A stretch of 33,413 bases of DNA, taken from the IMG/VR virus record IMGVR_UViG_3300038324_000011, positions 1 to 33,413 of that record; one strand, given 5' to 3'. The stretch comes from a virus. A model generated the notes under the pieces. It did no database searches and was not told the origin of the DNA. It worked only from the letters and a program-made list of their open reading frames with translations. This document shows, piece by piece, positions 1 to 33,413 of the stretch (position 1 is its first letter; each line of letters starts with the position of its first letter). The position numbers and the translations under genes were made by a program.

Positions 1-80
1 TGCTTTGCGCCATTGGAGTTAGAGCCATGAGATACGTAGCAACCAACGGCACAGCGATGCCAGTACAAGAGGAGAGAACG

Positions 81-446
81 ATGAGTGAGTTTGATAAACT
101 AAAAAAGCCCTTACCAAACACATCATCATTTGACGTGCAAGATGAATGGCCATTGGAACTAGAGGCTTATAATAGAGGATGGAATGATGCTTTAGAAGCC
201 GCCCGTGAATACGCAGCCTTAAAGCGCGGGGACATGGTGCTTGTGCCGAGGGATTTTATGCAAATTTTAGCTGAAACTTTAATTATTGCGAAAGATTGGA
301 ACGCTCCTGACTATTATGACATAGAGGTGTCAGAAAAATATAATCATTTAAAAGATCCAGAAAGTCATGAGCCAGACTGGCTGTGTTTATATGAAATAAC
401 TCGTGAACTTAAAACTATTATAGCCGCAGCGGAGGAAAAACAATGA
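81..446 (+). CDS. hypothetical protein
   Basis: A protein of 121 residues that I do not recognise. The start at 81 is preferred over the in-frame ATG at 27 because GAGGAGAG stands at a good distance before it; the frame is open to the window edge, so a longer product cannot be excluded. The sequence is acidic and soluble, with an early stretch rich in W, N and E and no membrane segment. It overlaps the next gene by 4 bases, so the two are probably translated from one message. Small acidic proteins of this kind are common in phage accessory blocks. Confidence 0.6.
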   Translation: MSEFDKLKKPLPNTSSFDVQDEWPLELEAYNRGWNDALEAAREYAALKRGDMVLVPRDFMQILAETLIIAKDWNAPDYYDIEVSEKYNHLKDPESHEPDWLCLYEITRELKTIIAAAEEKQ

Positions 447-733
447 CACTATGGACATATGAGATGGATGGCGTGAGATATGATCATCAGTTTTGTGATT
501 TTATGGATGCTTTCAAGGATGCTGAGGAAAGGTTTGCTGAAAAATGCTTAGAACAAGACCCGCGAGATGGTGAGGTGTTTAGCAAAGCAGTAAAGTTTAT
601 AGAATATGAATATGATGATTTTGCAGAAATGGATATTAAAGACACTGTTATGGACGATGTAATTTATGCGCACCGCCGCAGCGACCGGGAAGAGCACAGT
701 ACAATGCATACAGGCATAGGGGGATCATTGTGA
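443..733 (+). CDS. hypothetical acidic protein
   Basis: A 96-residue protein with no family I can name. It is strongly acidic and rich in aromatic residues (EYEYDDFAEMD in the middle), with no membrane segment or signal peptide. It overlaps its neighbours by 4 bases on each side, which fits an operon of small accessory genes read towards the methyltransferase. A DNA-mimic role would fit the acidity but is only speculation. Confidence 0.6.
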   Translation: MTLWTYEMDGVRYDHQFCDFMDAFKDAEERFAEKCLEQDPRDGEVFSKAVKFIEYEYDDFAEMDIKDTVMDDVIYAHRRSDREEHSTMHTGIGGSL

Positions 734-927
734 CTGAAGATGAATTTTTACAGCAATTAAAAGATGCACATACGAGAGGTCTTGTTCAGGGATTGGAATC
801 AGCCGCAGAAGCTTGTAAAGCCGCAATTGATGAGCATAATCTTAGGGGATCACACAAACAGCACATGTTAGAGATGCAAAGAATATTTCTGTCTTCAGCT
901 CAAAAGATGAAACATAGTGAGAATTAA
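730..927 (+). CDS. hypothetical protein, GTG start
   Basis: A 65-residue protein starting at GTG (730), overlapping the previous stop codon; GGGGGATC before it could serve as ribosome-binding site. It is predicted to be mostly helical, with an EDEFLQQLKDAHTRGLVQGLESA-type amphipathic N-terminal half (positions about 3-25). No family recognised. It overlaps the 3' neighbour slightly and belongs to the same small-gene operon. Confidence 0.5.
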   Translation: MTEDEFLQQLKDAHTRGLVQGLESAAEACKAAIDEHNLRGSHKQHMLEMQRIFLSSAQKMKHSEN

Positions 928-928
928 A

Positions 929-1168
929 ATGACACCGGAAGATATAAAGCGCATACGCAATAAGCTAGGTATGACACAGCAAGAGCTTGCTGATGCACTG
1001 AGAATGTCACGACTTAATGGTGGCAGGACAGTCAGGAAATGGGAATCAGGCGATATGCAGATAAATGGCCCGGCTAGTCTGGCTCTTGAATATATGAATA
1101 GGAATGTATTAGAGCATAAGGCGGATATAGATAGACCAAAAATAGTTATTGAGCATTTTAAGGACTAA
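929..1168 (+). CDS. XRE-type helix-turn-helix protein
   Basis: A 79-residue DNA-binding protein. Residues 4-27 give the typical start of an XRE/Cro fold (IKRIRNKLGMTQQELADALR), followed by a recognition-helix region ending in VRKWESG, the conserved W-E-x-G of the family. A short loop insertion (RLNGGR) lies between the two helices. It could regulate this operon or the adjacent methyltransferase, as small XRE genes beside methyltransferases sometimes do; that role is inferred. A GTG at 917 in the same frame is an alternative start with no better ribosome-binding site. The C-terminal 25 residues are unassigned. Confidence 0.75.
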   Translation: MTPEDIKRIRNKLGMTQQELADALRMSRLNGGRTVRKWESGDMQINGPASLALEYMNRNVLEHKADIDRPKIVIEHFKD

Positions 1169-1171
1169 TAC

Positions 1172-1199
1172 TTGATAAAATTTCATAATTTGGTATTGT
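1172..1199 (+). promoter_or_regulatory. possible sigma70 promoter for the methyltransferase
   Basis: TTGATA (1172-1177) and TATTGT (1194-1199) are separated by 16 bases in the 37-base gap before the methyltransferase. If used, transcription would begin at or next to the ATG at 1206 and give a nearly leaderless message. Weak evidence based on match and position only. Confidence 0.3.
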
Positions 1200-1205
1200 G
1201 AGAGT

Positions 1206-2414
1206 ATGACAGAACACTATAAAACCCTCACACTTCAATCTAAAGATTTAGTGCCATATGCGCGAAATGCCCGGACGCATAGCGATGAACAAGTTAATCA
1301 GATAGCATCCAGCATAAAAGAATTTGGCTTTACTAATCCTGTCATAATTGACGAGGACAATGGTATCATTGCGGGTCATGGCAGAATAATGGCTGCTAAT
1401 AAGCTTGGAATAAATGAAGTGCCTTGCGTTCAGGTTAATGGATGGAGCCAAGCCCAGAAGAAAGCGTATGTGATTGCAGACAATAAGCTGGCATTGAATG
1501 CCGGATGGGATGAGCAGTTACTTTCATTGGAATTTCAAGATTTGCAAGACATGGATTTTGATCTGACGCTAACAGGTTTTACAGATGATGAGATACAGAA
1601 TTTATATCCAGATGATTTGAATGAGGGCTTAACTGATGAGGATGAAGTCCCTGAAGCGCCTGAAAAGCCTGTTACTATAGAGGGCGATATATGGATACTT
1701 GGTAATCACAGGCTTATGTGCGGTGATAGCACTGATGCGGGAAGCGTTGAAATACTTATGAACGGTGAAAAGGCCGATATGGTTTTTACTGATCCCCCAT
1801 ATGGTGTTGATTATGATGGTGGTAGCAAGAAGAGAGAAAAACTGAAGGATGACCATAGCGGGACAGATATTTATCAAAGAGTCGTTCCCATTATAGCAGA
1901 TTACTGTGTTGGACCTTGTTATGTCTGGTATGCAGACACAAAGCCTGATGGTCTTTATGGTGCTGTTAAACTGGTAGGCGATATACACGCCCTAATTATA
2001 TGGGTGAAAAATAATGCAACATTTAATATGAACATACAGTATAAACAGCGACATGAGCCTTGCTTATACTGGAAGCCAAAAAATAAAACATTAAAGTGGT
2101 CAGGACCAAGCAACGAAGAAACAGTTTGGGAAATAAACAGAGAGGCAAGCAATAATTATCATCCAACCCAAAAGCCAGCAGCACTTGCTGAGAGAGCAAT
2201 AAAAAATCATAAGGCTGACAATGTGCTCGATTTGTTTCTCGGTTCTGGTTCTACACTTATAGCTGCTGAAAAGACAGGCCGTAAATGCTACGGCATGGAA
2301 CTTGATCCGGCATATTGCGATGTAATCATAAAGCGCTGGCAAGACTATACAGGCCAGAAAGCGACAATGGCGGGGGATACTTACGAACAGGTTAAAGAGG
2401 CAAGGCATGGCTAA
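1206..2414 (+). CDS. ParB-domain / DNA methyltransferase fusion
   Basis: A 402-residue protein with two domains. Residues 1 to about 110 are a ParB/sulfiredoxin-type domain (VPYARNARTHSDEQVNQIA, then IIAGHGR at 54-60). Residues 155-402 form an N6-adenine or N4-cytosine methyltransferase: the catalytic motif DPPY at 196-199, HPTQKP near 318 and the SAM-binding FLGSGS at 344-349. Catalytic motif before SAM motif is the beta-class order. It probably methylates phage DNA, giving protection from host restriction; the target base and site cannot be read from sequence. No restriction enzyme partner is adjacent. It overlaps the terminase small subunit gene by 8 bases, linking it to the packaging operon. 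This architecture is known in phages and prophages. Confidence 0.9.
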   Translation: MTEHYKTLTLQSKDLVPYARNARTHSDEQVNQIASSIKEFGFTNPVIIDEDNGIIAGHGRIMAANKLGINEVPCVQVNGWSQAQKKAYVIADNKLALNAGWDEQLLSLEFQDLQDMDFDLTLTGFTDDEIQNLYPDDLNEGLTDEDEVPEAPEKPVTIEGDIWILGNHRLMCGDSTDAGSVEILMNGEKADMVFTDPPYGVDYDGGSKKREKLKDDHSGTDIYQRVVPIIADYCVGPCYVWYADTKPDGLYGAVKLVGDIHALIIWVKNNATFNMNIQYKQRHEPCLYWKPKNKTLKWSGPSNEETVWEINREASNNYHPTQKPAALAERAIKNHKADNVLDLFLGSGSTLIAAEKTGRKCYGMELDPAYCDVIIKRWQDYTGQKATMAGDTYEQVKEARHG

Positions 2415-2787
2415 AGATAAAGGCGGCAGACCCACAAAAATGACAGATGAGACAGTTAAAAAACTGGAAGAAGCCTTCGCTAATGGCGCAACAGATGTGC
2501 AGGCTTGTTTTTATGCTGGAATTTCAAAACCTACCTTGTATAGCTATCAGGAAAAATATCCTGAGTTTCTTGACCGAAAACAAGGGCTTAAGTCTCAACT
2601 AGGTTTGATATCAAAGAATAAACTAGCTAATGCAATACGTCAGGGCGATGTAGCTAAGGCGCAATGGTATCTTGAAAGAACTGATAGCGAATTTAAGCTT
2701 AAATATAATCAGGATCATACCAGCAGCGATAACAGCATGACGCCACAAGTGATTGAGCGCGTAGTTATAGACACGAGGGAAGAATGA
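2407..2787 (+). CDS. terS: terminase small subunit
   Basis: A 126-residue DNA-recognition subunit of the packaging motor. The N-terminal half has the usual helix-turn-helix layout of small terminases: GRPTKMTDETVKKLEEAF, then NGATDVQACFYAGIS-KPTLY and YPEFLDRK, followed by a helical oligomerisation region (KNKLANAIRQGDVAKAQWYL). This pattern is standard for the family and is confirmed by a large subunit gene one small ORF downstream. It would bind the pac or cos site and recruit the large subunit. Start chosen at 2407 with AGGCAAGG upstream. Confidence 0.85.
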   Translation: MAKDKGGRPTKMTDETVKKLEEAFANGATDVQACFYAGISKPTLYSYQEKYPEFLDRKQGLKSQLGLISKNKLANAIRQGDVAKAQWYLERTDSEFKLKYNQDHTSSDNSMTPQVIERVVIDTREE

Positions 2788-2978
2788 ACACACTGATGAT
2801 GATTTTTGCTTATGGATGGGCTTTGCTAGGTGTGGCTAACGTTGCGCTAATTCCATTTGGCGAATGGTCAACTAATATGGTTTTGGCAGGTATAGTGCTT
2901 AATCTCTTTGTGTTTATATTTCCCGGCTATCTTGTCGGCGGAAAGGCGCAAGACCGCATTAAGAAATGCAAAAGCTAG
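2784..2978 (+). CDS. small two-helix membrane protein between terminase genes
   Basis: A 64-residue protein with two predicted membrane segments, roughly residues 3-24 and 31-52, followed by a basic tail (KAQDRIKKCKS). It overlaps terS by 4 bases and terL by 13, so it is translated in the packaging operon. I recognise no family. A packaging function is unlikely for a membrane protein; superinfection exclusion or a holin-like role are possible. Both are guesses from size and topology. Confidence 0.65.
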   Translation: MNTLMMIFAYGWALLGVANVALIPFGEWSTNMVLAGIVLNLFVFIFPGYLVGGKAQDRIKKCKS

Positions 2979-4165
2979 TCATACCGACTCCCCGTTGGGC
3001 CTTACCTTTACTAAAGCCTGCAAGATACAAAGGTGCTAAGGGAGGAAGGGGATCAGGCAAATCTAATTTCTTTGCCGAGCTTGTTATTGACAGGATGGTA
3101 GAAAATCCAGACCTTTCAGTTGTCTGCCTTCGTGAAGTTCAAAAATCCCTTAAATTCTCAGCAAAAAAGCTAATCGAAAAAAAAATAGAGAAGCTAGGCG
3201 TTTCTCACTTGTTTGATGTTTACCTTACCGAGATAAGGCGCATAGGCGGCAGTGGGGTGTGTATTTTTGAAGGTATGGCGGATCATACCGCAGATTCTAT
3301 AAAGTCACTAGAGGGCTTTGGTGTGGCTTGGTATGAGGAAGCGCAAAGGATGAGCCAGCGTAGTCTTGACTTACTTCGACCGACAATCAGGGAGCAGGGA
3401 AGTGAGATATGGTTCTCATGGAATCCAGAGAATGAATCAGATCCTATAGAGCAATTCATGGTGCATAATGATCCGGGAGAGCATATTCTTGTACACGTGA
3501 ACTATTATGATAATCCATTCCTACCTGATACGCTGAAAGACGAAGCCGAATATGCCAAACGCGTAGATCCTGACAACTACCAGCATATCTGGCTTGGCGG
3601 ATATAATATCAAAAACAATGCACAAGTGTTTCTTGATAAATGGGTTATTGAGGAATTTGATCCTATTGAAACATGGGACGGGCCTTACTTTGGTGCTGAC
3701 TGGGGATTTGCTCAAGATCCTACGACATTAGTAAATTGCTATATAAAGGATAATTGCCTATATATTTACGATGAAGCCTATAAGGTGGGTTGTGATATTG
3801 TAGACACTCCGGCTTTGTTTGACAGTATCGAGGGGAGCAGGAGGCACAAGATACGCGCTGATAGTGCCCGGCCAGAAACTATAAGTCATGTACGTAATCA
3901 GGGATTTAATATTGATAGCGTTGAAAAGTGGAGTGGATCGGTAGAAGACGGAATAAGCTTTATACGTTCCTTTGAAAAGATTGTTATTCATCCTCAATGC
4001 CAGCATACGATAGAAGAGTTCAGACTTTATTCATATAAGGTTGACAGGCTTACAGGAGACATACTCCCGACCATTATTGACAAACACAACCACATAGTGG
4101 ATGCTGTACGATATGCGCTTGCGCCCATAATCAAAAAATCTGGTGGGGGTTTTTACGTTCTATGA
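2966..4165 (+). CDS. terL: terminase large subunit, PBSX-like
   Basis: The 399-residue packaging ATPase and nuclease. ATPase domain: Walker A GGRGSGKS at 26-33, Walker B with catalytic glutamates VAWYEEA at 120-126, coupling motif SWNPE at 151-155. Nuclease domain with RNase H fold: metal-binding aspartates at about 245 (GADWG), 299 (RADSARPE) and 379 (HIVDAVRYAL). All expected motifs are present, so it should be active. The length is normal for the PBSX/Terminase_3 type. The start lies inside the end of the preceding gene without a clear ribosome-binding site, suggesting translational coupling. It overlaps the portal gene by 4 bases. Confidence 0.95.
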   Translation: MQKLVIPTPRWALPLLKPARYKGAKGGRGSGKSNFFAELVIDRMVENPDLSVVCLREVQKSLKFSAKKLIEKKIEKLGVSHLFDVYLTEIRRIGGSGVCIFEGMADHTADSIKSLEGFGVAWYEEAQRMSQRSLDLLRPTIREQGSEIWFSWNPENESDPIEQFMVHNDPGEHILVHVNYYDNPFLPDTLKDEAEYAKRVDPDNYQHIWLGGYNIKNNAQVFLDKWVIEEFDPIETWDGPYFGADWGFAQDPTTLVNCYIKDNCLYIYDEAYKVGCDIVDTPALFDSIEGSRRHKIRADSARPETISHVRNQGFNIDSVEKWSGSVEDGISFIRSFEKIVIHPQCQHTIEEFRLYSYKVDRLTGDILPTIIDKHNHIVDAVRYALAPIIKKSGGGFYVL

Positions 4166-5751
4166 AGTTTTTTAATTTTAGCAAGAAAGAACATCCCCAC
4201 GGTGCGGCTATGCTTATGGATAGTGGCGGGGGATACACAAAACGCCACAACAAGCGCGAATTTATAGAAGAAGGTTATCAGCATAACGTTATTGTTTACC
4301 GGGCAATTAGGGAAATTACTAATGCCATTGCAGATGTTGATATTAAGATAAAACAAAATGATGAAGTTATTGAAGACCATCCTGCATTAGAGCTTTTATC
4401 TGCACCCAATCCCATGCAGGGGCAAGGACAGTTTCTTAAAAACATTTTCACGGATTATATGATATCTGGTGAGATGTTTATAGCTAAGGACAAAGACGGG
4501 CTTCCCGTTGAGTTATGGCCTCTCAATCCTTTAAACATGGATGTAAAACCGGGTCCGGGTGGTATCCCTACAGCATACGTTCATAAGGCGAATAACAAGG
4601 AAAAGCAATTTCCTGTAAACTCTCTTGATGGCGGTTCACAGATATACATGCAGAAAATGTATAATCCGCTTGATTATTGGAGAGGCCAATCTCCTATGAT
4701 GGCGGCCGCATTATCTGCAGATACACATAATCATGGCGTTCAATGGAATTATAAGCTGCTTAGAAACTCTGGAAGACCTTCGGGATTGATTGAATTCCAG
4801 AATGAGCCAAGTGGTGAGACGATCAGTTTTCTGAGGGAGTTTTTTAAAAAGCGCGTACAGGGAAGCGAAAATTCAGGTGAGATACCAATGCTGTCAGGCG
4901 GTGCCAAATGGCAGGCAATGGACAACACTCCAAGGGATATGGATTTTAATTCTACCTTGAAGGAAACAGCTAAATATATTGCCAGTGCTTTTGGTGTTCC
5001 CCTTCCTCTGATTGATAACGATGCGTCTACATTTAATAACTTAGAACAAGCCAAGGAAAGGTTATGGACTGATACAGTCATTCCCTTACTTAATGAGTTT
5101 CTCAATAACTTTGGTAACTGGCTGCTTCCTCTTTATGGCGATAACTTAAAATTTTTTGCTGATCTGGATTCTATCCCTGCACTGGAAAGCGTGAGAGAGC
5201 GCAGGGTTAACCGTACTAAGTCACTTGTTGATTCTGGTATTATGTCGATTGATGAGGCACGTGAAGATTTAGGGCTTGAGCCTAGAGGCGGCATGGCAGA
5301 TTCGTTATTTGTTAACGGGGGAAAGATCCCGCTTGCTTTGGCGGGTTTTGAAGATGTAGTAGATGAAGATAAAGCCTATGTAATGGAGCTTAGGGCTGCT
5401 GGATATGATGATGCAGAGATCAAGGCTGTATTAGAAGATAGCGAGCGGGTTCCTCCTAAAGCAGCACAGAAAAATGCCAAACGCGGATTAGACTTAAGAG
5501 AAGAATACGGGCGCGGTGGGACTGGGGTAGGTGTGGCGAGAGCCAGAGATATATCCAATGGCGCAACCTTATCAGAAGACACTATACAGCGCATGGCTTC
5601 ATTTAACAGGCACCGCGGTAATTATAAACCGGATGAGGAAGAATCTGATGGCGGGCCGACTGCCGGGACTATAGCATGGCTGTTATGGGGAGGAACTGAG
5701 GGGGTCGATTGGGCCTTACGTAAATCTGAAAAAATAGAGGAGCAAGAATAA
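4162..5751 (+). CDS. portal protein, HK97 family, with extra C-terminal domain
   Basis: A 529-residue portal subunit forming the dodecameric DNA gate at one capsid vertex. Residues 1 to about 390 match the HK97-type portal: HNVIVYRAIREI, WPLNPLNMDV, LDYWRGQSPM, SGRPSGLIEF, and FGVPLPLID-NDASTFNNLEQ, the conserved segment before the crown. HK97-type portals are commonly near 400-430 residues; this one has about 100 more. The tail (about 430-529, VPPKAAQKNAKRGLDLREEY through TIAWLLWGGTEGVDWAL) resembles a small domain I recall attached to other phage head proteins such as prohead proteases. The last codon overlaps the start of the next gene. Confidence 0.92.
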   Translation: MKFFNFSKKEHPHGAAMLMDSGGGYTKRHNKREFIEEGYQHNVIVYRAIREITNAIADVDIKIKQNDEVIEDHPALELLSAPNPMQGQGQFLKNIFTDYMISGEMFIAKDKDGLPVELWPLNPLNMDVKPGPGGIPTAYVHKANNKEKQFPVNSLDGGSQIYMQKMYNPLDYWRGQSPMMAAALSADTHNHGVQWNYKLLRNSGRPSGLIEFQNEPSGETISFLREFFKKRVQGSENSGEIPMLSGGAKWQAMDNTPRDMDFNSTLKETAKYIASAFGVPLPLIDNDASTFNNLEQAKERLWTDTVIPLLNEFLNNFGNWLLPLYGDNLKFFADLDSIPALESVRERRVNRTKSLVDSGIMSIDEAREDLGLEPRGGMADSLFVNGGKIPLALAGFEDVVDEDKAYVMELRAAGYDDAEIKAVLEDSERVPPKAAQKNAKRGLDLREEYGRGGTGVGVARARDISNGATLSEDTIQRMASFNRHRGNYKPDEEESDGGPTAGTIAWLLWGGTEGVDWALRKSEKIEEQE

Positions 5752-5969
5752 TGCCTTTACCTAAACCAAGACCGGAGGAAGACCGGGAAAACTTCCTAGA
5801 GCGTTGCATGAGTAACGATGTAATGGTGACTGAATTTGAAAATGGTGACCAGCGTTTTGCTATTTGTAATGCTATCTATGGCGAGCGTGAAGAGGTATCA
5901 AGTGGCCATATGGACGATGAGCAAATGCGCCAGATTACACGGCTTTTACGCGAAATGCTGGATGAATGA
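5751..5969 (+). CDS. small conserved phage head-region protein
   Basis: A 72-residue protein starting on the A of the portal stop codon (TAATG). The N-terminal pattern PLPKPRPEEDRENFLERCMS, followed by V-x-E-F-x-x-x-D-Q-R-x-A-I-C, is a short cysteine-containing motif that I recall in many phage head-gene clusters, either as a separate gene or as part of protease or portal-region proteins. Its function is not known to me. The C-terminal 25 residues form an acidic helix. Two cysteines (residues 19 and 45) could be functional. It overlaps the next gene by 8 bases. Confidence 0.65.
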   Translation: MPLPKPRPEEDRENFLERCMSNDVMVTEFENGDQRFAICNAIYGEREEVSSGHMDDEQMRQITRLLREMLDE

Positions 5970-6558
5970 CTTTGTTATTCTTGGCGGTGGTCCTTCGCTG
6001 ACACAGGCGCAAGTTAACTACGTCAGGAATAAGGCCACAGTAATAGCTGTTAATGATACATACCGCCTTGCACCTTGGGCGGATTATCTTTTTTATGCGG
6101 ACTGGAAATGGTGGAAATGGTGGGGCGATGATGTGCTTAAAACATTCCCCGGAGCCATTTTAACTTTACGTGAAAATAGACAAAAACATGCTAGCTTTTA
6201 TTATCAGCCCGGACCGTTAGAAGGCTTATCAGAGTTCCCTTATATATCTACAGGCAAAAATTCCGGCTATATGGCTATTAATATAGCAGTTCAAAAGGGG
6301 GCAAGGCGGATAATTTTACTAGGCATTGATATGAAGGCGCAAGGTAAAAAGACTCACTGGTTTGGAGATCATAGGCAGCCAACGAGCTTATTTCAGGCTG
6401 AAGGTAAAAAGATGCTTCATTTGTATCGTGATAAGATGCTGCCTTACTTTGATACTCTTAGAGAGCCATTAAAGGAAAAAGGCGTTGAAGTTATAAATTG
6501 TTCTCCTGATTCCGATTTAGAAGTTTTCCCAAAAAGGATATTGTATGATGCTATATGA
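5962..6558 (+). CDS. DUF115/MptE-like Rossmann-fold protein
   Basis: A 198-residue protein starting at ATG 5962; the same frame is open upstream, but that part only shadows the previous gene. The N-terminus FVILGGGPSLT (residues 4-14) is a glycine-rich nucleotide-binding loop. Further on, VIAVNDTYRLAPWADYLFY, STGKNSGYMAINIAVQKGA and RIILLGIDM-x-HWFGDH match phage members of the DUF115/MptE-like group, related to Maf-type glycosyltransferases and pterin diphosphokinases. Such genes recur in phage structural regions. It may transfer a sugar or nucleotide-linked group to a virion or host component; no substrate can be inferred. It overlaps the sulfotransferase gene by 14 bases. Confidence 0.75.
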   Translation: MNDFVILGGGPSLTQAQVNYVRNKATVIAVNDTYRLAPWADYLFYADWKWWKWWGDDVLKTFPGAILTLRENRQKHASFYYQPGPLEGLSEFPYISTGKNSGYMAINIAVQKGARRIILLGIDMKAQGKKTHWFGDHRQPTSLFQAEGKKMLHLYRDKMLPYFDTLREPLKEKGVEVINCSPDSDLEVFPKRILYDAI

Positions 6559-7117
6559 CCCCATAATTATCACAGGCATTCCAAGAAGCCGGACTTCACT
6601 TGTTGCCGGAATGGTTGATGAGTTTGCTTTTGGTGGCGAGACAATAGGGCCGACAAGAGACAATCCTTATGGAGCATTTGAAAATCGCACTATACGGGAG
6701 ACAATAGAAAAGCCAGCATTAAAAGAAAATGGCTTTGATCCTATGGGTCAAGATCCCCTGCCTGACAGACAAATTGAAATTCCTGATTTAACAGAGCGTG
6801 TTCAGGAAATCATGGCTAATGATGGCTATGAATCCGGGCCTTGGTATTATAAGGACTGTAAAACTATCCTGACTTGGAAGGCATGGGATGAGGCTTTCCC
6901 TGATGCAAAATGGATATGGGTTAACCGCGACCGTGACGAGCTTATCCATAGCCTGCAGAGAACGCACTTTATGCGCTGCTGTAATAATTTAGAGCAATGG
7001 GACAGATGGTGTGATCGATATACGGAATTTAAAAACCAAGCTGAGATTGAGATGCTGGAAGTTGATAGCGGTGATATAGATAGTATTCGGGAGGGAGTTG
7101 CCCTTTTAAAGCTTTAA
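6545..7117 (+). CDS. sulfotransferase-like P-loop protein
   Basis: A 190-residue protein with the sulfotransferase PAPS-binding loop near its N-terminus: ITGIPRSRTSLVAGM (residues 9-23), where PRSRTS corresponds to the 5'-phosphosulfate loop. A second family feature is WIWVNRDRDELIHSL (about 122-136), matching the 3'-phosphate-binding R-x-R...S region. It probably sulfates a small molecule, glycan or protein; paired with the preceding DUF115-like gene it may modify virion or cell-surface glycans (inference). Start at 6545 or 6548. The frame ends at TAA 7117, but a TTTAAAG heptamer at 7105-7111 would shift to the -1 frame and add 21 residues, ending at 7176, five bases before the next gene. 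Confidence 0.75.
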   Translation: MMLYDPIIITGIPRSRTSLVAGMVDEFAFGGETIGPTRDNPYGAFENRTIRETIEKPALKENGFDPMGQDPLPDRQIEIPDLTERVQEIMANDGYESGPWYYKDCKTILTWKAWDEAFPDAKWIWVNRDRDELIHSLQRTHFMRCCNNLEQWDRWCDRYTEFKNQAEIEMLEVDSGDIDSIREGVALLKL

Positions 7118-7170
7118 GTAAGAGGGCAAAAGCTTTAAGTAACAAGCCAAAAGATTTAACTAGGCTGCTG
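7108..7170 (+). repeat. three tandem 21-bp repeats at the sulfotransferase 3' end
   Basis: Units at 7108-7128, 7129-7149 and 7150-7170. The first two share the 14-base start AAAGCTTTAAGTAA; the third is diverged (AAAGATTTAACTAG). In the annotated frame every unit contains a TAA stop. In the -1 frame they encode KALSKRA, KALSNKP and KDLTRLL, followed by N and a TAG at 7174-7176. The unit length is a multiple of three and the frame is preserved, which suggests the repeat arose and was kept as protein-coding sequence in the -1 frame. Confidence 0.8.
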
Positions 7171-7180
7171 AATTAGACAT

Positions 7181-7930
7181 ATGGTTGATTTCGTTAAAAG
7201 ACAAGACAGACTGATGAGAGCGGTTGAAAGGCCGTTTAAGCGTAAAATTGTAAGTGAGAAAAATCGCTACATTAAACAGCAGGCTGAAAGATATCGTAAG
7301 ACTGGAAAGCTAAATGAAGATGACTTAGCCGAGCATAAACAGAACATGGCTGAGTTATTCAGATTTTATTATAAGCGAATTATCAAAACTATGGTTCAAG
7401 AGGTAACGGATCAGACGTTACCAAAGCATCATTCATGGCGAATTGAGAAAAAGGCCGAGGCATGGGAGTTTTTTTATCGGCAATGGGTACAGGAACACGG
7501 TGCAAAAGAGGCTGAAACTGTAAGCCAGACAACCCAAGAGGATATACGCAGGACTATATTACAATTCGATGAAGGCGTGTCTGAATCTCAGGCTGTAAGA
7601 CAGATACTCACTGTAAGAGGATTAAGTGCATTTAGAGCGGATACAATAGCTAGAACTGAAACCCATAATGCAGCTATGTTTGCCTCCAGAAGAACGGCGG
7701 AGAAGATATCAGTCGATACAGGGCGCAAGCTTTTAAAAAAGTGGAATCCTGTTATAGATGACCGTACAAGGCCGGATCATATAGATATGGAAGATACTGC
7801 ACCTATTCCACAAGATGCGATGTTTAATGTAGGTGGTGTGAGAATGGACAGGCCCGGCGATCCAACTGCCCCGGCTGAACAAATCATTAACTGCCGTTGC
7901 GTGTTGACACATCGCCCTGTTAGGGATTAA
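7181..7930 (+). CDS. MuF-like head morphogenesis protein
   Basis: A 249-residue minor head protein of the SPP1 gp7/Mu gpF family. The N-terminal half is helical and highly charged. The C-terminal half carries the family core: RADTIARTETHNAA, KKWNPVIDDRTRPDHIDMED, a proline-rich PGDPTAPAEQIINCRC and the final C-x-C before the C-terminus. Proteins of this family are present in few copies in procapsids and may be ejected or help assembly; many carry toxin domains, but none is fused here. Its position between portal and protease is typical, with the two cargo genes interrupting the portal-MuF neighbourhood. The start at 7181 lacks a strong ribosome-binding site. Confidence 0.88.
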   Translation: MVDFVKRQDRLMRAVERPFKRKIVSEKNRYIKQQAERYRKTGKLNEDDLAEHKQNMAELFRFYYKRIIKTMVQEVTDQTLPKHHSWRIEKKAEAWEFFYRQWVQEHGAKEAETVSQTTQEDIRRTILQFDEGVSESQAVRQILTVRGLSAFRADTIARTETHNAAMFASRRTAEKISVDTGRKLLKKWNPVIDDRTRPDHIDMEDTAPIPQDAMFNVGGVRMDRPGDPTAPAEQIINCRCVLTHRPVRD

Positions 7931-7961
7931 GATAAATACGGCGATATAAGCGGGGGGTCGA

Positions 7962-8684
7962 TTGTCTGAATTAGAACAAAAGCAAATCTTTCTACACGGC
8001 GAATTAAAAGCAGCACATGACGCAGAAGAAGGCGTCTTTGAAGGCTACGCATCTACATTTGGCAATATTGATGCAGTAGATGATATTGTATCCCGTGGCG
8101 CATTCTCTGAAAGTTTAAAGCGTAGAGAGCCTAAAGTTCTCTGGCAGCATGACATGCAAAAGCCAGTAGGAAAACTTATGGATGCGCGTGAAGATGACAA
8201 GGGGCTTTACGTTAAAGTAAAGATGGCCCTTAAAACTACGCTTGGCCGGGATGCTTATGAATATATGAAGGCTGATATTATTAATAGTCTTTCCATTGGC
8301 TTTATGGTTAAGGATGCTGAGTTTGACAGTAAACAAGGCGTAAGGGTTATCAAGGAGGCTGAGTTGTTTGAGTTTAGCCTTGTCACTATTCCAGCCAATG
8401 AAATGGCCACAATCACAGCAATGAAGTCCGCGCCAGATAATGAGCGCGATTTTGAGAGATTCCTGCGCAATGCGGGATACAGTCGCAATGTTGCTAAAGC
8501 AGTGACAGCGCGGGGTTTTAAGGGTTATCAGGACGTTCTGCGAGAGGCTGAAGATGATTCCCCTTGTGAAGATCAGCGAGAGGCTGAGATGGAGCAAATC
8601 AAAGAAACTTTATCCAACCTTTTAAAATCTATCCAAGGAGATACTAATGGCAGAACAACTAAACGAGATCAAAAGTCTGGTTGA
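7962..8684 (+). CDS. prohead (head maturation) protease, HK97/S78 family
   Basis: A 240-residue serine protease that cleaves the scaffold-like delta domain of the capsid protein during maturation. The family core is complete: GYASTFGNIDAVDDIV, GAF-x-x-SL, VLWQHDMQKPVG with catalytic His63, LSIGF with catalytic Ser111, and VRVIKEAELFEFSLVTIPAN, which supplies the acidic member. It starts at TTG 7962 behind GGGGGG; no nearby ATG gives the conserved N-terminus. The C-terminal 80 residues are charged and probably scaffold-like. The gene overlaps the capsid gene by 38 bases in another frame. Confidence 0.93.
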   Translation: MSELEQKQIFLHGELKAAHDAEEGVFEGYASTFGNIDAVDDIVSRGAFSESLKRREPKVLWQHDMQKPVGKLMDAREDDKGLYVKVKMALKTTLGRDAYEYMKADIINSLSIGFMVKDAEFDSKQGVRVIKEAELFEFSLVTIPANEMATITAMKSAPDNERDFERFLRNAGYSRNVAKAVTARGFKGYQDVLREAEDDSPCEDQREAEMEQIKETLSNLLKSIQGDTNGRTTKRDQKSG

Positions 8685-9843
8685 AGGCGTTAATTCGTCT
8701 TTTGCAGACCTTCGTACAGAGCAAGAGAATCTGAAAGGCCGTCTTGACAGTCTTGATGATCTTAAGCTTGACCGTATGACGGATGACATTACCAAAAAGC
8801 TTGAGCAGGTACAGGAAAAGCAGGCTAAGCTTGAAGCCGCTTCTAATCGCCCCGGCGTTGAGAGTTCAGAGAAATCCGCAGAAAGTAAGGCCCAGTTTGA
8901 TAAGTGGCTGCGCGATCATAAGGGTGGCAAGTCTGAGCTGGACATTCAAACGAAAGCAATGTCAACGGATGTAAACCCTGATGGTGGCTATCTTGTCCGC
9001 CCTGAGTTTGCCGACTTTGTTGTTGATCGTGTATTTGAAACCTCCCCTCTGCGTCAGGTTGCACGGGTGATTCAAATTGGCACGAAATCAATCGAGGTTC
9101 TGGTTGATGATGATGAAGCTGCTGCCCGCTGGATTAGTGAGGGTGCTTCGGGTGGTGAAACTGATACGCCTGAAATTGGCCTTAAAGAAATCACTGCCCA
9201 TAAGCAGGAAGCTGATCCACGTCTTACGACTGAACAGATTGAGGACAGCGTTCTTGATGTTGAGCAATGGATTCAGGACAAGGTATCCAGCAAATTTGCA
9301 CGTGGCGAGAATACTTCTTTCGTAACGGGTAATGGCGTTGGTAAGCCTCGTGGCTTTATGACTTATGATGCATGGGCGGCAGCAGGCACTTATGAGCGTA
9401 ACAAGATTGAGCAAGTTAACTCTGGTTCGGCTTCGGCCCTTACCGCTGATGGCCTGATTGATCTGCAAAACGCTCTTAAAGAGCCATATCAGCCTAACGC
9501 GGTGTTTGGCATGAATCGCACGACTTTCGGTGCAGCCCTGAAGCTGAAAGGTAATGACAATTACTTCTTTAGCCCGACTCTGCTTAAAGATGGCAGTCAG
9601 GGCATGACGCTTCTTGGCAAGCGCGTTATCTTTATGGATGATGTTGCCGAGATTGGGTCTAACACTCTCTCAATTGTTTATGCTGACTTTAGCACGGCTT
9701 ACACGATTGTTGACCGGGTTGGACTGCAAGTCTTGCGCGATCCTTACACCAATAAAGGCTTTGTTACTTACTACACTTACAAGCGCGTAGGTGGAGATGT
9801 GACAAACTTTGACGGTATTAAAATCCAAAAGATTGCTAGCTAA
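8647..9843 (+). CDS. major capsid protein, HK97 family
   Basis: A 398-residue HK97-fold capsid protein. Residues 1 to about 100 form a charged coiled-coil delta domain (repeated L/K/E pattern such as LDSLDDLKLDRMTDDITKKL), the internal scaffold removed by the upstream protease. The shell domain starts near KAMSTDVNPDGGYLVRPEFA and contains the usual E-loop and A-domain features (GKPRGFM, YQPNAVFGMNR, FMDDVAEIG, YTIVDRVGLQVLRDPY). The start at 8647 has AAGGAG at ideal spacing inside the end of the protease gene. Codons here look more uniform than in neighbours, as expected for the most expressed virion gene. A hairpin follows the stop. Confidence 0.95.
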   Translation: MAEQLNEIKSLVEGVNSSFADLRTEQENLKGRLDSLDDLKLDRMTDDITKKLEQVQEKQAKLEAASNRPGVESSEKSAESKAQFDKWLRDHKGGKSELDIQTKAMSTDVNPDGGYLVRPEFADFVVDRVFETSPLRQVARVIQIGTKSIEVLVDDDEAAARWISEGASGGETDTPEIGLKEITAHKQEADPRLTTEQIEDSVLDVEQWIQDKVSSKFARGENTSFVTGNGVGKPRGFMTYDAWAAAGTYERNKIEQVNSGSASALTADGLIDLQNALKEPYQPNAVFGMNRTTFGAALKLKGNDNYFFSPTLLKDGSQGMTLLGKRVIFMDDVAEIGSNTLSIVYADFSTAYTIVDRVGLQVLRDPYTNKGFVTYYTYKRVGGDVTNFDGIKIQKIAS

Positions 9844-9851
9844 TCATGATG

Positions 9852-9872
9852 GGGGCTTCGGCCCCTGTCTTT
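9852..9872 (+). terminator. hairpin after capsid gene, probable terminator
   Basis: GGGGC (9852-9856), a TTCG tetraloop and GCCCC (9861-9865) make a short GC-rich stem, followed by TGTCTTT. The T tract is weak, so it may act as a partial terminator or as a 3' stabiliser for the abundant capsid message. The next gene has its own AAAAGGAG ribosome-binding site downstream. Confidence 0.6.
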
Positions 9873-9896
9873 AACTTTTAAAAGGAGACTATCGAA

Positions 9897-10346
9897 ATGG
9901 CTAAATTTGACGAACGCAACAATAAAGAGTTTGGGCTTGGTTTGTCCGCGACTCTTTCCGGTTCAACTCCGGCTTCGGGTGACTGGATTGATATGCAGGG
10001 CTATGAATCTGTTACCTTTACAGTATCTACGGGTACGGTAACGGATGCAGGTACGGCTTCCGGCTTTTCTTTTGAGGTGGAAGAAAGCGATACAACTGCT
10101 GCGGCTGATGCCTCAGCGGTTGCTGATGCTGATCTTATCGGGTCTGAATCTGATCTGACTGTTACGGCTGATGGCGATGATGACAAGTTTATTGGTTCTA
10201 TTGGCTATCGTGGCGGAAAGCGTTATGTGCGGGTTACGGCAACCGGAACAACTGGCACGGATGCCGCTGTTACTGTACATGCTATTAAAGGCCACGGTGC
10301 GTTGCAGAAGAAAGCAACAATCGACACTGGTACAGCCGCTACCTAA
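9897..10346 (+). CDS. probable capsid decoration protein
   Basis: A 149-residue protein directly after the capsid gene, bracketed by two hairpins and with a strong AAAGGAG ribosome-binding site, which suggests high expression. The sequence is low in charge contrast and rich in T, A, G, D and V (WIDMQGYESVTFTVSTG, RYVRVTATGTTGTDAAVTV), typical of an all-beta structural protein. I recall similar genes immediately downstream of capsid genes in other phages. A role as head decoration or stabilising protein is inferred from position, expression signals and composition, not from a motif. Confidence 0.6.
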   Translation: MAKFDERNNKEFGLGLSATLSGSTPASGDWIDMQGYESVTFTVSTGTVTDAGTASGFSFEVEESDTTAAADASAVADADLIGSESDLTVTADGDDDKFIGSIGYRGGKRYVRVTATGTTGTDAAVTVHAIKGHGALQKKATIDTGTAAT

Positions 10347-10356
10347 TTTAACAGAG

Positions 10357-10375
10357 CAGCCCTTACGGGGGCTGT
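10357..10375 (+). terminator. hairpin after decoration gene
   Basis: CAGCCC (10357-10362), a loop of six bases and GGGCTG (10369-10374), followed by TTCGCTTAAAGG. There is no real T run, so it may attenuate or protect the upstream message rather than terminate efficiently. It resembles the hairpin after the capsid gene in position and size. Confidence 0.45.
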
Positions 10376-10394
10376 TCGCTTAAAGGAGGACGGT

Positions 10395-10607
10395 ATGAAA
10401 ATCACAATGCTAAAGTCTGCTAAAGGTAGTGAAGACGGTAATAACGTCAAGCTGTATAAGGAAGGCCACATCTATGATGTATCTGATGATTTAGGTCAGG
10501 CATTTTTTGAAGATGGCGCTTGTGAATTGTATCAGGAAAAAGCAATGCAAGTTCCTGAGAACAAAGCTATCAAACCGCCTGAAAACAAAAAACGCAAAAA
10601 GAAGTAA
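10395..10607 (+). CDS. small head-region protein
   Basis: A 70-residue protein with an AAAGGAGG ribosome-binding site. Residues 1-45 follow a pattern common in small phage head-tail genes (MKITMLKSAKG, then GHIYDVSDDLGQAFFEDGACE), a tiny beta domain with the signature V-x-x-L-x-x-A-F-x-x-x-G. The C-terminus repeats PENKAIK/PPENKKR and ends in a lysine-rich tail (KKRKKK) that could bind DNA or acidic surfaces. Exact function unknown; its place suggests a virion or connector role. Confidence 0.55.
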   Translation: MKITMLKSAKGSEDGNNVKLYKEGHIYDVSDDLGQAFFEDGACELYQEKAMQVPENKAIKPPENKKRKKK

Positions 10608-10611
10608 TTAA

Positions 10612-11799
10612 ATGCGCAATGCCAGTATTACGGATTATATTACGGACTTTAGCGAATTAGCTATTGCTGAAAGATCAACATTAATTGATCTTGACGGTTC
10701 AATACCTCTTTCATCTCTCAGGGATACTCAGCAAACATCCGGCACTGGATCTATAACAGATACGGCAAGTGAATACGAAATTAACCATGCTGCATCTGGT
10801 GATTTTGCAAGACTGGCAGCAGCCAAAAGGGGCCGCTATCAGCCCGGCACAGTCTCTCAGGTGGGGATAGGTGTCAGGGCTACTGGGGATATTACAGATG
10901 GTGATGCAAGGCGTATATGGGGCTATTTTGATATGGTCAAGTCCGGGCGCGATGACACTGAAAATATTGAAGATGGTATTTTTTTTGGTGAGGATATAGA
11001 TGGCATTTTTGTGCAATTAGTCAAAGATGGAACAACAACATTTAAGACTTATCAAAAAGACTGGAATGTAGCCCCTAACTATCCTATCAATTTAAAAAAT
11101 GGTGCAATTTTTCAGATCAGTTTTGTCTATTATGGTTATGGACCAATAAAGTTTTTCTATCAGGATTTTACTAACGGTGATGCAAGACAAGAGGAAATTC
11201 TTTTACATTCATTTAGCCCGGATGGTGAGACGACTGTAAGCAAGCCAAGTCTTTTAGTTGGAGCTTTAGTAGAATCCAGCAATAGTAGCGATGATTTTTC
11301 TTTATTCGTAGGCGGGCGTAAATATAGCATTGAAGGCAGAACAAAACCTAAAACCCGAATTACTACTGAGAAAAATCTTAGTGTTACAGTTGGAACATCG
11401 AGTTTTGTTCCATTGATAAGCGTTAGAAGAAAGGTAGATTTTCGGCAGATATCTATTGATATTTTATCATTTTCGGTTTTAACAAATCAGAATGTCGAAT
11501 TAATGCTTAGAGTTAATTCTACTTTAACTGCGGCGTCGTTTGGTGATGTATCAGACACGGATCAATCAGAAACTGCCAGCGAGGTTGACACTTCAGCTAC
11601 AGCTATTGATATAAGTACAGGCGTAAAGATTAGTCAGGGTTTAGCATCTGCAGCAAGTGGAACAAACAGCTTTAATGCAACATCGGAAAAAGAGCTTCCA
11701 TTTGATATTGGCGATGACGTTACTTTAACATTATGTGCAAAGGCTATTTCTACATCTGCGACAGTTAGCGGAATATTAAGCATTGTGGAGACGTGGTGA
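10612..11799 (+). CDS. putative head fibre or virion surface protein
   Basis: A 395-residue protein between head genes. The N-terminal half (about 40-240) has GTGSITDTASEYEI, AKRGRYQPGTVSQVGIGVR and DGIFFGEDIDGIFVQLVKDG, a beta-rich pattern I associate with phage and giant-virus surface proteins. The C-terminal half (about 255-395: SSFVPLISVRRKVDFRQISI, ISILSFSVLT-like strands, then EVDTSATAIDISTGVKISQG) matches a jelly-roll-like domain seen in some phage fibres. Displaying a receptor- or surface-binding protein from the head is the likely role, inferred from position and composition. It overlaps the next gene by 4-7 bases. Confidence 0.45.
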   Translation: MRNASITDYITDFSELAIAERSTLIDLDGSIPLSSLRDTQQTSGTGSITDTASEYEINHAASGDFARLAAAKRGRYQPGTVSQVGIGVRATGDITDGDARRIWGYFDMVKSGRDDTENIEDGIFFGEDIDGIFVQLVKDGTTTFKTYQKDWNVAPNYPINLKNGAIFQISFVYYGYGPIKFFYQDFTNGDARQEEILLHSFSPDGETTVSKPSLLVGALVESSNSSDDFSLFVGGRKYSIEGRTKPKTRITTEKNLSVTVGTSSFVPLISVRRKVDFRQISIDILSFSVLTNQNVELMLRVNSTLTAASFGDVSDTDQSETASEVDTSATAIDISTGVKISQGLASAASGTNSFNATSEKELPFDIGDDVTLTLCAKAISTSATVSGILSIVETW

Positions 11800-12449
11800 G
11801 ATATAATCGCAAAACAGTAAGTATAGTTACGGCCCCGGCTACAGCACTCATATCTACATCGGATATGAAGGATTACTTGCGTGTAACGACAAGCGATGAT
11901 GACGCTTTGATAGATGATTTTGTTTCTTCAGCTACAGAGCAGGTAAAGCAATACATTAGGCGAAGCTTAATTACAGAGACACTTAAATTAACTATGGATG
12001 GATTCGGCGATAATGCCGATATAGATGCGCGTCTTGATAGTTTAGGAGCGGGCGTTCATACCGTATCAAGAAATTATATATTAGGTAGACCGCATGAAGT
12101 TGATCTTCCCTTTCTTCCTATTCAGGTAATAAACAGCGTTACGACATATGACAGATCCAATAACTCTAGCGTGTTTTCATCTTCTAAATATGAACTGGAT
12201 GAAACAGGCGGAAGATTATATTTGAACGAAGGCGAAACATGGCCGGATAATTTAAGGTCTAGGGAAGCCGTAGAGATTAACTATGACGCTGGATATGGCG
12301 ATAGTCCGTCCGATGTTCCCGCGCCCATTGTACAAGCTGTCAAACAGCAAGTTGGCAAGATGTATGATTGCAGGGAAGCTTGTGAATTAAGCGATGCATG
12401 TAAAGGTATATTAGCACCTTACAAGATAATGGATAATCTGGCTTATTAA
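11793..12449 (+). CDS. head-tail connector (gp6-like)
   Basis: A 218-residue protein of the phage gp6-like connector family, forming the ring below the portal. Typical pattern near the N-terminus: VTAPATALISTSDMKDYLRV, DDDALIDDFVSSATEQVKQY, then a beta stretch with FLPIQVINSVTTYD and the Y-x-A-G-Y-G-D box (NYDAGYGDSPSDVPAPIVQA) preceding C-terminal helices. The translation starts at GTG 11793 or 11796, both overlapping the previous stop codon. Four cysteines in the last 35 residues are unusual for the family. Next in order come head closure and tail completion genes, as expected. Confidence 0.85.
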   Translation: MVRYNRKTVSIVTAPATALISTSDMKDYLRVTTSDDDALIDDFVSSATEQVKQYIRRSLITETLKLTMDGFGDNADIDARLDSLGAGVHTVSRNYILGRPHEVDLPFLPIQVINSVTTYDRSNNSSVFSSSKYELDETGGRLYLNEGETWPDNLRSREAVEINYDAGYGDSPSDVPAPIVQAVKQQVGKMYDCREACELSDACKGILAPYKIMDNLAY

Positions 12450-12450
12450 A

Positions 12451-12819
12451 ATGAAATGCGGCGAGTTCCGGGCAAAAGCCTCACATTTTATAACGATACA
12501 GGAAAGATCCACAACAAGCGGGGATTATGGCGGCGTTTCTGTTACATGGAGTGATCTATCTACAGCATACGCAATGATTAAGCCTATGTCCGGCAGGGAA
12601 GTTTTTGAACAGCAACAAATGCAAAGCCGGGTTAAAACCAAGATGATTATCAGATATCAGTCAGCCTTAAAGGATACAGCGGATACGGCAGCTTACAGAG
12701 TTTCTTGTGATGGTCGGATATTTCCTATAGAGTATGTAACTAATCTTTCGGATGATATGAAGAATGAAGGTAAGGCATTTCAAGTTCTGTATTGCAGTGA
12801 GAATGCGCCGGAGGTTTGA
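12451..12819 (+). CDS. head closure (head-tail adaptor) protein
   Basis: A 122-residue protein matching the SPP1 gp16-like head-tail adaptor family (Pfam PF05521 type): FRAKASHFITIQERSTTSGD, W-S-D-L-S-TAYAMIKPMSG-REVFEQQQ, KTKMIIRYQSAL and F-PIEYV-x-N. It plugs the connector after packaging and forms the docking face for the tail. The order connector, adaptor, gp10-like and DUF3168 is the canonical one. It overlaps the next gene's start region by one base. Confidence 0.88.
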   Translation: MKCGEFRAKASHFITIQERSTTSGDYGGVSVTWSDLSTAYAMIKPMSGREVFEQQQMQSRVKTKMIIRYQSALKDTADTAAYRVSCDGRIFPIEYVTNLSDDMKNEGKAFQVLYCSENAPEV

Positions 12820-13232
12820 TGACGGTAGAGATTGAAGGACTAGAGGAATTTAATAAAGCCATTACACGATTTGCTAAAGACAATGAGAAAGAAACTGACA
12901 GGCTTTTGGCTGACATGGCTTTTGATACTCAGCAAGAGGCCGTGGATTTAATCAGGAAGCCTTCAAAGCCCGGAAAAACATATAAGAGACGTGGCGTTAC
13001 TCACACAGCCAGTGCGCCCTTTAATCCGCCCAATGCTGATACCGGAAACCTTATGAGCAATATTAAGGTTGTACGTGAAAGAATGCTAAATTACACGGTA
13101 GGCACAAGAGGAAGTGGCGCACCTTATGGGCTTTATCTTGAGTTTGGAACAAGTAAAATGAAAGCGCGGCCTTGGCTGTCTCCGGCGGTAGATAAGATTT
13201 TAAAGCAATATAAAAGTGTGTTTGATAGATGA
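12819..13232 (+). CDS. HK97 gp10-like tail completion protein
   Basis: A 137-residue protein from ATG 12819 (an adjacent in-frame TTG lies at 12816); CCGGAGG precedes it. Family marks: VEIEGLEEFNKAI at the N-terminus, ADTGNLMSNIKV in the middle, and YGLYLEFGTSKMKARPWLSP near the C-terminus, the Y-x-x-x-x-E-F-G-T-x-x-x-x-A-R-P-x-x-x-P hallmark. It takes part in joining head and tail. It ends overlapping the next gene by 4 bases. Confidence 0.9.
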   Translation: MTVEIEGLEEFNKAITRFAKDNEKETDRLLADMAFDTQQEAVDLIRKPSKPGKTYKRRGVTHTASAPFNPPNADTGNLMSNIKVVRERMLNYTVGTRGSGAPYGLYLEFGTSKMKARPWLSPAVDKILKQYKSVFDR

Positions 13233-13624
13233 GCGATAGCTATAAACCATTATTGAAAGCAGTAATTGCTAAACTTAAAACCGATAACGTAGTTGCCGGG
13301 GACAGGGTATACACAGATATTCCGCAGAATGAGACTTTCCCTTATGTTCATGTTGCAGTTTCAGCTATACCTTATGCAACTAAAGATACAAGCGGAATGG
13401 AACACACAGTTCAGGTTCAGGCTTTTGACCGCACGGCAGATCCTGAGAGTGTGGCCGATATTAGATCAGCAGTGTTTAATTCACTTGACAGGAACGAAAG
13501 CGGATTGACGCTAGACACGGGCACGTTAAGTGTATTAGAATACAACGGAACGTCAGATATCTTTAAGGAAGGTGATGGCGTAACTTGGCAGGGATTAATT
13601 CAATTTAAGGCAATCATCTTTTAG
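13229..13624 (+). CDS. tail terminator-like protein (DUF3168)
   Basis: A 131-residue protein of the DUF3168 type: short N-terminal helix (LLKAVIAKLKTD), VYTDIPQNETFPYVHV, then HTVQVQAFDRTADPESVADI and a C-terminal strand pair ending FKAIIF. Members of this family cap the tail tube at the end facing the head and stop its elongation. Position after the gp10-like gene and before the tail tube gene agrees. Confidence 0.87.
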   Translation: MSDSYKPLLKAVIAKLKTDNVVAGDRVYTDIPQNETFPYVHVAVSAIPYATKDTSGMEHTVQVQAFDRTADPESVADIRSAVFNSLDRNESGLTLDTGTLSVLEYNGTSDIFKEGDGVTWQGLIQFKAIIF

Positions 13625-13632
13625 GGGGCGAA

Positions 13633-14064
13633 ATGACGACCGGATTTTCAGGCAGGAAACTTTTATTGCAGCGTGGTGATGGTGCATCTAGCGAGAGCTT
13701 CACGACAGTTGCGGCCTTGCGTACTAATACAATTACCTTTAACGAAACAGAAGTTGATATTACCAATAAGGACAGTTCCGGCGCACGTGAACTCCTGAGC
13801 GGTTCTATTGTCAAATCAATGAGTGTTACAGGTTCTGGGATTTTTACTGACGTAGCAGCGATGCAATCAGTATATAGTGATTATGATGCGGGCACTCATT
13901 CTAACTATCAGATTGATCTTGTTTCGACTGATGCGACTACGGGCGGTGAAGTATATACTGCGGCCTTTCGTGTAACCACATTTGAATTTGCCGGAGATTA
14001 TGACGGTGAAGTTAATTATACACTTACGCTTGAAAGTGACGGGGCGGTAACTACAACGGCATGA
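13633..14064 (+). CDS. major tail (tube) protein
   Basis: A 143-residue protein of the TP901-1-like major tail family. N-terminus TGFSGRKLLLQRGDG, then TITFNETEVDITNKDSSGAR-E, which is the conserved strand-turn of tail tube proteins, and a C-terminal EYAGDYDGEVNYTLTLESDG-like segment (positions 115-137). It stacks as hexameric rings to form the tail tube. GGGGCGAA precedes the start. It overlaps the chaperone gene by 4 bases. Confidence 0.9.
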   Translation: MTTGFSGRKLLLQRGDGASSESFTTVAALRTNTITFNETEVDITNKDSSGARELLSGSIVKSMSVTGSGIFTDVAAMQSVYSDYDAGTHSNYQIDLVSTDATTGGEVYTAAFRVTTFEFAGDYDGEVNYTLTLESDGAVTTTA

Positions 14065-14414
14065 CCAATATAAACGGAATATTCCAGTTAGAAATTGATG
14101 GGCAAGAGCGTGAACTTAAAGCCAGTGTAGGGGCTTTAGAGCGTTTGGAAAATCATATCTTCAAGCGTCCTGCCGAGGCTGTTTTGAATGATTGCCTTAA
14201 AGATGGTATTATGACATCAACTCTGGTTGATACTATTCTTGTGGGCTTGCATGAGAACAGAGATACCCGCTTTAAGCGTGAAGATATCCTTAGCGAAATT
14301 GACAAGCGTGGCAAGCTGACTTTTTACCAGTTCTTTATTGAGTTTCTTGATTATCTTATCAGCCGTGGTAATGGCCTCGAATATGAGGAATCCCCGGAAG
14401 ATAAAAAAAAATAG
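14061..14414 (+). CDS. tail assembly chaperone, GTA gp11-like (upstream frame)
   Basis: A 117-residue protein of the tail assembly chaperone type resembling GTA gp11. It starts INGIFQLEIDGQERELKA-S and continues LERLENHIFKRPA, a layout typical of the family. It coats the tape measure before tube polymerisation. The frame ends at TAG 14412-14414 immediately after nine A residues. The -1 frame is closed upstream by TAA at 14402-14404, so a shift can happen only within the A run; slippage would fuse this protein to the downstream frame, giving 183 residues. This matches the well-known G/GT arrangement of long-tailed phages. Confidence 0.88.
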   Translation: MTNINGIFQLEIDGQERELKASVGALERLENHIFKRPAEAVLNDCLKDGIMTSTLVDTILVGLHENRDTRFKREDILSEIDKRGKLTFYQFFIEFLDYLISRGNGLEYEESPEDKKK

Positions 14415-14611
14415 AAGCTGAATTTTTTCCCATTAAGGAATATTACAAAATAGGATGCGGTGTGTTAAAATATACACCGGATGAAGTGCGAGCTATGACC
14501 TGTAAGGAAATAGAGATAGCACTTGAGGGGCATCTTGAATCAATGGGCGTTACCCCTCCTGAAGAAAGATTTATGACTCGTAACGAGTTACTTAATATGA
14601 TGGGGAAATAA
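14405..14611 (+). CDS. tail assembly chaperone, -1 frameshift extension
   Basis: The -1 frame from 14405 to TAA 14611 encodes about 66 residues (IEAEFFPIKEYYKIGCG, VLKYTPDEVRAMTCKEIEI, then EGHLESMG) with no ATG near its beginning. The slippery A AAA AAA at 14405-14411 lies directly before the zero-frame stop. The pattern L-x-x-x-P-D-E-x-x-x-M-T-x-x-E-I-x-x-A-L resembles the short TAC proteins encoded just before tape measure genes in GTA-like clusters. It is thus the T part of a G-T fusion. The last base of its stop codon is the first of the tape measure ATG. Internal start at GTG 14459 is an alternative. Confidence 0.82.
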   Translation, partial: KKIEAEFFPIKEYYKIGCGVLKYTPDEVRAMTCKEIEIALEGHLESMGVTPPEERFMTRNELLNMMGK

Positions 14612-16629
14612 TGGCTGTCACAAAAGAATTAATCGCCCGATTTAAAGGTGACACCACGGGATTAAGAAGTGCTGTAAATCGTGCATCCTCTACATTAAGA
14701 AATTACGAAAAAACAACAGCCAAGACTTCAAGAGCTAATAACAAGTTTAACCAAACTGTTAAAGGCACAAGCGGGCCTGCCAGCAAGACAGCATCACAGG
14801 TAGATAAATTAAAAGACAGCATGAGGCAGGCGGCAAGCAGTATTGCCGTTGTTGATGGCCCTCTTGGTGGTGTGGCTTCGCGCTTTAATGCATTAGGAAC
14901 TACACTGGGCAGAGTTGATCCTAAACTAGTAGGCGTTACGGCCTCTCTTATCGGATTAGCTGCTGCTTTAAGATCCGGCATTAGAAATTTTACCGTATTT
15001 GAGCAGCTTACTTTTCGATTAAATGCAGCTTTAGATGCTACGGGCAGAAGTTCAGAAGTATCATCTGGTAAACTGGAAAGCTTTGCTGAATCACTTGGCA
15101 TTGAAACACTGACCAGCCGGGCGGAGGCTTTAAGAACTTTAGCCCAGACTCTTACATTTGAGAATATCAGGACTCAGGATCTTGAGAGGATCGTAAGTCT
15201 TGCTCAGGATATAACAGCTATATTCGGTGGTTCCTTACAGCGAAATGCATCCTTGCTTGCAAGAACTCTGGATGACCCTACACAGAGTCTTACGCGCCTT
15301 CAAAGAGTAGGTGTTACGTTTACAGAGACAGAGCGTGACAAGATTAAGGCATTAGCTGAGAGTGGTAAACTTTTACAAGCCCAAAGCCTTATATTAGATA
15401 AGTTTGCTAATGTTCAGGGGGCGGCAAAAGAGGAAGCGCGTGGTTTAGCAGGTGCAACAGATTCCCTTGGTGAAGCTTGGAGCAATTCGACTTCTAATCT
15501 TGCCCAATTGACCGGAGCGACTTCAGCCTTTCAATTTGGTGCAGAAACATTAACGACTGTTATTACAGGTCTTAATCAAGGTGCGAATGAGCTTGCTTTT
15601 AATTGGGGGTTCTTAACTGACAGAATAGCAGCGAGTTCAGTTGCACTTCAAAAATATCTTGGGCTTACAAGTGTAAGTACAGATGCAATTAATAAAGAAC
15701 TGGCAGAAAGAGAAAAACTTACACAAAGAGTTGGCGAGCTTGTAAGAAAAGGTGTGGATTATACAGATGCAGTAAGGCAGGCCAAAGAAGAAATGGCCGG
15801 ACTAGCTGACAGAAGCAGTAAGGTTAATATACCTCGTCCCCCAAGAGCTACACAGGAACAATTTAAGGCAGCGGAAAAGGCAATATCCGGTGTTCTTAAT
15901 CCCTTAGAGAATTATCGAAACAAGATAGAGGCAATTAATCAGCTTGTTGAAAGTGGGGCATTGTGGGATGCAGCACAGCAAGAAGGATTGACAGTACAAG
16001 AAGCCCGTGCACGTCTCCTTACGGATGCATGGGAAGAATATACAGATGCTGTTAAGGCTTCTAATAAAGAGCAGGTGAGATTTAAAAACCAGATTGCGGA
16101 TTCTCTTGCATCTGCAGGTACAAGTTTTGACAGCTTTCGTGATACTGCAGTTAATGCATTGCAGGATGTTTTAAAGAATATGCTGCGCCTTTCCATAGGC
16201 GGTTCTGCGGGTAGCGGTTTAGGTGGTACAATTGCTAAATCTATTTTTGGTGCATTTGGTGGGACAGGCGTTGCGGGATTTTCAGGGATATCTGCAGCCT
16301 CCACAAGAACAACCGGGCAGCTAACAGCGGCAGCAGGTTCAGGAGCATTTGCACCGGGACTTAATTCAGGTGGTAACATTCAGGTAAGTGGTAATGCGGG
16401 TATAGACAGAAATGCACTTTCTATTAACGGACAGCAGGTTGCAAGAGTATCAAGGGGTGAGAATATTAATGTTTCCAATGGTGGCAGCGGCGTTACGATT
16501 AACCAGAATCTAAACTTCTCTACAGGTATTCAACAAACTGTTCGCGCCGAGATATTAAGACTTCTCCCGGCTATTGAAAATCAAACCACGAGTGCCGTTG
16601 AAGATGCTAAGAGAAGGGGCAAGATGTAA
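14611..16629 (+). CDS. tail tape measure protein
   Basis: A 672-residue tape measure protein, which sets tail length and is later ejected. The N-terminal 110 residues are helical and basic (TKELIARFKGDTTGLRSAVN), followed by a hydrophobic segment (about 110-125, VGVTASLIGLAAALRSG). Residues about 130-330 match the lambda-type tape measure core: FEQLTFRLNAAL, ARTLDDPTQSLTRLQRVGV, FTETERDKIKALAESGK. The glycine-rich C-terminal third ends with KRRGKM-like basic residues. At about 0.15 nm per residue, the usual proportionality for tape measures, it predicts a tail near 100 nm. It overlaps the next start by one base. Confidence 0.92.
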   Translation: MAVTKELIARFKGDTTGLRSAVNRASSTLRNYEKTTAKTSRANNKFNQTVKGTSGPASKTASQVDKLKDSMRQAASSIAVVDGPLGGVASRFNALGTTLGRVDPKLVGVTASLIGLAAALRSGIRNFTVFEQLTFRLNAALDATGRSSEVSSGKLESFAESLGIETLTSRAEALRTLAQTLTFENIRTQDLERIVSLAQDITAIFGGSLQRNASLLARTLDDPTQSLTRLQRVGVTFTETERDKIKALAESGKLLQAQSLILDKFANVQGAAKEEARGLAGATDSLGEAWSNSTSNLAQLTGATSAFQFGAETLTTVITGLNQGANELAFNWGFLTDRIAASSVALQKYLGLTSVSTDAINKELAEREKLTQRVGELVRKGVDYTDAVRQAKEEMAGLADRSSKVNIPRPPRATQEQFKAAEKAISGVLNPLENYRNKIEAINQLVESGALWDAAQQEGLTVQEARARLLTDAWEEYTDAVKASNKEQVRFKNQIADSLASAGTSFDSFRDTAVNALQDVLKNMLRLSIGGSAGSGLGGTIAKSIFGAFGGTGVAGFSGISAASTRTTGQLTAAAGSGAFAPGLNSGGNIQVSGNAGIDRNALSINGQQVARVSRGENINVSNGGSGVTINQNLNFSTGIQQTVRAEILRLLPAIENQTTSAVEDAKRRGKM

Positions 16630-17261
16630 TGGCTACTTATCCTCTTAGTGTCCCATCCGGCTTAAAAGTTAAGCGCAGTTCCTTCCGTTTGGTTCGTGCT
16701 GTTCAGGTAAGTGAAAGTCCTTTTACCTTTACTGAGCAAGTGAAAAAGCAGCAGGGTGAAAGATGGGAAGGCGAAGTTACTCTCACCCCTTATAAAAGAG
16801 ATGGTGTTGCTGAAATACAGGCATTCTTGGCAAAATTAAGAGGCAGGAGGGGAACGTTTTTATATGGTGATCCAGATTACCTTTCTTTAGGCCCAAGGGG
16901 TACAGCGAGTGGCACACCGCTAATAAATGGATCATTCTCCCGTGGTGACAATACAATTAGTGTGGATGGTTTTACTATATCGCAAAGCAATGTAGTCAGG
17001 GCGGGTGATTATTTACAATTAGATTCATCCTCAAATGCGGAACTATATATGGTTGTTGATGATGCTAACAGTGATGGATCGGGGAATGCGTCAATTAACA
17101 TTGAGCCTGCTTTAAGGTCTGCCCCGGCTGATAATGAGGCCGTAACTATCACGGGGGCTAAAGGAGTATTCAGATTAACCGAAAACACTATTGAATGGTC
17201 AGCTAATCAATCGAATGTCTATCAGGTTTCTTTTGCTTTTAGAGAGGCAATAGATGAGTAG
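16629..17261 (+). CDS. distal tail-like minor tail protein
   Basis: A 210-residue protein starting on the final A of the tape measure stop codon. N-terminal part KVKRSSFRLVRAVQVSESPF and GERWEGEVTLTPYKRD-x-x-x-x-IQAFLAKLRGRRGTFLYGDP resemble the N-terminal belt of phage distal tail proteins; an insertion (about 90-180) is beta-rich and may be a surface domain; the C-terminus returns to the belt (NVYQVSFAFREA). Position just after the tape measure supports a ring at the tail tip. Name of the family not certain. Confidence 0.6.
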   Translation: MATYPLSVPSGLKVKRSSFRLVRAVQVSESPFTFTEQVKKQQGERWEGEVTLTPYKRDGVAEIQAFLAKLRGRRGTFLYGDPDYLSLGPRGTASGTPLINGSFSRGDNTISVDGFTISQSNVVRAGDYLQLDSSSNAELYMVVDDANSDGSGNASINIEPALRSAPADNEAVTITGAKGVFRLTENTIEWSANQSNVYQVSFAFREAIDE

Positions 17262-17823
17262 AAATCTTACGGCGGCAATGGTAACTGAGTTTACTTCTGA
17301 CATGCTTTCCCCGATTATTTTAATAGATGCAGAATTTGACAGCGGTAATGTCAGGTTATGGACTGGATACGGTGATATAACTTTTGATGGAAATACTTAT
17401 CAGGGTGGCGGCGATTTATTAGGCGTCTCTGTTATAGATGAAGTCGAATCTATAGAAGCTAATAATGTAACACTTTCTTTATCTGGTATTCCTTCCAGTC
17501 TTATTAGTACGGCCTTGACAGAGCAGTATCAGGATAGACCTGTAAGAGTTTATTTCGGTGCGCTTGATGAATCCACCGGAGCTTTAATTGGTGATCCTGA
17601 ATTGATGTTCCGTGGCCGTATGGATGTTATGCGTATTCAGGAAGCTGGAGACACTGCCACGATATCAGTAAAATGTGAAAATAATCTTATTATACTGACC
17701 AGAAATAAGGAGAGACGTTATACAGATTCAGATCAAAAGCTTGATTATCCAAATGATACATTTTTCGATCAGGTAGATTCTATTCAAGATGCAGAGGTAG
17801 TATGGGGCAAGGGGCAAAGATAA
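17254..17823 (+). CDS. tail hub-like protein
   Basis: A 189-residue beta-rich protein. It shows LIDAEFDSGNVRLWTGYGDI, FDGNTYQGGGDLLGVSVIDE, VTLSLSGIP and a late FRGRMDVMRI segment, the pattern of the N-terminal part of GTA gp13-like/DUF2163-type hub proteins. The gene order (distal tail, this, NlpC/P60-like, large tip protein) matches the GTA baseplate cluster gp12-gp15. Its 3' end overlaps the peptidase gene by 22 bases. Function in the hub is inferred from order and pattern. Confidence 0.6.
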   Translation: MSRNLTAAMVTEFTSDMLSPIILIDAEFDSGNVRLWTGYGDITFDGNTYQGGGDLLGVSVIDEVESIEANNVTLSLSGIPSSLISTALTEQYQDRPVRVYFGALDESTGALIGDPELMFRGRMDVMRIQEAGDTATISVKCENNLIILTRNKERRYTDSDQKLDYPNDTFFDQVDSIQDAEVVWGKGQR

Positions 17824-18245
17824 GGCGGTATGATAACTGGCCTATTCTATTGGCCGAATATCTACAGTCTTGTGAAAATAAAAAATTCAGGTGGGGTACA
17901 AATGATTGCGTGATGTTTGCTATAAACGGCGTTGAAGCTATGAGTGGTTTTGACTTGGCTAAAGCCGTTGCAATTAGAGGCCAATATAAAACACGCAAAA
18001 AAGCCTATGAGATTGTTGATGAGCGTTTCAATAAAAGCACCGATTTAATATTTTCAAGAATACTCGGAAAGCCAAGCAATAATATCAAAAAAGCAAAGCG
18101 CGGCGACATCGTTCGATTCACGCAAGAAACAGGCCGCACTTATGGGCTGGTTGACGAATCCGGGAGAAGATTTGCTGCGATGGGGCCAAAGGGCGTTTAT
18201 AGACTGGCTCTTAATAAAGCAGAATGTTTCTGGGGGGTTGGATAA
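17802..18245 (+). CDS. NlpC/P60-like tail peptidase (DUF6950-like)
   Basis: A 147-residue protein. KKFRWGTNDCVMFAINGVEA carries the F-x-W-G-x-N-D-C box with the presumed catalytic cysteine (residue 37) at the start of a helix, as in NlpC/P60 cysteine peptidases. KRGDIVRF follows near residue 97. A clear catalytic histidine after this box is not visible, so the enzyme may be diverged or inactive. In GTA-like tails this gene precedes the large tip protein and may open peptidoglycan during entry. No better start exists than ATG 17802, which lies inside the preceding gene; the stop overlaps the next ATG (TAATG). Confidence 0.7.
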   Translation: MGQGAKIRRYDNWPILLAEYLQSCENKKFRWGTNDCVMFAINGVEAMSGFDLAKAVAIRGQYKTRKKAYEIVDERFNKSTDLIFSRILGKPSNNIKKAKRGDIVRFTQETGRTYGLVDESGRRFAAMGPKGVYRLALNKAECFWGVG

Positions 18246-21112
18246 TGCCGTCAATTATTGTAGGGGCTGTGGTTTCAGCTATTGCGGGCGGTTTTACCGC
18301 AGCGGTAGGTACAGCTGCGCTTTTTTCAACAACTGCGGCATTAGTCGCCGGCGCGTCCTCTCTTGTGCTTGGTGCGCTTAGCAGAGCGCTTGCTCCAGAC
18401 CCTCCAAGTTTAGACCAGCAAGGCACTAATAATATTAAATCCCGTGGAATTACAAGACAGGTCCGGCAGCCCATCACAACAAGAAAACTTGTTTATGGGG
18501 AAATTCGCGTATCAGGTCCTATTATAAGATTTGAAGCTACTAATAATAACAAGTTTCTCCATATCGCAATTGCTTTAGCAGATCATGAAATACAAGAAAT
18601 CGGCGAAGTCTGGATTGATGATTATGCAATTACAGAAGATATGCTGGATGCAAATAATATTGTAAATACAGGCCGATATAATGGCTTGATTAGAATTAAT
18701 AAGCATTTAGGAACGGAAAATCAATCAGCGGACAGTGACCTTGTAAGCGAGACAAGCGCGGATAGTAATTCACGCGCTCGCGGAGTGGCATATATATACG
18801 TAAGGCTAGAGTTTAATAGGGATAAGTTTCCATCTGGAATTCCCAATATATCAGCATGGGTTAAAGGGCGTAAATTATTTGATACCAGAGACGATACTAC
18901 AAGATATAGTCCTAATGTAGCATTGATGGCATATGACTATCTAAAAGATGATAGAGCGGGATATGGCGCACTAGATGCCGAGGTTGATGATAGTGCTACA
19001 GATAGTGCAGCGAATATATGTGATGAAATACAAGCCACCGCAGCTAAAGATTTTACAGTTTTAGATGTAGATGCATCGACTGATAGAATCGAAATGGATC
19101 AGGACCTTTTATTCCTGCAAACAGGAGACCAGATCAATCTGACTGGTACACCGCCTACAGGATTAAGTACGGGAACTGATTACTATGTAATTGTTTATCA
19201 ACGTAAAAAGAATGACACTTACAGCCCTCGTATTCAACTTGCCACAAGTTTAGATAATGCCATTGCGGGAACGGCTATTGACTTCTCCGGCACGTCTTCA
19301 AGCTTTGGCGTTCGTAAAGTTGGTGAACCAAGGTATCATGGCGGTGCGGTTCTTGATACACAAACTAATCTGAAAACAAATATAGAAGATATAATATCCG
19401 GTATGGCTGGAAGGGCTATATATGCGTCTGGCCAATGGACGCTTTTAGCCGGGGCTTATAATGCGCCTACAATAACTCTGGATGAATCCAAGATTATTAG
19501 TGCTATTGATGTAGATACCAAAGTTTCTCGAAGAGATAGATTTAATACCGTAAAGGGTACTTATATATCTCCTATTAATAATGGGCAGCCTTCTGATTAT
19601 CCGGCTGTTACAAATTCTACATATATCACGCAGGATAATGGTGAGGAAATAATACGAGACATTGATCTTGTTGTTACTCAACGCCCACACACAGCGCAGA
19701 GAATTGCAAAAATTGAGCTGGAGAAGATGCGGCAGGAAATATCTTTCTCCGCTGATTTTAGTTTACACGCTATGCAGCTAAGGGCGGGTGATACTGTAAA
19801 TATCACAGTTAATAGATTTGGATGGTCTACAAAGATTTTTGAAGTCACTAAATGGCAGCTAAATCTTCAGGCGATGACTGTCAATATGACATTGAGGGAA
19901 ACTGCCACAACGGTTTATGATTGGAGTTCAGGTGAAGAAACGGCAGTTGATCCCGCGCCTGATTCTAGTTTGCCAGATGCGTTTACCGTTCAGCCTCCCG
20001 GAAAGCCCTCTGTCACAGAATCTTTGTTTAGTGCGAGAGAGGGCGCAGGAGTTAAAGCAAGGGCAACAATTACAGCGGCAGAATCTCCTGATGCTTTTGT
20101 TGAAAGCTACCAATTTAGATTTAGACTTGAGAGCGAAACAGATTATACAACACTCCCCCCCACATCAGAAAACGGCGATATAGTAGATGACATTGTGCCG
20201 GGCGTTTATTTCTTTGAAGCCAGAGCAATAAATCAACTTGGAGTTAGGAGTGAATGGGCAATAAGTGATCCCATAGAGATTGAAGGATTGGGTGCAGAGC
20301 CTGCAGCCATTACTGGATTGACCATACAGGGGATATCCTCACTAGCTCTTTTAAGATTTGATGCACATCCTGATCTTGATGTTAGGCAAGGCGGCAAGAT
20401 TATTTTCAGACATACCCGCGCAGGATCTACATGGTCTGACAGTATAAGTATTGGTAAATCCGTAAATGGTGCTGTTACAGAGGCCCTTTTACCTCTTAAG
20501 CCCGGAACTTATTTAGCCCGAGCGGTTGATAGCAGTGGTGTTCAGGGTCCAGTTGCAAGCGTTCAAACAGACGCTGGAAAAGTTCTTAATTTTACACAAC
20601 AAGCACAAGTTATTGAAAGCCCGACATTTCCCGGAACAAATAACGATACAGTAGTTGTTAATGATACACTAAAACTAGATAGTGCCGGGGACTTTGATAG
20701 CATTTCTGATTTTGATTCCATTTCATCACTTGATGAGATAGGCGGAGGCGTTCAATCAGATGGCACATATACCTTTGATACAGGCATTGATCTTGGGAGT
20801 GTGCAAAATACGCAGTTAATCAGCGAGATAGAAAGCGTAATTGAAAACATTCTAAATCTTATAGATGATAGATCAGACAATATTGATACTTGGGATAGTT
20901 TCGATGGGGATAATGCAGGTGTAGCAGATGCATCTGTATATGTAAGATCAACAAATGATGACCCGACAGGAAGCCCTACTTGGAGTAGTTATGAGCTTTT
21001 AGACGTTGGCGAATACAATGCCAGAGCGTTTGAATTTCAATGCAGATTGACGACAACTGACCCTTCCTATAACATATTGATAAGTAAATTGGCAGTGGAG
21101 GCCGTAAATTAA
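18245..21112 (+). CDS. tail tip/host-specificity protein (J-like)
   Basis: A 955-residue protein from ATG 18245 (in-frame ATG 18224 would add 7 residues; GGGGGG fits the later start). Residues 1-55 are small and hydrophobic (IIVGAVVSAIAGGFTAAVGT), as in tail tip proteins that contact membrane or tape measure. Residues about 75-560 resemble the J/GTA gp15 body: RQPITTRKLVYGEIRVSGPI, WIDDYAITEDML, MAYDYLKDDRAGYGA. Residues about 585-780 look like two fibronectin-III-type modules (PPGKPSVTESLF, YFFEARAINQLGVRSEWA; ITGLTIQGISSLALLRFDA). The last 150 are probably fibre-like, with repeated FDSISDFDSISS. It is the likely receptor-contact protein. Confidence 0.82.
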   Translation: MPSIIVGAVVSAIAGGFTAAVGTAALFSTTAALVAGASSLVLGALSRALAPDPPSLDQQGTNNIKSRGITRQVRQPITTRKLVYGEIRVSGPIIRFEATNNNKFLHIAIALADHEIQEIGEVWIDDYAITEDMLDANNIVNTGRYNGLIRINKHLGTENQSADSDLVSETSADSNSRARGVAYIYVRLEFNRDKFPSGIPNISAWVKGRKLFDTRDDTTRYSPNVALMAYDYLKDDRAGYGALDAEVDDSATDSAANICDEIQATAAKDFTVLDVDASTDRIEMDQDLLFLQTGDQINLTGTPPTGLSTGTDYYVIVYQRKKNDTYSPRIQLATSLDNAIAGTAIDFSGTSSSFGVRKVGEPRYHGGAVLDTQTNLKTNIEDIISGMAGRAIYASGQWTLLAGAYNAPTITLDESKIISAIDVDTKVSRRDRFNTVKGTYISPINNGQPSDYPAVTNSTYITQDNGEEIIRDIDLVVTQRPHTAQRIAKIELEKMRQEISFSADFSLHAMQLRAGDTVNITVNRFGWSTKIFEVTKWQLNLQAMTVNMTLRETATTVYDWSSGEETAVDPAPDSSLPDAFTVQPPGKPSVTESLFSAREGAGVKARATITAAESPDAFVESYQFRFRLESETDYTTLPPTSENGDIVDDIVPGVYFFEARAINQLGVRSEWAISDPIEIEGLGAEPAAITGLTIQGISSLALLRFDAHPDLDVRQGGKIIFRHTRAGSTWSDSISIGKSVNGAVTEALLPLKPGTYLARAVDSSGVQGPVASVQTDAGKVLNFTQQAQVIESPTFPGTNNDTVVVNDTLKLDSAGDFDSISDFDSISSLDEIGGGVQSDGTYTFDTGIDLGSVQNTQLISEIESVIENILNLIDDRSDNIDTWDSFDGDNAGVADASVYVRSTNDDPTGSPTWSSYELLDVGEYNARAFEFQCRLTTTDPSYNILISKLAVEAVN

Positions 21113-22059
21113 TGTCACAAAATGATTTTGTTGTTGCTAATGCTGGTGGTGCAACAGTAAGAGCCGATATAAATAGTGCTTTACAAGCTTTAGCAAGCTT
21201 ATCAAGCGGCAATTCTTCGCCAGGAACGACTTATTCTGGTCAATTATGGTGGGACACAACCAATAATAAAATTAAAATCAGAAACTCTGCAAATTCCGCT
21301 TGGATTGAAGTATTTGATTTTGACGGTTCCACAATTTCTTTAGCTTCTACAGACTTCCCTACGCTTGGCTTCCCTGATCAGGGTGAATTAACTATTAGTT
21401 CAGGATCAATTACTTCTACAGGCGTTTATCATACTGTAGACACAGAATCCGATGCAGCAAGTGATGATCTTGATACGATTACAGCCGGAAGTGATGGCCA
21501 GCTTTTAATTATACGCCCTGAGAATGATGGCCGAACGGTAGTTATAAAAGATGGCACAGGAAATATACAAACACCTCTTGGTAATGATCTTACATTAGAT
21601 AGCACAGATAAAGCTGCGGTATTAATTTATGATACTGCTAAATCAGTTTGGCTTGTTTTGGCTGGACCCGCAGAAATAGCCACACAATCCCAAGCCGAAA
21701 CCGGAACAGACAGCACAACGCTTATGACCCCGGAGCGCACAAAGCAGGCTATTGCTGCGCAGACGAGCAAGAGTATTGGCGACGGGCAGACGTGGACAGA
21801 CGTATCGGCGAGCCGAAGCGCAAGCACCACATACACAAATTCTACAGGCACTTCTATAACTGTCATAATTACAAAACGAGACAATGAAGCATCTGGAGGT
21901 CTTTCTGTTTCTGTGGATTCTTTAAAAATTGCAGAAGATATTTTGGTAGTTTCTGGGGATTTAACAACTACGATTAGCTTTATAGTTCCTGATGGGTCAA
22001 CATATGAGGTTACTAAAAACGCCGCCATTCAAATTTCAAATTGGGTAGAATTGAGGTAA
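21112..22059 (+). CDS. tail fibre protein
   Basis: A 315-residue fibre. The N-terminus resembles an attachment module ending in GQLWWDTTNNKIKIR, frequent in phage fibres. About residues 190-220 contain the collar motif AETGTDSTTLMTPERTKQAI, repeated widely in fibres that swap tips. The C-terminal domain (about 225-315: GDGQTWTDVSASRSASTTYT, then SGGLSVSVDSL-like strands and SNWVELR) is a known exchangeable beta tip. The nucleotide composition turns GC-rich around 21660-21835 and then returns to AT-rich, indicating recombination in the middle of the gene. Confidence 0.82.
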   Translation: MSQNDFVVANAGGATVRADINSALQALASLSSGNSSPGTTYSGQLWWDTTNNKIKIRNSANSAWIEVFDFDGSTISLASTDFPTLGFPDQGELTISSGSITSTGVYHTVDTESDAASDDLDTITAGSDGQLLIIRPENDGRTVVIKDGTGNIQTPLGNDLTLDSTDKAAVLIYDTAKSVWLVLAGPAEIATQSQAETGTDSTTLMTPERTKQAIAAQTSKSIGDGQTWTDVSASRSASTTYTNSTGTSITVIITKRDNEASGGLSVSVDSLKIAEDILVVSGDLTTTISFIVPDGSTYEVTKNAAIQISNWVELR

Positions 22060-22062
22060 ATC

Positions 22063-22374
22063 ATGAAATATTTTAAAGATCAAAACAGTAAAGTATGGGC
22101 TTTTGAGGATGATGGCAGTCAGGATCACCTTATTAAAGAAAACATGGTTGCTATAACTGAAAGTGAAAAAGAGCATCTTATACAACCGTCTGAAGAACAA
22201 TTAATTGCAAACAAGAGAATGCATATAAAGGTGCGGCTCGCAGAAATTGATCGTGAGTCTGTCCGCCCCCTTCGTGCCGTTAATGCCGGGACGGCCTCAC
22301 AATTTGACACGACCAAGCTGGCCGAACTTGATGCTGAGGCAGAAACGCTGCGGGATGAGTTGGCCACGCTATGA
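22063..22374 (+). CDS. fibre assembly-like protein
   Basis: A 103-residue protein directly after the fibre gene. KYFKDQNSKVWAFEDDGSQD at the N-terminus and RLAEIDRESVRPLRAVNAGT, then AELDAEAETLRDEL at the C-terminus, match the short helical proteins often placed after phage fibres and annotated as tail fibre assembly or Tfa-like. Composition changes within the gene: AT-rich before about 22230, GC-rich after, so a recombination joint probably lies inside it. It overlaps the next gene by 4 bases. Confidence 0.65.
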   Translation: MKYFKDQNSKVWAFEDDGSQDHLIKENMVAITESEKEHLIQPSEEQLIANKRMHIKVRLAEIDRESVRPLRAVNAGTASQFDTTKLAELDAEAETLRDELATL

Positions 22375-22964
22375 TCTTTGACATCCTGACCATACTCACA
22401 TTCGCGCTTGCCTATACGATTAAGGGGGGAAGCCTTAAGCACGCCTCGCCCCAATACGGCGAATGGAAAGAGGCGTTCCGCTCAAAGTCATGGTGGCATG
22501 ATCGCATCTTAGACGGCAAGGTATTCTCGACCCTGATCGTGTTTGCTTACAGCTTGCTCCTGTATTCTGACTATCAGGGCATGGAAGGTGCAATACCGCA
22601 ATTCGACCTTAACGTGTGGCCTGCCCTCGGTGTTGCATTTGCATGGCTGATTGCCGTTGCCCCTTCTATGGGTGAGGAAAACGGTGCTATTGGCCATATG
22701 AAAGGCGCATGGGGGTTTTATATAGACAGCGGTGCTGGCCGGGAGTACGGAGTCAAGAAAGCCATACAGCGCGGTGTATTCATGGGCGCGGCAATGGCCG
22801 TGGCTACAGGTGACACCACGTTCATACTCGCCTCGCTGGCCTATGTGCCCATTGTGTTTATTGGGCAGGAAATCAACCGCCGCTTTAATCTGGGTGTTGG
22901 CTGGGCCTTAACCGAGCCAGCTAAGGGCGCGATCATTTTTGGGGTATCTTTCGCGTATATATAG
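22371..22964 (+). CDS. multi-spanning membrane protein
   Basis: A 197-residue protein with about four or five hydrophobic segments (roughly residues 2-19, 52-68, 83-97, 134-165 and 182-197). It also has a conserved-looking GEENGAIGHMKGAWGFYIDS loop. I recall related proteins near lysis genes of other phages, always without known function. Position before the coiled-coil membrane protein and lysozyme suggests a lysis accessory or exclusion role, which is inference. The gene is markedly GC-richer than the rest of the window (32 of 60 bases at 22801-22860), a sign of recent acquisition. Confidence 0.7.
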   Translation: MIFDILTILTFALAYTIKGGSLKHASPQYGEWKEAFRSKSWWHDRILDGKVFSTLIVFAYSLLLYSDYQGMEGAIPQFDLNVWPALGVAFAWLIAVAPSMGEENGAIGHMKGAWGFYIDSGAGREYGVKKAIQRGVFMGAAMAVATGDTTFILASLAYVPIVFIGQEINRRFNLGVGWALTEPAKGAIIFGVSFAYI

Positions 22965-22973
22965 GGGGAGTAA

Positions 22974-23171
22974 TTGGATAAGACTTATGACGATGGATTA
23001 CGAGAAGGCAAGCTTAAAGCATTGGAACAGCGCATGACTAACACAGAAGGGCGTATTGACCATCACGAAAAGCGTTTGCAGATATTAGAGCGTCTGGCGT
23101 GGATTATGTTTGGCGGGCTTTTGCTTATGAAGTTTTTGCCAGAAATACAGCTATTTTTCCAGTCTGTATGA
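22974..23171 (+). CDS. coiled-coil membrane protein, XhlA-like
   Basis: A 65-residue protein starting at TTG 22974 after GGGGGAG. Residues 5-42 form a coiled coil with EQRMTNTEGRIDHHEKRL and ILERL heptads, followed by one C-terminal membrane segment (about 43-63, AWIMFGGLLLMKFLPEIQLF). This layout is that of haemolysin XhlA-type lysis accessories, which anchor to the membrane and help the holin/endolysin. The overlap ATGA with the lysozyme gene couples their translation. Confidence 0.7.
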   Translation: MDKTYDDGLREGKLKALEQRMTNTEGRIDHHEKRLQILERLAWIMFGGLLLMKFLPEIQLFFQSV

Positions 23172-23590
23172 TGGATACCGAAAAGCTACGTCAGGAATTA
23201 TTAAGAGATGAGGGATTTATCCCTCATGCTTATAAGGACAGCGAAGGCTATTTAACTATCGGAATAGGCAGGCTGATAGATAAAAGGATAAACGGCGGAA
23301 TCAGCAAAAGTGAAGCGATGATCTTACTTAATAATGATCTGCAGATATCTATCATGGAGCTTGAGACAAACTTTGACTGGTTTACAGACCTGAATGATAC
23401 AAGGCAACGCGCAATAGTGAATATGTGCTTTAATCTGGGCCTAACAAAGCTGATGAAATTCAAAAATATGCTTTCCGCTATTGAAAGACAGGATTTTGAT
23501 GAAGCCGCAGATGAAGCTTTAGATAGTAAATGGGCTATTCAGGTAGGTGCAAGGGCTGAGAGAATTGCCGAGATGATTCGGTATGGTTGA
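23168..23590 (+). CDS. endolysin, T4-type lysozyme (GH24)
   Basis: A 140-residue muramidase from ATG 23168 (or 23171); the frame is open further upstream but that part shadows the previous gene. The catalytic triad lies at Glu15 (LLRDEG), Asp24 (YKDSEG) and Thr30 (YLTIGIG) with the same 9 and 6 residue spacing as E11, D20, T26 in T4 lysozyme. The C-terminal QRAIVNMCFNLG and WAIQVGARAERIAEMI are also typical. There is no signal peptide or signal-anchor segment, so export must depend on a holin, present downstream at 23645. It cleaves peptidoglycan between MurNAc and GlcNAc. Confidence 0.93.
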   Translation: MMDTEKLRQELLRDEGFIPHAYKDSEGYLTIGIGRLIDKRINGGISKSEAMILLNNDLQISIMELETNFDWFTDLNDTRQRAIVNMCFNLGLTKLMKFKNMLSAIERQDFDEAADEALDSKWAIQVGARAERIAEMIRYG

Positions 23591-23615
23591 CACTTCCCCG
23601 CATATTAAGTAATAT
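23587..23615 (+). promoter_or_regulatory. strong sigma70-type promoter for the holin
   Basis: TTGACA (23587-23592, consensus -35, overlapping the lysozyme stop codon), a 17-base spacer and TAATAT (23610-23615). An overlapping TATAAT at 23613-23618 lies at 20-base spacing. The site is 30 bases upstream of the holin ATG and is the best promoter match in the late region. Confidence 0.72.
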
Positions 23616-23644
23616 AATCTTAGCGAGTTAAGCAGGGATTAAAA

Positions 23645-23815
23645 ATGAAAAAATATATCGGATCGACAGTACGCCACTTAATCACTACATATGGCGGTGT
23701 ATTAGTCTCAAGCGGTATGATAGCTAAAGATGATCTTCAATTATTGGCCGGGGGGTTGGCCGTACTTGCTGGATTGGTTTGGTCCTACGTGAATAAAAAG
23801 TTCTTTTCTAAATAG
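23645..23815 (+). CDS. holin, Pam3-gp28-like
   Basis: A 56-residue protein. KKYIGSTVRHLITTYGG at the N-terminus, SSGMIAKDDLQLLAGGLAVL and WSYVNKKFFSK at the end follow the family I recall as Pam3-gp28 putative phage holins. Two membrane segments lie at about 11-26 and 32-49, separated by a short acidic turn (AKDD), with a lysine-rich cytoplasmic end. It would open the inner membrane at the programmed time to release the signal-less lysozyme. AGGGA precedes the ATG. The gene has a private promoter upstream and a rho-independent terminator downstream, so its timing may be set separately. Confidence 0.8.
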   Translation: MKKYIGSTVRHLITTYGGVLVSSGMIAKDDLQLLAGGLAVLAGLVWSYVNKKFFSK

Positions 23816-23838
23816 GTTCTCTTCAAAGTGTGTAACTC

Positions 23839-23862
23839 AGCCCCTCCGGGGGCTCTTTTTTT
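23839..23862 (+). terminator. rho-independent terminator after the holin
   Basis: AGCCCC (23839-23844), TCCG loop and GGGGCT (23849-23854) form a perfect 6-bp stem followed by C and a run of seven or more T. This is the clearest terminator in the window. It ends only four bases before the spanin start codon. Confidence 0.9.
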
Positions 23863-23865
23863 GCC

Positions 23866-24075
23866 ATGTGGAAAATATTTAAAATTCTACTCAGTATAAC
23901 AGCCAGTCTTGCCGGATATCTGGAAGATAAGCAGCTTATTGAGGCCGGAAAGGACAAGGCGGAAAACCGGGAATTGCGAAAGGTATTAGAGAATGTCAAG
24001 AAAGCACGTGAAGCTTCTAAGCGTCTTGATGATGATATGCGTAACAGGCTGCGTGAAAAATACAACCGTTACTGA
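23866..24075 (+). CDS. inner-membrane spanin-like protein (Rz-type)
   Basis: A 69-residue protein with one N-terminal membrane segment (residues 2-18, WKIFKILLSITASLAGY) and a charged coiled coil for the rest (EDKQLIEAGKDKAENRELRK, then VLENVKKAREASKRLDD). This is the topology of an i-spanin, although short. An overlapping outer-membrane lipoprotein gene in the +1 frame confirms the pair. Together they fuse inner and outer membranes in the final lysis step. The ATG is just 3 bases after the terminator T run and has no visible ribosome-binding site. Confidence 0.75.
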   Translation: MWKIFKILLSITASLAGYLEDKQLIEAGKDKAENRELRKVLENVKKAREASKRLDDDMRNRLREKYNRY

Positions 24076-24175
24076 ATATTGCGAGATTACCAAGCCAGCG
24101 CACTTAACCATTGAAGGCTTGGCAGTGTATGATTGTCTTTGCTCTGATGATCCGGTTGATGAGGCTTGTAATTAA
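23993..24175 (+). CDS. outer-membrane spanin lipoprotein (Rz1-type)
   Basis: A 60-residue precursor overlapping the i-spanin gene by 83 bases in another frame. Residues 1-20 are a lipoprotein signal: basic start (MSRKHVK), hydrophobic core (LLSVLMMICV) and lipobox VTGC with Cys20 as the lipidation site. The mature part is about 41 residues with three further cysteines and an acidic end. Embedded or overlapping Rz/Rz1 pairs are standard in phages of Gram-negative hosts, so this also tells that the host has an outer membrane. Confidence 0.83.
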   Translation: MSRKHVKLLSVLMMICVTGCVKNTTVTEYCEITKPAHLTIEGLAVYDCLCSDDPVDEACN

Positions 24176-24438
24176 TTATTAGGCGGAGTGGCCATCTCAA
24201 TCATATAAATGATGTTATAAATTGCATCCTCTAAGGATATATAGCTATCATACATAAATGCATCATCTTCCCATATGCCAGATTCTATATATTTAATTTC
24301 AGGGCTATGACCTTGCGGGGCACAATCAAAATCCCATGATAAATCACATACGCCTATTTTATACCACCATGTAGGGTATTTCTTACGGAATGCTTGTAAA
24401 GCAGCCAGATCATTAAGTGTTAAATCAAGGTTTTTCAT
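24172..24438 (-). CDS. hypothetical protein
   Basis: An 88-residue protein, last gene of the leftward operon; its stop codon overlaps the spanin stop from the other strand. It begins MKNLDLTLNDLAALQAFRKK and contains WWYKIGVCDLSWDFDCAPQG, then an acidic C-terminus. No family recognised and no membrane segment. It overlaps the next gene upstream in the operon by 4 bases. Confidence 0.55.
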   Translation of the reverse strand: MKNLDLTLNDLAALQAFRKKYPTWWYKIGVCDLSWDFDCAPQGHSPEIKYIESGIWEDDAFMYDSYISLEDAIYNIIYMIEMATPPNN

Positions 24439-24767
24439 TTTTGCTGACTGATAGATTCTGAGATTGCGTTTACCAATTTATCAGTTTCATCTATATCGCA
24501 TCTGTAAACGCTTTCACCATGAGGATAAATCTCCCAGTATGGGCCATTACAGCATCCTAATACATCATAGACATCTAAATATATAGATACATTTGCATTT
24601 CCACTTTTAACCATAAATCTTGCCATTGCGCCAGCAAAAGGCGGGATAATTTTAACTTCCCATTCTTGCTTAAATTTTATATATGGAATTTCTTGCGAAC
24701 ATTCACGCCATTTCTCTAAGCGTTCAATTTCATGCCTGCTTAAAAACTCTTTAATATGATTATCCAT
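24435..24767 (-). CDS. hypothetical protein
   Basis: A 110-residue protein starting at 24767, where GGGAGG precedes MDNHIKEFLSRHEIERLEKW; the frame is open upstream to 24857, but that part shadows the neighbouring gene. It is soluble, with mixed alpha/beta composition and a CC pair (VLGCCNGPYWEIYPHG). No family recognised. Overlaps both neighbours by a few bases. Confidence 0.55.
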   Translation of the reverse strand: MDNHIKEFLSRHEIERLEKWRECSQEIPYIKFKQEWEVKIIPPFAGAMARFMVKSGNANVSIYLDVYDVLGCCNGPYWEIYPHGESVYRCDIDETDKLVNAISESISQQK

Positions 24768-24954
24768 TACAAACCTCCCGCCCATAATGCTTATTAATAG
24801 CTTTGCCGTAATGTTCACAGTTATAAGCCGCCACAGCGTCCTGACGGGCCACCTCACGGCTTGCGCCCTCCATCGCCACGTAAACTATGCCAACAAGCAC
24901 ACAGGCTGCTGTGAGGCCCGTACAGATGCCGCGTATTATTACCTGCTTAATCAT
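24760..24954 (-). CDS. small single-pass membrane protein
   Basis: A 64-residue protein with one N-terminal membrane segment (about residues 4-27, GICTGLTAACVLVGIVYVA) and a charged tail with a histidine/tyrosine-rich NCEHYGKAINKHYG stretch. Function unknown; single-pass small proteins in phage early operons sometimes act in exclusion or as membrane anchors. It overlaps the upstream gene by 8 bases. Confidence 0.55.
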   Translation of the reverse strand: MIKQVIIRGICTGLTAACVLVGIVYVAMEGASREVARQDAVAAYNCEHYGKAINKHYGREVCNG

Positions 24955-25243
24955 TGCCCTCGTCCCTTAGTAAGTTGGCGCATATTTCCCCAAAAGATAT
25001 AAGCAAAACTTCACTGAAATAGTAGTCATCAAGACTGTCTCCATGACGATAGGTAGCTTTATCGAATATCTGCTCCTTGTTCGCCTTCATCTCATCCCAT
25101 TTCGGCTTGATGCGAGCGTATTCCTCAAGGGCTTGGTGTATATATTCTATAGTGCCTCTGTTCACCAAAGCCTGATCGTCATTAGCTTTTTGGTCTGCAA
25201 TAATTTGACGGCAATAATCCATCGCTACATTTACATCACTCAT
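24947..25243 (-). CDS. hypothetical helical protein
   Basis: A 98-residue protein, mainly helical and charged (NVAMDYCRQIIADQKANDDQ, then EYIHQALEEYARIKPKWDEM). No family recognised. The ATG overlaps the stop codon of the upstream 55-residue gene (ATGA), so they are translationally coupled. Confidence 0.55.
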   Translation of the reverse strand: MSDVNVAMDYCRQIIADQKANDDQALVNRGTIEYIHQALEEYARIKPKWDEMKANKEQIFDKATYRHGDSLDDYYFSEVLLISFGEICANLLRDEGND

Positions 25244-25407
25244 TGTTTTTGCTCTCTCCTAAACCAGTGGTCCTCATGGTTGCGCAGTAGTTCTTTACGT
25301 ACTCGATCTTGCTCTGCCTCAGCCATGCTCTGATATTTCTCTTTTATCTGTCCGGGATGCTTACCGCGAACGATAGTTTCTTCGTCAAATTTACTCGTAT
25401 ATATCAT
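25240..25407 (-). CDS. small hypothetical protein
   Basis: A 55-residue protein from ATG at 25407, directly behind GGGGGGAGA, to TGA at 25240. It begins MIYTSKFDEETIVRGKHPGQ and ends in HEDHWFRREQKQ; basic and probably helical. The strong ribosome-binding site, exact filling of the space between two genes and the ATGA overlap support it as a real gene despite its size. Family unknown. Confidence 0.6.
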   Translation of the reverse strand: MIYTSKFDEETIVRGKHPGQIKEKYQSMAEAEQDRVRKELLRNHEDHWFRREQKQ

Positions 25408-25422
25408 TTCTCCCCCCGGAGA

Positions 25423-25719
25423 TTAATCGCCTTCTTTGATAAAGACGCCATTTTTGACGATTCCCTTGCGGTCCTTAATCTCATCGTAAGCAGCTTCTAT
25501 TGCACTCTCAACGCTTAATCCTTCATACTGCTCTGCAATGATAACCAGAGTTACTATCACATCGCCTATACCATCCCGTATATCATCTATCCGGTTTTTA
25601 TTAATGGCTCTGGCAAGCTCTCCTAGTTCTTCCATTGTTTTCAGGCACTGCGTTTTAGCATCCGTGCCCTCAATTAGATTCCTGTCATGCGCCCATTGGC
25701 GGATTAAATCAAATGTCAT
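25423..25719 (-). CDS. MazG-like nucleotide pyrophosphohydrolase
   Basis: A 98-residue protein with the all-helical MazG core: KTMEELGELARAI holds the metal-binding E-E-x-x-E (residues 30, 31, 34) and IRDGIGDVIVTLVIIAE holds the second metal site (Asp49, Asp53). It hydrolyses nucleoside triphosphates to monophosphates, either cleaning abnormal dNTPs or tuning host nucleotide or alarmone pools during infection; which one cannot be told from sequence. Single-domain size is normal for phage members. It overlaps its upstream neighbour by one base. Confidence 0.87.
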   Translation of the reverse strand: MTFDLIRQWAHDRNLIEGTDAKTQCLKTMEELGELARAINKNRIDDIRDGIGDVIVTLVIIAEQYEGLSVESAIEAAYDEIKDRKGIVKNGVFIKEGD

Positions 25720-26033
25720 TATCTTGGCCTCACATCACGTATTAACTGATCAATGGCAGTAGCTTCTGGATGCAGCCATTCAATCAATCCAGAAATTGAG
25801 ACTGCAAGAGATATTGTAAAACATAAAAAACATAAACCAGTTACAACATGTTCTTCTTTTTTCAATAATGATAAAAAAGAAAGCGATAATATAAAAAATG
25901 CCATAGCCAGTGCGCCTGATATTGAGAATGAAAGAATCCCACTTGTTGCCGCACGTTCTGCATATAGCTGAACAGTTTCTGATCCAGTCGTTTGCAATAT
26001 CTCAATTATTTTATCTATAGATTTTTCGTTCAT
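25719..26033 (-). CDS. two-helix membrane protein
   Basis: A 104-residue protein from ATG 26033, with GGAAGGAACGGA before it; an in-frame ATG at 26048 is less well placed. N-terminal helix (MNEKSIDKIIEILQTTGSET), then two membrane segments at about 36-56 and 64-88 with a short charged loop (KKEEH). Function unknown; could act in exclusion or membrane sensing. The ATG overlaps the TGA of the HTH gene upstream. Confidence 0.6.
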   Translation of the reverse strand: MNEKSIDKIIEILQTTGSETVQLYAERAATSGILSFSISGALAMAFFILSLSFLSLLKKEEHVVTGLCFLCFTISLAVSISGLIEWLHPEATAIDQLIRDVRPR

Positions 26034-26197
26034 TTCCGTTCCTTCCATACAATTTTTTTAATTCTCTCAGGAACACGGGAAACTTGATGTTCCCAGTTCC
26101 ACACCGTCCGCCATGATACGTCAAACATGCGGCCAGCTTCCTCTAACGTAAGATCATTACGCTCCCTGAATTCTTTAACCTTTTGCGAATCTGCCAT
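26030..26197 (-). CDS. small helix-turn-helix protein
   Basis: A 55-residue protein from ATG 26197 to TGA 26030. VKEFRERNDLTLEEAGRMFD followed by VSWRTVWNWEHQVSRVP is a compact helix-turn-helix with the W-x-x-WE recognition ending typical of XRE-like domains. CAGGGGT lies upstream as possible ribosome-binding site. Such a small protein may regulate its own operon and could be a candidate for recognising the TTTCATGAAA palindrome found in the early promoters; that link is untested. It overlaps the upstream coiled-coil gene by 23 bases. Confidence 0.68.
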   Translation of the reverse strand: MADSQKVKEFRERNDLTLEEAGRMFDVSWRTVWNWEHQVSRVPERIKKIVWKERK

Positions 26198-26480
26198 CTT
26201 TACCCCTGTATCGTTGTGTTTTTTTGTCGTAGCGTTTCTTGGTTAGTATGTCGTTATTGACTTTAAACAATCTGTCTTTATCGGATTTTAGATTAGAGAT
26301 TTCGCGATCTAAATCTTTAATAATATCTCTATAATCATCTAATCCACCTTCTAAACGATTTATATAAGCTCGTGAATCTAAATACCTTTCTTCAAGATCC
26401 GAATATTTAACTGCAAGATCTTTATGCATTTTTTGCAACTTATTATAATCATTCCATAATGGGAAAAGTCTTTTAAACAT
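26175..26480 (-). CDS. coiled-coil protein
   Basis: A 101-residue protein, first gene after the second leftward promoter, with GGAGAGAG before the ATG. Residues about 12-80 form a long coiled coil (KLQKMHKDLAVKYSDLEERY, RDIIKDLDREISNLKSDKDR), ending in a basic tail (KKRYDKKTQRYRGKDGRFAK) that could bind nucleic acid. No named family. As the first gene of its operon it is probably expressed early. Confidence 0.62.
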   Translation of the reverse strand: MFKRLFPLWNDYNKLQKMHKDLAVKYSDLEERYLDSRAYINRLEGGLDDYRDIIKDLDREISNLKSDKDRLFKVNNDILTKKRYDKKTQRYRGKDGRFAKG

Positions 26481-26500
26481 GGTCTCTCTCCTTTTTTATT

Positions 26501-26529
26501 ATACTATGTTCTATTTCATGAAAGGTCAA
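26501..26529 (-). promoter_or_regulatory. leftward promoter P2 with palindrome
   Basis: On the minus strand TTGACC (plus 26529-26524), 17 bases, TAGTAT (plus 26506-26501); an overlapping TATAAT gives a 20-base spacing. It lies between the NinB stop codon and the coiled-coil gene. The palindrome TTTCATGAAA directly follows the -35 box inside the spacer, where a bound protein would block polymerase. Confidence 0.65.
26514..26523. promoter_or_regulatory. operator-like palindrome TTTCATGAAA, copy 1
   Basis: A perfect 10-bp palindrome in the spacer of the leftward promoter P2, immediately downstream of its -35 box. It also overlaps the end of the NinB gene. One of four identical copies, each at a predicted early promoter. 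Confidence 0.65.
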
Positions 26530-26896
26530 GGCCAAAATAATCAGGCTGAGGTAGTGTGATTCCTTGCAGTGTTACAAAAATTTCAACTTTCATCATGTAA
26601 TCGTTGAATTCTTTTTTGCTCAGCTTGGCAGATGATTTGGGCTTTACATACGCATTGCCGAATATATCAATTCCCTCATCTACGCCTATAAACTGACGCT
26701 TGAATGCTTCGTGCAATTCATCGCTTGTATAGCCTAGTTCATCGCCTATAACTTTAAGCCATGTCCAGTATAGAGCGTTAGCCTGATTGCTACGCTTAAC
26801 TGGCTTTATATGCACCTCGTATTGCTCATATGGCAGCTTAGCTATCTCACTGAGGCAGTTCCTTAGTACGTACTCACTGATTATTTTGAAAATCAT
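26516..26896 (-). CDS. ninB: NinB/Orf-like recombination mediator
   Basis: A 126-residue protein with the features of lambda NinB (Orf): KPVKRSNQANALYWTWLKVI near residue 31, GYTSDELHEAFKRQF, then YVKPKSSAKLSKKEFNDYMM and the end GITLPQPDYFGLDL. Lambda Orf helps load recombination proteins on SSB-coated single strands; here SSB and ERF lie in the same operon, consistent with one recombination module. It is the last gene of that operon, and the promoter of the next operon overlaps its end. Overlaps the HNH gene by 23 bases. Confidence 0.88.
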   Translation of the reverse strand: MIFKIISEYVLRNCLSEIAKLPYEQYEVHIKPVKRSNQANALYWTWLKVIGDELGYTSDELHEAFKRQFIGVDEGIDIFGNAYVKPKSSAKLSKKEFNDYMMKVEIFVTLQGITLPQPDYFGLDLS

Positions 26897-27191
26897 GTCT
26901 AAACCTCGCTATTAATTCACAGCACTTATCGTAATCACCTGAATGATCCCATAAGAGACCGGCAAGCCATTTGGCTCTATCAAGGTATTCGCCCCAATAT
27001 CGCTTTTCTCCCACCTGATGCTGCATATGATGTTCTTCCCAAAACATCGGAACACATCTGTTATCCGGTGGCTTCTTACCCATCGCAAGATAACCGTGCC
27101 TTATATGCGCAGCCTGACACTCTCCTACCTTGCCAGTTACTACACAGGGAAGCCGGGCGATAAACCTGCGGTGTTTTTCTGATCTAGCCAT
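26874..27191 (-). CDS. HNH-type nuclease (DUF968/Ref-like)
   Basis: A 105-residue protein. CVVTGKVGECQAAHIRHG has the C-x-x-x-G spacing and A-H-I motif that holds the first histidine of the HNH fold; PDNRCVPMFWEEHHMQHQVG supplies the later N and H residues, and the R-Y-W that follows (about residue 84) is typical of Ref/DUF968-like phage nucleases. It probably cuts DNA in recombination together with ERF and NinB. Next to SSB with a gap of three bases. Confidence 0.78.
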   Translation of the reverse strand: MARSEKHRRFIARLPCVVTGKVGECQAAHIRHGYLAMGKKPPDNRCVPMFWEEHHMQHQVGEKRYWGEYLDRAKWLAGLLWDHSGDYDKCCELIARFRHDFQNNQ

Positions 27192-27194
27192 AAT

Positions 27195-27611
27195 CTAGAA
27201 GGGGATCTCTTGATCCATATCATCAGGCGCAAAGCCTTCATAAGCCGTCTGCTCTGGCCTTTGTTTACTACCTAATAGCTTAATCTCTCCCTTATATGGC
27301 CTCAATACTACCTCAGTGGTGTATTTGTCGTTACCTTGCTGGTCAGTCCATTTCCGGGTTTCTAACTGGCCGCAGAGATAAAGTTTATCTCCTTTGTTGA
27401 CATAGCTTTCAATCAGCTTGATTAGGGGATCTGCGAATACAACTACGCGGTGAAACTCAGCGCGCTCCTGCTTTTGCCCTTGCTGGTCTTTCCAATGCTC
27501 ACTTGTGGCTATGGTAAAGTTTGCAACCTGCTTTCCGCTGGACATATTCCTGATTTCCGGCTGAGTTGCGACATTGCCGATAATTTGCATTTGGTTTAGT
27601 GATCCTGACAT
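27195..27611 (-). CDS. ssb: single-stranded DNA-binding protein
   Basis: A 138-residue SSB with OB fold: MSGSLNQMQIIGNVATQPEI, ANFTIATSEHWKDQQGQ-x-x-x-x-EFHRVVVF, and DKLYLCGQLETRKWTDQQGN. The C-terminal tip DMDQEIPF is the acidic interaction tail that recruits partner proteins. It protects replicating or recombining phage DNA and would work with ERF and NinB. Somewhat shorter than host SSB because the linker is short. Three bases separate it from Gp157. Confidence 0.95.
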   Translation of the reverse strand: MSGSLNQMQIIGNVATQPEIRNMSSGKQVANFTIATSEHWKDQQGQKQERAEFHRVVVFADPLIKLIESYVNKGDKLYLCGQLETRKWTDQQGNDKYTTEVVLRPYKGEIKLLGSKQRPEQTAYEGFAPDDMDQEIPF

Positions 27612-27613
27612 TT

Positions 27614-28096
27614 CTAGCTCCTAATCATTAAAGTTGTTCCACCATTATCAAGCGTACATCCGGGTACGTTCATCCCATTCTTGTAAGCCTGATTGATAGC
27701 TGTTTTATCTACGCTTAATTTACAATATTCAGGCGGTACTTGTAATTCATCCTGAATGATCGGTTTAGGCGGCACTGTTTTAAAAGATACAGTCCCCTCA
27801 ACGCCTTTGTATTGATTCTGACCGGACTCGGTAAGCAATGTGCCTATCAAGTCTCTCAGCTTATCCTGACGCCTCTCAGCGGCTTTTTTACGTGCCTGCA
27901 ATTGATCCACCCTTTCTTTTATGGCGGATTCAAATGTTTTCTCATCTGCAAACTTGCGTAAAGCCCATTCAATCAAATCATTGATAGAAGTTTCAGCTTC
28001 GATCATGTCCGCAATTAAATCAGGATCATCCCCGCATTGCTCTATAATGTGTTTCCGCAGTTCACGGGCTTTTTCTATTTCAGATTTAACGCTCAT
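27614..28096 (-). CDS. Gp157-like siphovirus protein
   Basis: A 160-residue protein starting at 28096, behind AGGAGG (a longer frame start at 28126 is less likely). It has a helical acidic N-terminal half (DLIADMIEAETSINDLIEWA, FADEKTFESAIKERVDQLQA, KKAAERRQDKLRDLIGTLL) and a beta C-terminal end (GVEGTVSFKTVPPKPIIQDE, YCKLSVDKTAIN, NVPGCTLDNGGTTLMIR). This matches siphovirus Gp157, a family commonly beside SSB and ERF/RecT genes. Its exact role is unknown to me. Confidence 0.85.
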   Translation of the reverse strand: MSVKSEIEKARELRKHIIEQCGDDPDLIADMIEAETSINDLIEWALRKFADEKTFESAIKERVDQLQARKKAAERRQDKLRDLIGTLLTESGQNQYKGVEGTVSFKTVPPKPIIQDELQVPPEYCKLSVDKTAINQAYKNGMNVPGCTLDNGGTTLMIRS

Positions 28097-28793
28097 TTTC
28101 TGCCTCCTGCTTTGTATTAAACTCATTCAATTTACTGGTGTATTGAGTTTCAAGAATTTCATACCAATCCGGCTTTTGTTTTTTTAGATTATTAAGAAAA
28201 TTTTGGCTATCAGCCCAAGTGGCTTTTAATTGGTTTGCTGATTTAGCCTCATTCATAAGCTGCTTAATTTTTGCGCATGTGTTTTTAATTTCCTCATCAT
28301 CTGGTTTATTCTGCGCTTGTTTTGCCTTTTGGAAATTGCCCTGCTCTTGTGAATCCGCGTCTTGATCGCCAGTAGCGACCTTTAGCAATGAGCGCAAAAA
28401 CATTTTTTCCGCATATGATTGCGCTTGCCCGCTCGTTTGAGGGCCGACAAAACGAACGTCAACGCTGCGCATCAGCGGGCCATAGCTTTGATCTGCTCCC
28501 TCATGCAAAAGATAAAACTCATATATATAGTATGCAAAAAGCGAATCTTTAAAAGACCCATCCTTCTGTTTTTCAGGCACGTTTATATGCTCACGCGATA
28601 TCTCATTAGAAACTACATTCAATCCTGCCTCCGATAATTTTGGACGTAGATCCTCTAAAAAATCATCAATGCTGGCATACTCATAATTAGCGAATTTATT
28701 CTTCTCTGTTTTGCGGATCTTATGGACCTCTTTCATCGCTTCTGTAATTGCCTTTGATATAGCGGGCGGTGCGCTTTTTAAACTTTCAGTCAT
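28086..28793 (-). CDS. erf: ERF-family single-strand annealing protein
   Basis: A 235-residue recombinase from ATG 28793 behind AGAGGT. Residues 10-60 follow the ERF pattern AISKAITEAMKEVHKIRKTE, then Y-E-Y-A-S-I-D-D-F-L-E-D-L-R-P-K-L. Residues about 125-150 (TSGQAQSYAEKMFLRSLL, then TGDQDADS) match the conserved alanine/serine-tyrosine-arginine core. It anneals complementary single strands during phage recombination or circularisation. First gene of the leftward operon after promoter P1. The C-terminal third is charged and likely mediates partner contact. Confidence 0.9.
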   Translation of the reverse strand: MTESLKSAPPAISKAITEAMKEVHKIRKTEKNKFANYEYASIDDFLEDLRPKLSEAGLNVVSNEISREHINVPEKQKDGSFKDSLFAYYIYEFYLLHEGADQSYGPLMRSVDVRFVGPQTSGQAQSYAEKMFLRSLLKVATGDQDADSQEQGNFQKAKQAQNKPDDEEIKNTCAKIKQLMNEAKSANQLKATWADSQNFLNNLKKQKPDWYEILETQYTSKLNEFNTKQEAENER

Positions 28794-28802
28794 TTTTACC
28801 TC

Positions 28803-28832
28803 TTTACAAGTGTGTTTCAATACGCATATATT
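28803..28832 (+). promoter_or_regulatory. rightward promoter for the GapR-like gene
   Basis: TTTACA (28803-28808), 18 bases, TATATT (28827-28832), 52 bases before the GapR-like ATG. Its -10 box overlaps that of the leftward promoter on the other strand, so the two directions cannot easily fire together. Confidence 0.55.
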
Positions 28833-28856
28833 ATGAGGGCTTTCATGAAATGTAAA
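28828..28856 (-). promoter_or_regulatory. leftward promoter P1 for the recombination operon
   Basis: On the minus strand TTTACA (plus 28856-28851), exactly 17 bases, TAATAT (plus 28833-28828). The spacer begins with the TTTCATGAAA palindrome. Transcription would start near 28821, about 28 bases before the erf start codon. Confidence 0.75.
28841..28850. promoter_or_regulatory. operator-like palindrome TTTCATGAAA, copy 2
   Basis: A perfect palindrome in the spacer of leftward promoter P1, immediately downstream of its -35 box, as in copy 1. Next to it, on the minus strand, is GCCCT just before the -10 box; the same GCCC precedes the -10 box of the two rightward promoters. Confidence 0.65.
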
Positions 28857-28883
28857 GCATAAATTTTAACCAAGGAGAAAAAA

Positions 28884-29117
28884 ATGATAGACGATACAGC
28901 GAAACAGAGATTAACCGCTTATATTGAAAAGATTGAACGGCTGGAAGAAGAAAAGGCCGGAATAGGTGAGGACATTAAGGAAGTGTATAACGAAGCTGGC
29001 AGCGTAGGTTTTGACAAAAAGATTATGCGGCAGGTTGTTAAAGCACGGAAGAAAAGCCGGGAGGAACTGACGGAAGAACAGGAGCTTCTGGATCTTTATC
29101 TTGAGGCAGTCACTTAA
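28884..29117 (+). CDS. GapR-like DNA-binding protein (DUF2312)
   Basis: A 77-residue protein with AAGGAG before the ATG. RLTAYIEKIERLEEEKAGIG, EDIKEVYNEAGSVGFDKKIM and RQVVKARKKSREELTEEQEL-LDLYLEAV follow the GapR/DUF2312 pattern almost completely. GapR is a small alphaproteobacterial chromosome-structuring protein that binds overtwisted AT-rich DNA ahead of polymerases and replication forks. A phage copy at the divergent early promoters could support phage replication or compete with the host protein (inference). It is a good host marker. Confidence 0.9.
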   Translation: MIDDTAKQRLTAYIEKIERLEEEKAGIGEDIKEVYNEAGSVGFDKKIMRQVVKARKKSREELTEEQELLDLYLEAVT

Positions 29118-29120
29118 GCC

Positions 29121-29149
29121 TTTACACAATGCCGGAGATTTAATAAATT
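29121..29149 (+). promoter_or_regulatory. possible promoter of the structured RNA
   Basis: TTTACA (29121-29126), 17 bases, TAAATT (29144-29149), beginning four bases after the GapR-like stop codon. Transcription would start near 29156, exactly at the first hairpin. The -10 match is only 4 of 6, so this is tentative; the RNA could instead be part of the GapR transcript. Confidence 0.4.
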
Positions 29150-29155
29150 ACAAAT

Positions 29156-29280
29156 GCGGGGGCTTATTGCCTTTGCGTTAAGATTAAGAATTGGGCTTGT
29201 TGCAGAAGCCCATTAAAGCTTCTTCAAAATGAGGTCCGGGTGCTGCAACCACTCGGGTCTCGTTTTGAGGAAGTTTTTTT
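29156..29280 (+). ncRNA. candidate structured RNA with three hairpins and complementary loops
   Basis: The region between the GapR-like and nuclease genes folds on the plus strand into three hairpins. H1: 29156-29163 with 29169-29176, 8 bp including three G-U pairs. H2: TGGGCTT 29192-29198 with AAGCCCA 29206-29212, loop GTTGCAG. H3: 29219-29242 with 29250-29273, 24 continuous pairs including five G-U, loop CTGCAAC 29243-29249. The H2 and H3 loops are exact reverse complements. H3 is followed by seven T and then the ATG of the nuclease gene, and its 3' arm contains the ribosome-binding site GAGGAAG (29267-29273). In the opposite strand the G-U pairs would be A-C mismatches. It could be a separate terminated RNA, an attenuator, or a translation switch. 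Confidence 0.6.
29219..29280 (+). terminator. long terminator-like hairpin burying the nuclease ribosome-binding site
   Basis: A 24-bp stem, much longer than normal terminators, closed by the loop CTGCAAC and followed by TTTTTTT (29274-29280). Up to four outer pairs with AAAG at 29215-29218 would consume part of the T run. Because the start codon follows at once, it would either stop transcription before the gene or block its translation. Confidence 0.65.
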
Positions 29281-29724
29281 ATGCCTAAAATTGTATTTAC
29301 GGAACAGGAATTAGAAGATTATTTATGCTCAGATGATAATTTGCAAAGACATCTTGGTCTTAGATTTGTAGGTAGGCAGGTTAGGACACAAGCTGGAATC
29401 ATCGACATATTAGCCTATACAAAAACACAAGAAAGATTTGTAATTATAGAGCTTAAAACTGGCCTTCTTGATAGCAAGGCATTTTTTCAGCTTGAAAGAT
29501 ATGTGCATTGCTTTGAATTTACTAAAGGCAGAGAGCCTTTTAGGCTTCTCGTTGGAAGTGAATTATCCGAAGATTTGCATTACAGCGTTCATTTATACAG
29601 AAAACGTTTTTGTGATCGTTTTACAAGCTATGCTTTGTATGGCTTTGATTTCGATACGCCAATTTCTTTTTGCTATTACAATATAAACCAGCAAAAGATA
29701 GAGAGAGGTACTTGCTATGATTAA
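29281..29724 (+). CDS. PD-(D/E)XK endonuclease, NucS/DUF91-like
   Basis: A 147-residue protein forming one restriction-like nuclease domain. Catalytic residues are Asp42 (AGIIDILA), Glu57 and Lys59 (FVIIELKTG), with a supporting Gln70 (KAFFQLERYV), the order seen in NucS/DUF91 nucleases. The DNA-binding N-terminal domain of NucS is absent. Its substrate may be branched or mismatched DNA in replication, or host DNA. The ATG directly follows a T7 run, and its ribosome-binding site GAGGAAG is locked in the hairpin before it, so expression seems tightly controlled, as expected for a dangerous nuclease. It overlaps the replication gene by 8 bases. Confidence 0.82.
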   Translation: MPKIVFTEQELEDYLCSDDNLQRHLGLRFVGRQVRTQAGIIDILAYTKTQERFVIIELKTGLLDSKAFFQLERYVHCFEFTKGREPFRLLVGSELSEDLHYSVHLYRKRFCDRFTSYALYGFDFDTPISFCYYNINQQKIERGTCYD

Positions 29725-30466
29725 AATTAAAGAATGGTCATCTTATCAGTCATATAAAGACCGTAAACCGCCGTGGATACGCTTACATAAAAGTATGTTG
29801 GATAATTACGAATATCACATGATGAGCGCAGAGGCCCGTGCTTTGCTTCCAATGCTATGGTTACTGGCCAGCGAAGATGATGATCCCGTATCGGGATTGA
29901 TACAAGATAGTTACGACAAGATAACATTTCGTCTTCGCATAGATAAAAAGGTTTTTGAAAAATGCCTTAAAGAAATCAATCAAGCAGGCTTTATAGAGAT
30001 AAGCCAAGATACTGATTTTAAAAAATGTAATCAATTTGTAACTGATCCGTTACAGGATAGTGGTCAATTCGTAACCCCAGAGACAGAGACAGAGACAGAG
30101 ACAGAGACAGAGACAGATATACGCGATGCTTTGAATGAATATAATTCTGTTGCTCAGGAAAACGGATTGCCAATAGCGCAGAAATTGACTTCTAAAAGAA
30201 AAATAGCCTTGCGAGCGAGGTTAAAGGATTCTGGGGGGATTGAAGGATGGAAACATGCAATGCAGAAATTAGAAAAAAGTGATTTTTGCACTGGCAAGAT
30301 TAATGGATTTAGGGCGGATTTAGATTTCGTCTTACAAGAAAAGTCATTTACTAAACTTATGGAGGGATCATATGACAACCGAACAGGAGGAACTAATGCA
30401 AAACCAACTCGACAACAAGACATCTACGAACAAGGGAAACGCTTGCTGGACAAATACGGAGGTTAG
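29717..30466 (+). CDS. phage replication initiator-like protein
   Basis: A 249-residue protein with two domains. Residues 1 to about 105 are a winged-helix-like domain of the kind found in phage replication proteins: KPPWIRLHKSMLDNYEYHMM, ALLPMLWLLASED, FRLRIDKKVFEKCLKEINQA-GFIEI. A linker of six Glu-Thr pairs (residues 122-133) follows. The C-terminal domain (about 135-235) has LTSKRKIALRARLKD, GWKHAMQKLEKSDFCTGKIN-GFRADLDFVL, which resembles the C-terminal domain of several phage replication initiators. It probably recognises the phage origin and recruits the host helicase. No origin iterons are seen in the gene; family name uncertain. Confidence 0.72.
   Translation: MIKIKEWSSYQSYKDRKPPWIRLHKSMLDNYEYHMMSAEARALLPMLWLLASEDDDPVSGLIQDSYDKITFRLRIDKKVFEKCLKEINQAGFIEISQDTDFKKCNQFVTDPLQDSGQFVTPETETETETETETDIRDALNEYNSVAQENGLPIAQKLTSKRKIALRARLKDSGGIEGWKHAMQKLEKSDFCTGKINGFRADLDFVLQEKSFTKLMEGSYDNRTGGTNAKPTRQQDIYEQGKRLLDKYGG
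30080..30115 (+). repeat. GAGACA hexanucleotide repeat, six copies
   Basis: Six perfect copies of GAGACA in the replication gene, coding for the Glu-Thr linker. Units of six keep the frame, so copy number changes alter only linker length. Confidence 0.95.
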
Positions 30467-30974
30467 CAAGCTTGTAAAAGCCATGATGGTATATTTCGTG
30501 GATCTGGACGACTACGGCAAAGGCGTGAACATTGAGACGACGATGGAAAAATACCGCTTATATTTTGATAAGCTATACACGGTGGATCAGATTATAAACG
30601 CTATACATGAGCATTGCGGGAAGAAAAGCAAGATTCCCAAGGTTTGTGATTTAGAGCCGATACTCAATCCGCAGCCAGCCGTAGTAACGGAATCACAATA
30701 CATCGAAGCGCAGAAGGCGCAGGAGAAAAACGGCTATCCGGCTTATTCCCCGGAGGCAATGACAATACAGGAGTACAAGCGGCAAAAAGATGCAATGCAT
30801 AGTAAGCCGGTTGAAGGGCTAAAACGCATAGAGACAGATGCGAAGCCCAAAGAACAGCATGTTCAGGGCAGGACATGCACAGATCCGCATGGCAAAGAAA
30901 AAGCAAGAATAATAGTTGAAGGCTTAAAGCGGGGCATAGGGCCACAGCAAGCCCTTGCAGAAGGCGGGTTTTAA
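30372..30974 (+). CDS. hypothetical replication-region protein
   Basis: A 200-residue protein starting at ATG 30372 behind GGAGGG, which overlaps the replication gene by 95 bases in another frame. Residues 20-90 look like a folded helical domain (NTEVSKLVKAMMVYFVDLDD, YRLYFDKLYTVDQIINAIHE, KIPKVCDLEPIL); the remainder is charged and low in hydrophobics and probably disordered. Position after an initiator-like gene suggests a helicase loader or replication accessory, as with lambda P after O; there is no AAA+ motif, so that is only positional inference. Confidence 0.6.
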   Translation: MTTEQEELMQNQLDNKTSTNKGNACWTNTEVSKLVKAMMVYFVDLDDYGKGVNIETTMEKYRLYFDKLYTVDQIINAIHEHCGKKSKIPKVCDLEPILNPQPAVVTESQYIEAQKAQEKNGYPAYSPEAMTIQEYKRQKDAMHSKPVEGLKRIETDAKPKEQHVQGRTCTDPHGKEKARIIVEGLKRGIGPQQALAEGGF

Positions 30975-31021
30975 GCAAAGGCTTATATATAAAGACCCAC
31001 GGGATATTGAGAGGATATAAA

Positions 31022-31031
31022 TTTCATGAAA
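31022..31031. promoter_or_regulatory. operator-like palindrome TTTCATGAAA, copy 3
   Basis: A perfect palindrome 7 bases upstream of the -35 box of a strong rightward promoter. The upstream position, unlike that in the leftward promoters, would suit activation or a second contact site for a repressor. Confidence 0.65.
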
Positions 31032-31038
31032 AAAGTTA

Positions 31039-31067
31039 TTGACAGCACGGAATAAAAGCCCTATCTT
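31039..31067 (+). promoter_or_regulatory. rightward promoter A
   Basis: TTGACA (31039-31044), 17 bases, TATCTT (31062-31067). The spacer ends in GGAATAAAAGCCC, identical in promoter B. The downstream ATAAGCAA and ACACA are also shared, so this is a copied module of about 75 bases. Confidence 0.78.
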
Positions 31068-31103
31068 GTGATTATAAGCAATGTACACACTGAAGGAGGC
31101 AAA

Positions 31104-31289
31104 ATGACTAAACTACAGCAAATGGCGGATGTCATGGATGATTTAATTGAATATGCCGAACTTGGCAAAGATCAAATTGAATATGAGGTAAAAAACAGAA
31201 TTCAAGGAAGTGTTTATAATGAAGATGATGTTAAAGACGCAAAAATACTAATACGAAAAGCACAAAGATTAGTAAAAGAAAATATGTGA
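31104..31289 (+). CDS. small hypothetical protein
   Basis: A 61-residue protein first behind promoter A, with GAAGGAGG (31092-31099) before ATG 31104; an earlier in-frame ATA/ATT region lies before the promoter start and is not used. Acidic helical protein (KLQQMADVMDDLIEYAELGK), ending in KILIRKAQRLVKENM. No family recognised. Its stop overlaps the zinc-finger gene start. Confidence 0.65.
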   Translation: MTKLQQMADVMDDLIEYAELGKDQIEYEVKNRIQGSVYNEDDVKDAKILIRKAQRLVKENM

Positions 31290-31474
31290 TGTCTTGGTAT
31301 TGCGAAAATTGCAAAAAATCTTTTAGTCCTCTTGGTATGCCAAGACATAGAAAAATGCATGAGCAAAACAAAGAGGATTGCGTATTCACGGTTCATAGAA
31401 TGAAAAACGGAAACTTGTTTAAGTTTACTTACACTTATAAATTTTCTCAGCACATAGGAGACAACAATGGATAA
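31289..31474 (+). CDS. small C2H2 zinc-finger protein
   Basis: A 61-residue protein from ATG 31289 (GTG 31286 is an alternative), coupled to the gene before it. Residues 4-24 (YCENCKKSFSPLGMPRHRKM-H) form a single C-x2-C-x11-H-x3-H finger: Cys5, Cys8, His20, His24. This looks like a classical zinc finger rather than a ribbon, a type rare in bacteria outside the Ros/MucR group. The rest (FTVHRMKNGNLFKFTYTY) could form strands. Possible DNA- or RNA-binding regulator of the early region; inference from the fold only. Confidence 0.7.
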   Translation: MSWYCENCKKSFSPLGMPRHRKMHEQNKEDCVFTVHRMKNGNLFKFTYTYKFSQHIGDNNG

Positions 31475-31703
31475 AGAATCACTACAGCAAGCCTTAGACT
31501 GGCTGCAGATAGTCAGGAGCAATTATCAGCAAACCACCACAAAGCTGATGCTGGACTTTGACGCCCTGAAAGCAATCGAGATCAAAGACGGCAAGTGCAA
31601 AAACGGTGATGTACTAGAAGCACTGGATATGATTGATGATTTGTTTTCGGATATTTTGGAAAGCATTGATTGCGAGTTAAGAGAGGAAGTCGATCATGAG
31701 TGA
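31467..31703 (+). CDS. hypothetical acidic protein
   Basis: A 78-residue protein with GGAGACAAC before the ATG. It is helical (LQQALDWLQIVRSNYQQTTT) and strongly acidic towards the end (DMIDDLFSDILESIDCELRE). No family recognised. Overlaps both neighbours by 8 bases, in the same small-gene operon. Confidence 0.58.
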   Translation: MDKESLQQALDWLQIVRSNYQQTTTKLMLDFDALKAIEIKDGKCKNGDVLEALDMIDDLFSDILESIDCELREEVDHE

Positions 31704-32046
31704 TAAGGTAGACAGCATAAACAAAGAGCTTACGGATATGGCGGAAACTGCCTATATCGCCCGGCCTTTATACGGCAAGTTTAATTTATCCACGGCTTAT
31801 CAGGAACCAGTGGAGGGGGCTACAAAATATGTCCGCGCTGACATTTCCTCTCAATGGCAACCAATGGAAACAGCTCCTAGTGGTGGAATATATGTTTTAG
31901 TTGCTGTTAATGATAAAGTCACATATGCAGCGCATTACACAGGCAAAAAAAGCGGATGGTGGGGTTATGATGGTACTCCATTAAAGTCTCGGCCCACGCA
32001 TTGGATGCTATTACCTAATCCACCGGAGGCCAGCGATGATAATTAA
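31696..32046 (+). CDS. DUF551-like protein
   Basis: A 116-residue protein. From residue 54 onward it follows DUF551: QWQPMETAPSGGIYVLVAVN, YAAHYTGKKSGWWGYDGTPL, and RPTHWMLLPNPPEA. The pattern W-x-P-M-E-T-A-P and P-T-H-W-M-x-L-P is characteristic. The family is common in phages and of unknown function. The N-terminal 50 residues resemble a small adaptor and contain ETAYIARPLYGKFNL. It overlaps the small downstream gene by 11 bases. Confidence 0.83.
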   Translation: MSDKVDSINKELTDMAETAYIARPLYGKFNLSTAYQEPVEGATKYVRADISSQWQPMETAPSGGIYVLVAVNDKVTYAAHYTGKKSGWWGYDGTPLKSRPTHWMLLPNPPEASDDN

Positions 32047-32143
32047 TCCAGACAGATTTCGCATATGGCTATTAGCCATGATTATGCATGATGCAATACA
32101 AATGCCTGCAAATGATGATGAGCCAATGAGATGTGTAAAATGA
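32036..32143 (+). CDS. very small hypothetical protein
   Basis: A 35-residue ORF from ATG 32036 to TGA 32143 with a perfect GGAGG six bases upstream. It contains FRIWLLAMIMHDAIQM, perhaps a short amphipathic or membrane helix. Its TGA overlaps the ATG of the resolvase gene (ATGA), so it may serve mainly to couple translation. Confidence 0.5.
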   Translation: MIINPDRFRIWLLAMIMHDAIQMPANDDEPMRCVK

Positions 32144-32583
32144 AAATACTTTCTCTGGATCTTGGCAGTATAACCGGATGGGCTATGAACTCAGACGGAA
32201 TTCATGGCGGAGTGCTAAATTTAAAAGGCGGCAGATACGAAGGCGGGGGGATGCGATTCTTGCGCTTTAGGCAATGGCTGGATGCGCTCCCGGTAATTCC
32301 CGAGGTAATTGTATACGAGGAAGTTAGACGCCATATGGGGACAGATGCGGCCCATATATACGGAGGACTGCAAGGCCAGCTAACAGCATGGGCGGAAGAA
32401 CGCAAGATTCCGTATGAGGGTATCCCAGTTGGCACGATAAAGAAATTCATTACAGGTAAAGGCAATGCGGGAAAGAAAGAAGTGATCGCCGGAGTTGAAA
32501 AAAAAGGCTTCGCGCCTGAAGATGATAACCACGCGGATGCGCTGGCATTGCTGCTTTATAAGATGAACTACACTGATTTATAA
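32140..32583 (+). CDS. RuvC-like Holliday junction resolvase
   Basis: A 147-residue nuclease with RNase H fold, from ATG 32140 (in-frame ATG 32131 is possible but has no ribosome-binding site). Catalytic residues: Asp7 in LSLDLGSITGWA, Glu60/61 in VIVYEEVRR, and Asp129/Asp133 in EDDNHADALAL. GIPVGTIKKFITGKGNAGK corresponds to the basic strand-binding loop. It would cut branched DNA produced in recombination or replication so that packaging can proceed; the substrate may be less specific than for host RuvC. Followed directly by promoter B. Confidence 0.88.
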   Translation: MKILSLDLGSITGWAMNSDGIHGGVLNLKGGRYEGGGMRFLRFRQWLDALPVIPEVIVYEEVRRHMGTDAAHIYGGLQGQLTAWAEERKIPYEGIPVGTIKKFITGKGNAGKKEVIAGVEKKGFAPEDDNHADALALLLYKMNYTDL

Positions 32584-32592
32584 AAATGTATT

Positions 32593-32602
32593 TTTCATGA
32601 AA
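32593..32602. promoter_or_regulatory. operator-like palindrome TTTCATGAAA, copy 4
   Basis: A perfect palindrome 7 bases upstream of the -35 box of promoter B, exactly as at promoter A. Confidence 0.65.
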
Positions 32603-32609
32603 TTAATTG

Positions 32610-32638
32610 TTGACGTAGGGGAATAAAAGCCCTATATT
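32610..32638 (+). promoter_or_regulatory. rightward promoter B
   Basis: TTGACG (32610-32615), 17 bases, TATATT (32633-32638). Spacer and downstream region share GGAATAAAAGCCC, ATAAGCAA and ACACA with promoter A. It serves the last gene block of the window. Confidence 0.75.
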
Positions 32639-32674
32639 AAGAACATAAGCAAACGCACACAGAAAGAGATTGAG

Positions 32675-32866
32675 ATGAGCAAATACGAAGCAAGAATAAA
32701 CAAGCAAGGAAATGAATTTTATGCGCTTATAGTTCGTATTGACTATGATGGCGAAGAAAACGTGATTCATGGCTATAAAGGACGTTTTTTTAAAACAATG
32801 AAAGCAGCTCAAAAATCAACCAGTAATCACATTGGCAAGATCATGGCTTTGAGAAATGCTCAATAA
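32675..32866 (+). CDS. small hypothetical protein
   Basis: A 63-residue protein first behind promoter B, with GAAAGAGA before the ATG. Basic, with a beta-rich beginning (SKYEARINKQGNEFYALIVR) and a helical end (FFKTMKAAQKSTSNHIGKIM); it looks like a small DNA-binding or inhibitor-type protein. No family recognised. Overlaps the next gene by 11 bases. Confidence 0.6.
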   Translation: MSKYEARINKQGNEFYALIVRIDYDGEENVIHGYKGRFFKTMKAAQKSTSNHIGKIMALRNAQ

Positions 32867-33068
32867 TCAAAACACAATCAAGGGCTATAAACCCAAGTAT
32901 GATAAAAGCTACAGGGTGACATGTGCTGTATTCAGAATGCTTAAATCAGGAAAAGTAGATAAAAATTGCGCTGTTAAATTGCTGGAAAAAAGGGCCAAAA
33001 TACAAAACGCAACGGCGCAAGGCACGGTTGAGCTTTGGTTAAAATATCCACTAAAGCATTTAAGATGA
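32856..33068 (+). CDS. small basic hypothetical protein
   Basis: A 70-residue protein rich in lysine (KGYKPKYDKSYRVTCAVFRM, LKSGKVDKNCAVKLLEKRA). Helical and basic, so it may bind nucleic acid; a helix-turn-helix cannot be assigned with confidence. Its stop overlaps the next ATG (ATGA). Confidence 0.55.
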   Translation: MLNNQNTIKGYKPKYDKSYRVTCAVFRMLKSGKVDKNCAVKLLEKRAKIQNATAQGTVELWLKYPLKHLR

Positions 33069-33256
33069 AGTCCAGCAAATTCGACATAATAGCAATGTCA
33101 GATGACTGGCTAAACGGGCAGTGGCAGAGCATGGAAGATTACTACAGGCACTATGATGTAACACACGCTCAGGCGTTGCAGATAATAAACCTTGGGCGGC
33201 AACTTAGACAGCAATGGATAAATGGAGAAAATGATGGACATTCAAGCGATACTTAA
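33065..33256 (+). CDS. small hypothetical protein
   Basis: A 63-residue protein from ATG 33065; an in-frame ATG at 33035 shadows the gene before. It contains WLNGQWQSMEDYYRHYDVTH and AQALQIINLGRQLRQQW, plausibly a short helix-turn-helix, but no family is recognised. It overlaps the pentapeptide gene by 23 bases. Confidence 0.55.
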   Translation: MKSSKFDIIAMSDDWLNGQWQSMEDYYRHYDVTHAQALQIINLGRQLRQQWINGENDGHSSDT

Positions 33257-33413
33257 AAGTCACCGAGACTGGCTGAATAGTGTAAAAGGGGGCCAAAGAG
33301 CCAACCTTTGGGACGCCGACCTACGAAACGCCGACCTTGAGGGAGCCAACCTTGAGGACGCCGACCTTGAGGGAGCCAACCTTGAGGACGCCGACCTTGA
33401 GGGAGCCAACCTT
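33234..33413 (+). CDS. pentapeptide-repeat protein, cut by window end
   Basis: An incomplete gene of at least 60 residues from ATG 33234 (or 33231) behind GGAGA. After an N-terminal helix (MDIQAILKSHRDWLNSVKG) come A-(D/N)-L-x-x pentapeptides: RANLW, DADLR, NADLE, GANLE, DADLE and so on to the window edge. Such repeats fold into a right-handed beta helix; some members mimic DNA and protect gyrase, but no function can be assigned here. The repeats are nearly identical at DNA level. Confidence 0.88.
   Translation, partial: MDIQAILKSHRDWLNSVKGGQRANLWDADLRNADLEGANLEDADLEGANLEDADLEGANL
33330..33413 (+). repeat. 30-bp perfect tandem repeat in the pentapeptide gene
   Basis: A 30-base unit at 33330-33359 is repeated perfectly at 33360-33389 and again, cut off after 24 bases, at 33390-33413. 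Each unit encodes two pentapeptides. Identity at synonymous sites indicates recent duplication. Confidence 0.95.

Follow-up and report, generated by a model that had tools for sequence, protein, structure and literature searches.

What is the role of the strongly folded RNA encoded between two early genes of a tailed phage? The question is raised by the virus record IMGVR_UViG_3300038324_000011, analyzed here as a single stretch of 33.4 kb (hereafter the window) in which terminase, portal, major head, tape measure and tail-fibre genes are all present. Gam-like and Erf-like genes, recognized by PHROGs matches, lie in a leftward block at approximately 27.2-28.8 kb, and a rightward early operon opens with a GapR-like (DUF2312) gene on the plus strand (28884-29117; Pfam GapR_DNA-bd, E = 1.2e-27). 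Between the end of this gene at 29117 and the start of a nuclease gene at 29281 there are 163 bases without an assigned gene, and these hold the RNA element. Because the GapR-like proteins in our phage collection come mostly from alphaproteobacterial phages, the host is probably an alphaproteobacterium. Elsewhere in the window, an ORF at 1206-2414 encodes a DNA methyltransferase fused to a ParB-like domain, and another, located between the portal and major head genes (5836-6558), matches an alpha-2,3-sialyltransferase PHROG (E = 1.3e-41).

The predicted fold of positions 29140-29290 consists of exactly three hairpins, with a minimum free energy (MFE) of -63.6 kcal/mol. Dinucleotide shuffles of the same segment reached -36.7 +/- 3.8 kcal/mol, and none of the 200 was as good as the native sequence (z = -7.09). 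All three hairpins are read on the plus strand. Hairpin 1 (H1, 29153-29163/29169-29179) comprises 11 bp, including 4 G-U pairs, and the loop TTATT (-14.2 kcal/mol). Hairpin 2 (H2, 29192-29198/29206-29212) comprises 7 bp without any G-U and the loop GTTGCAG at 29199-29205 (-10.1 kcal/mol). Hairpin 3 (H3, 29215-29242/29250-29277) is much the largest, with 28 bp, including 6 G-U pairs, and the loop CTGCAAC at 29243-29249 (-37.0 kcal/mol). A run of seven T residues (T7, 29274-29280, plus strand) lies directly 5' of the start codon and was matched by our scan for terminator-like elements. H3 is the strongest 70-nt fold of the whole window on both strands. Among the hairpins that abut a T run and a start codon in approximately 1.3 Mb of retrieved phage and related sequence, it is likewise the strongest. 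Read on the plus strand, all ten wobbles in H1 and H3 are G-U, and the reverse complement of the element folds to only -35.7 kcal/mol; plus-strand RNA is therefore the relevant molecule, and its structure is real and strong.

These results agree with a first-pass annotation made from the letters of this DNA, which had described three consecutive hairpins followed by T7, a structure kept as plus-strand RNA and a terminator-like element ahead of a nuclease gene, the last now borne out by T7, the scan match and a Pfam NucS_C domain downstream. Two of its details depended on where the stems were taken to end. Its G-U counts, three in the first stem and five in the third, came from slightly shorter stems than the full ones, which hold 4 and 6, and its 6-nt gap between H2 and H3 is correct when H3 is counted without its A-U/G-U foot, whereas the full fold leaves 2 nt. 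The annotation also knew of no named RNA family with such a layout and, consistently, no Rfam family matched the element at the gathering level; a loose limit recovered microRNA-precursor families only, far under their gathering scores. An origin of H2 and H3 by hairpin duplication was rejected, as the stems outside the loops are unlike each other when judged by eye, and so was a competing AGAAGC:GCTTCT hairpin at 29204-29223, which reaches merely -5.9 kcal/mol. Strong folding was also seen in the tandem repeats at 33290-33413, which encode a pentapeptide-repeat-like protein and run past the window end; these folds are coding-derived. In another phage with a DnaD-like gene (L159, position 7358, minus strand) we noted a 17-bp terminator-like hairpin with TTTTTATAATG running into a 115-aa ORF.

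The gene that follows the element (29281-29724, plus strand) encodes a stand-alone NucS-C-like PD-(D/E)XK nuclease of 147 aa, recognized by Pfam NucS_C at 33.3 bits (cutoff 24). Its match to NCBIfam NucS is at the domain level, under the equivalog cutoff, and that to the solved NucS 2vld is weak (E = 0.054). The start of the gene is fixed at 29281, since its frame contains a TGA at 29266-29268, beyond which no start codon occurs before 29281. The corresponding Shine-Dalgarno, GAGGAAG (29267-29273, plus strand), forms part of the H3 3' arm, where it pairs with CTTCTTC at 29219-29225 in a stable RNA helix, and T7 fills all the space from it to the ATG. For transcripts starting at 28870, 29100, 29156, 29192 or 29215, the predicted mean unpaired probability of the Shine-Dalgarno is 0.001. 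Removal of the H3 5' arm raises the predicted value to 0.17-0.19, and blocking the pairing stretch 29219-29225 alone raises it to 0.46. Of the 55 starts of window genes that were compared, that of the nuclease has the least accessible Shine-Dalgarno (0.007, against 0.113 for the next and a median of 0.44). This burial of the Shine-Dalgarno in H3 is the main point that the first-pass annotation missed, and it offers a simpler and well-precedented function for the element.

We regard it as probable, with clear reservations, that H3 is a terminator-like hairpin that also occludes the ribosome-binding site (RBS), and hence a cis-acting barrier to expression of the NucS-type nuclease. With the Shine-Dalgarno in the 3' arm and the T run reaching the AUG, RNA coming from the GapR-like gene should either terminate at H3 or read through with its RBS locked inside the 28-bp helix, and synthesis of the nuclease would depend on a bypass of the hairpin. 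The bypass might be a transcript starting inside the H3 5' arm, the situation in T4 gene e and I-TevI, or else RNase III cleavage, antitermination or a bound factor. A scan confined to sigma-70-like promoters found none within the H3 5' arm that would free the RBS. The barrier may reach further than the nuclease. The next gene (29717-30466, plus strand) encodes a DnaD-like replication initiator or helicase loader, as indicated by PHROGs replication-protein and DnaD-like matches (best E = 1.2e-18), and its start overlaps the nuclease stop codon (29717-29724). It is probably co-regulated with the nuclease, perhaps through this stop/start overlap, and the lock may therefore also affect replication.

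H3 has the stem-loop and immediate T run of an intrinsic terminator, although its stem is longer than usual. Taken at 24-28 bp, it is long enough to count against the combined reading as terminator and lock. H3 might instead be a plain terminator of the GapR-like gene, which it directly follows, its overlap with the Shine-Dalgarno then reflecting a compact genome and the nuclease being poorly expressed or translated from read-through RNA. T7 after a strong stem and the terminator-like scan match would fit such an arrangement. However, a short stem would suffice for termination and H3 has 28 bp, the Shine-Dalgarno within the stem stands at normal spacing, and the start is by far the least accessible in the window. 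We therefore consider a plain terminator rather unlikely.

The length of H3 raises another option. RNase III processing sites occur in the lambda N leader and in the early RNA of phage T7, and here a continuous helix of more than two turns stands directly before a start codon. If the element were such a site, a cut in the long duplex would expose or stabilise the nuclease mRNA. Yet a cut in the middle of the stem would leave the Shine-Dalgarno paired with approximately 10 bp of the 5' arm, and no lambda-N-like gene was identified, and we consider such a processing site unlikely.

Occlusion by H3 is not without parallels. Hairpins that occlude the Shine-Dalgarno or AUG have been described for T4 e, soc, 49 and I-TevI, have been shown for mobE, a stand-alone endonuclease gene of phage Aeh1, and have been implicated for T4 segB (PMC3014915). 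As in T4 e, soc, 49 and I-TevI and in Aeh1 mobE, several of which are endonuclease genes, the Shine-Dalgarno of this phage gene is concealed by a helix (PMC3014915). In contrast to the T4-type leader hairpins, the present helix is also terminator-like, with T7 running up to the AUG, and is preceded by two further hairpins. The protein moreover belongs to the NucS-C/PD-(D/E)XK type, the phage is not T4-like and no sigma-70-like promoter was recognized in the 5' arm.

Other known systems resemble the locus in layout. In the guanidine-II riboswitch (mini-ykkC), neighbouring hairpins upstream of the Shine-Dalgarno carry ACGR tetraloops that kiss through two G-C pairs (PMC9300104). Two neighbouring hairpins with complementary loops are likewise found upstream of a Shine-Dalgarno in this phage, but their loops are of 7 nt (GTTGCAG and CTGCAAC), contain no ACGR and have no Rfam match, and we rejected the assignment. 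Type III toxin-antitoxin loci such as ToxIN consist, in order, of a structured RNA, a Rho-independent terminator and a nuclease gene (PMC5086642). The same succession of structured RNA, terminator-like hairpin and nuclease gene is seen here. This assignment was also rejected: no tandem repeats are present in 28800-29300, and the protein matches Pfam NucS_C and none of the ToxN types (ToxN/AbiQ/CptN/TenpN).

The feature that first drew attention to the element was the match between loops 2 and 3. As the first-pass annotation had stated, GTTGCAG (29199-29205) and CTGCAAC (29243-29249) are exact reverse complements (7/7), and its estimate of about one in 16,000 for two random loops was right: a 7-nt complement arises between random loops with a frequency of 6.75e-5 per pair. 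Given 133 neighbouring hairpin pairs on the plus strand of the window, approximately 0.009 such matches would be expected, and this is the only 7-nt loop match among 1,500 neighbouring hairpin pairs in the approximately 1.3 Mb of sequence. Because many windows were read, the match is suggestive but not conclusive. The annotation had made a kissing loop the defining feature of the element while regarding pairing in cis as geometrically tight. The second view holds and the first is not supported. By a simple A-form estimate, the coaxial stack formed with a complete H3 would span approximately 118 A, against a linker reach of approximately 18 A, and on this model full formation of H3 makes kissing in cis sterically impossible. 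The same estimate indicates that for the loops to meet in cis, approximately 12 or more of the lower base pairs of H3 would have to be open; otherwise they would have to meet in trans.

One possibility in trans is that the element is an RNA of approximately 125 nt with its own promoter and a T7 terminator, in which intermolecular pairing of loops 2 and 3 yields a dimer or engages an antisense-like partner. Apart from the rarity of the loop match, what speaks for it is a weak sigma-70-like promoter match upstream (TTTACA-17-TAAATT, 29121-29149, plus strand; 9 of 12 positions), from which RNA would start at approximately 29156, at H1. The promoter scan, however, found 34 sigma-70-like sites in all, barely more than the 26.7 expected from shuffles, and this match is indistinguishable from chance. 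The expected 0.009 loop pairs refer to the plus strand of this one window and would rise if the other windows read were counted, no relatives and hence no covariation were found, and cis pairing is impossible with a complete H3. A free-standing kissing RNA therefore seems quite improbable to us. We give equally little credence to the broader idea that, in an early-operon RNA, the loops decide, by pairing in trans or for a short time as the RNA is transcribed, whether the combined terminator and RBS lock forms, and thereby control the nuclease and the replication gene.

The same complementarity also yields an ordinary nested helix, GTTGCAG:CTGCAAC, which in our calculations beats keeping H2 by 0.7-3.5 kcal/mol, but only while the exposed RNA ends at 29249-29255. 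The element could thus be an attenuator in which this helix competes with H2 and the top of H3 as the RNA is being made, and a factor acting on H2 could prevent formation of the terminator and RBS lock. The interval is short. From 29256 on H2 and H3 win, by a margin of more than 6 kcal/mol at 29264, and if the 5' arm of H2 is blocked, H3 has not yet formed at 29258 but is present from 29264 on. No stable riboswitch-like alternative state is therefore predicted. H2 is, moreover, likewise not intact at this stage in 13% of random loop sequences, and attenuation of this kind appears very doubtful. The loop complementarity may reflect a brief folding intermediate, a role between molecules or a coincidence. 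Nothing that we found shows the loops touching, and a kissing loop, unproven as it is, is not needed to explain the anatomy of the element.

For H1 and H2 themselves one precedent was considered. The put RNAs of phage HK022 are approximately 70 nt long, form two stem-loops and stand upstream of early-gene terminators (PMC9378689). H1 and H2 together span 60 nt and are also two stem-loops ahead of a terminator-like hairpin in an early operon, a similarity confined to general layout (PMC9378689). Were they a put-like antitermination RNA, polymerase would pass H3 as well as terminators further along the early operon. The H1 and H2 stems are, in contrast to put, spaced 12 nt apart and match no Rfam family, and we find this possibility highly improbable. 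A leader peptide was rejected as well, for lack of a well-placed Shine-Dalgarno and because an open frame of such length is unremarkable. The frame of the GapR-like gene does remain open for 32 codons past its TAA (29115-29216), with an ATG at 29154 and a TAA at 29214-29216 that sits at the foot of H3, where a terminating ribosome would disturb the RBS lock; this open frame is probably due to chance. We assign no secure role to H1 and H2.

Relatives that could have informed these alternatives are scarce. DNA searches in phages returned no relative of the RNA element and a pattern search for the loop pair in viral contigs returned nothing. No relative of the nuclease was found in viral contigs, genome contigs, phages or 22 related virus records, nor any homologue of it at 80 GapR-like phage loci; distant NucS-like relatives on plasmids are larger proteins. 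The terminase has one relative (58% identity), in a sequence of 62.6% GC that is without the nuclease, and in L146 and L147, which carry relatives of the DnaD-like gene, the nuclease position is occupied by other genes. The RuvC-like resolvase (32131-32583), unlike most of the early region, does have relatives: viral contigs contain 55 related loci, and a 152-bp segment shares 69% DNA identity with a Candidatus Megaera plasmid. As the searches returned neither a homologue of the element nor one of the nuclease in this setting, function has no support from conservation or covariation, and this lack of relatives is the main limit of our case.

Overall, the element probably represents translational control of a kind ordinary in phages, accompanied by an unexplained loop match. 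If H3 is rightly read as a terminator-like RBS lock, a mode of control by hairpins that for phage endonuclease genes is familiar chiefly from the T4 type would be extended to an unrelated phage, whose host is probably an alphaproteobacterium, and to a nuclease of the NucS type, a single stem combining termination with RBS occlusion. The replication gene of this early operon would, in addition, stand behind a gate.
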